Assembly (NCBI GenBank): GCA_012960465.1
Contig: DUBF01000123.1
Coordinates: forward strand, 1 to 62,653
DNA: 62,653 nucleotides
From: Rhodospirillales bacterium
GTDB taxonomy: Bacteria; Pseudomonadota; Alphaproteobacteria; Rhodospirillales; UBA2165
Reading direction: 5' to 3'
In this document: piece by piece, positions 1 through 62,653 of the stretch
Numbering within the stretch: the first letter of the stretch is position 1
Layout: every line of letters begins with the position of its first letter
Notes under the pieces: model-generated
Databases searched by the model: none
What the model was told of the DNA's origin: nothing
What the model saw: the letters and a program-made list of their open reading frames with translations, nothing else
Translations under genes and position numbers: made by a program

Positions 1-1
1 G

Positions 2-94
2 AATGATGGTGGACCCGGACCCAGCTTTGGTGGACCGAATGATGGTGGACCTGGACCCGGCTTTGGTGGACCCGGACCCAGCTTTGGTGGACCT
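2..94 (+). repeat. Gly/Pro-rich tandem repeats, 36-bp and 21-bp units
   Basis: Two 36-bp units (2-37 and 38-73) encode NDGGPGPSFGGP and NDGGPGPGFGGP. They are followed by a 21-bp partial unit (74-94) encoding GPSFGGP. The copies differ at only a few bases. The array probably continues upstream of the window. Such arrays in surface proteins usually vary in copy number. Confidence 0.85.
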
Positions 95-976
95 GGAACA
101 ACCTTCGGGGGAGGCCAAACACTTGGTGGAGCCATGAGTGGAATGCCCGGTATGGGTGGAATGCCCGGTATGGGTGGAATACCCGGTATGGGTGGAATAC
201 CCGGTATGGGTGGACCCCTTGGAGAAAACTACGCAGCGATCGATTTTTTTAGCCCTTATGCGTACACATATGTGGACCCCGATGACGCACCAGACGTTGT
301 TATAGCCGCAGGCGCGGCAATAGCTTATTCAGATCCATACAGCTCTGTTATGATTTTAGCTGATGGCGGCAATTCGATTACTATTAATACGTCTTCGTTC
401 ATCTCAAATGGTTCGCTTACCGGTGGATCAGGGGCAGACAATGTCATCATGAGCGGAATGGGTGCTGTAGGTACGATTGATTTAATGGCTGGTACGGATT
501 CTTTAAAACTAGCCAATGGTGGAGGCAGTTCAATTACTATTTCTAACGTAGAATTTCTCCAGGGTGGAACTGGTTCAGATGCTGTTACTTTTACGGGCTC
601 TGGCTCAACTGTCATTAAGGGTAGCTCGGGAGTTGATAGCTACACCTTGCCTACTACAGCCGGGGCCTCCTTCACGTTTAAATATGAGTCGACCGCTGAA
701 ATTGGGGACACAATTAATGGCTTCGTCTCTGGAACCGATAATTTTCTATTTAGCCGGTCTTCTTTTCTTGGCGATGACAATAGTAATGGTGCTGTAGATT
801 ATTTTCAGTGGGGCAATATTACATCCGTATTTGGGAGTGACAAGACTTACTGGGTCCGAGACACAGCAACAAATAATTTATACTACGATGTCGATGCTGA
901 TGGGCCAGGAACCGGAGTGTTAGTTGCCAATCTCAACGCATCAGTCGCTATAGGCGACATAGACTTTATCGCGTAA
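2..976 (+). CDS. C-terminal part of a repeat-rich protein secreted by type I secretion
   Basis: The reading frame is open from the window edge, so the 5' end is missing; about 324 residues are visible. The first ~70 residues are low-complexity Gly/Pro/Met repeats. The remainder is Thr/Ser/Gly/Asp-rich with beta-strand repeats of the GGSGAD / GGTGSD kind found in bacterial calcium-binding and VCBS-like exoproteins, but no clear RTX nonapeptide array is seen. The C-terminus carries NNLYYDVDADGPG and ends DIDFIA, which resembles the LYYDADG...DIDFI tails of RTX/serralysin-type type I substrates (family knowledge). The ABC transporter and membrane fusion genes follow directly, so this is probably their substrate (inference). 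There is no sign of an enzymatic domain in the visible part. A start at the internal ATG at 134 is unlikely because the same frame is coding-like upstream. Confidence 0.85.
   Translation, partial: NDGGPGPSFGGPNDGGPGPGFGGPGPSFGGPGTTFGGGQTLGGAMSGMPGMGGMPGMGGIPGMGGIPGMGGPLGENYAAIDFFSPYAYTYVDPDDAPDVVIAAGAAIAYSDPYSSVMILADGGNSITINTSSFISNGSLTGGSGADNVIMSGMGAVGTIDLMAGTDSLKLANGGGSSITISNVEFLQGGTGSDAVTFTGSGSTVIKGSSGVDSYTLPTTAGASFTFKYESTAEIGDTINGFVSGTDNFLFSRSSFLGDDNSNGAVDYFQWGNITSVFGSDKTYWVRDTATNNLYYDVDADGPGTGVLVANLNASVAIGDIDFIA
140..211 (+). repeat. Four 18-bp tandem repeats encoding GMPGMG/GIPGMG
   Basis: Four consecutive 18-bp units start at 140, 158, 176 and 194. Units 1 and 2 encode GMPGMG and units 3 and 4 encode GIPGMG, differing by a single G-to-A change. 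The array lies inside the secreted-protein gene and keeps the frame. It is a methionine- and glycine-rich flexible linker of unknown role. Confidence 0.9.
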
Positions 977-1048
977 GTTTAGTTTATTAACATCAAAAAC
1001 CAGTATACCCTAAAATAATCAGTATATGAACAATCTATTGGCGCCCTT

Positions 1049-2725
1049 ATGAAAGAACTTCTTCGCCGATTACTAATACGACCTGGACTGACGCTGGAGT
1101 TAGTCTTGGCGTCCCTTTTTGCCAATGTATTAGCTTTGGCTCCTTCCCTATTCGTTATTCAAGTTTTAAACCGATACGTGGCCAATGGGGTCAATTCTAC
1201 CCTTATGACGCTAACGATCGGAGTTGCGATCGCCATCGCGCTTGAGTTTAGTTTTCGCCAGGTCCGGAATAGGCTTGCCAAGGGTATCAGCGCCAAACAA
1301 GATGAGCAGATTGCTCTGGCGAGCTTTGGCGTCTTGGCCACTGCCAAGGCAGGCTCGATTGAGCGTCTACCGCCCGGCCAGCAGCGCGAAATCATCGCCG
1401 GCATCGATAACATCCGTAATGCTTATGGAGCCGCTAATATCTCGAGCGTACTCGATCTGCCATTTGCCCTTCTTTTCCTCGGGGTTCTATATTTACTTAC
1501 CCCTGAACTTGGGATCATCGCGACACTGTTTGCCGTAATTGCATTTTTAATCGGGCTACTTATGACTGCCGCTATCCGCGTCCCTACTCACCGGCTCACA
1601 GATACGGCAAGGCGCGCCAATCTTGTAACTTTTACTGCTATTCAAGAAAGCGATACTTTACGTGCGTTTAATGCGACACATTTTCTCACTAAGGCCTGGA
1701 AAACTCAAATTAGCTTTGCACAAAATCTCTATCGCAGCATCATTGCTCGTCAGGGATTACTCGTCTCTATCTCACAGAGCGTCGTCGGATTAATGGCAGC
1801 AACATTAATGGCCGTTGGCGCGATCTTGGTCGTTGAGGGTAAACTTGATGTCGGAGCACTCATCGGGGCAAACATTTTAGCAGCCCGGGCCTTGCAACCA
1901 ATTTCACGGTTTTCGCAGATGGGTGAAGTTTTTCTAAAAGCAAAACAATCGACCACATTGCTCAACGAATTTTTTAAATTGCCTCGTGAAGCAGAAACTG
2001 GATCTGCAAAACAAAATTATACAGGCTCCCTTGAGTTACGTGATATCGGGTTTAGTTATCAGGGGACTACGGGACCCCTATTTGAATCTTTATCAGTTAA
2101 AATCCCCGCTGGATCCATCTGTGTAATCAATGGCACAAACGGTGCCGGGAAAACAACCCTCGCACGTCTGATTGTTGGCCTGATTGAACCTAGTCGCGGA
2201 CAAATTTTAGCAGATGGGCTGGATCTTCGCCAAGTCCATCCGGAGTGGTGGCGTAAGCAAGTAATGTATATGCCCCAGGAGCCGGGATTTCTTAATGCGA
2301 CGCTGGAGGAAAACCTGACCGTTAATGCTCCTGATACAGAGAACAGTCAGCTTAATCAAATAATAGATGCGTCAGATCTCCGTCAATTTCTTGATGAAAC
2401 GCCTAATGGATTTGAAACTCCAATAACAGATAATGGACGCAAACTCGCCGTAGGTATTCGTCGCCGTCTCGCCCTTGCCCGTGCCTTAACAACAAATGGA
2501 AAACTTTTGGTTTTCGACGAGCCAACCGAGGGTATGGATAAAAAAGGAAGCGCGGTCGTCTCCTCCGTTCTCTCCTCCCTCCACAGCCAGGGTCACACTA
2601 TTATCATAACCAGTCATGATACCAACGTGATCAATCAGGCTAATATTTTTGTTGATCTAACGTCAAAGCCTGTTCCAAAAATTCGCAGACAAAAGAAACC
2701 GTCGTCGGAGGTTCCCAATGAATGA
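1049..2725 (+). CDS. Type I secretion system permease/ATPase (PrtD-type ABC transporter)
   Basis: The 558-residue protein has an N-terminal membrane domain with several hydrophobic helices (about residues 14-40, 52-68, 136-176 and 240-275) and a C-terminal ATPase domain. Walker A is GTNGAGKT (362-369), the Q-loop Gln is near 410, Walker B is LLVFDE (486-491) and the H-loop His is 523. Length and the absence of an N-terminal C39 domain fit the PrtD/HasD family, which exports RTX-like proteins across the inner membrane as a homodimer. The ABC signature is odd: residues 466-470 read LAVGI where LSGGQ is expected, although the following RRRLALARAL is normal. It follows the putative substrate gene and overlaps the HlyD-type gene by 8 bp. 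No TolC-type outer membrane gene is in the window. Confidence 0.92.
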   Translation: MKELLRRLLIRPGLTLELVLASLFANVLALAPSLFVIQVLNRYVANGVNSTLMTLTIGVAIAIALEFSFRQVRNRLAKGISAKQDEQIALASFGVLATAKAGSIERLPPGQQREIIAGIDNIRNAYGAANISSVLDLPFALLFLGVLYLLTPELGIIATLFAVIAFLIGLLMTAAIRVPTHRLTDTARRANLVTFTAIQESDTLRAFNATHFLTKAWKTQISFAQNLYRSIIARQGLLVSISQSVVGLMAATLMAVGAILVVEGKLDVGALIGANILAARALQPISRFSQMGEVFLKAKQSTTLLNEFFKLPREAETGSAKQNYTGSLELRDIGFSYQGTTGPLFESLSVKIPAGSICVINGTNGAGKTTLARLIVGLIEPSRGQILADGLDLRQVHPEWWRKQVMYMPQEPGFLNATLEENLTVNAPDTENSQLNQIIDASDLRQFLDETPNGFETPITDNGRKLAVGIRRRLALARALTTNGKLLVFDEPTEGMDKKGSAVVSSVLSSLHSQGHTIIITSHDTNVINQANIFVDLTSKPVPKIRRQKKPSSEVPNE

Positions 2726-4028
2726 GGCTCAACAAACGTCGATGCAAACGACAGTAAATAATTATGAAAAAAACACAGGTACGCATTTATTTTTATTTAT
2801 CTGTATTGTCGCATGTATTGCATTTGGCGCCTGGGCTTGGAAAGGCAACCTCGCAATAGTGAGTGTTGCCGAAGGTGAGGTGGTCCCTTCCACTCAAGTA
2901 AAAACTATTCAACATCTCGAAGGAGGTATCGTTAGAGAAATCAAAGTACGAGAAGGGGAACGGGTGCGAACAGGACAATCTCTAATTACACTGGAATCTA
3001 CTGCAACAGGAGCCGATGTTGGCGAATTAAAAACCCGAATTGTAGGGCTAAAAATTGAAATTACCCGTCTTCAAGCCGCCGCATCAAACGCACCAAAACC
3101 TGCTTTTCCTGCTGATTTAATAAAATCTCATCCACGATTAATACGAGAGGCTAAACAACTGTTTGAGAGTAGTAAACGCCGGCTAGACGATGAATTTGCC
3201 GGTCAACGTGCTATTATGGACCAACGAAAGCAGGATATCCAGGAGGCTACAGCACGTATCAAAAACCAACGTAACTCGATGAAACTCCTTAAGGAGCAAA
3301 TTGCGATTAGTGATGATCTTCTCAAAGAGCAACTAACAAACCGATATAAACATTTAGATCTCCTAAAAGAACTAGCGCGGCTCACAGGTTCGATAGAAGA
3401 GGATAAGGTAGCGCTTCAACGAGCGGGTTCAGCACTCAAGCAAGCAAGTGCAAATAGAGATAGTATACGCAGTAAATTTTCTGAAGAAGCCCGTACTAAA
3501 TTAGACGCAGCCCGTCGACAGCTTGAAGAATTCATTCCCCGAATGTCTAAGTTTGAGGATAGTCTGAAACGAACAATATTGCGTTCGCCGGTTGACGGTG
3601 TGGTAAAAACACTGCACGTCGTAACCATTGGCGGCGTTGTCCGCGCCGGAGACGCTGTCATAGATATTGTTCCTGAAGGCGACCAATTGATCGTTGAGGC
3701 CAAACTTAAACCTCAAGACATAGGCTATGTTAGAGAAAAACAGTCTGCCCGTATTACCCTAGCCTCAGCCGACGCCATGCGGTTTGACGGTCTTGAAGGT
3801 ATAGTTGTTAGGGTAAGTCCCGATACAATAACCGGCGATGACGGGGAGCCTTATTACAAAGTAAGAATTCAAACGGAGCGCAACCATTTTCGCCGTGCTG
3901 AAAACCGTTATGATCTTTTTCCGGGTATGCAAGTGATTGCCAGCATTCATACGGGTGAGCGCACGATAATGGAATATCTCCTTGATCCATTCTTAAATGC
4001 TGGTGATACAGCTATGAGAGAAAGGTAA
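2718..4028 (+). CDS. HlyD-family membrane fusion protein of the type I secretion system
   Basis: The 436-residue protein has a short cytoplasmic N-terminus, one membrane segment (about residues 24-41) and then the beta-barrel/lipoyl/coiled-coil order of HlyD/PrtE proteins. The motif VKTIQHLEGGIVREIKV is the usual first lipoyl half. A long Lys/Glu-rich coiled coil covers roughly residues 95-270. The second lipoyl half is LRSPVDGVVKTLHV, followed by a C-terminal beta domain. It bridges the inner membrane ABC transporter and an outer membrane TolC-type pore. The ATG lies inside the end of the ABC gene, which indicates translational coupling. Confidence 0.93.
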   Translation: MNEAQQTSMQTTVNNYEKNTGTHLFLFICIVACIAFGAWAWKGNLAIVSVAEGEVVPSTQVKTIQHLEGGIVREIKVREGERVRTGQSLITLESTATGADVGELKTRIVGLKIEITRLQAAASNAPKPAFPADLIKSHPRLIREAKQLFESSKRRLDDEFAGQRAIMDQRKQDIQEATARIKNQRNSMKLLKEQIAISDDLLKEQLTNRYKHLDLLKELARLTGSIEEDKVALQRAGSALKQASANRDSIRSKFSEEARTKLDAARRQLEEFIPRMSKFEDSLKRTILRSPVDGVVKTLHVVTIGGVVRAGDAVIDIVPEGDQLIVEAKLKPQDIGYVREKQSARITLASADAMRFDGLEGIVVRVSPDTITGDDGEPYYKVRIQTERNHFRRAENRYDLFPGMQVIASIHTGERTIMEYLLDPFLNAGDTAMRER

Positions 4029-4052
4029 AAAGCCTAACTATTACTTACCTTT
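4021..4052. terminator. Inverted repeat between convergent genes, possible bidirectional terminator
   Basis: AAAGGTAA (4021-4028) is repeated inverted as TTACCTTT (4045-4052) with a 16-nt loop, at the junction of two convergent genes. The stem is AT-rich and there is no strong T tract, so termination activity is uncertain. Confidence 0.3.
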
Positions 4053-4826
4053 AAAATTTGGAGTGCGCTTTTCCATGAAAGCACGCCGACCTTCTGTGTA
4101 ATCATCACTATTGGAACAAGCATCGATAAATTCCTGCATTGCATCATGGTCCCATTCACTGGCGCTATTTGCCACCGTATTTGTAATCCTTTTCGAAGCA
4201 CGTATTGATAACGGCGCGTTTTGAGCTATTGAATTAGCATACTCCCTGACATAGCCATCCAACTCATCAACCGAAGTCACGCGATTGACCAGACCAATTT
4301 GAAGTGCCTCGGCGGCGTCATAGCGCCGAGCTGTAAACAAAATCTCTTTCGTCGTTGGACCGCCAACGGTTTCCAAAATCCAGCGAGTGAAGTTCGGGCG
4401 ATAACTAATACCTAGGCGCCCTGCTGGTATAGCAAAAACTGAATTATCGGAACAAATTCTAATATCACACGCACATGCCAAGGCCATACCTCCACCCATA
4501 CAATAGCCCTCTATCATTGCAATCACGGGTTTTGGGCAATGGCGAACGCCATCATACATGCCATTAGTAATTCTCTCATAGCGTTTGATACCATCTGGCG
4601 TCGAGCGTAATTCTTCAAATTCAGAGATATCTTGACCGGCAACAAAAGACTTACCGCCCTCACCTCTAATAACGACAACCCGCACAGCTTCGTTCTCGCT
4701 ATGATCCGAAATTATCTGGGTTACTTTCTCAGCCATCGCCAATGAAACTGCATTTCTCCGTTCAGGATTATTATAAATAATCCAACCAATGCCATTTGTT
4801 ACTTCACTTAGAATTTTATCTGTCAT
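4041..4826 (-). CDS. Enoyl-CoA hydratase/isomerase (crotonase) family protein
   Basis: The 261-residue protein has the crotonase fold signature. The oxyanion-hole segments are KSFVAGQDISEFE (59-71) and IEGYCMGGGMALACACDIRI (105-124). The classical hydratase catalytic glutamates are not obvious: the segment after SVFAI reads PAGRLGISYRP instead of the usual PE...G..P..GG. The enzyme may therefore be an isomerase, decarboxylase or other crotonase rather than a beta-oxidation hydratase. It stands alone on the minus strand, convergent with the secretion operon. The exact CoA ester cannot be told from the sequence. Confidence 0.85.
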   Translation of the reverse strand: MTDKILSEVTNGIGWIIYNNPERRNAVSLAMAEKVTQIISDHSENEAVRVVVIRGEGGKSFVAGQDISEFEELRSTPDGIKRYERITNGMYDGVRHCPKPVIAMIEGYCMGGGMALACACDIRICSDNSVFAIPAGRLGISYRPNFTRWILETVGGPTTKEILFTARRYDAAEALQIGLVNRVTSVDELDGYVREYANSIAQNAPLSIRASKRITNTVANSASEWDHDAMQEFIDACSNSDDYTEGRRAFMEKRTPNFKGK

Positions 4827-4980
4827 GTATTTATAATCTCTACATAGGTTTTACTAAATATTTTAAAACTACGACCTTCCGAAAACTATTCTTTTACATG
4901 AGTTACCTTCAACCATTCTTTAAGGAACACATAACCATGTTATCCATTACTCAATCAATACCGTTATAATAATACGTATT

Positions 4981-5985
4981 CTAATAACTCCCCAATACCA
5001 TTTTCATAAGTTTCTTAAATCGATCAGATATTTGTTCGTGATTAGTTAGGTAATTTACGTGGTCACTCTTAGATGCGGAAGATGATAGTTCGATCGACCA
5101 AAGTGCAGTAATATCATTCGGTAGCATAGAATAGCGAATATCAATAATCCGATCAGAAAATCTAGGATGTTTAGCTACGTAACCGTCGCTAAACCAGCGA
5201 AAACGCTCAACATCCTTGGCTTGCTGTCCGGTCTTATCCAGCCATAAAAAATCTCTGGCTAAGTCAAGTTTGGGGAGCGAGGTTCCAAAAAAGATATGGG
5301 GTGATGGTCCTGTGCGAATAGCGTCCACATAAAACCGTTCTGACGTCTCATATATTATTTTCCAGACTAAAATATTGGCAAAACTGGGTTTAGCTTCAAT
5401 ACGGACGATTTCATGACCTCTGTTTTTTGCAATACCCTTACCCATTTCAATAGCATTGTCGCGCTGGATCATTCCTAATGACATATATAAAACAGCCCAA
5501 ACTAAAGCCATCCGACCATAACTACGACTTTTTTTTATCCCTGCCATAATTACTAAACTCAAAATAGGGAGCGTAAAGAGTGGATCAACAATCGAAATTG
5601 TACTCCACGATATCCTTTCGTTACTAAACGGCCAGAAAAGCATTGTGCCATAACTTGTACATGCATCTAACAAGGCGTGTGTCGCATAACCTAACGTGCA
5701 AAAGAATGCGCTTTGCTTAAAAGTTAACTGTCTCCGCCTCCCGACTACCCAATGGAGCAAAATCGCACAAATAATCCCTCCAACCGGAATGAAGATAAGT
5801 GAATGTGTGAACTGGCGATGATATTCAAGAAACAGCAAAGGATCTTTAGTGGATCTTATAAATACATCTAAATCAGCCGCCATGCCTGCAACAAAGCCAA
5901 AAATACCCGCAGTAATGAGATTAGATTTGCTTGCTGTCGATTGTGGCAATGCTGCGCCGAGGGCACCCTGGGTTAAAGGATCCAT
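4981..5985 (-). CDS. Membrane-bound metal-dependent hydrolase, DUF457/YdjM type
   Basis: The N-terminus MDPLTQGALGAALPQ, followed by a hydrophobic helix, ADLD and HRQFTHS, is typical of the DUF457/YdjM family of membrane proteins annotated as metal-dependent hydrolases. About four or five hydrophobic segments fill the first 175 residues. The C-terminal ~150 residues form a soluble domain. The acidic and His motifs are proposed metal ligands in the family, but the physiological reaction is not established. It is monocistronic, 65 bp downstream of the dienelactone hydrolase gene. Confidence 0.8.
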   Translation of the reverse strand: MDPLTQGALGAALPQSTASKSNLITAGIFGFVAGMAADLDVFIRSTKDPLLFLEYHRQFTHSLIFIPVGGIICAILLHWVVGRRRQLTFKQSAFFCTLGYATHALLDACTSYGTMLFWPFSNERISWSTISIVDPLFTLPILSLVIMAGIKKSRSYGRMALVWAVLYMSLGMIQRDNAIEMGKGIAKNRGHEIVRIEAKPSFANILVWKIIYETSERFYVDAIRTGPSPHIFFGTSLPKLDLARDFLWLDKTGQQAKDVERFRWFSDGYVAKHPRFSDRIIDIRYSMLPNDITALWSIELSSSASKSDHVNYLTNHEQISDRFKKLMKMVLGSY

Positions 5986-6050
5986 GATCTAATCGTTCCA
6001 GTTCAAATTAATCGCATGATTTAATCTATATTGGATCGTTATCCTTAATA

Positions 6051-6740
6051 CTACACTTTACCAAGAAACTTAATCGCTCGCTCCCAGGACAGTTCAGCCG
6101 CCTCGGCTTGATAACCGGATCCTCGATTAGGAAACATATAACCATGCTCTCCCCCAGGATATACGAATAACTCGCGATCTTCGAACTTATCGCATTCAGC
6201 CTTTACTTGTTTAATAGCTGTCATTGGCGCAACTGCGTCATTATCACCAAAGTGAAACTCCAAAGGACAGCTAATATTTTTAAATTCTGAGAGATATTTC
6301 TCGACATAAGACCCATGAAATGAGACCCCACCATCAATCCCATACCGTGCGGCGGCTTCAACTACGTAAGGACCTCCATAACAAAACCCAAATACAACGA
6401 CTTTCCCATTACAGCTATTCAAAGATTTTAACTCAGAAATCGCAGCCTCGACATAAGCGTTACCATCCTTTCGATCAACTCGGATGGCGCGAGCTTTGGC
6501 TCTTTCATAATCATCAGTAGAGAGCGGACCAGGATCAACGTCATCTTCCCAAAACATATTAAGTGCCATAGCCGGAAATCCAGCCTCAGCCAACCTTTCG
6601 CTGATTTTTTTAGTATCATCATCAACGCCAAAGATTGCGCTTATTACAATAATACCAACCGCTTTACCGACCGGCGGTACTGCTAAATATGCGGGAATTT
6701 CTCCCGTTTTACAGGCAATTAAAATATCTTCTGTTGTCAT
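6051..6740 (-). CDS. Dienelactone hydrolase family protein
   Basis: The alpha/beta hydrolase of 229 residues has the Cys-type nucleophile elbow GFCYGG (Cys120), an Asp in FGDNDAVAP (about 166-168) and a His in GGEHGYMF (His199). This matches the Cys-Asp-His triad of dienelactone hydrolases, which open lactones in chloroaromatic degradation, although many homologues act on other esters. The start was set at 6740 because GAGGA (minus strand, 6746-6750) sits 5 nt upstream; the in-frame ATG at 6755 would place that SD inside the gene. The selenocysteine tRNA lies 58 nt upstream in the same direction, so the two may share a transcript. Confidence 0.88.
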   Translation of the reverse strand: MTTEDILIACKTGEIPAYLAVPPVGKAVGIIVISAIFGVDDDTKKISERLAEAGFPAMALNMFWEDDVDPGPLSTDDYERAKARAIRVDRKDGNAYVEAAISELKSLNSCNGKVVVFGFCYGGPYVVEAAARYGIDGGVSFHGSYVEKYLSEFKNISCPLEFHFGDNDAVAPMTAIKQVKAECDKFEDRELFVYPGGEHGYMFPNRGSGYQAEAAELSWERAIKFLGKV

Positions 6741-6798
6741 AGGGATCCTCATCATATGTCATTTGCAGGTCTAAAATAACCTTTTTCCAAATTTCAAT

Positions 6799-6893
6799 TG
6801 GCGGAAGAGAGTGGGAGTCGAACCCACTAAGAACGTCTGACGTCCTTCACCGGTTTTGAAGACCGGCCAGCCCACCGGGACTGCTTCCCCTCC
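6799..6893 (-). tRNA. selC: tRNA-Sec (anticodon TCA)
   Basis: On the minus strand the 95-nt sequence begins GGAGGGGA and ends CTCTTCCGCCA. It folds with an 8-bp acceptor stem (one G-T pair), a long D arm and the anticodon loop CTTCAAA containing TCA. It also has a 7-bp variable arm (AAGGACG/CGTTCTT) and a 5-bp T arm (GTGGG TTCGACT CCCAC). The 8+5 acceptor/T arrangement, the long variable arm and the TCA anticodon are diagnostic of bacterial selenocysteine tRNA. The CCA end is encoded. selA and selB lie about 8.4 kb away in the same window, which confirms a working selenocysteine system. Confidence 0.96.
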
Positions 6894-6902
6894 ATAACTG
6901 GT

Positions 6903-6931
6903 TTTATAGGGTTTTTTTGACTTTGCAAGAA
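6903..6931 (-). promoter_or_regulatory. Candidate promoter of tRNA-Sec
   Basis: On the minus strand a TATAAA box (6903-6908) lies 9 nt upstream of the mature tRNA 5' end. TTCTTG (6926-6931) lies 17 nt further upstream; an overlapping TTGCAA would give a 14-nt spacer. Spacing fits a sigma70-type promoter, but the -35 match is weak. Confidence 0.35.
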
Positions 6932-7210
6932 TAACACTAGGACTGGCCGGCAAATAGGCACCGAATATTCCGAGTTCAATAGAACTCAGTAAAGCTAATA
7001 TTAGTCTTCGCTTTTTAGGGTAGCATTTTATTCATAGTTAAATGCTCAGCTTTAGCACTTTTCTATAAGCTATACAAAAGTAGCTAATGATATTTAATCA
7101 AATTTATATTCATTATTTAGGATCTGTTTTACAAATCTATATAATTACTTAAACACTAAAGGCTAATACTCTAGTAATATAAAATAGTAAAATTAAACTA
7201 TTAAACCCAG
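6932..7210. other. AT-rich intergenic region, nothing recognised
   Basis: Together with the promoter segment this makes a 317-bp gap between tRNA-Sec and the APS kinase gene. It is strongly AT-rich, has stops in all frames, and shows no convincing hairpin-plus-T terminator or RNA motif. Confidence 0.6.
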
Positions 7211-7852
7211 TTATATCTGATCATCTAATACATCGAGATAATTGTTAGATTCTAAATATAACAAAATTTGATTTGCGGCATCAATAGCCTCAGTATTGCT
7301 ACTATCAATTATGATTTCGGGCCTTTTTGGAATATCGTACCCGGAATCAATACCTGTAAAATTTTTAATTTGCCCATTTTGTGCTTTTTTATATAGTCCC
7401 TTTGGGTCGCGACTGGCACAAAGCTCTATGGAGGCATTGATATAAATTTCAATAAATTCTCCTTCTTCCATTAAACCTCGAGCCATGCGGCGGTCGGTAT
7501 AAAAAGGCGATATGAAGGATGCGATTACGATAAGGCCAGCTTCAACCATAAGCTTTGAAATCTCTGCTATTCGACGGATATTCTCCACTCGGTCAGGATC
7601 AGTAAAGCTTAGGTCTTTATTCAAACCATGACGAATATTGTCGCCATCTAATAAAAACGTGTGTCGGTCCCGCGCATGAAGGTATTCCTCGAGAAGATTG
7701 GCAATCGTCGTTTTTCCAGATGCAGACAATCCCGTGAACCAAAGGACCACTGGTTTTTGATTTTTTAATTGGGCTCGTGCCTTTTTACCAATACTGAAGG
7801 TTTGCCAATAGATATTCTTAATTTGCTTTAAATCATCGTCAATCAAACCCAT
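7211..7852 (-). CDS. cysC: Adenylyl-sulfate (APS) kinase
   Basis: The 213-residue protein carries the P-loop GLSASGKT (41-48), the DGDNIRHGL motif (69-77) and FISPFYTDR, all characteristic of APS kinase, which phosphorylates APS to PAPS with ATP. Length fits a stand-alone CysC rather than a CysNC fusion. No cysN, cysD or cysH is nearby, so PAPS here could supply sulfotransferases rather than assimilatory reduction (inference). It sits alone between two AT-rich gaps. Confidence 0.93.
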   Translation of the reverse strand: MGLIDDDLKQIKNIYWQTFSIGKKARAQLKNQKPVVLWFTGLSASGKTTIANLLEEYLHARDRHTFLLDGDNIRHGLNKDLSFTDPDRVENIRRIAEISKLMVEAGLIVIASFISPFYTDRRMARGLMEEGEFIEIYINASIELCASRDPKGLYKKAQNGQIKNFTGIDSGYDIPKRPEIIIDSSNTEAIDAANQILLYLESNNYLDVLDDQI

Positions 7853-8031
7853 TTAGCAACTTCCCTAACGACTAAAATTTGAGTAAATAACACCAAGTAT
7901 GAACAGAATTAAAAGGCAATAATTAAACTACCAAATTGAGCCACAATGTACAGTGAGCAACAATATACGTCAAAATTCATATAATTTTTATTACATGTTA
8001 ATTTTTCCTATAAACATTATTTTGAATAAAT

Positions 8032-9675
8032 TTAATATCCAGTAACCTGGGATAAGATGGCGTCAAATTCGTTAACATTATTTCCCCTCCAAACTACGAC
8101 TTGATCAGGGCGAATCAAAACTAAATCAGCCTCATACAAAGAACGCACATTTTCATCGTAAACTTCTATAAATGTTACAGGTACGACCTTTTCAGATACA
8201 ACCTTTTTAATTTCCGAAATGTCAAAATCAGGACGAAGACACATTAACGTAAACTCGAAACCGAATTTATCATATAACGAGCTTCCATCACCCAACCAAG
8301 CGTGCGGGGCTCGACCACCTGGGCTCGCCGTCGGCGTATATTCATTTGCAAGATCTGGCGGTAAGATTGCATCGTCATGAGCAATAATCGAGGATCCATC
8401 ATAACGATATCCAAATGTAATACCGGGAATATTAAATTCAGCACGCGCGTGTGCCTCAAGATAAATACCCGCCTCTTTTCTAGCCTTCCTGCCCTCTTCA
8501 GTGTCATCTTCAAGTTCTGGTACAGCGCTATAGCTTCCGATCGACTCAGCAAATTTTCGGGCAAACTCTGTATTACGTAAACTATTTTTATATCTCTCTA
8601 TATGATAACTTTTAAGGAGATTACGGCCGCCCCATCCATTTATGACACCGGCTAATTTCCATCCCAGATTAACAACATCTTCTATACCAGTGTTATAACC
8701 AAGACCACCTGCCGGTGTAAAAAGATGGGCTGCGTCACCCGCTATAAAAATACGACCTTGACTTAAACGTTCTGCAACCAAAGCAAAACCGGCCGTCCAT
8801 GAAGTCCGAGAAATAATTTCTAAATCCATATTTTTGCCAAAAGTTTCGCCAATCATAGCACGCGCTTTAGTCTCGCTTATTTCAGCATCCTCTTCTTTTG
8901 ATTTTAACTGAGTATGAAATACAAATTCGGACTTTCCATCAATCGCCGCCATAAAACTTCGTCGATCTTTATTAAATGCCCAATACATCCACGCTTTTTT
9001 TGGTGGGAGAAAATTATATAAATTTGGACTTCGGAAATAAATAGCGTGCATCCTTCCACCTAAGAAATTCCGGATAACCCCTGACTCGCCAGTATATTCA
9101 ATACCAAGGTATTTCCGCACTAAACTCCGAGGCCCATCACATCCCACAATATATTTAGCCCGGATGGTTCGCCTCTGGCCTTGCTGTTCAATCGCTGCCG
9201 AAACAAAATCCCCCTCATCTGATACTGAAGTCACTGACGTACCAAAATGCAGATCAACGCACGGTAAGTTGGCTGCCTGATCGCGTAATACGCGTTCAAC
9301 CAGCATTTGCGAAACTCTATGGGGCAGTTCAGCAGCACTCCATGAACCTGAGAGGGTTTTAACAATTTTTTTTGCTTCGTTCGAAGAGGGTAATGAAAAA
9401 CGTGCTAACTCATATGCGGTATAGCGAGTAAAATACGTGATATCAGTCGGATAATCTGAAGGGAGGCCTTGCTCACGCACCTTATCTGCAAAACCTAATC
9501 GGCGAAAATGTTCCATAGTCCGGGCTTGAGTTGCATTTGCTTGTGGATCCGGGGATGTTCCATCTCGATCATTAAACAATGCCACAGACACTTCCCGTTG
9601 GCCCAATTCGTTTGCCAACATGAGACCAGAAGGCCCGCCACCAACAATAATAACATCAACATCAATATTCGACAT
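8032..9675 (-). CDS. FAD-dependent aromatic monooxygenase (class A, PHBH/PheA-like)
   Basis: The 547-residue protein has the Rossmann motif GGGPSG (12-17), the DG motif GCDGPRS (178-184) and the second FAD motif IAGDAAHLFTPAGGLG (311-326). These are the three hallmarks of class A flavoprotein hydroxylases. The C-terminal ~130 residues match the thioredoxin-like domain of phenol and 3-(3-hydroxyphenyl)propionate hydroxylase types. It uses NAD(P)H and O2 to hydroxylate a ring or similar substrate. It is divergent from the thioesterase/molybdoenzyme operon across a 127-bp gap, so the two may be co-regulated. The substrate is unknown. Confidence 0.9.
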   Translation of the reverse strand: MSNIDVDVIIVGGGPSGLMLANELGQREVSVALFNDRDGTSPDPQANATQARTMEHFRRLGFADKVREQGLPSDYPTDITYFTRYTAYELARFSLPSSNEAKKIVKTLSGSWSAAELPHRVSQMLVERVLRDQAANLPCVDLHFGTSVTSVSDEGDFVSAAIEQQGQRRTIRAKYIVGCDGPRSLVRKYLGIEYTGESGVIRNFLGGRMHAIYFRSPNLYNFLPPKKAWMYWAFNKDRRSFMAAIDGKSEFVFHTQLKSKEEDAEISETKARAMIGETFGKNMDLEIISRTSWTAGFALVAERLSQGRIFIAGDAAHLFTPAGGLGYNTGIEDVVNLGWKLAGVINGWGGRNLLKSYHIERYKNSLRNTEFARKFAESIGSYSAVPELEDDTEEGRKARKEAGIYLEAHARAEFNIPGITFGYRYDGSSIIAHDDAILPPDLANEYTPTASPGGRAPHAWLGDGSSLYDKFGFEFTLMCLRPDFDISEIKKVVSEKVVPVTFIEVYDENVRSLYEADLVLIRPDQVVVWRGNNVNEFDAILSQVTGY

Positions 9676-9802
9676 ATTTCTCTCTAATCTACCAGATAAG
9701 ATGAATATACCGTGAAATTAAGTTAAGCAATATAGTTCAACATAGGAGCATTGATCAGGCTGTATGGGATGTTACAATAAAAAAGGTTATTGGGAGAAAC
9801 GC

Positions 9803-10210
9803 ATGAAAGATAGTTTAGTGGCCGGCATTTCAACAACGGCCAATATTTCAATCGACAGTGATCGCACCATAGCTTTCATGGGCAACGAAGGGCGCGTTTA
9901 TGCTACACCATCAATGGTTCTTGATATCGAGTATATAGCACGTGATTGGCTCATGGAATATTTGGATGAAGGTGAAGACACCGTTGGGACCCATGTTTCT
10001 GTAGACCACATTGGAGCAACAGTCGAGGGCGACAAAGTTGAAATAACAATCACGGTTAAAGAAGTACAAGGACGTGCAATAATAATGACCGCCCATGTCA
10101 AAGATTCTATAGAAGATGTAGGAATAGGGGCGCATAACCGCTTTGTTGTGGATAAATCGAAAACATTTGCGCGCCTGGAGGAAAAACGGGCTAAAATCGA
10201 AGCCCTCTAG
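9803..10210 (+). CDS. Hotdog thioesterase, FlK (fluoroacetyl-CoA thioesterase)-like
   Basis: The 135-residue protein fits the FlK-like hotdog thioesterase family: A(T)PSMVLDIEYIARDWL, THVSVDHIGAT, and a C-terminal AHNRFVVDKSKTFARL segment resembling the family's common AHxRxVVD ending. Such enzymes hydrolyse small acyl-CoA esters. The ATG at 9803 was chosen because GGGAGA (9792-9797) is well spaced; the upstream in-frame ATG at 9764 lacks this. It ends 18 bp before the molybdoenzyme gene, so it is probably the first gene of that operon. This suggests the molybdoenzyme handles a CoA thioester (inference). Confidence 0.8.
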   Translation: MKDSLVAGISTTANISIDSDRTIAFMGNEGRVYATPSMVLDIEYIARDWLMEYLDEGEDTVGTHVSVDHIGATVEGDKVEITITVKEVQGRAIIMTAHVKDSIEDVGIGAHNRFVVDKSKTFARLEEKRAKIEAL

Positions 10211-10228
10211 ATAAGAAAGATCACACGA

Positions 10229-13006
10229 ATGGATTCAACTGCAACCAAAACAAATAAAAAATCTATAGCCACGTTCTGTTATCAATGCGTTGCAGGCCCC
10301 GACCTTATGAAAGTTGAGGTGGAAGACGGAATCGCGACAAGAATGGAATCAAATTATGACATCCAAGACGAACATCCAGGTGGTGGACGGGTTTGCGTTA
10401 AAGCATACGGTTTAATTCAAAAAACTTATAATCCACATCGTATCAAAACTCCAATGAAACGCACGAATCCAATAAAAAGCCGGGACGAGGACCCTGGATT
10501 TGTCGCAATTACCTGGGAAGAAGCCCTAAATACCGTTGCTGAGAAAATGCGAAAAATAATCAATACCAATTTACTTGATGAATCAGGTTTTCCACGGATT
10601 GCAGCAAGTTTTGGTGGTGGTGGCACGCCAACCCAATATATGGGTACTTTCCCCGCTTTGCTCTCGGCTATCGGCAAAATCGATCTAGGCTTTGGGGCCG
10701 GACAAGGCGTTAAATGTTATCATTCAGAGCATTTGTACGGCGAATTATGGCATCGAGCTTTTATTGTAGCCGTAGACAGTCCTCTTGTGAATTATATTCT
10801 CTCTTGTGGTCATAATGGAGACGCGGCTGCAGGTGTTGCTGGAATTTGGCGTCATGCAGATGCTCGTGTTAGAGGTATGAAACGGGTACAAGTTGAGCCC
10901 CATCAATCTATTACTGGTGGCGTAGCTGCCGAGTGGATACCGATTAAACCAAAAACTGATTCAGCATTTCTATATGGTGTTATCCATCGCATTCTAATCG
11001 AACGTAATTGGCGCGAAATTTGTGACGTCGAGCGGTTGGAACAGGATAGTAACTCGCCCTATTTGATTGGGCCCAATGGCTATTGGATGCGAGATCCAAA
11101 AACGCAAAAACCACTAATATTTGACTTAGAAGACCAGACAGCAAAGCCTTTTGATACTGATATACACCGGCCCGGTATGGAAGGTAAATTTGTAGTATCT
11201 GGTATTGAGATAGGTGCCGATGAAGATAAGTGGATTCACGATAACATTGAAGTTACGACATCCTTTCAACAATTAATTGAGCATATGAAAGAATACACTC
11301 CCGAATGGGCGGAAGAACAAAGTGATGTTCCAGCGGAAAGAATACGCACGGTCGCCGATGAGTTTGTTAGCAATGCATGTATTGGGCAAACTATAGAAGT
11401 TGAGGGGGAAGAAATGCCTTTCAGGCCCGTTGCAATACTATTGGGTAAGACGGTTAACAATGGTTGGGGGGGGTATAACTGTTGCTGGGCCCGCACAATG
11501 TTGCTGACATTAGTTGGAGCTCTTGAAGTACCAGGAGGTAACGTTGGTTCAAATGTAAAACTTAACCGGCCTGCAGATAGTAGACAAAAATCAGCCATAA
11601 AAGGTCCAGATGGTTTCATGGAATATCCCTTTAATGAAACAAGCAAAACCGATTGGCAAAAGGATCCCAGTATTCGAAATGGATTCCAAACACTAGTCCC
11701 TCTTGCAGCCAACTCAGCATGGTCACCAGCTCTAGGGCCAGCCCACTTGCCTTGGTTATTTCAAAAAAAATCACCTAAAAATTGGCCTAAGTCAACAAAA
11801 CCAGACATCTGGTTTTGCTATCGAACTAATCCAGCTATTTCGTCGTGGAATGCACCCGAAGTTGCCGAGCGGGTTGCAGAATTTCCATTTACCTGTGCAT
11901 TCGCCTATACGATGGATGAAACTAATCACTTCGCCGATATTTTATTGCCCGAAGCTACTGACCTAGAAAGCACTCAACTCATACAAATCGGTAGTGCTAA
12001 ATTTGTTGAACAATTATGGGCGCACGAGGGATGGGCAATTCGTCAACCAGCCTGTGATAAAACCGTCGACTATATGGATATGAGCGATATTGCGACAGAA
12101 CTTGCGGCACGCTCTGGATTGCTGGAAAAGTATAATAATGCAATCAATCGGGGTGCAGCAGGCCAACGTCTTGTAACCGATGACTTCGATTATAGCCTCA
12201 GTGAAAGTGAAAAACATTCAAATGATGACATATGGGATGCAACCGCCAGGGCAGCTAGTCATAAATTATCAGACGGTGAAGAAATACATGATCTAAACTG
12301 GTTTAAAGAAAATGGTTATATGCTGAAACCCTACTCGACTAAGAACTGGTATCTCTATCCACATATGAAAAAAAATAAAATTAGATTTGAACTTCCTTAT
12401 CAGGAACGTATTCTACGCCACGGCACTCAGCTTGCCCGACGCCTCCATGAAACTGGCATAGAATGGTGGGATAAACAACTTGAAGAATATGAGCCTTTAC
12501 CAAAATACGCCGCCTTTCCGGATATTTGGATCGAACATGTTAAGGAAGAAGGTGGTAATCCCGATGACTATCCTTTCTGGGCAGTAACATCTCGAAGCAT
12601 GCAATATTCATGGGGTCTAAATGTTGGAATTCCAATGATTAACGAAGTAGCCCAAAATATCACAGGTCATAAGGGGGTCTTGATTAATCGTGGCAAGGCA
12701 AAAGAAATGGGGCTGACGGAGGGTGATCCGGTTGAAATTGAATCCATAACTGGAATAACCCGGGGGTATGCTGTATTACGAGAAGGTGTACGTCCAGATA
12801 CGGTTGTTATGATTGGACAGTTTGACCATTGGAAAACACCGTTCGCTAAAGATCTTGAACTTCCTAGTTTAAACTCATTAACTTCACTATCGCTTTCTCT
12901 TACAGATTCAACGGGCAGCGGATCCGATCTTGCGCGAGTTAAAATTACCAAAACGACCGGACCTAAACGGTCTGAGAAAAGAGTCGAAAGTGCTAAACAT
13001 CTATGA
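10229..13006 (+). CDS. DMSO reductase-family molybdopterin oxidoreductase, catalytic subunit
   Basis: The 925-residue protein has the family order. An N-terminal Fe-S segment has Cys17, Cys20 and Cys56; the usual third Cys is replaced, the sequence reading CYQCVAGPD. It continues GGGRVCVKAYG, then a bis-MGD-binding core, and a C-terminal molydopterin-dinucleotide-binding domain with NRGKAKEMGLTEGDPVEIES. Cys163 in GVKCYHSEH is the likely Mo ligand by position, comparable to the Cys/Sec of formate dehydrogenases. There is no twin-arginine signal, so the active site should face the cytoplasm. The next gene overlaps by 4 bp and encodes its electron-transfer partner. Phenylacetyl-CoA:acceptor oxidoreductase-like function is one possibility given the thioesterase neighbour, but it is unproven. 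Confidence 0.9.
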   Translation: MDSTATKTNKKSIATFCYQCVAGPDLMKVEVEDGIATRMESNYDIQDEHPGGGRVCVKAYGLIQKTYNPHRIKTPMKRTNPIKSRDEDPGFVAITWEEALNTVAEKMRKIINTNLLDESGFPRIAASFGGGGTPTQYMGTFPALLSAIGKIDLGFGAGQGVKCYHSEHLYGELWHRAFIVAVDSPLVNYILSCGHNGDAAAGVAGIWRHADARVRGMKRVQVEPHQSITGGVAAEWIPIKPKTDSAFLYGVIHRILIERNWREICDVERLEQDSNSPYLIGPNGYWMRDPKTQKPLIFDLEDQTAKPFDTDIHRPGMEGKFVVSGIEIGADEDKWIHDNIEVTTSFQQLIEHMKEYTPEWAEEQSDVPAERIRTVADEFVSNACIGQTIEVEGEEMPFRPVAILLGKTVNNGWGGYNCCWARTMLLTLVGALEVPGGNVGSNVKLNRPADSRQKSAIKGPDGFMEYPFNETSKTDWQKDPSIRNGFQTLVPLAANSAWSPALGPAHLPWLFQKKSPKNWPKSTKPDIWFCYRTNPAISSWNAPEVAERVAEFPFTCAFAYTMDETNHFADILLPEATDLESTQLIQIGSAKFVEQLWAHEGWAIRQPACDKTVDYMDMSDIATELAARSGLLEKYNNAINRGAAGQRLVTDDFDYSLSESEKHSNDDIWDATARAASHKLSDGEEIHDLNWFKENGYMLKPYSTKNWYLYPHMKKNKIRFELPYQERILRHGTQLARRLHETGIEWWDKQLEEYEPLPKYAAFPDIWIEHVKEEGGNPDDYPFWAVTSRSMQYSWGLNVGIPMINEVAQNITGHKGVLINRGKAKEMGLTEGDPVEIESITGITRGYAVLREGVRPDTVVMIGQFDHWKTPFAKDLELPSLNSLTSLSLSLTDSTGSGSDLARVKITKTTGPKRSEKRVESAKHL

Positions 13007-14601
13007 ATGAAATAACGCACAAACGCTGGGGTATGACAATCGACGTAAACCGATGTGTTGGCTGTCAAACATGTACCGTCGCATGCAAACACGCGAACGA
13101 TACTGTACCTGGTGTCCAGTGGCGTAAAGTATTAGACGTCGAGGTTGGTCAATATCCAGATGTTGAACGCCTATTCTTGGTCACTGGCTGTCAGCATTGT
13201 GCCGAACCCTCCTGCGTCCCTGTCTGCCCAACCGGCGCAACAAAACAACGCGAAGATGGCTTAGTCACAATGGATTACGATTTATGTATAGGTTGCGGAT
13301 CTTGCGCTGTTGCCTGTCCTTATCAGGCCCGCACCATAGTACACGATAAACCAACCTATTTTGGAACCACAACAGCACAAGAAACAAAAGTTGCTCACGA
13401 TGAGCGCGTTGGTGTCGCACAAAAATGTACTTTCTGTATTGATAGGGTAGATGACGGGTTGGCTGGAGGATTTCTGCCAGGTATTGACCCTCTAGCAACA
13501 CCGGCCTGCGCCTCTTCTTGTATATCTCAGGCTATTAAATTTGGAGACTTCAATGATCCAGAAAGCAACGTTTCAACACTAATAGCAGACCGCGACTACT
13601 TTCAAATGCATGAGGAACTCGGTAATGATCCACAAATTAAATATTTAATCGAGACGCCAGCAGTTCCTGCACGGCCATCTGATGACAGTGATCTGGATGA
13701 GGAAGCTTTATCGGATATAGAAAATGCTCTTGTTGGAAAACGCCAAACCTTTTGGGATATGCGGGCGGCCATGAACTTTATCATGGGGGGTATTGGTTCC
13801 GGTACAGTTGTCATGACTTATTTGATTAGCTTCATCACCCCAATTAATAATGCGGAATTAATTCGAATTAATTTGATATCTGGGGTAATTATAGCCATAG
13901 GGCTGTTTTTCGTTTGGCTTAAAATTGGAAGAAAACTGAGAGCGCCATTAGCAATTCTCCGCCCACAAACATCTTGGATGTCCCGTGAAATATATGCTGT
14001 TGGGCTAATTTTTCTTTCAATAGGACTACAATTTATTTATCACAGTCCTATTCTAAATGCGACCGCAGCGGTCGGTGCAGCAGCATTCCTTTATTGTCAA
14101 GGACGCATTTTACATTCAGGGAAAGGTATCCCCTCGTGGAGAGTTAGCCAAATGCCCTTAATGTTAATCGCCACTGGGTTACTCGAAGGCATCGGGCTCT
14201 TTTTTCTCCTTTCTTTTACTTGGGAGACAGAAATATCAACTAGCTCGCCTATTCCTCCGTTAGCAATATTACTCATCTTGTTGAATTCTTTTCTTTGGCG
14301 ACGCTATTTGAGAAATGCGAAAGTCTGGGGTGTAGGTCCAATCGATCATAATATTCTGCGCAGAACTACGCCTAAATTGTATATTACTGGACACATTCTT
14401 CCGCTGATATTATTTGGAACCATTTTCTTAAATTTCAGTTCATCGATTTTACTAGCTCAAATTGCTGGCTTTTTAACTATTATGGGCGGCGTGTTATGGA
14501 AAGCTATCGTGATAACACAAGCCTGTCATATGCAAAATTTTGCGCTTGCTAAGATGCCCCAACGAGGTTCTGGAAAATTTGCAGCGCCACTAAATATTTA
14601 A
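13003..14601 (+). CDS. Fused DmsB-like four-cluster ferredoxin and DmsC-like membrane anchor
   Basis: The 532-residue protein joins two subunits that are usually separate. Residues 18-28, 63-75, 95-105 and 142-173 supply sixteen cysteines in the DmsB pattern for four [4Fe-4S] clusters. From about residue 255 to the end there are roughly eight hydrophobic helices with the DmsC-like segment RPQTSWMSRE. The protein would take electrons from the molybdenum subunit and pass them to or from quinone. Its ATG overlaps the stop of the upstream gene (ATGA), so the two are translationally coupled. No signal peptide is visible, consistent with a cytoplasm-facing complex. Confidence 0.9.
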   Translation: MNEITHKRWGMTIDVNRCVGCQTCTVACKHANDTVPGVQWRKVLDVEVGQYPDVERLFLVTGCQHCAEPSCVPVCPTGATKQREDGLVTMDYDLCIGCGSCAVACPYQARTIVHDKPTYFGTTTAQETKVAHDERVGVAQKCTFCIDRVDDGLAGGFLPGIDPLATPACASSCISQAIKFGDFNDPESNVSTLIADRDYFQMHEELGNDPQIKYLIETPAVPARPSDDSDLDEEALSDIENALVGKRQTFWDMRAAMNFIMGGIGSGTVVMTYLISFITPINNAELIRINLISGVIIAIGLFFVWLKIGRKLRAPLAILRPQTSWMSREIYAVGLIFLSIGLQFIYHSPILNATAAVGAAAFLYCQGRILHSGKGIPSWRVSQMPLMLIATGLLEGIGLFFLLSFTWETEISTSSPIPPLAILLILLNSFLWRRYLRNAKVWGVGPIDHNILRRTTPKLYITGHILPLILFGTIFLNFSSSILLAQIAGFLTIMGGVLWKAIVITQACHMQNFALAKMPQRGSGKFAAPLNI

Positions 14602-14896
14602 ATTAAAAAAATAAATCTAATTAATGTTAGCGCTATGTTTCCTAGTTCCGTGGCAAATGCCTAACTCATTGGAACAAACAATATAAATATTACGTACCGC
14701 CGTATTACGGTATAATATAAATATCACTTAGCCTCTTGAGTTTTCCTAAAAGAATTTCCTAACGCCATTTTATCAATCTACGTGGCGGGAATTTTAGCGA
14801 ACAAGACAATTTTGACCACGTGGACACTTAGAGTTAACCAACTTTCCTATGAAGTGGTCAATAATATTATCTCCTCTACCGACGTTTGTTAGTTAT
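14602..14896. other. Intergenic region between convergent genes, nothing recognised
   Basis: This 295-bp AT-rich gap has stops in all frames. It contains short dyads such as CCGCCGTATTACGG, but no clear terminator with a T tract. Confidence 0.5.
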
Positions 14897-15238
14897 TTAT
14901 GAACCTAAGTTTCTCGGTCCATATAAAATAATAGCTGCGCCAATTAAACAAAAACAACCACCAATAATGTCCCATTGATCAGGCTGAACATCTTCTAAGA
15001 TCCATAACCAACAGAGCGATAAAAAAATATAAATGCCACCATAAGCAGCATATGAACGTCCCGCAAAAGCCAATTCACTACGAGTTAAAAGTAGTGCAAA
15101 TATTAAAAGACAAAAAAAACCTGGGATTAACCACAAGATAGATTTGTCCTGCCTTAACCAGATCCAAAATGCAAAGCAACCCGCAATTTCCGCAATAGCG
15201 GCGCTGATGTAAATAAACGGTGTAGTTAATGTTATCAT
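14897..15238 (-). CDS. UPF0060 (YnfA-like) small membrane protein
   Basis: The 113-residue protein has four hydrophobic helices. The motifs [21 protein letters not shown] and a C-terminal [16 protein letters not shown] are characteristic of the UPF0060/YnfA family, an inner membrane family related to the small drug/metabolite exporters. Function is not firmly established; an efflux role has been proposed for some members. It lies between the molybdoenzyme operon and selB with its own short leader region. Confidence 0.9.
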
Positions 15239-15334
15239 GTCAAATCCTGTTAATTCATATAGAACTTTAATATTTAACAGAATTAAGGCTAAAAGGATAT
15301 CGCCATTAGCCGAAACTTTAGCTACATTTTATTA

Positions 15335-17257
15335 TTAGTCTAGTGAAGAAAAAACTTCGGAAATAGGCTTTAAGACTTTACGAAAATCACCACTCCGCCA
15401 GGTAAAACCGGATTTATCGAAAAATTCTAAAATTTCTATGGCTAGATTGCGGCCAATTCCGCTCCGATCCCTAAAATCCTTAACGCCAAACGTCTCATTG
15501 TGTTCACCAAGTACTTCAACAATACTTCCAAGTTCAAGGATTGCTTCTGGCAATAAGAAACGGTTTTTGGCCACTTGGCAAACAAGGCCGAGCTTAGCTG
15601 AACGAATGAGAAACTTTTCTAGTATACGTGGATCCAGTTTAAGCTCCTCTGACAATGCGTGAACCACAGGCGGTTGCATATAACCATTTTCTAAGATTGG
15701 CAAAATACGCTTCCAAAGTACATCATCTTTACTATTGAGTTTTGACTCAAACCCTGGAAGACAATAATTAGCGCCCAAATGTATAATCTTTTTCTCTGCA
15801 ACGAGACTCCGCAATACGCCCTCTGATACAACCAATGGAACACGGGGCTTTAGAAACTTCCGTAACGCATCAAACCCTGGTCCAGGTTTATCTGGATTAT
15901 TTCCATGCCAAGTTTCTAATATACCTAAGACCATAGATCCAATTTTGTCGGAGTTTTCTGGCGATAATGCTATTATATTGGAACCAACACCCACTTTAAC
16001 CATTTTAGTTGAATCAAAGGTTATAGTTTGCTCCCTCTCCGTTAAATTCCAAGCGGTAATAAAATGAGATAAATCGATACCCAAAGGTGATTGAATCAAA
16101 AGCTGTGCCAATGCTTGATCGGGCTTATCCATTTCCATCGTACGCAAAAAATCAATACGCTCGGGCTTGGCACGGCCTCGTGCAGGGCTAAATGGGTCAA
16201 CTACACGCCCTCCCGCAATGGTCCTTCGCGCGGATTGATCTCTAAGAATAAAACCATCGCTTTTAAGAGCTCCAACCCGACGATCAAGGACAATCTGAAT
16301 GAGGCCGGTTTCACCAGGTTCAATCGATCTATTTTCCAAAATAGCCACCCGGCCGGGAACTTCAGCTGCGCCCAAATGAACGTGAACAGGCGTCCAATGC
16401 GCAAGAGATCGAACTTCACTCGATAATACCCGGATGCGCGCATCAAAGCGCGGAATAGGGTCATGAACTTCTTTAGCTAAAAGCCAACCACCCCGATGTA
16501 TATTAGCCTTATTTAATTGGCCTCCCGTTATATTAACCGCGCATCTCTGGCCTATCACACCCGACTCAGATTCCTTATTTTGAGCATGGATTCCTCGGAC
16601 GCGCACATGCGTTCCTTGGGGAGATAAAATGAGGTTATCCCCTACATTTACTTTCCCTGAAAAGACACTACCCGTTACAACCAGCCCCGCTCCGGGTACT
16701 GTAAAAGATCGATCAATAGCCAGACGAAAGTTTCCCGCCAGAGGCCTATCACCAAGAAGTTCGGACATCGTTTCAAGGTAATCGCAAATATTCTGGACAC
16801 CATCACCAGTAATCGCGGAAACCGGAAAGACATCACTATTCTCAAGAAACGTGCCCGCGATAGAGTTCGAAATCTCAAGTTCAACTTGCTTGAGGCGCTC
16901 TTGACTTACTCGGTCAATCTTCGTTAAAGCAATAATCCCCTCTGACACTCCTAACAGATCAAGAATTGCCAAATGTTCAACAGTCTGCGGCATAGGCCCA
17001 TCGTCGGCAGCTATAATCAACATCGCGCAATCAATACCCGTGACGCCTGCCAACATATTTCTAATAAACTTCTCATGGCCCGGAACGTCGACAAAGCCCA
17101 AGGTCCTGCTGTTCTCCGTTGCCCGATAAGCAAATCCAAGATCAATAGACATGCCTCGTTTTTTTTCTTCAGGTAAACGATCCGTATTGATGCCCGTAAT
17201 AGCTTTGACCAGCGATGTCTTACCATGATCAATATGGCCAGCCGTCGCAATAATCAT
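15335..17257 (-). CDS. selB: Selenocysteine-specific elongation factor SelB
   Basis: The 640-residue protein starts with the GTPase motifs GHIDHGKT (7-14), [13 protein letters not shown] and LTKID. These are followed by EF-Tu-like beta-barrel domains ([15 protein letters not shown]) and a C-terminal array of winged-helix domains that bind the SECIS hairpin. It delivers Sec-tRNA-Sec to in-frame UGA codons. Length fits bacterial SelB. Its ATG overlaps the selA stop by 4 bp, giving a coupled selAB operon. The GTPase domain is intact, so the gene looks functional. Confidence 0.96.
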
Positions 17258-18657
17258 ATTTTGAGTTCGCTCAACTGTGCCAGAAATCCATCAACGTCAT
17301 CAAGACACCGCATATCCAAGATAAAAGCATCATCTTGAATTCGACCAATTACAGGTATTGGCAACGCACGAAATGATTCTGCATATTTCTTTAGTTGGCT
17401 GCCTCGTTTACCTTTTATAGGGCTAATTGAAAGAGCCACACTCGGTAAACGATCCACAGGAAGAGATCCACTTCCTATTTGGCTTAAACACTCGATTTGC
17501 TTTATACCAATCTCATCACCAAGTGCCGCTCTAAGATTTTTCTCAATGAGTTGTGCTATTTTCCTAATTTCATCAGCTGTTCTGGTAAGCAACTTGAGCG
17601 TTGGTATTCGTTCCGCAGCTTTATCTGGATCCTGATAAAGATGGAGCGTTGCTGATAGCGCCGCTATGGTAACTTTATCAAGCCTCATCGCTCGCTTCAT
17701 AGGATTTTTTTTAATTTTGGCAATCAAATCCTTTCGACCAACAATAAGACCCGCCTGCGGCCCTCCTAAAAGCTTATCACCGCTGAACATTACAATGTCT
17801 ACGCCGTTTTTAATTGCATCCTCAACTAATGGTTCATGTGGAAGGCCAAATCTTGTCAGATTGATTAGTGAGCCGCTGCCGAGATCCTCAATCAACGGAA
17901 GATCATGAGAGCGAGCAACTTTCGACATTTCCTTTGTTGACACTTCTTTTGTAAAGCCCTGAACAACATAATTACTTGTATGCACTTTCATCAAGCAACC
18001 TGTCTTGGTCGTAATGGCACTTTCAAAATCACTAAGATGCGTCCGGTTTGTAGTTCCAACTTCTACGAGCTTACAGCCGGCACGCGACATAATATCGGGT
18101 ATTCGAAAAGCTCCGCCAATCTCTATCAATTCACCTCTGGAAACCAGCACCTCTTTACGTTGGCCCAGTGTATTCAAAACCAGTAATACGGCTGCTGCAT
18201 TATTATTGACCACAGTAGCAGCTTCTGCACCTGTTAGTTTACACAGTAAATTATCAATATGATTATCCCGATCACCACGTTTACCATTCTCAATATCGTA
18301 CTCCAAATTGGAAAATCCACTCGCAACTTTAACCATTGCCTCGATTGCCTCGTCCGCCAAAACGGCACGCCCGAGATTAGTATGTAAAACGGTACCGGTG
18401 AGATTATATACAGTGCGCAAGGAGGGTTTTTTTTCTGTTTTTAGAAACTGTATTACTGCAGAAACAATGGCCGGTTCTTCAATAAGTGGTATTATTTTTT
18501 CTTCTAATTCAGGAATTTTAATGCGTATATTATCAATTACGGTTCGAACGGCATCCGTCACCAATGTCCGGCCATATTGTTCGATTAAAACTATCATGCC
18601 ATCCAAACGCAGAATAGCATCTATTGAAGGTACAGATGCATGTAACGATTTTGACAT
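17254..18657 (-). CDS. selA: L-seryl-tRNA(Sec) selenium transferase SelA
   Basis: The 467-residue PLP enzyme converts Ser-tRNA-Sec to Sec-tRNA-Sec using selenophosphate. The PLP-binding lysine is Lys295 in FSGDKLLGGPQAG. Other family motifs are NLTGTVLHTNLGRA (85-98) and LTGAEAATVVNNNAAAVLL (141-159). Length is typical of bacterial SelA. It is the first gene of the selAB operon, and no selD (selenophosphate synthetase) is in the window. Confidence 0.96.
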   Translation of the reverse strand: MSKSLHASVPSIDAILRLDGMIVLIEQYGRTLVTDAVRTVIDNIRIKIPELEEKIIPLIEEPAIVSAVIQFLKTEKKPSLRTVYNLTGTVLHTNLGRAVLADEAIEAMVKVASGFSNLEYDIENGKRGDRDNHIDNLLCKLTGAEAATVVNNNAAAVLLVLNTLGQRKEVLVSRGELIEIGGAFRIPDIMSRAGCKLVEVGTTNRTHLSDFESAITTKTGCLMKVHTSNYVVQGFTKEVSTKEMSKVARSHDLPLIEDLGSGSLINLTRFGLPHEPLVEDAIKNGVDIVMFSGDKLLGGPQAGLIVGRKDLIAKIKKNPMKRAMRLDKVTIAALSATLHLYQDPDKAAERIPTLKLLTRTADEIRKIAQLIEKNLRAALGDEIGIKQIECLSQIGSGSLPVDRLPSVALSISPIKGKRGSQLKKYAESFRALPIPVIGRIQDDAFILDMRCLDDVDGFLAQLSELKI

Positions 18658-18808
18658 AAAAGGTGTCTCAGTGTTGTTGTAATAACATTATAGGCTATGA
18701 CTAGAAGGGGACTGCGTCAAGATACCCCAAAGGAACCAAAGAATACAAACTAGAGAATGTTAAATAATACCGTTTTCAAGGTATTCTCCTACCTTATAAT
18801 TAGCCTGC

Positions 18809-19666
18809 CTAACCTTCTTGTTCAATTTTATTTTCGATTATACCAAGGCCTGTGATTTCAACTGACACTGTATCTCCAGGCTCCATCCATAATGGGGGTT
18901 CACGGCGCGATCCAACCCCACCGGGAGTTCCTGTACTTATAATATCTCCTGGCCGTAAAGTATGTATCGTTGATAAATATTCAATCTGCTTATCAATTTT
19001 ATGATCCATATCAGCTATGCTTGTATACTGAACTTCTTCACCGTTTAGGCGTGTAGTTAATGATTGAGCATAAGGATCACCAAATTCATCTGGTGTCATC
19101 ATCCAAGGACCAAGCGGACCCGTACCTTCAAAATTTTTCCCTGGACAGAATTGAATTGTATGGCGCTGCCAATCTCGGATCGTCGCATCGTTAAAAATCG
19201 CATACCCCGCGATATGCTCATGCGCATCTTCTTTGCTAATATGGCGACCTCCTTTACCAATGATAACCGCTAACTCGCCCTCAAAATCAAGCATATTGGA
19301 GATATTGGGACGAATGATCGGATCATATGGACCAATTAAACCATGATTAGTGCGAATAAAAAACATGGGTTCTTCTTGAGCTCCTCGACCAGTTTCTTCT
19401 TGATGTTCTTTATAGTTAACCCCAACACACCAAATAACCGGTGTATCTGAAATTAGAGGTAAAAGTTGTACATCCTTAATTGATAAATCACCGGATTTTC
19501 CATGCACAAAAGCCTCCACTTTGGCTTGCCATTCATTAACATTCAAAAGACCCATCATCGTCACTGGTAACTCAGGAGTAACCGATGCAAGAGATAGAAA
19601 CTTTTTTTCATCGACCATTACGCCAAGATTATCAATACCATTATGTCTATAAGCTATTACACGCAC
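18809..19666 (-). CDS. Fumarylacetoacetate hydrolase family protein
   Basis: The 285-residue protein has the FAH/MhpD-like C-terminal catalytic domain. Visible motifs are GVNYKEHQEETGR, the metal-binding FEGELAVIIGK, FNDATIRDWQ and the closing ISTGTPGGVG. The family cleaves C-C bonds of diketo acids or hydrates or decarboxylates dienoates in aromatic catabolism; the substrate here is unknown. It is followed on the same strand by a broken DMT transporter and preceded by a 142-bp AT-rich leader after selA. The motifs give good support for the family but not for the reaction. Confidence 0.9.
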   Translation of the reverse strand: MRVIAYRHNGIDNLGVMVDEKKFLSLASVTPELPVTMMGLLNVNEWQAKVEAFVHGKSGDLSIKDVQLLPLISDTPVIWCVGVNYKEHQEETGRGAQEEPMFFIRTNHGLIGPYDPIIRPNISNMLDFEGELAVIIGKGGRHISKEDAHEHIAGYAIFNDATIRDWQRHTIQFCPGKNFEGTGPLGPWMMTPDEFGDPYAQSLTTRLNGEEVQYTSIADMDHKIDKQIEYLSTIHTLRPGDIISTGTPGGVGSRREPPLWMEPGDTVSVEITGLGIIENKIEQEG

Positions 19667-19769
19667 GTTTCGTTCCTCTTAATAATTTTTCTTTGTACGA
19701 TTTATAAAGTAGATCTTTTGCCGAATTTTTTCATAGCGATCAATAATTTAAAATTAACCTCTAATCTTT

Positions 19770-20680
19770 TTAATTTGAAGTAGCTCCGGGCTGCTCTACT
19801 AATGGATCTCTCTTTTTAGCTTCTCCATGGGCAAGATAGCTCACGGCTATGATAATCATCGCGGCCCCAATCCAAACCCACAAACTTGGGATTTCGCCAA
19901 ATAAAATAAATCCAAAAAGTGCCGCCCAAATCAAACGAACAAAATGAAAGGGCTCAACTGCACCCATATCACCTAATTTGTATGCATGTACCATAGATAA
20001 TTGGGAACAAGTTCCACAAATCGAGATTATTAAAATTAATCCAAATTGATATAAATTTGGAGTTACCCAAACTACTGCTGCTGGAATAGAAGATAAAATT
20101 GCCATAGTCAATGTACCATAAATTACAACAGTTGGTGTTTTTCAGTTTTAGATAATACCTTTGAAAGCAACCGGGCAACTGCAGGGAAAAGACGAGTGGC
20201 AAGAACCAAAATAATACCGAATGATATAATCTCGTAGCCTGGACGAATAATAGCCACCACCCCAGCGAAACCAAAAATTAAAGCTGCCCAGCGCTTTAAC
20301 TCAGAAACTTCCTTTAAAAAAATAATTGCCCCTAAAATGGTGAATAATACCGCAGACAGATTAAGTGCCGTTACCTTCGCTAGGGGTACGAGACTAATTG
20401 CCCAAAACCAGGCCATTCCACCTACTGTCATACAGGCACCTCGCAAAATATGTCCCGTAAGGCGATCGGTTCTAAGAGCGGCAAAACCAATATTTATAAA
20501 AATAGGAATAAGTAAAAATAAAGCGATTGATTGTCGCAGAAAAAATATTTCAAAAGGATGGATTCTAAAAGCAATATACTTAATCGCGGCATGCATTCCC
20601 GCGGCACAAACACTAGATACTAGCATTAAAGCTATGCCTTGAATATTACCAGATAAACTCTTAAAGGAGATCAATAGCAA
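19770..20680 (-). pseudogene. EamA/DMT-family transporter with a single frameshift
   Basis: Two adjacent frames encode the two halves of a ten-helix EamA exporter. The first (20680 down to 20123) covers helices 1-6 and the second (about 20138 down to 19770) covers the rest. The break is in a run of five A on the minus strand (plus T5 at 20138-20142). One extra A would give ...SKTEKTPTVVIYGTLTMAIL, a continuous and family-like sequence. Either the gene has lost one base or the base is a sequencing error; everything else looks intact, which means any inactivation is recent. It lies between the FAH-family gene and a ThDP enzyme gene. Confidence 0.85.
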
Positions 20681-20696
20681 TCTAAAACAAGTATCA

Positions 20697-22343
20697 TTAT
20701 TTGCCAGGGAGATTAGCTTTTAGCACGGCCAGCGGCATATACGGCCAAAGAGAATCCATCTCACCTACTGCAACTTCAATGAGTACCGGCCCATCTTCAG
20801 TAAATGCTTTGTCTAAAACACCTTGTAAACCTTGCGGCGTATCCACCCTAAAACCCACCATACCAAAACTCTCTGCAAGCTTCATAAAATCGGGATTAAG
20901 GAGATCACTGCAAATATACCGCTCATTATAACGTTCTTTCTGGTTCCTTTTTACGTTACCAAAAGTATTATCGTTGAATAAAATTGTCACTAACGGAATT
21001 TTATGTAGTACGGCGGTGGCCATTTCTTGGACATTGAACATAAAGCCGCCGTCACCGGTAACAGTAACGACTTTCTTACCTGGATTTGCAACTTGCGCAC
21101 CCAAACCTGTTGGAAATGCATAACCAAGGGTTCCTTGGTACCCAGGCTGAATATTCGTTCTTGGAAAGTAGGTTGGAAAGCCGAACCAGGAGTAAAAACC
21201 CATTTGGGTGACACCAAAACAAATAATTCCATCCTCTGGCAAAACGTTACGAATAGCCTCACCATAACTTGCTTGAGGCTGACCTTGAGAGAATTTCTTA
21301 ACAGCAGCCTCCTTGACTATATTAAATTCATCTTTACGCGATATACGCTTGCCGTTATGTCGACCAATTCTATCATTTATGCCAGCCAGAGATGTTTTAG
21401 CTATTGCCATAATATGTACATCAGCCACCCATGGATCCTTCACTCGGCGTGGATCTGTATCAATACGAATTAATTTTTTGTCTTCGTATCCTTCCCACAT
21501 TAACATTGGCGGATGAAAACGTGTGCCCACAGCCAACACAACGTCAAAATTTTTCCACATCTCCTGGCCGGCAACCTGATTTTGACCAATATAGTGCCGC
21601 TGATCCACAGCACCTTGTCCATTTTGTGACATAATAACTGGCGCCTGAATTTTCTCAGCTAATGCTAATAAACCCTCTTCAGCACCAAATACACCGCCGC
21701 CAGTGCATATTGCTGGATTTTTTGCATTGCCTAAAAGGACCGCTGCCTGTTCCAGCAAAGAGGGATCAGGTTCGACCTCCTGATCTGAAAAATCAGTAAT
21801 GGGGCTAAGAAGCTCAACCTCTTCTTTCTTACTCATGATATCTGGAGACATTTCAAATAAAACAGGCTGGCGGCGACCCGTATTAAGCTGTGCAAAAGCT
21901 TCCCGTATAATATCTGGTGTCGCTGCCGGCGTTTCTGCACGGCCTTGCCATTTTGTGACAGAGGCAACAGCTCCCGGTTGATCATCCAGTTCATGCAACA
22001 TTCCAGTTCCTTTACCAATAGCATTAGACGGTATTTGCCCTGCAATACAAAGAACTGGAGCACTGCATGCATGAGCCGTTGCCAAACCGGCACCAGCATT
22101 CAAGAGACCCGGACCTGGAACAACTAGGTTGGTCCCAACTTTTCCGGTAGATTGTGCATAACCAAATGCCATATAAGCTGTCGCCTGCTCATGACGACAA
22201 TGTATAATATTAAAATCTTTTTGGTAGTCGTAGAGAACGTCAAAAAGATTATCTAACTGAACGCCTGGAACTGTGAATATTGTATCAATTTTATATTGTT
22301 TAAGCGATTCAACGAGCGCCTCAGCCGCTTTCATTTCAGCCAC
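20697..22343 (-). CDS. Thiamine-diphosphate enzyme, acetolactate synthase-like
   Basis: The 548-residue protein has the three-domain ThDP architecture: a PYR domain with catalytic Glu52 in HCRHEQATAYMAFGYA, a central domain, and a PP domain with GDGGFMFNVQEMATA...LFNDNTFGN, the GDG...N ThDP/Mg motif. It resembles the large subunits of acetolactate synthases and related decarboxylases or carboligases. No small regulatory subunit is adjacent and there is no ilv context, so a catabolic role is more likely than valine synthesis (inference). The start is the ATG at 22343 after AGGAGG on the minus strand, a strong SD. Confidence 0.88.
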   Translation of the reverse strand: MAEMKAAEALVESLKQYKIDTIFTVPGVQLDNLFDVLYDYQKDFNIIHCRHEQATAYMAFGYAQSTGKVGTNLVVPGPGLLNAGAGLATAHACSAPVLCIAGQIPSNAIGKGTGMLHELDDQPGAVASVTKWQGRAETPAATPDIIREAFAQLNTGRRQPVLFEMSPDIMSKKEEVELLSPITDFSDQEVEPDPSLLEQAAVLLGNAKNPAICTGGGVFGAEEGLLALAEKIQAPVIMSQNGQGAVDQRHYIGQNQVAGQEMWKNFDVVLAVGTRFHPPMLMWEGYEDKKLIRIDTDPRRVKDPWVADVHIMAIAKTSLAGINDRIGRHNGKRISRKDEFNIVKEAAVKKFSQGQPQASYGEAIRNVLPEDGIICFGVTQMGFYSWFGFPTYFPRTNIQPGYQGTLGYAFPTGLGAQVANPGKKVVTVTGDGGFMFNVQEMATAVLHKIPLVTILFNDNTFGNVKRNQKERYNERYICSDLLNPDFMKLAESFGMVGFRVDTPQGLQGVLDKAFTEDGPVLIEVAVGEMDSLWPYMPLAVLKANLPGK

Positions 22344-22550
22344 ATAATCCTCCTATAAATTTTATAACCAAGTTTATTAATTAACATGTTAATTAAATTG
22401 AAGTTAGTGTCAACCAGTCGAAACTCAATACGCCAAACGATTTATAAAATTTGAAATGCCTTATTTATTCACACGATTAATAGTCTTTTTACCAATATTA
22501 TTCTCATATTAATGGCATGTTCGTAAACCAACATTGCAGTACAAATTCTC

Positions 22551-24041
22551 TCAAAGATTCTTGCGGGCATTTAATAACGCAATGAAGTTTTCTTTGGAAC
22601 CTGAGGTCAAAAACAAGACAGCACAACCAAGGAGTTTATCTTTTTTCTCATTACCAGCCGCAGGGCACTTATCAACTTGTAATTGGCGGCTCTTGATATT
22701 TTTTCTTACTTGGCCTGTTGTCAACAAGGCATTGGGCAAATCAGCCTCGCGTTTGCCTTCAGTCTCTTCCTTTCCTAGCACGACAAGATCTGGATCAATG
22801 CCAGCACCTTGTATTGTCCTTCCCGACGGCAAGTAGTAAAGAGCTGTTGTTAATCGTAGCGCTCCGTCCCAATCGAGTGGGGCAATCGTTTGAACAGAGC
22901 CTTTACCAAATGACCTTAGTCCCATAAGTGTCGCCCGTCGATGATCTTGCAAAGCCCCTGCCACAATCTCGGAAGCAGATGCAGAACCTCGATTAATTAA
23001 GACAACAATTGGTAACCCACCAGTGATATCCCCATTTTCAGCATCGAAGCGACGCATCTCACCTTCGCGATCTCTAACTGACACTATTTTACCTTGACTT
23101 AAAAAAGCATCTGTTATTGCGACAGACTGGTTCAACAGACCACCTGGATTATTACGAAGATCAACGACTAATCCAGCTAAAGTAGGTCCTAATTGCGAGC
23201 GGATATTTCGAACTGCATCTTCAAGAGCATTTAAAGAACGTAAATTAAAGCGCGTAATTCGTACGACACCAATATTACCCTCAATATGCCATTTCACTGG
23301 TATAACTTTGATTATAGCACGCGTAATTGTTACTAAAAAACTTCCTACACCTGATCGACGGATTGTAATACGCACATCGCTCCCGGGTTTGCCACGTAAA
23401 CGCCGAACGGCGCTCCCTAAACTCATCTGTTTGATAGAATTTCCATTAACATGAGTAATCAAATCACCAGATTTTAATCCCGCTTGGTATGCCGGCGTAT
23501 CCACCATCGGTGAAATAATTTCAATAAGACCATCTGTCATCTTAATTTCAATACCCAAACCCCCAAATTCACCACTAGTCGATGCCTGTGAATCTCTAAA
23601 TTCTTGGGGGTTCATATAACCTGAATGAGGGTCAAGCGAACTTAACATTGAGTCGAGTGCCGCCTCAATTACAATTTCTGAAGGTATAGTTCCTGGTCTA
23701 CCCTCTATTGCGTTCAATCCCTTAATAGCAAAATCAATCAATTTTTTATCACTTATTGCATGAACGTACTCAGCTCGAACTCTATGATAAGCATCTGAAA
23801 AATGCCTTAGCTGGGTAGCTCGAGCTGTATCATTAGCAGCCAATTGCCTATAAATTTTCTCAAACCGTTGATAATCCATTGTAGATTGTTGTAGATTACC
23901 AAAAGGTGCGTTTAGACCTCCAACGACCCGCGCCATCGTTGTTCCGCCGGAGCAACCGGTTAAGCTATTTGATAGGGTGAAAAGAAGAAAAACAACAAAT
24001 GACATTGTTGTTAATGTCCTGGGCATCCAGTTTTTATTCAC
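22551..24041 (-). CDS. S41-family carboxy-terminal processing protease, probable lipoprotein
   Basis: The 496-residue protein begins with a signal sequence ending in the lipobox-like LTGC (Cys30), so it is probably a membrane-anchored periplasmic lipoprotein. A PDZ domain is centred on GGLGIEI...AGLKSGDLITHVNG (160-200). The peptidase core has VVDLRNNPGGLL, the catalytic Ser within GSASASE (352-358) and Lys380 in SFGKGSVQ, the Ser-Lys dyad of CtpA/Prc proteases. These process or degrade periplasmic and cell-envelope proteins from their C-termini. It stands alone, with 207 bp and 194 bp of AT-rich DNA on either side. Confidence 0.92.
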   Translation of the reverse strand: MNKNWMPRTLTTMSFVVFLLFTLSNSLTGCSGGTTMARVVGGLNAPFGNLQQSTMDYQRFEKIYRQLAANDTARATQLRHFSDAYHRVRAEYVHAISDKKLIDFAIKGLNAIEGRPGTIPSEIVIEAALDSMLSSLDPHSGYMNPQEFRDSQASTSGEFGGLGIEIKMTDGLIEIISPMVDTPAYQAGLKSGDLITHVNGNSIKQMSLGSAVRRLRGKPGSDVRITIRRSGVGSFLVTITRAIIKVIPVKWHIEGNIGVVRITRFNLRSLNALEDAVRNIRSQLGPTLAGLVVDLRNNPGGLLNQSVAITDAFLSQGKIVSVRDREGEMRRFDAENGDITGGLPIVVLINRGSASASEIVAGALQDHRRATLMGLRSFGKGSVQTIAPLDWDGALRLTTALYYLPSGRTIQGAGIDPDLVVLGKEETEGKREADLPNALLTTGQVRKNIKSRQLQVDKCPAAGNEKKDKLLGCAVLFLTSGSKENFIALLNARKNL

Positions 24042-24235
24042 GTATTTTCTACTTTCTTTTTATAAATTAGAAATTTAGTCAACAGATGTATTCCGAGCAA
24101 CCAATTCTTTTCAAATACAGTTAGGGTCTTTCCACTTCAATTGTGCTACGCAAATTGATTAACCTCTCTTACTTGAAAGAGATTTATTGATAATAAATTA
24201 GCTAAGACACATTTGATTTATTCTTGTATTCGAAT

Positions 24236-25312
24236 TTAATTGCTATGATCTATTAAAGTATGAATAGCACAAAGTAAAAAGGTGAATAAAACAAGAGCTC
24301 CAATTTGATGAAGCGAAGCAACAAAAATTGGCACAACAAACATTAATGTAATTATGCCTAAAACAAACTGAACCAATACCATGATGAGCATGGCATTAAA
24401 AAGTGCGCGTGCAGAATTTGAGATATTCGTTTTTCGAGAAGCCAACCAAACGCCAACAATCAAGAATAAGGATGTTTCAGCCAAAATACGATGATCAAAC
24501 TGCACGGTCGTAATATTTTCAAAAAAATTGCTATACCATGGATTCCTATTCCACAAGCCGTCTGGTACAAATTGGCCGTCCATCAGGGGAAAGGTGTTAT
24601 AAGTCAATCCTGCATCCAATCCGGCAACAAAACCTCCAGATATCATCGTTAAGAATATCCAAAATACTGTAAAAATGCTGGCAATCATAAGTCTTGGTGA
24701 AGTAAGTATCAACACTCCATGCCCGATTTTCACTAACGACATCGCGACCCAAAACATATAACCATATATAGCAATAGCTGCTGAAAGATGCGCGGTTAAA
24801 CGGTACTGACTTACATCTGGATTATCTATTAAACCACTTTTTACCATGTACCATCCAAGCACTCCTTGGAAAGCGCCCATTAAAAAAATTATAATCAGAC
24901 GAAGCATAAGCCTGCGGTTTACCCAACCTTTAACGAGAAAAAAAATAAACGGCAAAAGAAACACGACCCCCATGATCCGGCCCCATAAGCGATGACTATA
25001 TTCGAGCCAAAATATTGATTTAAAACCTTCGATTGTCATACCGTCGTTTAGTTTTTTAAATTCAGGCGATTCTTTATATAGATCAAAAACATACTGCCAC
25101 TCCTGAAGACCTATTGGCGGCAACCAACCCATTACAGGACGCCAATTTACCATTGATAATCCGGAGTGAGTTAATCGAGTTAACCCTCCTAAGATCATCA
25201 TAAAGAAAACCATACCGCACATAACAAAAAGCCATTTAGCAATAACTTTGTCCGTTGCATGATGTTGAGAAATTAGATCTTGATCTGGGAGATTAACGCT
25301 TGCAGTTTTCAT
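24236..25312 (-). CDS. ctaA: Heme A synthase (COX15/CtaA family)
   Basis: The 358-residue membrane protein has about eight hydrophobic helices and the conserved heme-ligand and catalytic histidines in EYSHRLWGR, RLTAHLSAA, QFDHRILAE and SLHQIGAL. It oxidises the C8 methyl of heme O to make heme A for aa3-type cytochrome oxidase. The long, two-repeat type 2 form without extra cysteine pairs is usual in alphaproteobacteria. Its presence indicates aerobic respiration with a heme A oxidase. It is divergent from the carbamoyltransferase gene across 64 bp. Confidence 0.95.
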   Translation of the reverse strand: MKTASVNLPDQDLISQHHATDKVIAKWLFVMCGMVFFMMILGGLTRLTHSGLSMVNWRPVMGWLPPIGLQEWQYVFDLYKESPEFKKLNDGMTIEGFKSIFWLEYSHRLWGRIMGVVFLLPFIFFLVKGWVNRRLMLRLIIIFLMGAFQGVLGWYMVKSGLIDNPDVSQYRLTAHLSAAIAIYGYMFWVAMSLVKIGHGVLILTSPRLMIASIFTVFWIFLTMISGGFVAGLDAGLTYNTFPLMDGQFVPDGLWNRNPWYSNFFENITTVQFDHRILAETSLFLIVGVWLASRKTNISNSARALFNAMLIMVLVQFVLGIITLMFVVPIFVASLHQIGALVLFTFLLCAIHTLIDHSN

Positions 25313-25376
25313 AGTAGTTTTGTCTCATACAAACTTGCCGATGCCAATATACTTAAATAATGTAATATAAAATCAA

Positions 25377-27185
25377 ATGATTGTTTTAGGACTTAAATGC
25401 TTTAGTCATGATACGGGCGCTGCCATACTTTCGGATCACGAGGGCAAATTAAAAGTTGTTGCGATTTCTGAAGCGCGGCTTAACCGGCGGAAACATTCAT
25501 TTGCCTACCCACTAATGTCAATAGCCTATTGCCTTGCCAGTCTGGGTCTAGATAGTTTAGATGACGTAGACTTGATTTGTATAGATCGCCATATGGAAAT
25601 ATGGCCGGATAGAAACTCCCAATTTGGTTACCAAAATGCCCTTAAGCGCTACCAACCACGTTACGACGATAACCATCGATGGAATTACCTCATCGAACAA
25701 AGTATTAAATTTGACCAATCAAAATGCCGTCTGATTAATCATATAGACGCTCATGCCGCAAGCGCGTACTTTGCCTCTCCATTCAATGATGCCGCAGTCC
25801 TTATTGCCGAGGGCGGAACAGGTATTTATCACGGACAAGGTTCCAACCTAAAAATTATCGATAGAATAGGCTATTTAGGCGCGACCCTCCAAAACGGTAA
25901 AAAGCTTGCTGAACGGCGCGACCATTTTGTTAATTCATCTTTCTTTTATGATAAAATATCAGCTCATTTAGGCTATGATATATTTGGCGCAGGTCAAACA
26001 ATGGCTCTCGCTGGCTTTGCTCACCAATTTCCATACGAGCCTCTAATTAACATTGATCCACATCGATACGATGATTTTATAATTAACCACAACAAAACAG
26101 TTTTCAGTATGAAAGATATACCAACCTTTAAAAGTCAACATAGTGAAAAACTAATTTCAAATCCTTGGATCAGCCTCGCTTATCAAGCACAGAAAACTTT
26201 AGAAGACGACATTCTTTATCTTGCCAGGCTAGCACAAAAAAAAACAGGGGCTAAGAAAATTTGCCTCGCTGGTGGCGCTGCACTTAACTGTATTATCAAC
26301 AAAAAACTAATTGAAAGCGGCGTATTTGATGAGATTTTTGTCCAACCAGCAGCCTCGGACGAGGGTATAGCCCTTGGGTGCGCATTGTCTGGATATTATT
26401 CGAATGGAGGATACGTTAGGCACCACATGTCCGATGCTTATTTGGGGCAAAAAAATGAACCAAGGACATTATCAGTAGTGATAGAAAAATGGAAATTAAA
26501 AGCTACTAAAACGTCTACCCAAGAAATCGCGCGTTTATTGGCAGACGGAAAAATTATAGGTCGCGTTGCGGATAGATCAGAGTATGGTCCACGAGCGCTA
26601 GGCAATCGCAGTATTCTTGCAGATCCCAGGCGATCTAACATGAAAGACCGTCTTAACACTAAAATTAAACACCGCGAGAGTTTTCGCCCTTTTGCACCGT
26701 CTTGCCTTGAAGATAAAATACCTGACTACTTTAATTCACCGGCCAAAAGTCCATTCATGGTTATTGCGGGAACCGTAAATGAAAATAGTCGCAATAAAGT
26801 TCCTGCTGTCACTCATACCGATGGTTCCTGTCGAGTTCAGACTGTAAACCGAGAACAAAACAGTGACTACTATGATTTAATCGAGGCCTTTGGGGATATA
26901 ACTGGCTGCCCAGTATTAACCAACACATCTTTTAATGATCGGGCCGAACCAATAGTTGAAACCTATGAAGATGCAGCTAATTGTTTTTTGCGAACAGGCT
27001 TAGACGCACTATACTGCGATGGAATTCTGGTCCAACGCACAGAAAAAACACCAACATTAACATCAGAACAAAATCTTCAAAATACAATTGCTCGCGTTAA
27101 CAGCGAATACACAAACATTATTGATCGATTTTGCAATGTATCAGCTTATGTGAGTTTAGCTAATGAGTTAAACAAAAACGAATAA
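25377..27185 (+). CDS. Carbamoyltransferase, NodU/TobZ family
   Basis: The 602-residue protein has the N-terminal ASKHA-like YrdC-related domain starting LGLKCFSHDTGAAIL, the metal/ATP motif CLAGGAALN, and the C-terminal domain motifs EYGPRALGNRSILADPR and NTSFNDRAEP. The family transfers a carbamoyl group from carbamoyl phosphate, through carbamoyl-adenylate, to a hydroxyl on a sugar or natural product. Near TPR glycosyltransferase genes the acceptor may be a surface glycan or glycosylated protein (inference). The C-terminal ~40 residues beyond the core look unspecific. Confidence 0.92.
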   Translation: MIVLGLKCFSHDTGAAILSDHEGKLKVVAISEARLNRRKHSFAYPLMSIAYCLASLGLDSLDDVDLICIDRHMEIWPDRNSQFGYQNALKRYQPRYDDNHRWNYLIEQSIKFDQSKCRLINHIDAHAASAYFASPFNDAAVLIAEGGTGIYHGQGSNLKIIDRIGYLGATLQNGKKLAERRDHFVNSSFFYDKISAHLGYDIFGAGQTMALAGFAHQFPYEPLINIDPHRYDDFIINHNKTVFSMKDIPTFKSQHSEKLISNPWISLAYQAQKTLEDDILYLARLAQKKTGAKKICLAGGAALNCIINKKLIESGVFDEIFVQPAASDEGIALGCALSGYYSNGGYVRHHMSDAYLGQKNEPRTLSVVIEKWKLKATKTSTQEIARLLADGKIIGRVADRSEYGPRALGNRSILADPRRSNMKDRLNTKIKHRESFRPFAPSCLEDKIPDYFNSPAKSPFMVIAGTVNENSRNKVPAVTHTDGSCRVQTVNREQNSDYYDLIEAFGDITGCPVLTNTSFNDRAEPIVETYEDAANCFLRTGLDALYCDGILVQRTEKTPTLTSEQNLQNTIARVNSEYTNIIDRFCNVSAYVSLANELNKNE

Positions 27186-27338
27186 TACTCTGTCCTAAAC
27201 ATTCTGTATTTATTTTCTAACAGAAAATCTTTCTACTACAACGGATAATGATTCAGTCCCGAGACTAAATTAAATATTTAAATTTTTTATATCACTCCGT
27301 TTTGATCACTAGCCTACGCATTTACATCTAAATCTACA

Positions 27339-29207
27339 TCATTGCTCAAACATTACTTTTTCAAAAAACTTTGCATGATGATCTATCGCGGTTCTGTTAT
27401 CAAAAATATTTCTATGTCCTTCTTTTATTTTTTCCTTAACCATTTTAGAGAAAGTAATATCCAGACATAGACGTTTTGTGATTTCAATATAATCTTCTGG
27501 GTTTTTTGACACACACTCCATCACATTCATTTGTTTATAAATACCGAAACTAACACGACTACGCATAAATTTTCCAGGCAGAGTAACAACAGGCGTACCA
27601 GCAGCCAGTGATTCAAAAGTAGTCATGCCACCAGAAAAATGGGGCGTGTCGAGAATTACGTCTGCCGTGCGCATAAGATCAGCGATCTCTTTTTTATTCT
27701 GGCGAGGCAGTATTTCTATACGATCACTCACATCGTATGTTTGTTTCAGCATACGAGTTTTTAACAAGTCACTCCAAGCAGGATGGCTGCCATCGATGAT
27801 TTGAATACTGGCATCCGGCAGGGCACGTAAAATTTTACCTAAGATTTTATCAAAATCAGGGTGGTATTTAAACAAGGATTGCGGACAAAATATTCGCTGT
27901 CCATCCGAACGCTCATGTTTTAAGATATTCTGGAATTCGTTTGGCTTGGTAACACACGATGGGAGAGAATTTAACTTTAATAGCTTTTCACTATACGACT
28001 CTTGGGCATTTTCAGGTTCTATTAAATGACTAGATACAAAATAGTCGATATTAGGTAACCCCGTAGTTACAGGATGCCCCCAAGTTACGCATTGAACCGG
28101 AGCCAATCGGGCAAAGCCCAAAAAATAAGTCAGTGGCTCCATGCCAATATCTGTAAAATACAAGATATCCAATTCAGCCTCAGCAATCCTCTGCCGTGCT
28201 TCATCAATACGTTTTGGTAAGGATATAAATTTTAGGCCCCCTGTTTTAAAACCTTGCGAGTGTGAATCTTCAACCTCAGAAAAAGAAAATATAAACACCT
28301 CAAAGCGCGCTTTTGGGAGTCCATTGATTAAACTCTTATTCAACAAAGATATTGTGTGGGTATGAAAAAATGAGGACACAAAACCTATCCGCGGAATACC
28401 ACCTTCTAGACCCGCCATCCAACTGCGAACATGTGGGGCCTCGAATGATAAAAAAGGGCAGACCTTTAAATACATTTCAGAAATTTTCAACTGAATTTCC
28501 TTATCATCAAGTCCATGATAAGGAAGTAAGAAATTCGTCGCTCCAACCTCGTTAATTGGATCTTCAACGATTAAATCCTCACTCATTAGATTATCTAATT
28601 TAGATATAAGTTGGTTGCGGCATTCAAGTATTTGCTCTTTAGAATCGACAATTACGGGTAGAACTAAGGCCTCCCGAATACGAAGCCCAATATCTGCCCG
28701 CAAATATATAGCCTTATTATACGTACTTTTAGCAGCTGTGTGATCGCCTGTTGTTTCATAGAGATCTGCTAAATTCTTATAAGCCGCAATATAGTTAGGA
28801 TCTATTTTAATCGCTTGTCTATAGCAAGATAGGGCTCCCTCAAAATCCTTATTATTCTTTCTTATATTGCCAAGGTTATTATATGCCGTAGTCATATCTG
28901 GGTTAATACTAATAGCCACCTGATAATTATTCTCAGCAAAAATAAACTCGCCAAGATCACCATAGACCAACGCGAGATTATAATAAAAATCTGAATTATC
29001 TGGCACACGATCTATGGCTATTTTTAAGAGATCACGCGCAATTTCAAAATTACCCAATTCTCGATTAATGACGCCTGAATTTGCAAAAACCTCTGCTGAC
29101 GCGCCACCGGCTTCTATCACCCGAGCAAGTAAATCATTCGCTAACTCGATATTACCAGATGCAAAAGCAACGAGCCCTTCTTGATATAAATTTTTTACAT
29201 CATCCAT
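27339..29207 (-). CDS. TPR protein with SPINDLY/OGT-like glycosyltransferase domain (GT41)
   Basis: The 622-residue protein has about five or six TPR repeats in residues 1-180, for example AYNNLGNIRKNNKDFEGALS. The C-terminal half resembles O-GlcNAc transferase/SPINDLY: IGFVSSFFHTHTIS, VQCVTWGHPVTTGLPNIDY, and TPHFSGGMTTFESLAAGTPVVTLPG for the nucleotide-sugar site. Such bacterial proteins glycosylate proteins, often flagellins or surface proteins, though the sugar is not known here. It overlaps the upstream TPR gene by 8 bp, so they form a coupled pair. Confidence 0.9.
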   Translation of the reverse strand: MDDVKNLYQEGLVAFASGNIELANDLLARVIEAGGASAEVFANSGVINRELGNFEIARDLLKIAIDRVPDNSDFYYNLALVYGDLGEFIFAENNYQVAISINPDMTTAYNNLGNIRKNNKDFEGALSCYRQAIKIDPNYIAAYKNLADLYETTGDHTAAKSTYNKAIYLRADIGLRIREALVLPVIVDSKEQILECRNQLISKLDNLMSEDLIVEDPINEVGATNFLLPYHGLDDKEIQLKISEMYLKVCPFLSFEAPHVRSWMAGLEGGIPRIGFVSSFFHTHTISLLNKSLINGLPKARFEVFIFSFSEVEDSHSQGFKTGGLKFISLPKRIDEARQRIAEAELDILYFTDIGMEPLTYFLGFARLAPVQCVTWGHPVTTGLPNIDYFVSSHLIEPENAQESYSEKLLKLNSLPSCVTKPNEFQNILKHERSDGQRIFCPQSLFKYHPDFDKILGKILRALPDASIQIIDGSHPAWSDLLKTRMLKQTYDVSDRIEILPRQNKKEIADLMRTADVILDTPHFSGGMTTFESLAAGTPVVTLPGKFMRSRVSFGIYKQMNVMECVSKNPEDYIEITKRLCLDITFSKMVKEKIKEGHRNIFDNRTAIDHHAKFFEKVMFEQ

Positions 29208-30819
29208 AATCTTGTTTTAAATCTATTTCTAATTGCAGGAAAGCCCGCGCCCAGCTTGCATTAACATCTTGACGATAAAGTGTAAAATCAGGAAACCATG
29301 GCGAGGTATCTCCATAAACTTGCCACCGGAATTCTCCTGGATGCGTGACTAAAACTCTCGCAGTTCTGCCAGTCGCTGCGCGTAAATGCATATTAGTATT
29401 ACTAACCCCAATATAGTCATCCAATACTGCCATTAAAGCTAACGCATCTTCAAGCCTCACATTGACATCGGAAAAATCGTAAATCTCCCGTCCTAGAAGC
29501 GAAGAAATCTGCATTAACTCACTAGGCTTGGAATGTCGTTGCACACTAATAACGGTGGCAGAAATTTTGCTGAGTACTGAGCCGATATTTTTGGGCGGAG
29601 CATTTTTAAATAAAGTATTAGCACCCGCACCCCCTGCCCTGTAGGTAATACCGATATAAGGAGCGGGCCCACAATCGGTCAATCTAGCCAGCATATTAAG
29701 CCTTATTTTTTCCTTTGGTTTTATGGTAACACTAGGAACAACAGTACTATTTCCCAATAGATAGGGAAGGTCAGCGATAGAAAAATCAGGTTCTTTAAGG
29801 TCTTCAACTATTATTCCATCAACCCGCTCAAATAAACTTTTGGCCTTAGAATCTGGTTGAAATTTAACAGTAGCCCCACGGTTTTTTAATTCAGGCAGAA
29901 AACGAGAAAAAAATATTTGATCACCCAGCCCCTGCTCTGCCGCAACGTGAATTGTTCGCCCGGATAGATTAGGAGAAAGACGTTCATTTGGTAATAAAAA
30001 ACTTTGGCGATCGACCGTATGACGATAGCGATAATTTTTCCAGCCCTCACTCAGTTCAGCCATTGCTAATTGAAGAAATCCCAAGTTCCATTTATTTACA
30101 AAAAAATCAGGCGCAACTTCTGCTCCCCTTTTAAACTCAGAGCATGCTTCCGAATACTTACCTTGCTGGCGAAGACATAAGCCTAGACTACAATATAGCT
30201 CAGGTGTATTAGGTGAATTCACAATGCCCTGCCGATAAAATTTCTCAGCCGCTTTATGTTCTCCTAAATCATCTAACACAGTACCTAAATTATTTATCGC
30301 TTGTACATAATCCGGTTTAGCTTTAAGGGCGAGTTGATAATGTTCGCGTGCTTCTGGTAAACGATTAACTTCTCCCAATAACACCCCTAAATTATAATGA
30401 GCCTCGGCATAATTGGAATGACGTGAAATTGCAGCTAAAAAAGCTGTTTCAGCTCGCTCTGTTTTTCCTTCTTGCATATACAATACACCCAAGTGATTAA
30501 GTGGGTCTGCAAACTTAACTTGCAATTCTGAGGCTCTTTCAAAGGCTAGTTTTGCTTCGTCTAAAGAACCCATCAGTTTATAGGCTTGAGCTAAATTATT
30601 TTGAAGATACCCGTCTTCTGGAAGGTCAATTGCCGCTTTCTGTAAATAAATAACAGCTTCAGCTACCCGATTAGTTTGAAAAGCCACTACGCCTAGAAGT
30701 TGCTGGGCTTCAGCATTGTTCTCACTGTCCGGCGTAGCCCTCAGAAGTCTTTCAGCTTCGGCAAATTTAGCTTTTCTAATTAGATCTCTGGCTTTTTCAA
30801 TATCTTCTAGCGAATTCAT
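29200..30819 (-). CDS. TPR protein with a C-terminal GT9-like glycosyltransferase domain
   Basis: The 539-residue protein has eight or so TPR repeats in residues 1-250, including AEAHYNLGVLLGEVNRLPEA and YVQAINNLGTVLDDLGEHKA. The C-terminal region has HVAAEQGLGDQIFFSRFLPEL, IGITYRAGG and a late LMAVLDDYIGVSNTNMHLRAATGR. This is the layout of glycosyltransferase family 9-like domains fused to TPRs. The enzyme activity is inferred only. It is the first gene of the pair with the GT41-type protein and is divergent from the CbiX-like gene. Confidence 0.85.
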   Translation of the reverse strand: MNSLEDIEKARDLIRKAKFAEAERLLRATPDSENNAEAQQLLGVVAFQTNRVAEAVIYLQKAAIDLPEDGYLQNNLAQAYKLMGSLDEAKLAFERASELQVKFADPLNHLGVLYMQEGKTERAETAFLAAISRHSNYAEAHYNLGVLLGEVNRLPEAREHYQLALKAKPDYVQAINNLGTVLDDLGEHKAAEKFYRQGIVNSPNTPELYCSLGLCLRQQGKYSEACSEFKRGAEVAPDFFVNKWNLGFLQLAMAELSEGWKNYRYRHTVDRQSFLLPNERLSPNLSGRTIHVAAEQGLGDQIFFSRFLPELKNRGATVKFQPDSKAKSLFERVDGIIVEDLKEPDFSIADLPYLLGNSTVVPSVTIKPKEKIRLNMLARLTDCGPAPYIGITYRAGGAGANTLFKNAPPKNIGSVLSKISATVISVQRHSKPSELMQISSLLGREIYDFSDVNVRLEDALALMAVLDDYIGVSNTNMHLRAATGRTARVLVTHPGEFRWQVYGDTSPWFPDFTLYRQDVNASWARAFLQLEIDLKQDYG

Positions 30820-30903
30820 TATGTATTTTCAGTCATTTTCAGAACCCTTATTATACCGTATCTTACGCATGATGATACGACCCTTTAGAGACAAAGACAC
30901 AAA

Positions 30904-30993
30904 ATGAACAAGATTAATAATATAAAACCCCAAGCAAAATCTCTTAAGTTTTCTGAGATTAGTAAAAAATTAGTTCGAGGTACAATAAAATGA
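30904..30993 (+). CDS. Possible 29-residue leader ORF overlapping the CbiX-like gene
   Basis: ATG at 30904 opens a 29-codon frame encoding MNKINNIKPQAKSLKFSEI and nine further residues. Its TGA (30991-30993) overlaps the next gene's ATG (ATGA). The peptide is Lys-rich with no recognised domain. The start has only a weak SD. The overlap suggests translational coupling, but the ORF could be chance. Confidence 0.25.
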   Translation: MNKINNIKPQAKSLKFSEISKKLVRGTIK

Positions 30994-31796
30994 CCGTGTT
31001 TGAGAAAAATATTGCCAATTCGGAATTACTAATAGTTGGTCATGGTCGCTCGGGATCACAAGAAAGTACCATTCTAATTAAGGGTCATGCCAAAGGAATC
31101 AAGAATCGGAATCTATTCAAAGAAGTTCGATGTGGTTTCTTAAAACTAAGGCCATTTTTTACTGAACAGCTATTAGCTACTAAAAGTGAATCAGTATATG
31201 TTGTACCATGTTTTGCCGGTCCTGGTGGTCTTACAAATTCTACCATACCAGAAGAATTAGGACTTTCAGGTTCAGTAACTAAGAAAAGAAACCAAGTAAT
31301 TTATTACAGCAAACCCGTGGGCAATCATGCAAAAATTATAAATCGTATGTGTGAGTTAGTCCAGAATACAATGCTAATTTCAAAATTACCCAAAAAAGAT
31401 ACTACTATAATAGTTATTGGACACGGCTCAATCCATAATCGGCAATCCGAGACTAACACACGGGCCGTCGCAAAACAGATAAATCATTTAAAGCTCTCAA
31501 ACAAAGTTATTGTAATGTTTTTAGATCAAGCGCCAAACCTTGCCGACTGGAACGCCCATTGTAAAACGACCAATGCTATAGTTCTAAGCTACCTTTTCTC
31601 TGGTGGTAGCCATGAGACTATAGATTTACCCAAACTCATGGGATTTGAACCTACTAACGCCAAAGAGCGCTTTATTAATAACCAGCCGATAGGGCCAATT
31701 TGTGCAAATGGCAAACAATTATGGTTGTGTCCTTTAATAAGTGCAGACCAAATCATTCAGGAGGTTATTTTAGAGCGTGTTATAGAAATGAACTAG
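30990..31796 (+). CDS. CbiX/SirB-like chelatase-fold protein with two halves
   Basis: The 268-residue protein has two copies of the chelatase-fold start: LLIVGHGRSG (His18) and IIVIGHGSIHNRQSETNTRA (His145). The second half also has the paired His208 in FSGGSHETIDLP, the usual place of the second metal-binding His in CbiX. The equivalent spot in the first half (GPGGLTNSTIP) lacks it. The family inserts cobalt, iron or nickel into sirohydrochlorin-like tetrapyrroles. No cobalamin or siroheme gene is nearby, so the true substrate is uncertain. It converges with the long coiled-coil gene 17 bp away. Confidence 0.75.
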   Translation: MTVFEKNIANSELLIVGHGRSGSQESTILIKGHAKGIKNRNLFKEVRCGFLKLRPFFTEQLLATKSESVYVVPCFAGPGGLTNSTIPEELGLSGSVTKKRNQVIYYSKPVGNHAKIINRMCELVQNTMLISKLPKKDTTIIVIGHGSIHNRQSETNTRAVAKQINHLKLSNKVIVMFLDQAPNLADWNAHCKTTNAIVLSYLFSGGSHETIDLPKLMGFEPTNAKERFINNQPIGPICANGKQLWLCPLISADQIIQEVILERVIEMN

Positions 31797-31812
31797 ACTT
31801 ACCAAAAAAATT

Positions 31813-34800
31813 TTATTCCGTGCCCAATGCTGTTCCACCAAACTCTCTCGCTAATGCCGATTGTAAGATCATATAGACCTTGCCTGCATCTGAAGTCATA
31901 AAACTCGCACCCAATACACCCTCTTGACCGCTGCGCCGCGCACTTTCTATTAACTCATCGAATTGGGCCAAATAGCGAGTGACATAGTTACGGAAATTAG
32001 AATCGCCCCGATATAATTGATTGATTTTTGCGAGCCTAGCCTTATTCCGCATACCCAATATTTTACGCAAGAAAATACTATTATCACCTCGGCTATAACG
32101 CTTCCAGTCATCCTCTGTAATTCGGGTTTCCATAATTCTATTAATATCTATAGCAATGGACGCCAGCCCTTCAGACACTAGAGCCATCCGGCTTAAAAAA
32201 TCCTCATGGCCAGATTTCGTTACCAATTCTTTAAGAGCATCCGTAATTTCCACAGCTTGCTTTGACGTATGAGATAAATCCTCAGTCTGACGAGCAACGG
32301 TACTAGCAACGTCTTTGGCATCATTAGCAAGCTTACCCGAAGCCGCCGTCAACTCATCCGTACCTTTCTTGATTGATTGTCCCCAAACTTCCATATTATC
32401 AACAGCACGGTTTGAAGCTACACTCGCTTCATCAGCTCGACGAGTAACCGTCTCTCCAACCATATTGATTCCGTTTAGCGCTTCGTTAAAAGTCTTGGTT
32501 AGGTCTTCAAGTTGCTTGCGAAGACCGGCCCCAGCACCGCCCATATTCTGTGATAGTTTGTAAGATGCATCACTAACATCCTTGGTCTGTTTATTGAGCG
32601 CATCGCTAATCGTTTTTAGTTTTTCCAGATTATTATCCGCCGCAGTACCCGTTGCATGTGCTGTTTCCTTCATAGCGTCATGAGCTGACCTTGTTGCATC
32701 TGTCGCGAGGCGAGCCGTTTCTGCCATTTGATTAGCCCGCACATCCATCATATCCGCAGCACCACCAAGTTTTGCGATTGCCCTATCTGAAGAAAGCGTA
32801 AGATCATCTAGGCGTTGACGAACAGCATTACTGGTATCTTCGAGACGATCAACACTTTGCTCAGACAACTTCGATAATTCCTCTGCACCACTTTTTAGAA
32901 ACTCATTGACACCGGCGGTTTTCTCAACGGCTCTATCGGATACAGAATGGATTTCATCTGAATGTCGTTGCAATCCAGAAGTTACAGCCGAGAGCAATTT
33001 TGCCGCCCTATCTACTGCAAGAGCAACTTCGCGAGACCGTTCTTGGAGCGCGCCTCCAACTGCATCAACTTTCGCAGAGGCTTCATCGGAGACCCCTGAG
33101 ATCTGTGAACTTCTCTCTTGCAATGTATCTGCAAAAGCCTGCACATGTGCATTTGACTCAATTGCAGACTGCGCAAACTCTTCAGCTCTTTGACGAAAAT
33201 TCGCCCCCAAACGATTTAGACGTTCCTCTGTATCTTCGGAATTACCTTTAATCTCTCCAAAGTTACTATTTAAATCTTCGGCAATATTAGTTAAACGCTT
33301 AGCTGCCTCATCTGCAGCCGTCGCAGCTTCACGAGATTGACGTAATAAGGTATCGCCAACAGAGCCAACATCAGAAACCGCATTTTCAGAAGCGGAAGCT
33401 AATTCACGAGAACGATCATGGAGGGCAGCTGCTGCGTCACTTACCTGACCAATTAAATCACTGGATAAGACGCGCATTTTGTCAGCCCTATCTTCAAAGG
33501 TCTCCCAGGTTTCATCCATTCGCATTACAGCATCATCCGTAATATCTGTTAACTCACGAGAACGTTGATGCAATTTCTCACCAACATTCTCAATTTGATC
33601 GGCAGCATTATCTGTTGTTCGGCTAAGATCTCGGGATTGCTGCCGTAACGCATCTGTTACCAAACCTATTAAACGCGCTGCTTTATCCGCCGATCCAGTA
33701 ACTTCTGCTGAGCGATACGCCATTGTTTCCCCTGCGGTATCAATATCGGAAACCGCCTTGTCCGACGAAGCTGTGAGGTCAGTTGAATTTTGCCTGAGGA
33801 TTTCAGCAACATTCTTTACTTTTTCAGTCGCATCAGTTGCAGCATTAGACAATTCCGCCGTGCGACGACCTAGAACAAATCCAATAGAACGCAAACGGTC
33901 TGTTGTTTTTGTAGACAACTCTCCTACAATCTCTCCTCCGTCGCGAAGTGCTTCTCCAACTTCACCAACTTTATCAACAGCCACAGCAGACGCGTCGTTT
34001 AACTGTCGCGTTTGATCCATTATTCTATCGCTGATTTCTGCAATATTTACGCTAGCATCGTCAGATACCGAGGAAATTTCTCTAATTTTATCCTCAACTT
34101 TCTCGGTAAGTTTTTGCAGATTGGTTGTCGCAGAATCTGATTCGGCAGCAAGCGTAGATAGACGATTGCTAAATTCATTATTAACACCACTGACATTGTC
34201 AGCAACTTGAAGTAATTCTTGGAGATCGCGCCGCAGTGCGGCTGCCACTTTATCGACGTTACCAACACTATTATCTGAAACATCTTTAAGTTCCAAACGA
34301 GCTTGGTTTAGACGTTCAGCTGTCGCATCTATATTAACGTTAGCTTCTTTTGAAGCCTCTGATAATTCAGTTGCTCGTTTTTGAAACGCGTCAGAAGTAT
34401 TGCCCATACGTAAGGTGACTAAATCATTCAATTTCACAATGTGATCTGACTTTTTCTGAAGCTCATCACTCACCTCAGCAATATCCATGACGGCTTTTTC
34501 CGAACTCGAAGAGATCTCCTCACTTTTAATGCTGAGCGTCGCCGCTACTTCATCTATCTTTATAGAAGTATCTTCGATTGTTTCTTTAAGAGCGGTTCTG
34601 ACGTCTTCAATTTGAGACGACACAACACTAGTTCTGATGGAAGCTTGGTCAGTTGTTTCTCCAAGCATATCTATGTGCTGGCGATATTTATCTGTAACCT
34701 CATCTAAACGATCTGCCGCGGCACCACTTGCTGCAAGCAATTCTTTTGTATCCTCTTTAACTTCTTCACCGGCCTGTTTGACTTGCGACATTATAGTATC

Positions 34801-36024
34801 TGTTCTCGCCCCTAGATTTCGTGTCTCAGTGCTAATCGCAGAGACGATTGTTGATGTCTTTGCGGTCGCGTTTTCTATAGCATCTGTGAGACTCTCTGCT
34901 TGATTTGTGAGTTGAGCCGCTACTTGATCAGATTGAATAACCATTTGGTCAGATCGAAGCTTTAACTCTTGGGTAAAATCTCGCAAATTCTCGGTCGTCG
35001 ATGCAACCCGTTGAGATGCCAACTCGGTTGCACCTGAGAGTGCTTCTGTATTACTTGAGAGATCATTATTCATTTGTTGGGCACGAGCTGTTGCTTCTGC
35101 AGATATTGACGCCATATGTTCCGAACGATTTTTATAAACCTCTGCTGTATCATGGGCTTTCTTAGAAGATTCCTCAGCGACCCTCATCAATTCTTCACCA
35201 CTTTTTTGTAAGGCACCTGTGATGTCTTCAGTTCGAGCCGCCGCTTTCTGAGATACGTTAATTAGATCAAGGCTTTGGTGATGCAATACATTCCCTGCTT
35301 CTCGAGCCCGAGCAATAGCTTGATCAGAGGCATTCACAAGGTCTTCGGCTTGCTGCCGAAGTTTATTACCAGCGCTATCTGCTTTTGTGGATGCCTCTTC
35401 AGATGCCACTGAAAGTGCAGATGTTTGTCTTTTAATCAAATCAGTCGCATTACTCGCACGTAAGCCCAAATCCTGAGATGCATAAGTCAACGCCACCGTT
35501 TGAGCGCGTAGAGATTGAGTAATCTCTGTCACTCGGCTTTCGGCATTATCCGAAGGATACGTAAGCTGCTGCAAATGCCATCGTAATGCCTTTGATTCTA
35601 TCTGATAGATCCGTGTTTTTTCAAAAAAGGCGACAACAATCCACATTAACGCAATTGGTGTCACGATACCCGCTGCTACCCCCCCCAACTCATGAGGCAG
35701 TAATTGAAAAATATCTACCATTGTTGAGTCTTTAAATAAAAAATTTAACGAAATCACAAGCCAGAAAATAGTTATGGCAATAGCCGCCACTGTAAGTAAA
35801 CGATAGCGTGCATAAAACGGCGGCTCGAACTCTGGCGCTTCCAAGTTATCGAAAGAATTTAGCCCGTTTTGCTCTGACCAATCCGAATTCTCTGAAACAT
35901 CAGAAATTTCCGCTTCTACAGGATCGTAGTTGTTACTATCTGCGTCGTGAACAACTTCTATCGTTTTATTTTCCATACTCTCTTTCTTTTGCTTATCTGT
36001 TCTATCAGGTGCATTATTCACCAT
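31813..36024 (-). CDS. Giant membrane-anchored coiled-coil protein with 45 repeats of 25 residues
   Basis: The 1403-residue protein has an acidic N-terminal tail (1-70) and two membrane segments (about 76-97 and 113-134). A helical region (147-1267) follows that divides without gaps into 45 units of 25 residues, except unit 19 with 21. A 136-residue C-terminal domain is not repetitive (DDWKRYSRGDNSIFLRKILG, VYMILQSALAREFGG). Unit positions 1, 5, 8, 12, 15, 19 and 22 are mainly hydrophobic or Ala. There are no enzymatic motifs, no prolines after the first unit and no cysteine in the array. If fully helical the rod would be about 170 nm long (0.15 nm per residue). The start is supported by GGGAG 7 nt upstream. 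Function unknown; a TipN-like polarity or envelope scaffold is a guess from topology. Confidence 0.9.
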   Translation of the reverse strand: MVNNAPDRTDKQKKESMENKTIEVVHDADSNNYDPVEAEISDVSENSDWSEQNGLNSFDNLEAPEFEPPFYARYRLLTVAAIAITIFWLVISLNFLFKDSTMVDIFQLLPHELGGVAAGIVTPIALMWIVVAFFEKTRIYQIESKALRWHLQQLTYPSDNAESRVTEITQSLRAQTVALTYASQDLGLRASNATDLIKRQTSALSVASEEASTKADSAGNKLRQQAEDLVNASDQAIARAREAGNVLHHQSLDLINVSQKAAARTEDITGALQKSGEELMRVAEESSKKAHDTAEVYKNRSEHMASISAEATARAQQMNNDLSSNTEALSGATELASQRVASTTENLRDFTQELKLRSDQMVIQSDQVAAQLTNQAESLTDAIENATAKTSTIVSAISTETRNLGARTDTIMSQVKQAGEEVKEDTKELLAASGAAADRLDEVTDKYRQHIDMLGETTDQASIRTSVVSSQIEDVRTALKETIEDTSIKIDEVAATLSIKSEEISSSSEKAVMDIAEVSDELQKKSDHIVKLNDLVTLRMGNTSDAFQKRATELSEASKEANVNIDATAERLNQARLELKDVSDNSVGNVDKVAAALRRDLQELLQVADNVSGVNNEFSNRLSTLAAESDSATTNLQKLTEKVEDKIREISSVSDDASVNIAEISDRIMDQTRQLNDASAVAVDKVGEVGEALRDGGEIVGELSTKTTDRLRSIGFVLGRRTAELSNAATDATEKVKNVAEILRQNSTDLTASSDKAVSDIDTAGETMAYRSAEVTGSADKAARLIGLVTDALRQQSRDLSRTTDNAADQIENVGEKLHQRSRELTDITDDAVMRMDETWETFEDRADKMRVLSSDLIGQVSDAAAALHDRSRELASASENAVSDVGSVGDTLLRQSREAATAADEAAKRLTNIAEDLNSNFGEIKGNSEDTEERLNRLGANFRQRAEEFAQSAIESNAHVQAFADTLQERSSQISGVSDEASAKVDAVGGALQERSREVALAVDRAAKLLSAVTSGLQRHSDEIHSVSDRAVEKTAGVNEFLKSGAEELSKLSEQSVDRLEDTSNAVRQRLDDLTLSSDRAIAKLGGAADMMDVRANQMAETARLATDATRSAHDAMKETAHATGTAADNNLEKLKTISDALNKQTKDVSDASYKLSQNMGGAGAGLRKQLEDLTKTFNEALNGINMVGETVTRRADEASVASNRAVDNMEVWGQSIKKGTDELTAASGKLANDAKDVASTVARQTEDLSHTSKQAVEITDALKELVTKSGHEDFLSRMALVSEGLASIAIDINRIMETRITEDDWKRYSRGDNSIFLRKILGMRNKARLAKINQLYRGDSNFRNYVTRYLAQFDELIESARRSGQEGVLGASFMTSDAGKVYMILQSALAREFGGTALGTE
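32224..35586 (-). repeat. 75-bp coding repeats (45 units of 25 codons) in the coiled-coil gene
   Basis: The translated units align in register over residues 147-1267: typical starts are LRQQSRDLSRTTDNAADQI, LHQRSRELTDITDDAVMRM and LQERSREVALAVDRAAKLL. The loose consensus is L at 1, R/Q at 4, S/T at 5, E/D at 7, L/I/V at 8, S/A at 12, D/E at 13, A at 15, V/L/I at 19 and V/I at 22. DNA copies are strongly diverged, so the array is old and held by selection on the protein. Confidence 0.9.
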
Positions 36025-36290
36025 ACTTTAGCTCCCAAATAGGTTCAAAAATCTTAGTGGCGCCCCGTTTTTAAACCGGAACGAATTCACTCTAACATAA
36101 TTTCGCAATTCTTCACAATTACCCTATTATAACCAATTGTATAAAAGTTTGTTGATAACGAGTACCCAAACTATGAATAGATAGTGCATAAAGTGTGTGT
36201 AAATAGGAGAAGCTATTTATAAAAACCACTTTGCATGTTGAAATAAGACAGGTACAAATTAATCGCGATATCAAAAAAAAGGATCTAAAG

Positions 36291-36599
36291 ATGAATGATC
36301 AAACAAGAGCAGAACTTGAGGCTGCAGCGTTTAGGGGGCTGGTAGCACACCTTCAAAAACGGACAGATGCGCAAAACATCGATATTATGAACTTGGCCGG
36401 TTTTTGCAGAAACTGTTTGTCCAAATGGTACTTGGCGGCGGCCAAGGAACGCAATATTAAACTTGACTTTGATGCTGCCCGGGAAGTTGTATACGGCATG
36501 CCATATGCAGAGTGGAAAGAAAAGTATCAACATGAGGCATCGAAAGAACAACAAGAAATTTATGAGAAAACAAAGCCGCTACACGCAAAAATAACTTGA
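36291..36599 (+). CDS. DUF1244 family protein
   Basis: The 102-residue protein matches the DUF1244 family, common in alpha- and gammaproteobacteria: AAAFRGLVAHLQKRTDAQNID, the conserved FCRNCLSKWY and VYGMPYAEWKEKYQ. The family is small, helical and of unknown function; the two cysteines in RNCLSKW are conserved. The start at 36291 follows AAAGGA at a good distance; the frame is open further upstream (to 36231) but that stretch is not family-like. It converges on the MFS transporter gene 2 bp away. Confidence 0.9.
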   Translation: MNDQTRAELEAAAFRGLVAHLQKRTDAQNIDIMNLAGFCRNCLSKWYLAAAKERNIKLDFDAAREVVYGMPYAEWKEKYQHEASKEQQEIYEKTKPLHAKIT

Positions 36600-36601
36600 T
36601 A

Positions 36602-38026
36602 TCAATGATTTTGCCTTTCTTTCTTGTAAAAAATAACAAACGTTATTAGCGACCCCAATGATAACGTAGCCATAATGATATCGGCAATGTGAATAAGGCC
36701 GACTGCCCGCGAAATAACATCGACTTCAACGCCCTCGGTGAGCCCTGCAATATTGGCAATTAATCCAGCCAGAGCTGAGCCGAATGCCACCCCCAAATTG
36801 CGCATCGTTTGAATAGAGGAAGCAACCAGCGCACCGTCCCCTTCCTCAGCACAGTCAATTGTTAAAGACGTAACGTGGATATTTGAGAAACCAATTCCAA
36901 ACCCCATTATACCTAAGGATAAAACTATTAAAATTATTGGTCCTTTAACAGCAAACAATACTAGGCCGATAGCACCAAAAACCATCAATAAGCCACCACC
37001 AATTATTGCGAACTTTACTTTCTGTCCTTTCCACGAGGCACATATCAACGCTCCAATTGTCCAGCAAAATGATAGGGTTGCACTGGTATATGCTGCGATA
37101 ATAGGTGTCTGATTATGAAGCACCTGTAGATAAAGCGTGGAGTACAAAAGAGCTAAAATAAAAGTGCAGGTAAAAAATAAATTAAACCAGTAAGAAGAAC
37201 CAATCGCCGAATTTGGAACAAGAGTCTTTTTAGGAAACATCGGATTAACCGAAGTCACGTCGCGTTTCATTGCATAACTAACCATTATAATTGCGATTGC
37301 GAGCAATCCTAACCTCAAAAAATTATCATCAGTTTGGGATGTGAAGCCGATACTCATTATACCTGATGCAAATAAAACAAGTCGTGTCACCGGGAATTTT
37401 TCAGCTTTATCTCCTTTACCGGTGTGTTCGATATGACGCCACACAAGAACACAAAAAATTAGAGTAAGGGGAACGATGGCCAAGAAAGCTAGTCGCCAAG
37501 ATCCGAGTTCGGCAAATACACCCCCAAAAGCAGGACCAAAAATCGTTGCCAAACCCCACGTTGTAGAAATTATAGAAAACATCCGGGGGCGAAGATCTGA
37601 TGGATAAAACTCTCCAACCAGGCCAAAGGATTGAGAAATTATCAACCCTCCTCCCAACCCTTGGAGCAAACGCCAGGCAATTAAAATTTCAATATTCGCG
37701 GCATAAGCAGCCCCAAGGTTGCCAGATAGAAAGAGCAAACCCGCAAAAATAAAACCATCACGCTGACCAAATTTAACTTTTATCGGACCAGCACTTGCAG
37801 CACCAACAATTGCACCAACGGTGAAAATCATGACCGGCCATGCGTAAAGAGATGTGCCTCCAATATCCTCAATAACCGTAGGCATGATTGTGGTAATGAT
37901 GAACGTATCCACTGCAAATAAAAGGATGCCCAAATTGGTTATAATTGTGGGTAATAGAAATTTTCCAGAGAACAAATCACCCCACGTTGGATTTACATTA
38001 ATTGATGTCTGATTCATAATTGACAT
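36602..38026 (-). CDS. MFS transporter, drug exporter type (DHA2-like)
   Basis: The ~474-residue protein has about 14 hydrophobic helices. It shows the DTFIITTIMPTVIEDIGG motif of helix 1 in DHA2 exporters, the loop GPIKVKFGQRDGFIFAG (motif A variant) and WRLLQGLGGG. Proton-driven export of drugs or small metabolites is usual for the family; the substrate is unknown. The ATG at 38026 was preferred since AAAGG lies 5 nt upstream; an in-frame TTG at 38056 would add ten residues. It is divergent from the gentisate dioxygenase-like gene, a common layout for an exporter next to a catabolic gene. Confidence 0.88.
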   Translation of the reverse strand: MSIMNQTSINVNPTWGDLFSGKFLLPTIITNLGILLFAVDTFIITTIMPTVIEDIGGTSLYAWPVMIFTVGAIVGAASAGPIKVKFGQRDGFIFAGLLFLSGNLGAAYAANIEILIAWRLLQGLGGGLIISQSFGLVGEFYPSDLRPRMFSIISTTWGLATIFGPAFGGVFAELGSWRLAFLAIVPLTLIFCVLVWRHIEHTGKGDKAEKFPVTRLVLFASGIMSIGFTSQTDDNFLRLGLLAIAIIMVSYAMKRDVTSVNPMFPKKTLVPNSAIGSSYWFNLFFTCTFILALLYSTLYLQVLHNQTPIIAAYTSATLSFCWTIGALICASWKGQKVKFAIIGGGLLMVFGAIGLVLFAVKGPIILIVLSLGIMGFGIGFSNIHVTSLTIDCAEEGDGALVASSIQTMRNLGVAFGSALAGLIANIAGLTEGVEVDVISRAVGLIHIADIIMATLSLGSLITFVIFYKKERQNH

Positions 38027-38253
38027 ATCAGCCTTTGATTTCAGTAATGCAAACAAATAAGAATTTCGGAATTTTCATGCTGTATGAACCTTCAGGTTAG
38101 TCCAAAAAAAAACTCTAAACAGCCACATTCCTGATGCTCACGTCATTTAATTCTTATATAATGAGATTCTTGTTTAAATGCTTTGCTGGGGTTACACTAT
38201 ATTAGATATTGGAGTTATACTTAGCCTTAAAACTACAGAATCGAAAGCACTCC

Positions 38254-39321
38254 ATGGGTACAAAACCTCTAGATGGTAAAAAGATTTCTGAAGATCGTAA
38301 GGAATATTACGGTAAACTGCGCGGTCATAGTTGTGCTCCATTGTGGGAAAATCTGGCGCACCTTATAACACCAGAGCCAGTTATTACGGCGATTCCTTAT
38401 CTTTGGGATTATTCTGAAATTCGAGAAGACCTATTGCATTCTGCAAAAGTTATTTCTGCAGAGGAAGCAGAGAGAAGAGTGTTAATGCTCGAGAACCCTA
38501 CTTTAGAAGGAAAGGCCCGAATCACAGAGAGTATGTACGCAGGATTACAGTTAATCATGCCGGGTGAAGTTGCTCGTGCGCACCGTCACTCACCCGCTGC
38601 CCTAAGATTTATAGTTGAAGGCTCTGGAGGTTACACTGCCGTAAACGGCGAAAAAACATACATGGAACCAGGAGATTTCATAATAACACCTTCTATGGCC
38701 TGGCATGACCACGGTAATGATGGAAGTGATCCGGTCATTTGGATGGATGGATTAGATTTACCCTTGGTAAATCATATTGGGGCCATGTTTATGGATCATT
38801 ACCCGGATGAACAATTTCCAGAAGGCCAACCGCAAGGGGATAGTTCAGTCCGATATGGAAATAATATGCGTCCCATCGGCGAAGGACCCGACGGCCTTGA
38901 TTCACCTATTTTCAGCTATCCATATTCTAAATCACGCGAGACCTTGGAAGAGCTTAGTAAAACAACGGAATGGGATCCATATCACGGTCTTAAACTCGAA
39001 TATATAGACCCAACGAGTGGTGGCCCCGCGATGTCCACAATATCTACGTTCCTTCAGTTACTGCCAAAAGGCTTCAAAACTGAAAAATACCAAACAACTG
39101 AAAATACGACCTACTCTGTTATTGAAGGCAAGGGCCGTATTATAGTCAATATGGGGGATTCAACAAAAACCATTGAATGGGAGGATCGCGATATATTTGT
39201 CGTACCGTGTTGGTACCCGCATCAACTAGAAGCAGACGAGAATGCAACAATTTTCAGCTTCTCAGACAAAGTAGTCCAAACTAAACTTGGTTTGTATCGG
39301 GAGCACCGCGGCAACAAATAA
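38254..39321 (+). CDS. Gentisate 1,2-dioxygenase-like bicupin
   Basis: The ~355-residue protein has two cupin domains and the gentisate/salicylate dioxygenase pattern. His110 and His112 lie in RAHRHSPAALRFIVEG, and His151 and His153 in WHDHGND, with EPGDF between. A second, weaker cupin follows (TTYSVIEGKGRIIVN). The family uses Fe(II) and O2 to cleave gentisate or salicylate-type rings to maleylpyruvate-like products. The ATG at 38254 begins the family-like region; an upstream TTG at 38209 would add 15 unmatched residues. The SD is weak. A hairpin 30 bp after the stop separates it from the sulfatase. Confidence 0.88.
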   Translation: MGTKPLDGKKISEDRKEYYGKLRGHSCAPLWENLAHLITPEPVITAIPYLWDYSEIREDLLHSAKVISAEEAERRVLMLENPTLEGKARITESMYAGLQLIMPGEVARAHRHSPAALRFIVEGSGGYTAVNGEKTYMEPGDFIITPSMAWHDHGNDGSDPVIWMDGLDLPLVNHIGAMFMDHYPDEQFPEGQPQGDSSVRYGNNMRPIGEGPDGLDSPIFSYPYSKSRETLEELSKTTEWDPYHGLKLEYIDPTSGGPAMSTISTFLQLLPKGFKTEKYQTTENTTYSVIEGKGRIIVNMGDSTKTIEWEDRDIFVVPCWYPHQLEADENATIFSFSDKVVQTKLGLYREHRGNK

Positions 39322-39350
39322 ACGCTGCAAAAAGTCAGATAAAATTTCAG

Positions 39351-39376
39351 AACCCGCCTCTTGTTAGATGCGGGTT
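39351..39376 (+). terminator. Hairpin AACCCGC/GCGGGTT, probable terminator
   Basis: A perfect 7-bp inverted repeat with a 12-nt loop is followed by TCCTTGTT. It lies 30 bp after the dioxygenase stop and 60 bp before the sulfatase start. The stem is GC-rich but the T tract is poor. Its position argues against using the in-frame start at 39361 for the sulfatase. Confidence 0.5.
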
Positions 39377-39435
39377 TCCTTGTTAGATATGCGTTTAACG
39401 ATATAAGTTTTGTAATTTTAAGGACGATAAGCTTT

Positions 39436-41025
39436 ATGGCTAAAGTAAAAAATATTTTGTTTATAATGTGCGATCAATTACGCGCCGACTATCTATCTTG
39501 CGCTGGCCATCCCAGGCTCGAAACTCCGAACATCGACTCATTAGCTGCACGCGGAGTATTGTTTTCTAAAGCTTATTGCCAAGCTCCAGTTTGTGGTGGC
39601 TCTCGTATGAGCTTTTATACGGGTCGTTATAATTTCACCCATGGCGCTACTTGGAATGGTGTCCCACTTAATTTAGGTGAGCAGACCATTGGCGATTATT
39701 TACGCCCGTTAGATTATCGCGTCGCTCTGGTTGGTAAAACTCATATGAATGGAGACATAGGCGCAATGGAACGGCTAGGCGTTGACCCTCATTCTCCCTT
39801 TGGCGTATTTGCAAGTGAATGTGGTTTTGAGCCATACGAGCGAGATGACGGACTTTGGGGTAATGATGATTTTGCGCCAGATGACCTAGCTTACAATAAT
39901 TACTTAAACACCCAAGGGTATGAAGGTAAAAATCCGTGGCATGACTTTGCCAACTCCCATGAAGGACCAAACGGTGAAATCCTCTCAGGCTGGCATATCC
40001 GCAATAACCATTTACCTGCACGGGTCAAAGAACAGCATTCTGAAACAGCCTATATGACGAACAGGGCAATGGAATTTATTACGGAAACAGGAAATAACCC
40101 GTGGTGCCTGCATTTAAGTTATATTAAACCCCACTGGCCGTATGTCGCGCCAGCGCCATATCATAATATGTACGGTCATAACGATATGATCCCGGTAAAT
40201 CGACATCCAAACGAGAAAGAAAATAGCCATCCAGTTTATAAATTCTTTATGAACCGATCTGATAGTAAAACATTTTCGCGAGATGAAACTCGTAATAATG
40301 TTATCCCGGCATATATGGGCTTAATAAAGCAAATCGATGATCATATGGGTAGATTATTCAAATTCCTAGAAGATGCCGGACGGATGGATGATACAATGAT
40401 TATTTTTACATCCGATCATGGTGATTATTTGGGCGATCATTACCTGGCTGAAAAAGATCTTTTCCACGAGGAAAGCGTTCGTATACCCATGATTGTTTAT
40501 GATCCGGATAAAGCATCCGATTCAACTCGAGGATCAATTGATGACCACTTTATGGAATCAATCGATCTTGTGCCGACTTTCATAGAAGCGGTTGGCGGGG
40601 AAATTCCAGAACATATTTTAGAAGGGCGTTCACTTCTACCTCTTCTTAATGGCAAAAAACCAGATGATTGGCGGCAATATGCTATTTGTGAGTCAGAATA
40701 TGGTGCCCGCTTTGCCAATTGGGAATATAATATCAAACCGAGCGAAGCCCGCGGCACAATGGTACGCACGGACAAATGGAAGTACATCCATCATCAAGCC
40801 TTTAGGCCAGAATTATTTGACCTAACGAATGATCCTAATGAATTAACAGATTTAGGTGAAGACCGATCTTATGAAGAAATCCGGATAGAGATGCGCAAGC
40901 ACATGTTTGAGTTTTTACAGAAGCGAAAATCCCGAACAACTTTTAGTGATAAAGCAATGGAAACAAGAGCACGGCGTTCACTAGACAATGACGCAAAAAA
41001 ACCTGTCTATATTGGTGTTTGGTAG
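39436..41025 (+). CDS. Sulfatase-family hydrolase (arylsulfatase/phosphonate monoester hydrolase-like)
   Basis: The 529-residue protein belongs to the alkaline phosphatase superfamily sulfatases: metal-binding LFIMCDQLRADYL with Asp13, a catalytic region PVCGGSRMSFYTGRY (Cys53-Arg57), and MIIFTSDHGDYLGDH. The Cys is expected to be converted to formylglycine, but the usual CxPxR reads CGGSR, with Gly at the Pro position. No signal peptide is seen, so it is cytoplasmic. The start at 39436 follows AGGA (39421-39424); the longer frame to 39361 overlaps the hairpin. The TRAP transporter genes follow 261 bp downstream and may import its sulfate-ester substrate (inference). Confidence 0.88.
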   Translation: MAKVKNILFIMCDQLRADYLSCAGHPRLETPNIDSLAARGVLFSKAYCQAPVCGGSRMSFYTGRYNFTHGATWNGVPLNLGEQTIGDYLRPLDYRVALVGKTHMNGDIGAMERLGVDPHSPFGVFASECGFEPYERDDGLWGNDDFAPDDLAYNNYLNTQGYEGKNPWHDFANSHEGPNGEILSGWHIRNNHLPARVKEQHSETAYMTNRAMEFITETGNNPWCLHLSYIKPHWPYVAPAPYHNMYGHNDMIPVNRHPNEKENSHPVYKFFMNRSDSKTFSRDETRNNVIPAYMGLIKQIDDHMGRLFKFLEDAGRMDDTMIIFTSDHGDYLGDHYLAEKDLFHEESVRIPMIVYDPDKASDSTRGSIDDHFMESIDLVPTFIEAVGGEIPEHILEGRSLLPLLNGKKPDDWRQYAICESEYGARFANWEYNIKPSEARGTMVRTDKWKYIHHQAFRPELFDLTNDPNELTDLGEDRSYEEIRIEMRKHMFEFLQKRKSRTTFSDKAMETRARRSLDNDAKKPVYIGVW

Positions 41026-41286
41026 TCAGTCCTATCTATATTCATAATATCCAATTTGTAATTCTGTAATATTTGATTCTTGCTCGCATTAATTTTATTT
41101 TTTTATTAAAACTCAAATTCTGCGAAGCATTATGATATGATCATGTGAAATCAGAATTATTTATTTCATGAACTTGATTAACATATCAATTTATCTATGA
41201 TGTCGCGCTGTAACTGGGACCTAATTTACGTTAAAATCAGATAACCAGCAATGAGGCTGGAAGACGTGATACAACAGGAGAATAAA

Positions 41287-42303
41287 ATGAAACAATTAAC
41301 CACGGGAGTACTATTGTCAGGTGCGGTTCTTATCGGGACTACGATGAGTGCCCAGCCTGCATTGGCTGCAGATATAACACTTCAATTTGCAAACTGGCTA
41401 CCCCCTTTCCATCATTGGACAAAAACTGCCCGTCGATTTGCTGACTCAATTGAAAAGCAATCTGGCGGTAAGATCAAAATTATCGTAACCAAAAACTCGC
41501 CAGCAAAACCACCAGGGCAGTATGACCTTGCCAAAAATGGTATCCGCGACATGGTTATGGGCGTCTCGGCTTACACACCCGGTCGTCACAAGTTGTTCAG
41601 GATGGCTGAGGTACCTTTCGCTACTAAAAATGCTGAGACTGGCAGCCCTGGTCTCCATAAGTGGTACACCAAGCATGGTTTCGACAAAAAAGAGTTTACA
41701 GGTACTAAACTTATTTCCGCATTTGTCCATGGGCCGGGCTTGTTGCACAGCAAAAAGGAAATTAAATCTCTAGCCGATATCAAAGGTGTGAAAATACGTG
41801 TTGGCGGTGGTGGTGTTCTAATTGCAAAAAGTCTAGGTGGAGTACCCGTGGCAATGTCAGCAACTAAGGCGCATGAGAGCCTCCAACGAGGTACGACTGA
41901 TGCGGCCTTTTTTCCATACGAAGCCGTTAAGGGGTTCAAACTTGCGAAACTTGTCAAGCATCATTTGGAAATCCCAGGTGGGCTCTATACGACATCATTT
42001 TATGTCGCAATGAGCGGAAAAAAGTGGGATGGCCTCCCTGGTTGGGCAAAAGATGCCTTCAACAAAGCTGGCGGGGCTACTGGCTCTAAATTGATCGGCC
42101 AAGGTTGGGATGCTGCCGATAGAGCTGGAAAGCAAGCTGCTGAAAAGGCTGGAAATAAAATCCAAACTATTTCTGCGAGTAACCAGAAAGCCTGGGCTAA
42201 AACTCTTCAATCTATTAAAGCTGGTTGGATTGCAAAAGCCAATAAAGAAGGTATGAACGGTGAAGCTCTATTAAGTGAGTTACTAACAATGATGAAGGGC
42301 TAA
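41287..42303 (+). CDS. TRAP transporter substrate-binding protein, DctP family
   Basis: The 338-residue protein has a signal peptide (MKQLTTGVLLSGAVLIGTTM ... ALA, cleavage after about residue 27) and a mature start ADITLQFANWLPPFHHWTK. The DctP-family core includes LADIKGVKIRVGGG, SLGGVPVAMSATKAHESLQRGTTDAAF and ALYTTSFY-like segment. It captures an organic acid or related solute in the periplasm and hands it to the DctQM permease encoded next. The ATG at 41287 has a strong SD, CAGGAG (41275-41280). The substrate is unknown; the neighbouring sulfatase suggests a sulfonated or sulfated solute. Confidence 0.93.
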   Translation: MKQLTTGVLLSGAVLIGTTMSAQPALAADITLQFANWLPPFHHWTKTARRFADSIEKQSGGKIKIIVTKNSPAKPPGQYDLAKNGIRDMVMGVSAYTPGRHKLFRMAEVPFATKNAETGSPGLHKWYTKHGFDKKEFTGTKLISAFVHGPGLLHSKKEIKSLADIKGVKIRVGGGGVLIAKSLGGVPVAMSATKAHESLQRGTTDAAFFPYEAVKGFKLAKLVKHHLEIPGGLYTTSFYVAMSGKKWDGLPGWAKDAFNKAGGATGSKLIGQGWDAADRAGKQAAEKAGNKIQTISASNQKAWAKTLQSIKAGWIAKANKEGMNGEALLSELLTMMKG

Positions 42304-42312
42304 ACCTTCATA

Positions 42313-42873
42313 ATGATGGTTCAATCAAATCAGAAATTGAACAACCTTAACGAGCGGGTCACGTTGTGGCTCGCTCGCATTGGTTCTGTGGGCCTTGCCG
42401 GTATGATGTTCCTGACCTTGTTTGATGTTATTGGCCGTGCTTTGAGCCATTGGGATTGTTGGGTTTGCAATCCCATTGCAGTTTCAGTTGAGGTTACAGA
42501 AATTATCATGGGTATGATGATTTACCTGGGCCTAGGCTATACGACATTTCTTCGTGGCCATATTCGCGTTGATATACTTATTATAAACATGTCTCCACGA
42601 ATTCAGTCAGTATTTGATTTTATCACAGGTATTATTGCCCTTTTAATCGCTGTTCTGGTTAGCTGGAGACTTTGGATTTATGCAAATTCCCGTCTTATTA
42701 ATGGTGATTTGACACAAATCGGTGAAGTGCCCGTATGGCCCTATGCATTCATAATGGCTTTTTCGAGTATGCTGATGGTAACTTCACTTCTCCTCTACAT
42801 CTACACAACCGGTCGTATGGCATTTGGTATCGATAAAGCCGTAGCCCCTGCAACTAATTCAGCAATAGAGTAA
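42313..42873 (+). CDS. TRAP transporter small permease, DctQ family
   Basis: The 186-residue protein has four hydrophobic helices (about residues 17-38, 55-85, 93-115 and 138-158) and the DctQ-like WLARIGSVGLAGMMFLTLFDVIGR start. With DctP and DctM it forms a sodium-driven importer. It begins 10 bp after the dctP stop with little SD of its own, so coupled translation is likely. ATG codons at 42313 and 42316 are both possible. Confidence 0.92.
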   Translation: MMVQSNQKLNNLNERVTLWLARIGSVGLAGMMFLTLFDVIGRALSHWDCWVCNPIAVSVEVTEIIMGMMIYLGLGYTTFLRGHIRVDILIINMSPRIQSVFDFITGIIALLIAVLVSWRLWIYANSRLINGDLTQIGEVPVWPYAFIMAFSSMLMVTSLLLYIYTTGRMAFGIDKAVAPATNSAIE

Positions 42874-42884
42874 TCAGCAATATT

Positions 42885-44186
42885 ATGGATCCAATAACAC
42901 TTTCAATTCTTATATTTTTACTTTTATTTTTATTACTCGCGATTGGCCTCCCGATTGGGTTTGCAATGGCCATAACAGGATTTTTGGGAAGCGTGGTGTT
43001 AATTGATTTAAATGCTGCTCTCTCCTTGCTTGGTCAAACAGCTTATGAAACACCCATCACATTTAATTTAAGTATAGTACCCATGTTCATTCTCATGGGT
43101 TATTTTGCCAGTAATTCCGGACTTAGCGAGGCCCTATTCCGCGCCTGCAACACCTGGCTTGGCTATCGCCGTGGCGGACTAGCTCTCGCGACAATCGGAG
43201 GTTGCGGAGCCTTTGCCGCTGTCTGCGGATCTAGTATTGCGACGGCAGCAACTATGACGCAAGTCGCTTTGCCTGAAATGAAGCGCTTCAATTATGATTA
43301 TAGCTTGGCAACTGGTTCTATCGCTGCAGGGGGTACTATCGGAATTCTTATCCCGCCTAGTGTTATTTTAGTGCTCTACGGCATCCTTACAGAAACAAAT
43401 ATTGGTGAATTATTCCTGGCAGGATTCGTGCCAGGAATATTAACAATTATCTTTTTCATGGCGACCATTTCAATTGTTACCCGAATTTTCCCAAGCATCG
43501 GTCCCCGTGGTAAAAAAACCACGCTCATGCAAAAATTAGCAGCATTTAAAGATGTCTGGGGAACAGTTATTTTGTTCGTGTTGGTCATAGGCGGAATCTA
43601 TACTGGAACATTTTCTCCCGAAGAAGCTGCTGGTATTGGCGCCACAGGAGCGCTCGCATTAGCACTGCTTGCACGAACGATGACGTGGTCCATATTCATT
43701 GATTGTTTGATGAAAACGGTGAATACATCAGCAATGATTTTCACCATTTTGATAGGTGCTATATTATTTAATAACTTTTTGGTATTGAGCGCTGTACCCG
43801 ATGCTATCGGAACCTGGATTGGCACCCTGCCATTTTCAAGTACGGTCATAATGCTCATTATCTTATTGATATATCTCATTATGGGTTGCGCTTTAGATTC
43901 TCTAGCTATGATTTTATTGACTATTCCAATTTTTTTTCCTGTCGTTGCTAATCTTGGGTTTGATCCAATTTGGTTTGGTATTATAGTCGTCATGGTTGTT
44001 GAGCTTGGATTAATTACCCCTCCGGTGGGAATGAACGTCTTTATTATTAAAGGAATGGCACCAGAAGTCCCCCTTAGTAAGATTTATAAAGGCGTTCTGC
44101 CATTCGTTATAGCTCAACTTATCCTTATATCCCTAATCGTGTTTTTCCCACAAATTGCGCTCTGGCTTCCAAGCACCATGGGTTAA
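42885..44186 (+). CDS. TRAP transporter large permease, DctM family
   Basis: The 433-residue protein has about 12 hydrophobic helices and typical DctM motifs: GLPIGFAMAITGFLG, FAAVCGSSIATAATMTQVALPEM and GGTIGILIPPSVILVLYG, with LITPPVGMNVFIIKG near the end. It forms the main transport channel. It lies 11 bp after dctQ and is the last gene of the dctPQM operon. Nothing unusual is seen in its sequence. Confidence 0.95.
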   Translation: MDPITLSILIFLLLFLLLAIGLPIGFAMAITGFLGSVVLIDLNAALSLLGQTAYETPITFNLSIVPMFILMGYFASNSGLSEALFRACNTWLGYRRGGLALATIGGCGAFAAVCGSSIATAATMTQVALPEMKRFNYDYSLATGSIAAGGTIGILIPPSVILVLYGILTETNIGELFLAGFVPGILTIIFFMATISIVTRIFPSIGPRGKKTTLMQKLAAFKDVWGTVILFVLVIGGIYTGTFSPEEAAGIGATGALALALLARTMTWSIFIDCLMKTVNTSAMIFTILIGAILFNNFLVLSAVPDAIGTWIGTLPFSSTVIMLIILLIYLIMGCALDSLAMILLTIPIFFPVVANLGFDPIWFGIIVVMVVELGLITPPVGMNVFIIKGMAPEVPLSKIYKGVLPFVIAQLILISLIVFFPQIALWLPSTMG

Positions 44187-44373
44187 ACAGCCCAGACTAT
44201 CATAATATCAGTCAATCCCTGATCACCTTACTTAGCCTGTTTAGGTCCATTTACAAGTAAACTGGCAAGCGTAAGAATAATTTAAAAGAACCACAGCCCG
44301 TTAACCGGTCTTTCATTGCTTTCTGCAATTATGTCAAATTAGTAAATTTGTGTTTTAGGGAGCATGATAAACC

Positions 44374-45738
44374 ATGGGGAAACTCTTTGATCCGCAGTAT
44401 ATAGAGACCCAGCTTATAGCATTAACTGAGGTGCTTTTATCTGAGGTATTCATCCTAAGTAGTCTCAGTCAGCTAATTATCATTGTTGGTGCTTTTATGG
44501 CGGCGTGGATAGCCCGCCCTATAATCACTCCTTGGATCACCAAACTTGGCGAATGGATTGCTGATTTTAGTGAATCAAAGGAAGCTGAATTTTGGGTTTC
44601 GAAACTATCGGAAGCCGCGGTCCTCATGGCATTACCATTTATTTGGATACTTCTACAATGGGTGTCTTCACTTGTTGCTGAGTACGCTGGTTGGCCCCAT
44701 CACCTTCTAACTGTGACAGTCAGCTTAATTACAGCTTGGATTATTATTCGATTAACCGCGACCTTAATTCGTGACAAAAGCTGGTCAAAGTTAATTTCGA
44801 TTACGGCTTGGACAATCGCAGCCCTTAATATCCTAGGTTTAATGGAGAAAACAGTCGCCTTCCTCGACAGTCTCGCGATGGATATGGGCGAATTACATAT
44901 TTCTGCCCTAACAATTATAAAGGGAATGATGGCGCTGGCAGTCTTATTATGGTTAGCCCGTATGGCATCACGCATGCTCGAGAAAAGAGTTAGCAAGTTA
45001 CCAAACATGACACCATCCGTTCAGGTTTTGCTCACCAAACTATTTAAAATATTTGTAATCACCATTGCTATTGTGGCTGCGATGAACAGTGTCGGCATAG
45101 ATTTAACCGGATTGGCTGTCTTTAGTGGTGCGGTTGGTGTCGGTATAGGTTTTGGTTTGCAAAAAGTGTTTGCTAATCTTATTAGTGGTTTGCTGATCCT
45201 AGCTGATAAATCAATCAAACCAGGCGACGTCATCGAAGTTGCTGATACTTATGGCTGGGTCAATACACTTGGTGGACGTTACGCGTCTGTTGTAACCCGT
45301 GATGGCGTTGAGCATTTAATCCCAAATGAAGAACTCATAAATCAACGAGTAGCAAATTGGACTTTTAATGACTCCGAAATTCGCATTAAACTAGCAATTG
45401 GCGTTTCATATTCAAGTGACTTACCACACGCAATCGAAACTTGCCTCAAAGCAGCTCGTACAGAAGGCCGAATTCTAGCGTCGCCCGAACCAGCTTGCCT
45501 GGTCAAAGCGTTTGGAGATAGTTCAATTGATCTAGAGCTCCGGATTTGGATTAGAGACCCTCAAAATGGTATTTCTAATATAAAAAGTGCAGTTTACTTG
45601 CGGATATGGCAACTGTTCAAAGAAGAAGGTATTGATATACCATTCCCTCAACGGGTAATACACATAGAACCCAGTGGGGCTGAAGGTCAAAGAAATATCA
45701 CACCAAATGAGGTTAATACAGTTACAAGCGGAACTTAA
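44374..45738 (+). CDS. Mechanosensitive ion channel of the MscS family
   Basis: The 454-residue protein is longer than E. coli MscS, with extra N-terminal helices (about six in total). The pore helix AVFSGAVGVGIGFGLQKVFANLISGLLIL is classical, followed by the beta domain ADKSIKPGDVIEV and a C-terminal domain with WTFNDSEIRIKLAIGVSYSSD. It opens under membrane tension to release solutes during hypo-osmotic shock. It has its own 187-bp leader after the TRAP operon and converges on the Rieske beta gene. Confidence 0.93.
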   Translation: MGKLFDPQYIETQLIALTEVLLSEVFILSSLSQLIIIVGAFMAAWIARPIITPWITKLGEWIADFSESKEAEFWVSKLSEAAVLMALPFIWILLQWVSSLVAEYAGWPHHLLTVTVSLITAWIIIRLTATLIRDKSWSKLISITAWTIAALNILGLMEKTVAFLDSLAMDMGELHISALTIIKGMMALAVLLWLARMASRMLEKRVSKLPNMTPSVQVLLTKLFKIFVITIAIVAAMNSVGIDLTGLAVFSGAVGVGIGFGLQKVFANLISGLLILADKSIKPGDVIEVADTYGWVNTLGGRYASVVTRDGVEHLIPNEELINQRVANWTFNDSEIRIKLAIGVSYSSDLPHAIETCLKAARTEGRILASPEPACLVKAFGDSSIDLELRIWIRDPQNGISNIKSAVYLRIWQLFKEEGIDIPFPQRVIHIEPSGAEGQRNITPNEVNTVTSGT

Positions 45739-45874
45739 GATAAGCAACTTAATGGCAAATTTACCCGGAAAAAATGGTCTATTTATCGTAGAATTGTTGC
45801 AGTTTTAGACCAATTAAACTTGTTCACCTAATTATTCGATCTATTCGTGAAAACGACTTATTCAAAAGATTAAA

Positions 45875-46411
45875 TTACAACCACCACTGCAGAACATATT
45901 CATAAGGACCCTCACGATTTACCAAATCGGTCCGTTGCAGCTTAATCCTATATCCATTAGAAGTTTTTTCTAGATAATGTCGGTATTTTCCTGTGAAATT
46001 TCGAACTTCGTAACGGAAGTACTCAGCACAATGAAAACGGGAACGAACAATAATATTCCCGTTATTATCTTGATTTTCAATGATAACATTTGAAACTACG
46101 TGACATAAACGATTATTGGGTGCCTGACTGTGTGCCTGAGGATGTTCATTCCGTCGAATACGCATCTTCATCATATCGAGGTTCTCCCAAAATATATTGG
46201 GAACGCCCTCCCCTTCAGTTTGTTCTTCTTCAGCTGGCATCCAATAGTGTCCATCAGCGGTAAAAAGAGAGAGCCACTGATCCCACCGCTTTTCATCAAG
46301 GAATTCGGCCTGCTGATGCAGAAACCGCTCAACCGATAACTGCGTTTTAGTAGTAACGTCAGCAAATTTGAAGCGATCTGAATTAGCAAGTATTTCAGTT
46401 GCATTACTCAT
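45875..46411 (-). CDS. Aromatic-ring-hydroxylating dioxygenase, beta subunit
   Basis: The 178-residue protein has the SnoaL-like fold of ring-hydroxylating dioxygenase small subunits: VERFLHQQAEFLDEKRWDQWLSLFTADGHYWMPAEEEQ, RLCHVVSNV, RFHCAEYFRYEVRNFTG and the closing YRIKLQRTDLVNREGPYE. It supports the hexameric alpha3beta3 structure and has no redox centre. The start at 46411 was preferred to 46453 because TGGGAG lies just upstream and the longer form would overlap the alpha gene. It sits 2 bp after the alpha subunit gene. Confidence 0.93.
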   Translation of the reverse strand: MSNATEILANSDRFKFADVTTKTQLSVERFLHQQAEFLDEKRWDQWLSLFTADGHYWMPAEEEQTEGEGVPNIFWENLDMMKMRIRRNEHPQAHSQAPNNRLCHVVSNVIIENQDNNGNIIVRSRFHCAEYFRYEVRNFTGKYRHYLEKTSNGYRIKLQRTDLVNREGPYEYVLQWWL

Positions 46412-46413
46412 AA

Positions 46414-47739
46414 TCAACTCCCACCGCCATTTGACATCATATAATTTTTCCATGCCTGCATCATATGGCGAAGGGGCAATTCGCTCATTGAGCCTGGTGT
46501 TGACTTCCTAACCTCACCTTCCACTACGTCAAAGCCAGCATTCCGATGAAAACTAACCCAATCACCACCTTGAGATTCAAGTCCATGCTGGACTTTCCAC
46601 CAATTAAAAAGGTCATCAGCATTGACCATAGTCGAAGGGGAATTGACCAAATAGTAATAGCCAAGTGCTCGCTTATAAATAGCCTCTGGCGCACCTTTTA
46701 ATCTAAAGTGCCAAATTTCGGTCAACGTACGATCCGGACCCAATGGTCTGATAGTTCTTAACTGTTGCAAGGGTGGTTGAACTGAAAGACACGGATAGAC
46801 CAAAACATGGTGTAAATTTACACCAAGAATTTCCTCTGCTTTCTTTTCACCGTAAGCATCATACATTAACCTTACGTATTCATTGGTATCTGGATCATCA
46901 GGACGTATCCCCATATAACCCTCCAAACTACAATGTCCCTGTGGATGAGCAACGGTACCAAATTTGCCCCATCCATCAATGCCGATGCGCGCAAAATCTG
47001 ATAAAAACCCGTATGCTATGGGCGGCTCTTCACCTGCACTCCTCATATCTTTTTCAATAGTCATGGCTGCAATGCCCGTCGACTCATGAGTTGCACCCGG
47101 ATGAGATGCATCTAACTGGTTTTCCAAAAATATTTTCCAATTAGATTGTTGCACCATCTGAAAGCATTCACCAACCACCTCAGTTTCACCGCCTGGCGCT
47201 CGATCGATCAACTGATCAAAGGCAACTTTTGAATTACCAAGATGGCTCTCTAAGCTGGGACCGTCTTCAGCTAACGATGCAAACCAAAACCCACGATAAT
47301 TATCAACACGCGGAGCTTTTTGTACCTGAAATTCCGGATCATCCATTTTTAGATTAGTACCATCATATCCTTCTGAGGCAGGAATTTGATCAAGTCTGCC
47401 ATCTAAATCAAAAAACCAGGCATGATAAGAACACCGAATGCGTCGACCGGCATTCCCTTTTCGGGCAGTACATAACTGGGCTCCCCTGTGAGGACACCGG
47501 TTATAGAGCACGTGGATTTCACCATTATGATCACGGGTCATCATCATCGGCTGTCGGCCGACACGAGCCAAATAATAATCACCTGGATTTTTTACCTGAC
47601 TTTCATGTCCAATGTAGACCCAGAGGCGCTCAAAAATGCGCTCCATTTCTAGATCAAATAAGTCCTCGTCTACGTAAGCTTTCCGGTGCGCTCGATCTGG
47701 TTCCACCAGGGCTGAGATCTTGTCGTTGGTCCAGTTCAT
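46414..47739 (-). CDS. Rieske non-heme iron ring-hydroxylating dioxygenase, alpha subunit
   Basis: The 441-residue protein has a Rieske [2Fe-2S] site with Cys82, His84, Cys103 and His106 (RCPHRGAQLC ... CSYHAWFFDLDG). The catalytic domain has iron ligands His213 and His218 in NQLDASHPGATHEST, with bridging Asp210. It dihydroxylates or demethylates an aromatic or similar substrate with electrons from a reductase that is not encoded here. It belongs to a leftward operon with the beta subunit, a ThDP enzyme and an alpha/beta hydrolase. The substrate is unknown. Confidence 0.94.
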   Translation of the reverse strand: MNWTNDKISALVEPDRAHRKAYVDEDLFDLEMERIFERLWVYIGHESQVKNPGDYYLARVGRQPMMMTRDHNGEIHVLYNRCPHRGAQLCTARKGNAGRRIRCSYHAWFFDLDGRLDQIPASEGYDGTNLKMDDPEFQVQKAPRVDNYRGFWFASLAEDGPSLESHLGNSKVAFDQLIDRAPGGETEVVGECFQMVQQSNWKIFLENQLDASHPGATHESTGIAAMTIEKDMRSAGEEPPIAYGFLSDFARIGIDGWGKFGTVAHPQGHCSLEGYMGIRPDDPDTNEYVRLMYDAYGEKKAEEILGVNLHHVLVYPCLSVQPPLQQLRTIRPLGPDRTLTEIWHFRLKGAPEAIYKRALGYYYLVNSPSTMVNADDLFNWWKVQHGLESQGGDWVSFHRNAGFDVVEGEVRKSTPGSMSELPLRHMMQAWKNYMMSNGGGS

Positions 47740-47775
47740 TTTACCACCCTTTTTTTAAATTAACCTGAAGTTAGC

Positions 47776-49503
47776 TTAATCCCTTCCGCCCGGAGTAGTA
47801 ATCACGTTCAATAGAACTGAAGTACCGCTACGTACTTTTTCTAATGCCCCTCGCATCGCGCCTTCAAGCTTTGCCGGATCATCGACCATTTCACCATACC
47901 CTCCGCAAGCTTCCATTATCATTTCATAATTCGGACTAGGAGCTAAACTAGTGATTGGCATTTCATTTGCCTTGACGGCCTTTCCATTCGGGTACATTAC
48001 TCGTGTAGATCGATTAACAGCAAACCATTGAGCATTATTCATAACCACCGTCAGCGTCGCTAAATTCTGCGCTTTGGCTACAAAATGAGCTGGTGTGGGG
48101 CCGCCGAACATATAAGAACCATCGCCTACAAATAAAATAACATCGCGATCGGGTTCCGCTAATTTTGCTCCCAATGCTGCACCTAAACCAAATCCCAAAC
48201 CACCGGCTTGTGCACCACTTACAATACTTCCAGGTACTTTATAATCTATGTGATCAATATTAAGACCGAGTTCACTTACGATAATACTATTATCGGCCTT
48301 AACTTTATTTAGACATGCCGCAACCCAACTTGCCAAGATTGGAGTATTGCTCCCTGCCATATCCATTACTTTCTTTTTCTTTGCCATATGCTCATTATGG
48401 ATTTTTGTTATTTTAGCTAGACGGGTTTTAATATCAGACGACTTTAGATCTTTATGAAGTCTTAGGGCCTTTCCTATTAGTTCAATACTTTGTAAGGGCT
48501 CACCTGAAATTGCGACATCCATCTCAAAACCCCGGTAGGGTAATCCAGAATAATGAGGGTCAGGAGAGAGATGAATGAGTTTAGCTTTTTTATTGGGCTC
48601 TACATTTCTCGGGACCCATGGGACTGCACTCTCAAGCACCAAAACCAAATCGGCATCGGGAAGATATTCACCAACGGCAAACCCGAGGTTCATCGGATGA
48701 TCAGAGAGCAAACTTGGACCTCCAACCTGGATAACCGGTAAGGCAAAACGTTTAGCTAAACTGCCCAAGATTTCAGTCACACCTGATCGTTGTCCAACTG
48801 CCCCAGCGATAATCAATGGGTTTGTCGAAGCAACAATTAAATTTGCTGCTTGCTCTATAACTGATTCTGAGGGAACAGCCACGGTATTACCCAAAGGACG
48901 TTTCCTTGGCAATATCCTATCTTTACTTACCATATGACCTAATACTTCACGTGGTAAATTCAAATAGACCGGACCACGAGGCTCGGACATTGCTATATCT
49001 AAGGCGCGATTAACTATTTTCTCAACAGGTTGATTATCCCGTAATTCATAGTCCCATTTAACGTATTCACGCAACATACCGCCTTGGTCAAAATTCTCCT
49101 GGCTCCAGTGAATTCCAATATTTCTCGATCCAATATCGCCAGTTTCAGTAAGTGGTGTACGTCCGGCCATAACCAAAATTGGTACGTTATCACGAGATGC
49201 ATTCATCACCCCACAAATTGTATTTGCTGTCCCAACCGTCACGTGTACCATCACTGCCGCAGGCTTTCCAGAAACCCGGTAATAGCCCTCCGCCATCGCC
49301 ATTGCGACATTTTCATGGGGCACCGTTACAAACTGCGGAACCTTAAATCCCGCCTGCGAAGATGCTACTAAAGCTTCAATAATAGGAGCAAAGTCGGTTC
49401 CACCATTGGCAAATACATACTCAATACCATTATCCATGAGCGCAGCGAGAAAGGTTTCTGCAACAGTAATCTGTTTATCAGATATTTTGATAACTTTATC
49501 CAT
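47776..49503 (-). CDS. Thiamine-diphosphate enzyme, benzoylformate decarboxylase/ALS-like
   Basis: The 575-residue protein has the PYR domain with Glu64 in VPHENVAMAMAEGYY, a central domain, and a PP domain with GDGSYMFGGPTPAHF ... VVMNNAQWFAVN as the ThDP/Mg site. It belongs to the acetolactate synthase/decarboxylase superfamily. Placed directly before Rieske dioxygenase genes, it probably decarboxylates or condenses a 2-oxo acid from ring or side-chain breakdown (inference). It differs clearly from the other ThDP enzyme at 20697-22343. Confidence 0.9.
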   Translation of the reverse strand: MDKVIKISDKQITVAETFLAALMDNGIEYVFANGGTDFAPIIEALVASSQAGFKVPQFVTVPHENVAMAMAEGYYRVSGKPAAVMVHVTVGTANTICGVMNASRDNVPILVMAGRTPLTETGDIGSRNIGIHWSQENFDQGGMLREYVKWDYELRDNQPVEKIVNRALDIAMSEPRGPVYLNLPREVLGHMVSKDRILPRKRPLGNTVAVPSESVIEQAANLIVASTNPLIIAGAVGQRSGVTEILGSLAKRFALPVIQVGGPSLLSDHPMNLGFAVGEYLPDADLVLVLESAVPWVPRNVEPNKKAKLIHLSPDPHYSGLPYRGFEMDVAISGEPLQSIELIGKALRLHKDLKSSDIKTRLAKITKIHNEHMAKKKKVMDMAGSNTPILASWVAACLNKVKADNSIIVSELGLNIDHIDYKVPGSIVSGAQAGGLGFGLGAALGAKLAEPDRDVILFVGDGSYMFGGPTPAHFVAKAQNLATLTVVMNNAQWFAVNRSTRVMYPNGKAVKANEMPITSLAPSPNYEMIMEACGGYGEMVDDPAKLEGAMRGALEKVRSGTSVLLNVITTPGGRD

Positions 49504-49606
49504 TTAAAAATTTCCCACCAAATTTATTTAGATATAGCTCTACAATAAAATAAATATTAGTCAGAATTCTAGATATTACCAACAAATATTTTTACAATCT
49601 ATCTAG

Positions 49607-50824
49607 TTAGAAGTACGCCTCGCCAGGTCCCACGGGCGGTTCCCATTCACAATCACTAAATGGACCGGCACCTTTGACTCCAACATAAGTTATCCGATCT
49701 TCATTGGTCTTATTTTTCAATAAGGCCCGAGAAAGCCAATCAATAATATAATGATGACAGTCTAATTTTCCTAGATTTGGAATACCCCAAAGCGGGTGAA
49801 ATTGATCCTCAATAACCCACATTTCTTTGCGAGCTGTTATATCACCGTAAACTTCAACAGCATCTTCCAAAGGACATAAGGGGTCAAACTCACCCGTAAC
49901 CAACAACGTTGGACATTTAACTTTATCTGCATAGCCTTTTACAGTCATCCCGATCGCCATTTTATCAAACTCATCTTCGTCATCCATGCCCGCCATATAC
50001 ATAAACTGCTGTTTGAAACGGGGCGAAGACTGGGTAAAAATTGTATTATTTGGATTGAAACAGGCTACTCCACTGGCCAATGCCGCTGGGCGATGGTCAT
50101 AACTCGCAAGACGCAGGGACCAATAGCTACCCATACTCACACCATAAATTCCAATTTTATCCGATATTATTTCCTCTCTAGACTGTAAATAATCAATTAC
50201 CGCGGCGCCAGCGCGTTCATAATTATCACCAACGGCACGAATTTTCTGGATATTAGAATTACCTTGACCCGGTCCGTCCATCGACAGAATGTGCATACCG
50301 CGAGCAATTGCAGGATTACCATGCACTTTAGGAAAAGCTTCCTTTGTTTGATCCATCCCAGGCACATAAATTACACAAGGTGCTTTACGCCGATCTGGAA
50401 GGAGATGAAGCAAACAAGAAATTGTTTTTCCATCATCAAAAGGAACTTCCACACGCTCTACAGGATAGGGAGCAACTGCAGATCGAAGATCAACAACCTT
50501 ATTCAAACAATCATAAAGCTCCAATTTAACCGGATTATCATCATAAAATATCGGGTGTTGTGCCATTCGATAAGCTTCGATAGCGTGGTCATAGTGTTCA
50601 CATGCTGTCGCATCAAAGCCCTCAGCCTGTGCTCGGCACCCAAGACTTTCATCATGTTCAGCCTTTAAACGCCATTGCTTTGGCAACATACGATAATTAT
50701 GCGCGCGCGTTGGCGTCTCTAAATCATCACGCTCAAAATTCTGAACACGACCCCGCATATTAAGTGCAAGATCAAGCATCCATTGTTGGTTATCACGTTT
50801 GGTGCGAAGCTTGCGTATCGACAT
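49607..50824 (-). CDS. Alpha/beta hydrolase, FrsA/DHPON-hydrolase-like
   Basis: The 405-residue protein has a helical N-terminal domain (about 1-130) and an alpha/beta hydrolase core: YVPGMDQTKEAF, nucleophile elbow GVSMGS, VTGEFDPLCP with the Asp and DQFHPLWG with the His. The layout matches the 2,6-dihydroxypseudooxynicotine hydrolase/FrsA group, which includes C-C bond hydrolases and esterases. It is the first gene of the leftward operon with ThDP enzyme and dioxygenase genes. The start has an AGGAG-type SD. The exact substrate is unknown. Confidence 0.87.
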   Translation of the reverse strand: MSIRKLRTKRDNQQWMLDLALNMRGRVQNFERDDLETPTRAHNYRMLPKQWRLKAEHDESLGCRAQAEGFDATACEHYDHAIEAYRMAQHPIFYDDNPVKLELYDCLNKVVDLRSAVAPYPVERVEVPFDDGKTISCLLHLLPDRRKAPCVIYVPGMDQTKEAFPKVHGNPAIARGMHILSMDGPGQGNSNIQKIRAVGDNYERAGAAVIDYLQSREEIISDKIGIYGVSMGSYWSLRLASYDHRPAALASGVACFNPNNTIFTQSSPRFKQQFMYMAGMDDEDEFDKMAIGMTVKGYADKVKCPTLLVTGEFDPLCPLEDAVEVYGDITARKEMWVIEDQFHPLWGIPNLGKLDCHHYIIDWLSRALLKNKTNEDRITYVGVKGAGPFSDCEWEPPVGPGEAYF

Positions 50825-51108
50825 TTTTTTCTCCTTCTAAACAGTTTCCATAGCTTTTATGAAAAATAATACGATAAATACGCAATAAAACCCCTATTTT
50901 TACTCTTATCTATATTATGATTAAATAATAGGCGCTAAAAACGGTGTTTATAGAAATTTTTACTACGCTATAACAAAATTACACAGCGATTAGCTCGCTC
51001 AACCCTATAATAACAACATCTATAAGCTTGAAAAACAAACAGCAATAAAGCATTAAATAGGACTAAATCTTACAGACAGTTGCCATCTGCTTTGTTAGGA
51101 ACGTAAAT
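50825..51108. promoter_or_regulatory. Divergent control region between two catabolic operons
   Basis: The 284-bp AT-rich segment separates the leftward hydrolase/ThDP/Rieske operon from the rightward deacetylase/amidase/CocE operon. It must carry promoters for both. A 5-bp dyad AGCGA-TTAGC-TCGCT lies at 50985-50999 and could be part of an operator, but it is short. No -35/-10 pair stands out. Confidence 0.4.
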
Positions 51109-52008
51109 ATGAGCATGTCGCCAAGTGAACGCATCATTTTTAGCCCGGTATTTGGACGATCAAAATTAAGTCTTCCAAACGACGCACGCATGGTAATTTG
51201 GCCTTTGCTGGCTATGGAGGTATGGGATATTAATCGTCCGATGCCGCGCGTCGTATTAGCTCCTCCACAAGGAAACTTGCTTACACCTGACATACCAAAT
51301 TGGAGTTGGCATGAGTACGGCATGCGTTCAGGAATTTGGCGCCTAATCCAGATGTTTGATGATTTGAATATCAGACCTTGCGTTACCCTTAATGCGCGCG
51401 CCTGCACAGACTACCCGCAGGTCACAGAAGCTATTTTAAAAAGGGGATGGGAATTCAACGCACATTCATATGATCAAATAGCAATGCATAAAGTCGAAAA
51501 CCAGCAGGAAATGATTGAGAATACTTTAGACATCATTGCAAAATTTTCAGGACGCAAACCACGCGGATGGTTCGGGCCGGGGCTTACACAAACATTTGAA
51601 ACTTTAGATCATCTTGCAAAAGCGGGGATCCAGTACTTTGGTGACTGGGTGTTAGACGATCACCCCATTCCCGTTAAAACAATTCATGGCGACGTTATTG
51701 CCTTACCCTATAATTATGAAATTCATGATATAGCTCAACAAATGATCCAATTTCACGAGTCCGAAATTTTCTTAAAACGAGCGAAAGATCACTTTGATTG
51801 CCTATATAAAGAAAGTGCTGAAAATGCCCGTTTCATGTGTGTTGCTACTCACCCATACATATCTGGTGTACCACATCGCATTAAATATGTTCGAGAGGCA
51901 TACGAATATTTTTTGTCAAAACCAGGTGTAATCTCAATGGACGGCGAACAAATTTTGGATTGGTATCTGACGCAGAACAAAGATGTAAATTTAGCAAGTG
52001 CGACATAA
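51109..52008 (+). CDS. Polysaccharide deacetylase (NodB-fold) family protein
   Basis: The 299-residue protein has the NodB-type barrel of the PuuE-like group: CVTLNARACTDYPQVTEAIL, the metal-region segment WEFNAHSYDQIAMH, RKPRGWFGPGLTQTFETLDHL and THPYISGVPHR near the end. Many members hydrolyse amides (for example allantoin) rather than polysaccharides, and it has no signal peptide. With the adjacent amidase it may act on an amide or imide intermediate (inference). AGGA precedes the ATG. The next gene starts 2 bp after its stop. Confidence 0.85.
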   Translation: MSMSPSERIIFSPVFGRSKLSLPNDARMVIWPLLAMEVWDINRPMPRVVLAPPQGNLLTPDIPNWSWHEYGMRSGIWRLIQMFDDLNIRPCVTLNARACTDYPQVTEAILKRGWEFNAHSYDQIAMHKVENQQEMIENTLDIIAKFSGRKPRGWFGPGLTQTFETLDHLAKAGIQYFGDWVLDDHPIPVKTIHGDVIALPYNYEIHDIAQQMIQFHESEIFLKRAKDHFDCLYKESAENARFMCVATHPYISGVPHRIKYVREAYEYFLSKPGVISMDGEQILDWYLTQNKDVNLASAT

Positions 52009-52010
52009 AC

Positions 52011-53210
52011 ATGGCTAAGCTTAATCACAATATTAAAGATCCGGTAAACTGTTTTGTTCCCCATTCACCTCCAATCATAAAAGGCTCGACCTCAGGACCA
52101 CTTCAAGGCCTAACGTTCACAGTAAAAGACCTTTACGATATTGCTGACTATAAAACTGGCAATGGCAATCCAACGTGGTTAGAAACCCACGAACCGGCGG
52201 CAAATACGGCGGCAATCGTTCAGTCTTGCTTAAACGCTGGTGCAACAATGATAGGTAAAGTAATTTGCGATGAATTTTTTTATAGCTTTATTGGGGAAAA
52301 TGCTCATTACGGCACGCCCCTTAATAGCGCAGCACCCGGTAAAATCCCTGGAGGCTCATCATCGGGCTCAGTCGCGTCCGTTGCCGGAGGAATATGCGAT
52401 TTTTCCTTAGGAAGCGATACCGGTGGCTCAGTTAGAATACCAGCCGCGTTTTGCGGGCTTTATGGCTTAAGACCTACTTACGGACGGCTTAATTTACATG
52501 GAGCTACAGCCATGGCACCAAGCTTTGATACAGCGGGTTGGTTTGCCCGGGACCTTGATGTTTTTTTAAAGGTCGGCAACGTGCTTCTAGATCGTCATTC
52601 GGCTACGGCTGAAATTGAAAAAGTACGAGTAGCTGAGTTTGCTTTCGATTTTTCTGATGATGAAGTTTCTATACCACTACAAAAATGGATTGAATCTGAT
52701 CAATGCAATTTATCTCTACAAAGTCCCGTAACAGAACTACCGGACGAAATTATACTCGACAATGCTCGTGAAGCATTTCGTATTATTCAAGCCAGAGAAG
52801 TTTGGCAAACTTTTGGCTCTTGGATTGAAAAAACCAAACCCACCTTCGGTCCTGGGGTTAAAGAACGAATGGATATAGCTAAAACTGTTACAGATGAAGA
52901 ACGAGATGCGCAAATATTATACAAAAAGAAAGTTACTGCCGCTTTCCAGGAAATGGTGCCGCTGGGCACTGTTCTAGCACTACCCGTCACGGCGTCTCTT
53001 CCTGTGGACATCAATACTGATCCAGAAATTCTGAATACCTACCGAGCCAAAACACTTAGCTTGGTTTGTTTAGCCAGTCTCTCTGGATTACCGCAAATTT
53101 CAATTCCAGTAACACATTCAAACGGTATTCCAGTCAGTTTAGGACTAATCGGTTGGGCAGATGGAGATGAGGCACTATTATCATTGGCATCAAACTTAAT
53201 GCAAAGGTGA
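52011..53210 (+). CDS. Amidase signature family hydrolase
   Basis: The 399-residue protein carries the amidase signature: Lys39 in TFTVKDLYD, the Ser-rich loop PGGSSSGS (113-120) and Ser140 in GSDTGGSVRIPA. These form the Ser-cisSer-Lys triad. It hydrolyses an amide or related bond; the substrate is unknown. It is shorter than typical GatA and has no GatB/C context, so it is catabolic. The start at 52011 fits because it follows the deacetylase stop by 2 bp; the frame opens further upstream within that gene. Confidence 0.92.
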   Translation: MAKLNHNIKDPVNCFVPHSPPIIKGSTSGPLQGLTFTVKDLYDIADYKTGNGNPTWLETHEPAANTAAIVQSCLNAGATMIGKVICDEFFYSFIGENAHYGTPLNSAAPGKIPGGSSSGSVASVAGGICDFSLGSDTGGSVRIPAAFCGLYGLRPTYGRLNLHGATAMAPSFDTAGWFARDLDVFLKVGNVLLDRHSATAEIEKVRVAEFAFDFSDDEVSIPLQKWIESDQCNLSLQSPVTELPDEIILDNAREAFRIIQAREVWQTFGSWIEKTKPTFGPGVKERMDIAKTVTDEERDAQILYKKKVTAAFQEMVPLGTVLALPVTASLPVDINTDPEILNTYRAKTLSLVCLASLSGLPQISIPVTHSNGIPVSLGLIGWADGDEALLSLASNLMQR

Positions 53211-53287
53211 GTTACCAAAATCAAAGATTATCGCTAAATCAATTTTTTCCTAATCTAATACCCTGAATACTATTAAGGAAAGAACCC

Positions 53288-53761
53288 TTGAAAATATTAG
53301 ATACAGATATGAGAGCAATCATTAGCGAAACTATACTTTGTTTTGCTGCGACAGTTAATCAAGACGGAAGCCCCAATCTCTCTCCAAAAAGTACCCTAAA
53401 AGTTTTCGACGATAACCACTTAATATTTGCAAATATCGCATCACCAAAAACAATTTCTAATCTAAAACAAGACCCCCGTATCGAAATTAATTGTGTTGAT
53501 ACTTTTTCCCGGCGTGGTTACAGATTTAAAGGTAGAGGTATTGTTCATTCGATTGGTAGTAAGATACACGGTGATCTCCTTCTCGAAATTAAAAATGAAC
53601 ATGGCAAAAGGATCCCTGTTCTTGATGCCGTCCTTATCGAGATCCTCGAAGCAAAACAGGTCCTGTCACCTGCGTACCAATTTGTCAAAGGTGTGACTGA
53701 GGATAGTTTACGCAATGCGTATATGAACAAATATAATGTTCAGCCCTTAGTAAAAAAATAA
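53288..53761 (+). CDS. Pyridoxamine 5'-phosphate oxidase-like (split-barrel flavin-binding) protein
   Basis: The 157-residue protein has the split-barrel start CFAATVNQDGSPNLSPKSTLKVF and IFANIASPKTISNLKQDPRIEINCVD of the PNPOx-like family, which binds FMN or F420 and is often redox-active or detoxifying. The start is a TTG at 53288 preceded by AAGGAAAG (53274-53281). It is the third gene of the rightward operon. A role in that pathway is unproven. Confidence 0.85.
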   Translation: MKILDTDMRAIISETILCFAATVNQDGSPNLSPKSTLKVFDDNHLIFANIASPKTISNLKQDPRIEINCVDTFSRRGYRFKGRGIVHSIGSKIHGDLLLEIKNEHGKRIPVLDAVLIEILEAKQVLSPAYQFVKGVTEDSLRNAYMNKYNVQPLVKK

Positions 53762-53827
53762 TTAGACCTTAAACGAATATAAGAAATACCAAGAAATAAA
53801 CGATTAGATAGTGATGAGAGGTGTGAA

Positions 53828-55603
53828 ATGAGTGACGATAACGGGTCAACCAACAAAAATTATAAAACTGACTTTCGCGATGGAATGGCCATTGACTGGG
53901 ATGTACCAATCAAAATGGATGATGGAATCGTCTTACGTTGCGATGTCTATCGACCTCTAAAAGATGGTCAATATCCGATAATTCTCTCTTACGGACCCTA
54001 TGGTAAGTGGCTCCACTTTGAGGATGGATATGGCGACCAATGGAGACGAATGTGCGAATCGCGCCCTGATGTTCCAGCCAACTCGACTAATAAGTACCAA
54101 CAATGGGAAGTTGTAGACCCGGAAAAGTGGGTTCCTGATGATTACATCGTTATTCGGGTAGATTCAAGGGGTGCGGGTCGATCCCAAGGCGTTATTGATA
54201 TATGGTCATTACGTGAAGCTCAGGATCAGGCTATTTGTGTCGATTGGGCTGGTGTTCAACCATGGTCAAACGGTAAGGTTGGTCTAAACGGCATTTCATA
54301 TTATGCAGAAAATCAATGGCAAACTGCTGCCCTGCAGCCCAAGCATTTAGCAGCTATGTGTGCCTGGGAAGGGGCCCTTGATTATTACCGTGACATGGCT
54401 TGGCATGGTGGTATTTTTTGTCGTGGGTTTGTACAAGACTGGTCAACGGCTCAGGTCTATACGTTGCAAAATGGTCGTGGGTCTCGCGGGCATCGCTCTC
54501 GTATGACAGGAGATTGGGTATCCGGTCCCGAAACACTGACCGAGGAAGAACTCGGTGGAAATCGTCGGAACTTTTATGCCGACTGTTTGGCAAATAAATT
54601 AGATACAGATGAATTCTGGCAATCGCGTATGCCGGATCATTCTAAAATCAAAACGCCAATGCTTTCAACCGCAAATTGGGGTGGTCAAGGTCTTCATCCC
54701 CGGGGTAATTTTGAAGGATTTGTGCGCTCTGCCTCTAAGAACAAATGGCTTGAGGTCCATGGCATCGAACATTGGACCCATTTTTATACAGATTATGGTC
54801 TGGATTTACAGAAGCGATTTTTTGGTCACTTTTTAAAAGGTGAAGATACCGGTTGGATAGAAAGACAGCCAAAAGTTCAGCTCCAAATTCGTTATCCCGG
54901 TGAAACATTTGTCGAACGCCATGAAAACGAATGGCCATTAGCACGAACTGATTGGACCAAATTCTATATCCATCCCGATAGCATGACTATTTCAGAGGAA
55001 AAACAAACGTCAAAATCTTCGGTAGAATATCTGGGGCTATCGGATGGTGTAACTTTTTTATCTGATCCGCTTACAGAAGATATGGAGATCACGGGCCCAA
55101 TTTCCTCAAAATTATGGGTTTCCTCTGAAACAAATGATGCCGATTTATTTTTGGTACTCAGAGCTTTCACTCCAGACATGAAAGAAATTACCTTCCAGGG
55201 CGCCCTCGATCCTCATACACCACTTGCTCAGGGTTGGTTGCGATGCTCGCATCGAAAGCTTGATGAAGACCTGACCCTACCCTATAGGCCGTACCATACT
55301 CACGATGAAATCCAACTACTTACGCCAAATGAAACCTATGAAGTAGATGTTGAAGTTTGGCCAACATGTATTGTCATGCCAAAAGGACACAGAATTGGCT
55401 TCTCAATACGCGGAAAAGACTACGTCTACCCTGGAGATAGTGGTACTAATTTTGGCGAATATGCAAGTTGGACGGGATGCGGTCTTTTTAAACATGACGA
55501 TCCCGTCGACCGACCTGCTGAAGTTTTTGGGGGCGAAGTTACATTGCATACAGGACCTGATCAACAAGCATTTATTATGTTACCAGTCATCCCAACCGGC
55601 TGA
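53828..55603 (+). CDS. CocE/NonD-family hydrolase (first of a tandem pair)
   Basis: The 591-residue protein begins with an X-Pro dipeptidyl-peptidase-like alpha/beta hydrolase domain: VPIKMDDGIVLRCDVYRP, RVDSRGAGRSQG and nucleophile elbow LNGISYYA (Ser157). The C-terminal jelly-roll domain (about 350-591) includes YRPYHTHDEIQLLTPNETYEVDVEVWPT. CocE enzymes cleave esters and some amides or lactones. SD GAGAGGTG precedes the ATG. The next gene is a close paralogue. No signal peptide. Confidence 0.92.
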   Translation: MSDDNGSTNKNYKTDFRDGMAIDWDVPIKMDDGIVLRCDVYRPLKDGQYPIILSYGPYGKWLHFEDGYGDQWRRMCESRPDVPANSTNKYQQWEVVDPEKWVPDDYIVIRVDSRGAGRSQGVIDIWSLREAQDQAICVDWAGVQPWSNGKVGLNGISYYAENQWQTAALQPKHLAAMCAWEGALDYYRDMAWHGGIFCRGFVQDWSTAQVYTLQNGRGSRGHRSRMTGDWVSGPETLTEEELGGNRRNFYADCLANKLDTDEFWQSRMPDHSKIKTPMLSTANWGGQGLHPRGNFEGFVRSASKNKWLEVHGIEHWTHFYTDYGLDLQKRFFGHFLKGEDTGWIERQPKVQLQIRYPGETFVERHENEWPLARTDWTKFYIHPDSMTISEEKQTSKSSVEYLGLSDGVTFLSDPLTEDMEITGPISSKLWVSSETNDADLFLVLRAFTPDMKEITFQGALDPHTPLAQGWLRCSHRKLDEDLTLPYRPYHTHDEIQLLTPNETYEVDVEVWPTCIVMPKGHRIGFSIRGKDYVYPGDSGTNFGEYASWTGCGLFKHDDPVDRPAEVFGGEVTLHTGPDQQAFIMLPVIPTG

Positions 55604-55629
55604 ACTTGGTAAATAAGGATATAAATATT

Positions 55630-57375
55630 ATGGAGGATTTTGTCACAGATTATCGTGATAATATGGCAATTGATTGGGATGTTCCTATCAAAATGGATGA
55701 CGGTATCATTTTAAGGTGCGATGTTTTTCGACCTATGGATGACAACCATTATCCCGTTTTATTAAGTTATGGCCCGTATGGTAAATGGCTCCACTTTGAA
55801 GATGGATATGTGACTTGCTGGCAGCGGATGGCAGAAGAGCATCCCGATGTTACAGCAAACTCTACAAATCAATACCAACAATGGGAAGTTGTAGATCCCG
55901 AAAAGTGGGTATCTGAAGGTTATGTTTGCGTTCGCGTAGATTCAAGAGGTTGCGGCCGCTCTCCCGGATATGTTGAGTGTTGGAGCCCACGCGAAACCAA
56001 AGATTTTTACGCCTGTATTGAATGGGCTGGAGCCCAGCAGTGGTCCTCAGGCAAAGTCGGACTTAATGGAATCAGCTATTACGCGATTAATCAATGGCAA
56101 GTTGCAGCCGAACGGCCACCCTCTCTTGCAGCAATGTGTGTCTGGGAAGGTGCCGCAGATTTTTATCGAGATATGAGCCACCACGGCGGGATACTTACTA
56201 CCTTCGTAAAAAATTGGTATGACAAGCAGGTTCATAGTGTCCAATATGGCCTTGGCTCTCGCGGTGAACTTTCACGTATGACTGGAGATTGGGTCTCCGG
56301 CCCAGAAACTCTAACTGAGGAACAACTTGGAGCTAATCGAGAAGATTTAGGAGCTAGTGCTCAAAATCATACCCTAGAGGATGACTATTGGAAGGAGCGG
56401 ACCCCCGACCTCTCGAAAATTAATATTCCATTACTCTCATCCGCAAACTGGGGTGGAAATGGTTTGCACCCTCGCGGAAACTTTGAAGGCTTTTGCGAAG
56501 CCGGAACTGAAGACAAATGGCTCGAAGTACATGGGATAGAGCATTGGACCGAATTCTATACTGATTACGGGCGAGAAATTCAGCTAGCCTTTTTTGATCA
56601 TTTCTTAAAAGGTAAAAAGAATGGATGGAATGAACGACCCAAGGTTCAATTGCAAATTCGGCATCCCGGTGAAAAATTTGTGGAACGATTTGAAAAATCT
56701 TGGCCATTAGAACAAACCCAATGGACCAAGTTTTATCTTGATGGGGATAGTCAAAGCCTTGTTCAAGAAGCCAATACTATAGAGACCACCCTATCATATA
56801 AAGGCCTCTCAGATGGCTTAACTTTTATGTCCCTGCCACTTGAGAATGAGATGGAAATAACCGGTCCAATGGCTTCTAAACTCTGGATTTCATCCGATAC
56901 AGTAGACGCTGATTTATTTTTAGTATTTCGGATTTTTACACCAGACTTAAAAGAAATTACATATCAGGGTGCTCTTGACCCACATACACCCATCGCTCAA
57001 GGTTGGTTGCGCGCCTCACATAGGAAGTTAGACCATAAAAAAACCAAATCTTGGCGACCCTATCATACACATGACGAAAAACAGTCCCTAAAACCAGGGG
57101 AAATATATGAGCTAGATGTTGAAGTTTGGCCAACTTGTATTGTTGTCCCTAAAGGATACCGTATTGCATTAAGTGTAAGAGGCAAAGACTACATCTACCC
57201 CGGGCCTGTTGATTCTGGGCTTTCAAATATGAAAAATGCGTTTACTGGCGTTGGACCATTTCTGCATGATGATCCAGATGATCGGCCACCCAAGGTTTTT
57301 GATAACGAAGTGACACTTCACTTTGGGAAGGATCGGAAACCATTTATCCTCCTACCTATTGTGCCCAAGAATTGA
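55630..57375 (+). CDS. CocE/NonD-family hydrolase (second of a tandem pair)
   Basis: The 581-residue protein is a close paralogue of the preceding one, sharing long identical stretches such as SYGPYGKWLHFEDGY, QQWEVVDPEKW, MTGDWVSGPETLTEE and LDPHTP. The nucleophile is Ser149 in LNGISYYA. The start at 55630 was chosen over an upstream TTG at 55606 because AAGGAT (55615-55620) is 9 nt before the ATG. The two genes arose by local duplication and probably act on related substrates or together. Confidence 0.92.
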   Translation: MEDFVTDYRDNMAIDWDVPIKMDDGIILRCDVFRPMDDNHYPVLLSYGPYGKWLHFEDGYVTCWQRMAEEHPDVTANSTNQYQQWEVVDPEKWVSEGYVCVRVDSRGCGRSPGYVECWSPRETKDFYACIEWAGAQQWSSGKVGLNGISYYAINQWQVAAERPPSLAAMCVWEGAADFYRDMSHHGGILTTFVKNWYDKQVHSVQYGLGSRGELSRMTGDWVSGPETLTEEQLGANREDLGASAQNHTLEDDYWKERTPDLSKINIPLLSSANWGGNGLHPRGNFEGFCEAGTEDKWLEVHGIEHWTEFYTDYGREIQLAFFDHFLKGKKNGWNERPKVQLQIRHPGEKFVERFEKSWPLEQTQWTKFYLDGDSQSLVQEANTIETTLSYKGLSDGLTFMSLPLENEMEITGPMASKLWISSDTVDADLFLVFRIFTPDLKEITYQGALDPHTPIAQGWLRASHRKLDHKKTKSWRPYHTHDEKQSLKPGEIYELDVEVWPTCIVVPKGYRIALSVRGKDYIYPGPVDSGLSNMKNAFTGVGPFLHDDPDDRPPKVFDNEVTLHFGKDRKPFILLPIVPKN

Positions 57376-57444
57376 GTAAAAGTGTTAAGAATACTATACT
57401 AAAATACAGGTAAAGAAATTTAACAAAACAGGGGTACATTTAAT

Positions 57445-58404
57445 ATGATCAAAGCTGGTGTTGTAGGATTAGGCTGGTGGGGGCAATTGTTAGCGCGTTC
57501 CATCAAGGATAGTAAGAAAATCAATATAACCTCCGGATTTACTCGAACTCCGTCCAATGCATCTGACTTTATTGCTGAAACCGGTATTAAATTATATGAA
57601 GAATATGGGCAGTTACTTAAGGATAAAGATGTAGACGCTATTATTCTTGCAACCCCCCATTCGATGCATGTCGAGCAAATCAAGCTGGCAGCAGAACACA
57701 AAAAACATATATATGTGGAAAAGCCTATTGCTTTAACGCTTAACGAAACACGCGCCGCTCTCGAGGCGGCAAGGACGGCTGGGGTAGAAATTGCTGTTGG
57801 ATTCCAGCGACGTTGTCATCCTTCTATGGTAGCTGCATTAGACGCGGTCAGAGACGGGAAAATAGGTCGGATCCTTCACGTTGAAGGACACCAATCCGCT
57901 CCTGGGCTTCGAATATATAAAGAAGGTAGTTGGCGACAAGCTCGGGAAGAGCAACCAGCTGGTGGCATGACGGGAATGGGCATCCATTTGTTAGATGGTA
58001 TGGTTAGCGTCTTAGGGGCAGTTAAGGATGTTACGGTTAAAAGCAAAAAAATACTCCAAGATAATGATAGTATTTTAGATGACATGACTTCTGTGCTGTT
58101 AACGTTTGAAGCTGGGGCTACGGGATATATTGGGACATCAATAGCAACATCAGGCTATTTTAGTCTTCGATTTTTTGGAGAGAACGGCGTGGTAGAAGTC
58201 AGAAATCCAGATTTAGGAGAATTTGTGTATACAGATCAAACTGCAAAAATAGAAGTCACCGAGAATGAAGACTTTAACATGGAGGGGACCAGCCTTGAGC
58301 TGTTTGCAGATCAAATTACTGGTAACGGCAGCTTTCCCGTTTCAGACAAAGATGTGATGCATTCAAGCGAAGCGTTAGAAAAGATTATTTTGGCGGCAAA
58401 CTAG
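57445..58404 (+). CDS. Gfo/Idh/MocA-family NAD(P)-dependent oxidoreductase
   Basis: The 319-residue protein starts with a Rossmann motif GVVGLGWWGQLLARSI and has the family signature EKPIALTLNETRAALEAA with the catalytic-region lysine, then GFQRRCHPSM and a C-terminal domain with GMGIHLLDGMVSVLG (His in the usual active-site place). The family oxidises or reduces sugars, inositols and related compounds. It is the last gene of the rightward cluster, 69 bp after the second CocE gene, with SD CAGGGG. Confidence 0.92.
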   Translation: MIKAGVVGLGWWGQLLARSIKDSKKINITSGFTRTPSNASDFIAETGIKLYEEYGQLLKDKDVDAIILATPHSMHVEQIKLAAEHKKHIYVEKPIALTLNETRAALEAARTAGVEIAVGFQRRCHPSMVAALDAVRDGKIGRILHVEGHQSAPGLRIYKEGSWRQAREEQPAGGMTGMGIHLLDGMVSVLGAVKDVTVKSKKILQDNDSILDDMTSVLLTFEAGATGYIGTSIATSGYFSLRFFGENGVVEVRNPDLGEFVYTDQTAKIEVTENEDFNMEGTSLELFADQITGNGSFPVSDKDVMHSSEALEKIILAAN

Positions 58405-58471
58405 AATAAACTGGTCAGACTAACTTTCTAATAAACACCAACTTTAACCCGGAAAGGGAAGTTGCCAAACC

Positions 58472-58777
58472 TCATGTCGTACGTAATTGGTGCGCCGGCT
58501 TAAGGTCATCTGCAGCAAGCTGATAGGCAACCCAGAATGAAGTTAACGCGCCAATTAACTTTTCAACATTCGCGTCTTCAGACATTTCAAAGGTGTCTAA
58601 TCCACAGCGACGCATAAAATGTAACTGATCTTGAGTAACTTTACCTACAACGCGCAACTCAGCTTTAAAGCCATACCTCTCCCTGAGGAGCCGCGCATAA
58701 GAAAATGTGCGGCCATCGGCAAGAACAGAAAATTCCAGTGCAATAAGATAAAAACAATCAATATCCCCGGCAACCAA
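58472..58777 (-). pseudogene. DUF934 fragment, N-terminus missing
   Basis: About 100 residues match the C-terminal two-thirds of DUF934, a protein family normally encoded with assimilatory sulfite reductase: IALEFSVLADGRTFSYARLLRERYGFKAELRVVG and FMRRCGLDTFEM. Full-length members are about 160 residues. Here the frame runs upstream only to a stop at about 58824, with TTG (58777) as the only plausible start, so the N-terminal part is gone. No cysI or nirA partner is nearby. It is probably a relic; a functional short form cannot be excluded. Confidence 0.7.
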
Positions 58778-58878
58778 GCCTGTTAATATACGATACTTTT
58801 CAATAAAAATCTTTATAAAATTTTAGCTTCTTTTCTCTACAAATTCTCTAATTGAAAAATAATAGCTATGGGCTCAGC

Positions 58879-59991
58879 ATGGTAAATGTACAAATCAATT
58901 TAGAATCCGATACTTTTCATCCACCTAAACTCGATGATCCTAAGGTAACATTTTCGTATGCTAAGGAATTCATGGAAGAAGGTGACTATAAAAATGCAAT
59001 TATTCATCTAAAACAACTTGTCAAATTGTCGCCTGATAATGTTAATTTTAATTTAGCGCTATCCCTTAACTTATTTTTTATCGGTAAGATTTCTGAATCC
59101 GTCATGAGTTTTAATCATACTATAGCCCTCGACAATCAATATAGGAATACCCCCGAATTTGAGAACGTTATAGCATTTAAAAAAGAACTTTTTAAATTTC
59201 CTCATAGCTACTTAACCGGTTTTTTGCAGGGGAGCCATGCCCCTGAAAGACAGGTATTTATGTCAGCGGCACTCGATACGTTAAATCCATCTGAGACGAC
59301 AATTGAAATTCTAGAAATCGGCTCCTATGCGGGTTCGTCATTGCTCACCTGGTCAAATGCTGCGGACAGATTATTAAGTGGTGAATGCTGCATAACTTGT
59401 ATCGATCCTTGGGGTAACTCGGGAGCAGAACTATTTGACGACGAAATGGCAGTGCCGTTAACATCTAACCGGGTCTATGAGGTATTCTGTCACAATGCAG
59501 CTTTGTCCGGGGACAATGTCCACATAAAACCTATCAGAGAAATTAGCGAAGACATCTTACCTAAACTGGAACCTAATAAATATGACCTTATATTTATAGA
59601 TGGTAGCCATCATTATGCAGACGTTTTGAACGATATAGTTGAAAGCAAAAGATTGTTAAAGTTAGGAGGAATAATCTGTGGAGATGACTTGGAAGTGCAA
59701 TTGGGACAATGCGATCAAGAGTTTGTTAAAATTAATAAGAAAACAGATTATGTCAATAATCCAGCGAATGGAAAAGGGTTTCACCCCGGAGTAACCTTGG
59801 CAGTTGGAGAATTCTTTGGTGATGTTTCTTGTTTCTCTGGATTTTGGGCAATGCGCTTAACTTCAAGTGGTTTTGAAAAAATATCTTTTAATGAAGCACG
59901 AGGAGTGCGTCCAAATCATTGGCCTCCTGATTTCCAGGGCAGAATCACCGCCTACTTCAAACAATCTGATGAACTTGGACAGTTGCTTTAA
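58879..59991 (+). CDS. TPR-containing class I SAM-dependent methyltransferase
   Basis: The ~370-residue protein has a short TPR-like helical region (about residues 20-90, FAKEFMEEGDYKNAIIHLKQL-like) and then a methyltransferase domain of the Methyltransf_24 type. Motif I is ILEIGSYAGSSLLTW, and later motifs are CITCIDPWG and YDLIFIDGSHHYADVLNDI. Substrates of such stand-alone enzymes are often glycans or small molecules, not identifiable here. The start is uncertain: ATG at 58879 or an in-frame TTG at 58852, neither with a good SD. Confidence 0.8.
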   Translation: MVNVQINLESDTFHPPKLDDPKVTFSYAKEFMEEGDYKNAIIHLKQLVKLSPDNVNFNLALSLNLFFIGKISESVMSFNHTIALDNQYRNTPEFENVIAFKKELFKFPHSYLTGFLQGSHAPERQVFMSAALDTLNPSETTIEILEIGSYAGSSLLTWSNAADRLLSGECCITCIDPWGNSGAELFDDEMAVPLTSNRVYEVFCHNAALSGDNVHIKPIREISEDILPKLEPNKYDLIFIDGSHHYADVLNDIVESKRLLKLGGIICGDDLEVQLGQCDQEFVKINKKTDYVNNPANGKGFHPGVTLAVGEFFGDVSCFSGFWAMRLTSSGFEKISFNEARGVRPNHWPPDFQGRITAYFKQSDELGQLL

Positions 59992-60024
59992 TTGGGGTTA
60001 CTTTTTTTTATTAAAAGGTGAATA

Positions 60025-60040
60025 CTCCGCTAAAGCGGAG
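60025..60040. repeat. Palindrome CTCCGC-TAAA-GCGGAG
   Basis: A perfect 6-bp inverted repeat with a 4-nt loop lies 29 bp from the tRNA remnant. No T tract follows on either strand, so it is not a clear terminator. It may be a border or protein-binding site. Confidence 0.5.
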
Positions 60041-60068
60041 CAGAACTCATCGTTACAACGGTGAAAAA

Positions 60069-60119
60069 TGGTAGACACTACAGGATTCGAACCTATGACC
60101 GTCCGCTTAAAAGGCGGAA
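60069..60119 (-). pseudogene. 3' part of tRNA-Lys (TTT), 5' half degenerate
   Basis: On the minus strand TCCGC-CTTTTAA-GCGGA forms a good anticodon arm with TTT. It is followed by a variable loop, a T arm (ATAGG TTCGAAT CCTGT) and TGTCTACCA with encoded CCA. The matching 5' acceptor strand (AGACACT) is not found. Upstream a TAGAGCA D-arm remnant (plus 60134-60140) is separated by about 14 extra bases. A 3' tRNA end with a lost 5' half is what integration at a tRNA gene leaves behind. Confidence 0.7.
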
Positions 60120-60319
60120 AGAATTAGTTTAAATGCTCTATGTCAATGGTAACACGTTTCATTAGATTCACACGATAGCCCCCGCCCTCTAATCTCAGAA
60201 ATATTTTTTGCCAACATTATTGGTATTGCGCAGTCTTATATCTAATTTCATTCAATTCACTTGTAAAGTAGCTCCGTATTGTGTGAACTAGCGACAGGTA
60301 ATTTTGGAGAAACATACTC

Positions 60320-61301
60320 ATGTATCCTGATTTAAAGCTGTTCATTGGCGGCGAGTGGCGTAAAACGACGAGTGACTTGCCCGTAGTAAACCCAGCGACT
60401 GAAGACGAGATTGGACGCCTGCCGCGTGCCGGCAAAAACGATCTCAACGATGCGTTAGACGCGGCCGAGAACGGTCTTCGAATTTGGAGCCGAACTGCTC
60501 CCCGTGACCGTTCGGATATCATTATCCGCGCTGCTGCACTGATGCGCGACCGGCAAGAAGAGATCGCCCAAGCTATTACCGCAGAACAGGGCAAACCCCT
60601 GGGGCAGGCGCGCATGGAAGTTATCCGCGGCACAGAGTTTTTTGAATGGGATGCCGGGGAAGCATTAAGGACATATGGTCGCATTATTCCCGCCGCGCCT
60701 GGTCATAAAATCGCCGTACACCATCATCCCATTGGAGTTGTTGCGGCCTTTTCGCCCTGGAATTTTCCGATGAGCCAACCTGCACGTAAAATAGCTGGGG
60801 CTTTAGCTTCGGGATGCTCGATTATCCTTAAAGCCGCCGAGGAAACGCCCGCCGGCGCGTTATATATTGCCCGAGCGTTTCAAGATGCAGGCTTGCCTCC
60901 TGGCGTGTTTAATTTAGTTTTCGGTACTCCGTCGGAAATTTCAGAGTACCTGATCCCGCAAGACTCTGTGCGGCTCGTAGCTTTTACTGGTTCGACCAAC
61001 GTCGGGCGTCATTTGACCATGCTGGCCTCAGAGCACATGACGTCAGTGCTTATGGAATTGGGTGGCCACGCCCCGGTGATCGTTTGTGAGGACACCGACG
61101 TGAATCGGGCCGCGATCAAGTAGTGCCGAACGTAAGATGCGTAATGCCGGACAAGTCTGTACCTCACCGACGCGATTTTTTGTGCATGAAAGTATATTTG
61201 ATGACTATGCCGACGCTTTTGTAAAGCGCGCTGCCGAAACCGTTGTTGGAGACGGCTCTGTTGATAGTGTTGAGATAACACCATGGTCAGACATAGTCTG
61301 A
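60320..61301 (+). pseudogene. Aldehyde dehydrogenase (succinate-semialdehyde dehydrogenase-like), frameshifted and truncated
   Basis: The first 267 residues are a normal NAD(P)-dependent aldehyde dehydrogenase: LFIGGEWRKTTSD, AAFSPWNFPMSQPARKIAGA, FTGSTNVGRHL and LMELGGHAPVIV. The frame stops with TAG at 61121-61123 just before the catalytic region. Removing one T restores [21 protein letters not shown] followed by [10 protein letters not shown], including the catalytic Cys. Homology then ends after about VVGDG (61257), and about 200 C-terminal residues are missing. The gene is clearly richer in G+C by eye than its neighbours, which suggests separate origin. It cannot make an active enzyme. 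Confidence 0.9.
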
Positions 61302-61468
61302 GAAAATTTCGACGACAACGGGATCGGTCATTGGATTGGTTCCTTAGGTAAGTTTGTTTCATTCTAGGTACGTTTTCAGAGGTAATTTAGCAAGCTTTCG
61401 TTACTTATCTAATCTGGCTCATAGATTGAGCACCTAGTCTGATATTGCTGAATTTTTGTATTACCGAT

Positions 61469-61545
61469 AATGTCTGCTTTCGAGGGTGGAACAGACGCTA
61501 TTCACCTTCTGTGATTTCGGCAGCTATTGGCCAGAAGCGGACATT
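61469..61545. repeat. Inverted-repeat element AATGTCTGCTT ... AAGCGGACATT
   Basis: The 11-bp ends (61469-61479 and 61535-61545) are inverted copies with one mismatch, enclosing 55 bp. The AATGTCYGCTT end resembles short interspersed elements seen in many proteobacterial noncoding regions. No other copy was noticed in this window. Confidence 0.5.
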
Positions 61546-61568
61546 GGCACACCCTTTTCCACGAGAGG

Positions 61569-61633
61569 AAGCACTGACCTTAGTGCTTAGGAGGTGTAAT
61601 TTTAGAGTGAATTGAACTCTAAGGGAAACACCT
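61569..61633. repeat. Two adjacent hairpins
   Basis: AAGCACT-GACCTT-AGTGCTT (61569-61588) is a perfect 7-bp hairpin. It is followed by a nested one: AGGTGT (61592-61597) pairs with ACACCT (61628-61633) and, inside, TTAGAGT (61602-61608) pairs with ACTCTAA (61616-61622). The nested layout with an internal loop could be a structured RNA or an IS end. Confidence 0.5.
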
Positions 61634-61697
61634 AATCAAGTTAACCGATTTGACATCATTGCTGATCTAAATGATTGAGTAGTCTTATTCTGCCGAA

Positions 61698-62653
61698 CTA
61701 TTCAAGCCTTTCTGCAAGGTCAGGTATAACCGAAAAGAGGTTCCCAGCTTCGTATTTTTCATGTTTGGAAATAGTTAGGAGGATATTTTCTTTGGCTGCA
61801 TCAAGAACCATAAATTGCCCACCATGTCCTTGAAACACCATTGATGGCTTACCATTAACTGAGTAAACCCAAGACATGAAGCCATATTGTCTGAGGTCAG
61901 ATGGTGTTTTAGCTGCGGTGTTCACACCTTCAGAAAAGAAATTACCTAAACATGTTTTTTCTTTCATGCCGGTCATTACATAATTTCCAAAAGCCATCCA
62001 ATCTCTTGCTTTCATAACTAAATGAGCGAAAGTTACGGTTGTGCCGACCGCATCAGAGGTCCAATGGAAATATCCATTTGGTGAAAATTTTGTAAAAATT
62101 CGCTCGTAGAAAGTCTTGCTTAACGGCTCACCTGTGATGTCTTCCGCCAGCACCGACAGCGCTGCAGGGTCTGATGAATGGTAATTCATCATAGTTCCTT
62201 GCTTTCTTGATGCCGCATCGTAAAAATTAATTGCTCCGCGCACACTCGCTTTTCCGCCATACTTCCTGCCTCTGCCCAGCATTCGTAGATTAAAAATCTT
62301 TTCGTCCGAGCGTCCTTCCGGGTTAACCCCACTGTTCATTTGAAGGATGTTTCTAATTTTAATGTTAGAGTATGGGGTTTTAGACAGAAACTTTGAATAT
62401 TCTCCGGCAGTGTCATCTAGAGATTTTATCTTGCCCTCGCAAATTAGCTGCCCAATTACGGCGCCAGCCGCGGTTTTGGTCATGGATAGACCCGAAAGCA
62501 GTGAATTAATAGTAATGCCTGCATCGCTGTTGTAACGCTCGTATGTAATTTTTCCTTTCTTTAGGACAATTGCTGCAAGATTATTCTTATCTGCTAGGAA
62601 GGTGTCGTACTTGGAAGAAGAGACTTGAGGGCTATCTTCTGGCGTATTTTTTC
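61698..62653 (-). CDS. Serine hydrolase, class C beta-lactamase/esterase family (5' end outside window)
   Basis: The frame is open to the window edge, so the N-terminus is missing; about 318 residues are visible. The SxxK motif is SMTK in LLSGLSMTKTAAGAVIGQL, and the second motif region is YHSSDPAALSVLAEDITG (Tyr-His-Ser, Y-x-S type). The C-terminal VFQGHGGQFMVLD takes the place of KTG. This is the beta-lactamase-related family of esterases and peptidases (DUF/Pfam Beta-lactamase), usually not antibiotic-resistance enzymes. The internal ATG at 62483 falls within the SxxK motif and is not the start. Confidence 0.88.
   Translation of the reverse strand, partial: KNTPEDSPQVSSSKYDTFLADKNNLAAIVLKKGKITYERYNSDAGITINSLLSGLSMTKTAAGAVIGQLICEGKIKSLDDTAGEYSKFLSKTPYSNIKIRNILQMNSGVNPEGRSDEKIFNLRMLGRGRKYGGKASVRGAINFYDAASRKQGTMMNYHSSDPAALSVLAEDITGEPLSKTFYERIFTKFSPNGYFHWTSDAVGTTVTFAHLVMKARDWMAFGNYVMTGMKEKTCLGNFFSEGVNTAAKTPSDLRQYGFMSWVYSVNGKPSMVFQGHGGQFMVLDAAKENILLTISKHEKYEAGNLFSVIPDLAERLE

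Follow-up and report, generated by a model that had tools for sequence, protein, structure and literature searches.

The window, meaning the whole stretch of 62,653 nucleotides analysed here (contig DUBF01000123.1 of a Rhodospirillales bacterium), carries on its minus strand a gene for a membrane-anchored rod protein. A charged N-terminal tail, a hydrophobic hairpin, a rod of repeated units and a C-terminal helical domain follow one another in the protein, and their coordinates are listed in Table 1.

Table 1 Parts of the rod protein and their positions in the window.
Feature	Residues	Window positions	Strand	Basis
Whole gene, RgsE/GPR-family membrane-anchored rod protein	1403 aa	31813..36024	-	
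N-terminal tail, charged; length varies among homologues	1-75	35800..36024	-	Sequence and homologues
Hydrophobic hairpin, membrane anchor	76-137	35614..35799	-	Hydropathy, homologue alignment, profile match, model
Rod of 45 units (44 x 25 residues, 1 x 21 residues)	147-1267	32224..35586	-	Autocorrelation, register fit
Unit 19, sole 21-residue unit; place 18 or 19 in homologues	597-617	34174..34236	-	
Units 4-6, among the best conserved; mean identity 0.64-0.82, seven homologues	222-296	35137..35361	-	
Units 26-35, second conserved stretch; mean identity 0.49-0.80, seven homologues	768-1017	32974..33723	-	
C-terminal helical domain, common to RgsE; absent from Pfam	1272-1394	31843..32211	-	

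Periodicity of the rod

Autocorrelation of hydropathy along the rod gave maxima at lags of 25, 50, 75, 100 and 125 residues with r values of 0.44-0.50, and none of 500 shuffles exceeded 0.16. The Fourier peak was located at 3.57 residues, which equals 25/7, and the identity at lag 25 was 0.19 (highest shuffled value, 0.114). A register fit in which unit spacings of 14 to 36 were allowed divided the rod into 45 units without gaps. The first-pass annotation had described the same array; its coordinates were exact, its 44 units of exactly 25 residues and its 25/7 periodicity were reproduced, and the remaining unit is the 21-residue unit 19. Its list of hydrophobic or Ala positions (1, 5, 8, 12, 15, 19, and 22) held only in part. 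Bulky hydrophobic residues occupy positions 1 (100%), 8 (93%), 19 (69%), and 22 (67%), and position 15 is Ala in 64% of the units, but positions 5 (53% Ser/Thr and 20% Ala) and 12 (71% Ser/Thr) are mostly small or hydroxylated. The bulky stripe is narrow, extending no more than ~45 degrees from its centre, and bulky residues make up 23% of the rod. The units of one array share 18% identity with one another, and Tandem Repeats Finder detected no DNA repeat within the gene.

Single-chain structure models of both ends of the protein, outside which the middle of the rod lies, each contained one continuous helix, as had been proposed in place of short bundles. The rod length calculated with the standard rise per residue (1121 x 0.1485 nm) is 166 nm, close to the earlier figure of ~170 nm.

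Relationship to RgsE and GPR

A scan of the whole protein against Pfam and NCBIfam assigned no family, and the first-pass annotation had recognised no named family either. That view has to be given up, since the two ends of the protein identify it as a homologue of RgsE/GPR. The N-terminal hairpin matched the Rhizobiales hairpin profile with a probability of 97.2% (E = 3.4e-11), and its modelled helices span residues 76-99 and 110-155. Hydropathy and this homology together bear out the membrane anchoring proposed earlier. The C-terminal domain retrieved RgsE of Sinorhizobium meliloti by tblastn (E = 4e-14), and its profile matched Sinorhizobium sojae and other Rhizobiaceae at 99.7%. A single BLASTP comparison with the S. 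sojae domain aligned 111 aa with no gap at 32% identity (E = 9e-24). Homology to RgsE is thus virtually certain. A fold search with the C-terminal model returned no Foldseek match at E <= 0.001 and a best Z of 7.0, an outcome often seen with helical bundles or extended helices; a known fold is therefore neither claimed nor excluded.

RgsE of S. meliloti (SMc00190, 2089 aa; the gene identified here has 2089 codons, in agreement with the published length) resembles the window protein in having a very long, strongly periodic helical body between the hairpin and the end domain. The bodies differ in period: that of RgsE has lags of 11, 22, 33, and 44 and a period of 3.65, in contrast to the lag of 25 and period of 3.57 in the window protein. 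RgsE, used as a control, scored 257.8 bits with PF01442 (cut-off, 90), whereas the window protein gave none even with E values of 1 allowed. GPR of Agrobacterium tumefaciens (Atu1348, 2115 aa), the growth pole ring protein and a scaffold of polar growth, is a homologue of RgsE with 42% identity (excerpts of PMC7327166). It has two N-terminal membrane helices, a long helical body and a C-terminus required for function (excerpts of PMC8262873) and, unlike the window protein, apolipoprotein-type repeats; the comparison with GPR was made by its published description. Removal of its last 221 residues caused the strongest complementation failure in A. tumefaciens, while a protein lacking 332 C-terminal residues retained more function and kept paired foci (same excerpts). 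The ring itself was shown for Agrobacterium GPR only.

At 1403 residues, the window protein is shorter than RgsE and GPR (2089-2115, with GPR/RgsE proper near 2,100), and homologue lengths vary widely within the Rhizobiales too. Because it is shorter, lacks PF01442 repeats and comes from a cell with MreB, the protein is a member of the wider RgsE/GPR family and yet not GPR proper.

Other identities were also considered. TipN of Caulobacter crescentus (882 aa), a new-pole landmark, was set beside the window protein by description only; GPR is called similar to TipN in one paper (excerpt of PMC8546619) and analogous to it in another (excerpt of PMC13170164). SMC/Rad50 proteins share a long coiled coil, but the window protein has a membrane anchor and matched no head domain. 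An SMC/Rad50 identity was rejected because the whole-protein scores lie far below the curated cut-offs (33.2 bits for SMC_prok_B, which requires 567.35; 17.5 in another case, which requires 729.4), and the weak SMC, MCE, and Rad50 scores all fall within the coiled coil. A literature search combining 25-residue repeat, coiled coil and bacteria found no paper, and the papers returned for molecular ruler, coiled-coil and alphaproteobacteria appeared to deal with other subjects.

Unit number among relatives

In the samples searched, the end domain occurs across the Alphaproteobacteria and in 0 genomes outside the class. It was undetected in 59 of the 218 genomes of the order, complete ones included, and the gene is therefore dispensable in some lineages. 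Gene neighbours are common mainly to the organism's own genus and family, and no envelope partner was seen among them.

The arrays of 64 Rhodospirillales homologues, a set partly chosen by length and thus length-biased, were read. The 25-residue register was retained, and exactly 45 units were present in 34 of these 64 proteins, distributed over 13 of 23 families, with some of them branching deeply in the tree (L016, L232, L233, and L017). The 21-residue unit lies at place 18 or 19 in 33 of the 34. The rod of Magnetospira sp. QH-2 has 45 units, and 28 are expected in a Magnetospirillum laboratory strain. The tree-based group test compared labelled groups, independent expansions being outside its scope. 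Three longer rods measure 1121 + n x 196 residues (n = 1, 3, and 4), with one 21-residue unit per added block; such a block corresponds to seven 25-residue units plus one 21-residue unit, or ~29 nm. The unit number is thus kept in many relatives but is not universal: counts in the order range from 28 to 77, families f1, f6, f7, f10, and f235 contain irregular arrays with 46-54 units (one f235 protein has 40 units), and a separate group of homologues has 28-37 units. Between species, units that hold the same place in the array are 26-73% identical. The same-index unit was the best match for just 11 of 45 units against the L016 homologue and 5 of 45 against that of L017, and unit-by-unit correspondence is accordingly weak at this distance.

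A constant length could arise without function if diverged units can no longer recombine and their number has been frozen by history. The low identity within the array and the lack of a DNA repeat are in line with such freezing, but unit gain and loss do happen in the order, 45 units recur in deep branches with the 21-residue unit staying put, and the part ahead of the hairpin end varies from 112 to 289 residues among the 45-unit proteins. We therefore regard a frozen number as unlikely. Since the unit number and the 21-residue break persist despite sequence divergence, it is probably the contour distance from anchor to end domain that is under selection, and selection on rod length is the explanation we hold to be likely.

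Cellular context and proposed role

The organism's own genome encodes MreB (E = 9e-149) and a PopZ family protein (E = 5.4e-23). Rgs and MreB homologues are mutually exclusive in the Rhizobiales, and a different role has been proposed for the Rhodospirillales homologues (both from excerpts of PMC7327166). With MreB present, growth in the Rhizobiales manner is not a safe assumption. In the survey, 289 of 289 genomes of the class exceeded the MreB cut-off, a tally that is uninformative because weak matches (~1e-8 to 1e-17), which we take for Hsp70-type proteins, also pass; E-values were used instead. PF01442 gave weak matches in 124 of 289 genomes and none above the cut-off, and these were left unused because 7 of 14 control genomes matched weakly as well. 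The telomere resolvase PF16684, an Agrobacterium marker, was found in 1 of 149 genomes and was of no use, the sampled family not being Rhizobiaceae.

Both ends are homologous to RgsE and PopZ is present, as would be expected of a full growth pole ring protein in a bacterium growing from one pole, with a ring there as in Agrobacterium or Sinorhizobium. The strong MreB match, the role suggested for Rhodospirillales homologues, the lack of PF01442 repeats and the shorter length speak against such a protein, and we consider it quite unlikely. The rod might instead be an amphipathic helix of apolipoprotein type that rests on the membrane surface as a lipid binder; both GPR and RgsE have apolipoprotein scores, and lipid roles have been proposed for GPR (excerpts of PMC8262873). 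The window protein, however, has no PF01442 match, a weak ApoLp-III score (E = 0.0095) far below its cut-off, a narrow stripe, a 23% share of bulky residues and a period different from that of RgsE, which makes a lipid-lying helix quite unlikely compared with a free coiled-coil rod.

By homology with RgsE, the two N-terminal helices would anchor the protein in the inner membrane, from which the 45-unit helix, modelled as continuous at both ends, would emerge. Copies may pair into a nearly straight coiled coil of ~166 nm, and the conserved helical end domain may dock a partner or another copy. The rod would act as a fixed-length spacer between anchor and end domain. Its homology with RgsE/GPR would place the protein at the cell pole or growth zone, where it might organise envelope synthesis in a cell with MreB and PopZ. 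An envelope or pole scaffold is somewhat favoured as its function. The complete chain, from an anchored scaffold of the RgsE/GPR family through a near-straight rod of fixed length to a role at the pole or growth zone, is put forward tentatively.

New here are the 45-unit count and the place of the 21-residue unit shared by Rhodospirillales homologues, and the 1121 + n x 196 series. That many relatives have kept this length together with the one irregularity suggests a spacer or ruler, and the conserved unit number strengthens the earlier guess of a ruler or scaffold, the function itself still being conjectural. More speculatively, and on balance doubtfully, the rod could be a quantised ruler of 45 units (1121 residues, ~166 nm) with one break, lengthened in some lineages by 196-residue (~29 nm) blocks, RgsE/GPR being a derived form whose rod was rewritten into variable-length 11/22-residue repeats. 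If so, the distance from the inner membrane to the end domain would take set values.

RgsE/GPR is currently viewed as a Rhizobiales polar-growth factor of the apolipoprotein type. An end domain absent from Pfam now joins it to a family that extends across the Alphaproteobacteria sampled. Outside the Rhizobiales, members of this family more commonly have a coiled-coil rod of 25-residue units, and many of the cells also have MreB, which suggests that the rod scaffold is older than its use in polar growth. With a conserved rod length, whether this family measures distance becomes a testable question.

Repeat register and models of the rod protein

The first-pass annotation had described a strict array of 45 units, and this observation was confirmed. 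A register fit with permitted spacings of 14 to 36 residues divided residues 147–1267 into 44 units of 25 residues and one unit of 21 residues (597–617). Autocorrelation of hydropathy over the same residues peaked at lags of 25, 50, 75, 100 and 125, the Fourier peak was at 3.57 residues, and the local period stayed within 3.564–3.574 in seven 250-residue windows across the rod. The lag-25 identity was 0.19, against a top shuffled value of 0.114. Seven positions of the unit had been assigned to hydrophobic or alanine residues; five of them hold, with bulky residues at positions 1, 8, 19 and 22 and alanine at 15, while positions 5 and 12 are mostly serine or threonine.

N-terminal to the rod, a tail of ~75 residues precedes the hydrophobic hairpin. 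Structure models were made of both rod ends only, as single chains. The model of residues 56–350 (21 sequences; mean pLDDT 82.5, pTM 0.30) has predicted helices at 76–99 and 110–155, a break at 156–158 and a single helix to 349, and that of residues 1172–1403 (55 sequences; mean pLDDT 90.9, pTM 0.60) has a single helix over 1173–1297 and then several shorter ones. Across 14 members, the end domain gave no match to Pfam below E 0.05, and profile and fold searches returned no convincing solved relative. The genome carrying the gene comprises 3.74 Mb on 245 contigs and is 98.8% complete.

Coordinates of the rod gene and other features in the window
Feature	Position	Strand	Remark
Short tandem repeats	1–214		Periods 18, 21 and 36
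Carbamoyltransferase gene by a TPR gene and a TPR + Glyco_transf_41 gene	25377–30819		Together in three relatives
CbiX gene	30990–31796		Flanks the rod gene on one side
Rod gene	31813–36024	minus	1403 codons
DUF1244 gene	36231–36599		Flanks the rod gene on the other side

The CbiX and DUF1244 genes each lie beside or near the rod gene in four other regions, and no functional link between them and the rod gene is evident. The carbamoyltransferase, TPR and Glyco_transf_41 genes are perhaps a surface-modification set.

Relationship to RgsE and GPR

A tblastn search with 123 residues of the protein matched six records, namely a Sinorhizobium meliloti gene annotated as “kinesin” (E 4e-14), three further Sinorhizobium records, one from Shinella and one from Sphingomonas. 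The S. meliloti match is the direct and decisive evidence for the relationship. The product of the “kinesin” gene has 2089 residues, the length reported for RgsE (PMC7327166), and the hairpins of our protein and of Rhizobiales members match by profile. RgsE is a published homologue of Agrobacterium tumefaciens GPR, a membrane-anchored scaffold without which cells lose their rod shape; complementation needs the last 221 residues of GPR, and GPR lacking the last 332 residues was left with more function and with paired foci (PMC8262873). The protein, for which no named family had been recognised, is a variant member of this known family of scaffolds. Distant homologues of RgsE in Rhodospirillales and Emcibacterales were already mentioned in PMC7327166, which raised the possibility that their role differs; the relationship itself had therefore been reported before.

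RgsE scored 257.8 bits against the apolipoprotein model, whereas our protein had no such match, and the lags of RgsE are 11, 22, 33 and 44 instead of 25 to 125 in steps of 25. In the class survey, the strongest lag ahead of the end domain was 25, 50 or 75 in 24 of 28 sufficiently long loci (L022–L050 minus L026; exceptions L024, L043, L044 and L045), and the 25-residue rod is therefore the commoner form in this sample. The 11/22 form was found in three proteins of family f84 from one sampling and in ten full-length f84 proteins from another; of six Rhizobiaceae proteins, half had it and half showed 18 and 29. The last 340–410 residues of four f84 proteins gave a strongest lag of 25 in three and 18 in one. 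A clean split of the forms is blurred by L070, a locus with the 25-residue form in a genome labelled “Hyphomicrobiales bacterium UR115”, and by the Sphingomonas protein with a lag of 18.

A gene with a histidine-phosphotransfer motif adjoins the RgsE-type gene upstream in 12 of 25 loci scanned (L062, L063, L064, L065, L067, L078, L085, L086, L090, L175, L178 and L278), and all three motif genes submitted to Pfam were Hpt. An adjoining Hpt gene is annotated in S. meliloti, as it is in Sphingomonas parapaucimobilis, where the motif scan missed it; neither the window nor the 15 other regions apart from Sinorhizobium yielded one in the scan. The Hpt neighbour may connect the scaffold to a phosphorelay. 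The record holding L278, CP090106.1, is titled S. meliloti plasmid pSymB and is probably a mislabelled chromosome because it spans 3.72 Mb with rpoC, fusA and ribosomal protein genes.

Distribution and rod length

In counts that all include the protein's own genome, the whole-protein probe matched in 27 of the 31 nearest genomes, and end-domain profiles matched in 159/218 genomes of the order and 106/289 sampled over the class. Over the phylum, 36/160 sampled genomes matched, all within the class (119 genomes were taken as outside it, 104 of them unlisted misses placed so by the near-to-far ordering of the listing). Members in the order include Magnetospirillum sp. XM-1 and Magnetospira sp. 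QH-2, which the NCBI taxonomy likewise assigns to Rhodospirillales. The end domain occurs in 144/149 genomes of the family containing Bosea and Chelatococcus, in 190/199 across the order of that family, and in 149/151 of the family containing Sinorhizobium sojae. L068 (genome G184, f37) encodes a 364-residue protein with a hairpin, a weak end-domain match (E 3e-8) and ~126 residues between, perhaps a family member nearly without a rod.

We analysed 64 homologues from the order (15 from the whole-protein search, 9 added, and 20 unusual and 20 typical open frames), a set that is length-biased because 40 were picked by open-frame length. Exactly 45 units were found in 34 of these, from 13 of 23 families, and 33 of the 34 carry a 21-residue unit as their 18th or 19th; a unit of this size lies at place 17–20 in 52 of all 64. 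Independently of the register fit, the distance from hairpin end to end domain was 1133–1137 residues in 27 and 1128–1148 in 36 of 63 homologues (L200, a frame without the hairpin, was left out). A less biased view of length comes from the 150 open frames listed for the order: 64 had 1370–1445 residues, 44 had 930–1125, 20 exceeded 1445, 8 fell between 1126 and 1369, and 14 were shorter. Same-index units are 26–73% identical between our protein and seven others, compared with 18% mutual identity inside its array, indicating an old array that is not undergoing homogenisation. The most distant homologues compared, L016 and L017, still have 45 units and a short unit in place 18 or 19, although only 11/45 and 5/45 units, respectively, find their best match in the unit of the same index.

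Longer rods of 1317 (L189), 1709 (L191) and 1905 residues (L194) equal 1121 plus one, three and four times 196, with 21-residue units recurring at eight-unit intervals. Short units are also spaced every eight in L198 (68 units) and L200 (62 units, recovered without its N-terminus). Protein identity of successive blocks was 0.35 in L189, 0.52–0.83 in L191 and L194, 0.58–0.70 in L200 and 0.22–0.44 in L198, and their DNA identity was 0.40–0.86 (L189, L191, L194 and L198); our protein has no block-type internal similarity. In the tree, L191 and L194 group with 45-unit relatives on a starred branch, as does, separately, L195 (53 units, a single short unit at place 27); other placements in the tree are weak. 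Several arrays speak against a simple ruler: families f1, f6, f7, f10 and f235 include arrays of 46–54 units, many of them with spacings of 22, 29, 30 or 33 residues; an f235 protein has 40 units; and 28–37 units occur in the group containing Magnetospirillum. The open-licence literature searched, to which most subscription papers do not belong, yielded no paper on either the conserved number of units or the blocks of 196 residues.

Proposed working of the rod

By established geometry, helices that make seven turns in 25 residues wind into a coiled coil with a slight left-handed twist. The stripe of bulky residues on the rod is narrow and such residues make up 23% of it, a composition more in keeping with a coiled coil than with a face that binds lipid. 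The first-pass reading of the array as a rod was right, and the coiled coil would be ~166 nm long. The best conserved stretches, units 4–6 and 26–35, are the likeliest candidate binding sites. The genome also encodes MreB (E 9e-149) and a PopZ-family protein (E 5.4e-23). The hairpin-anchored rod would keep the end domain a fixed distance away. By homology, the protein would be located at a pole or growth zone.
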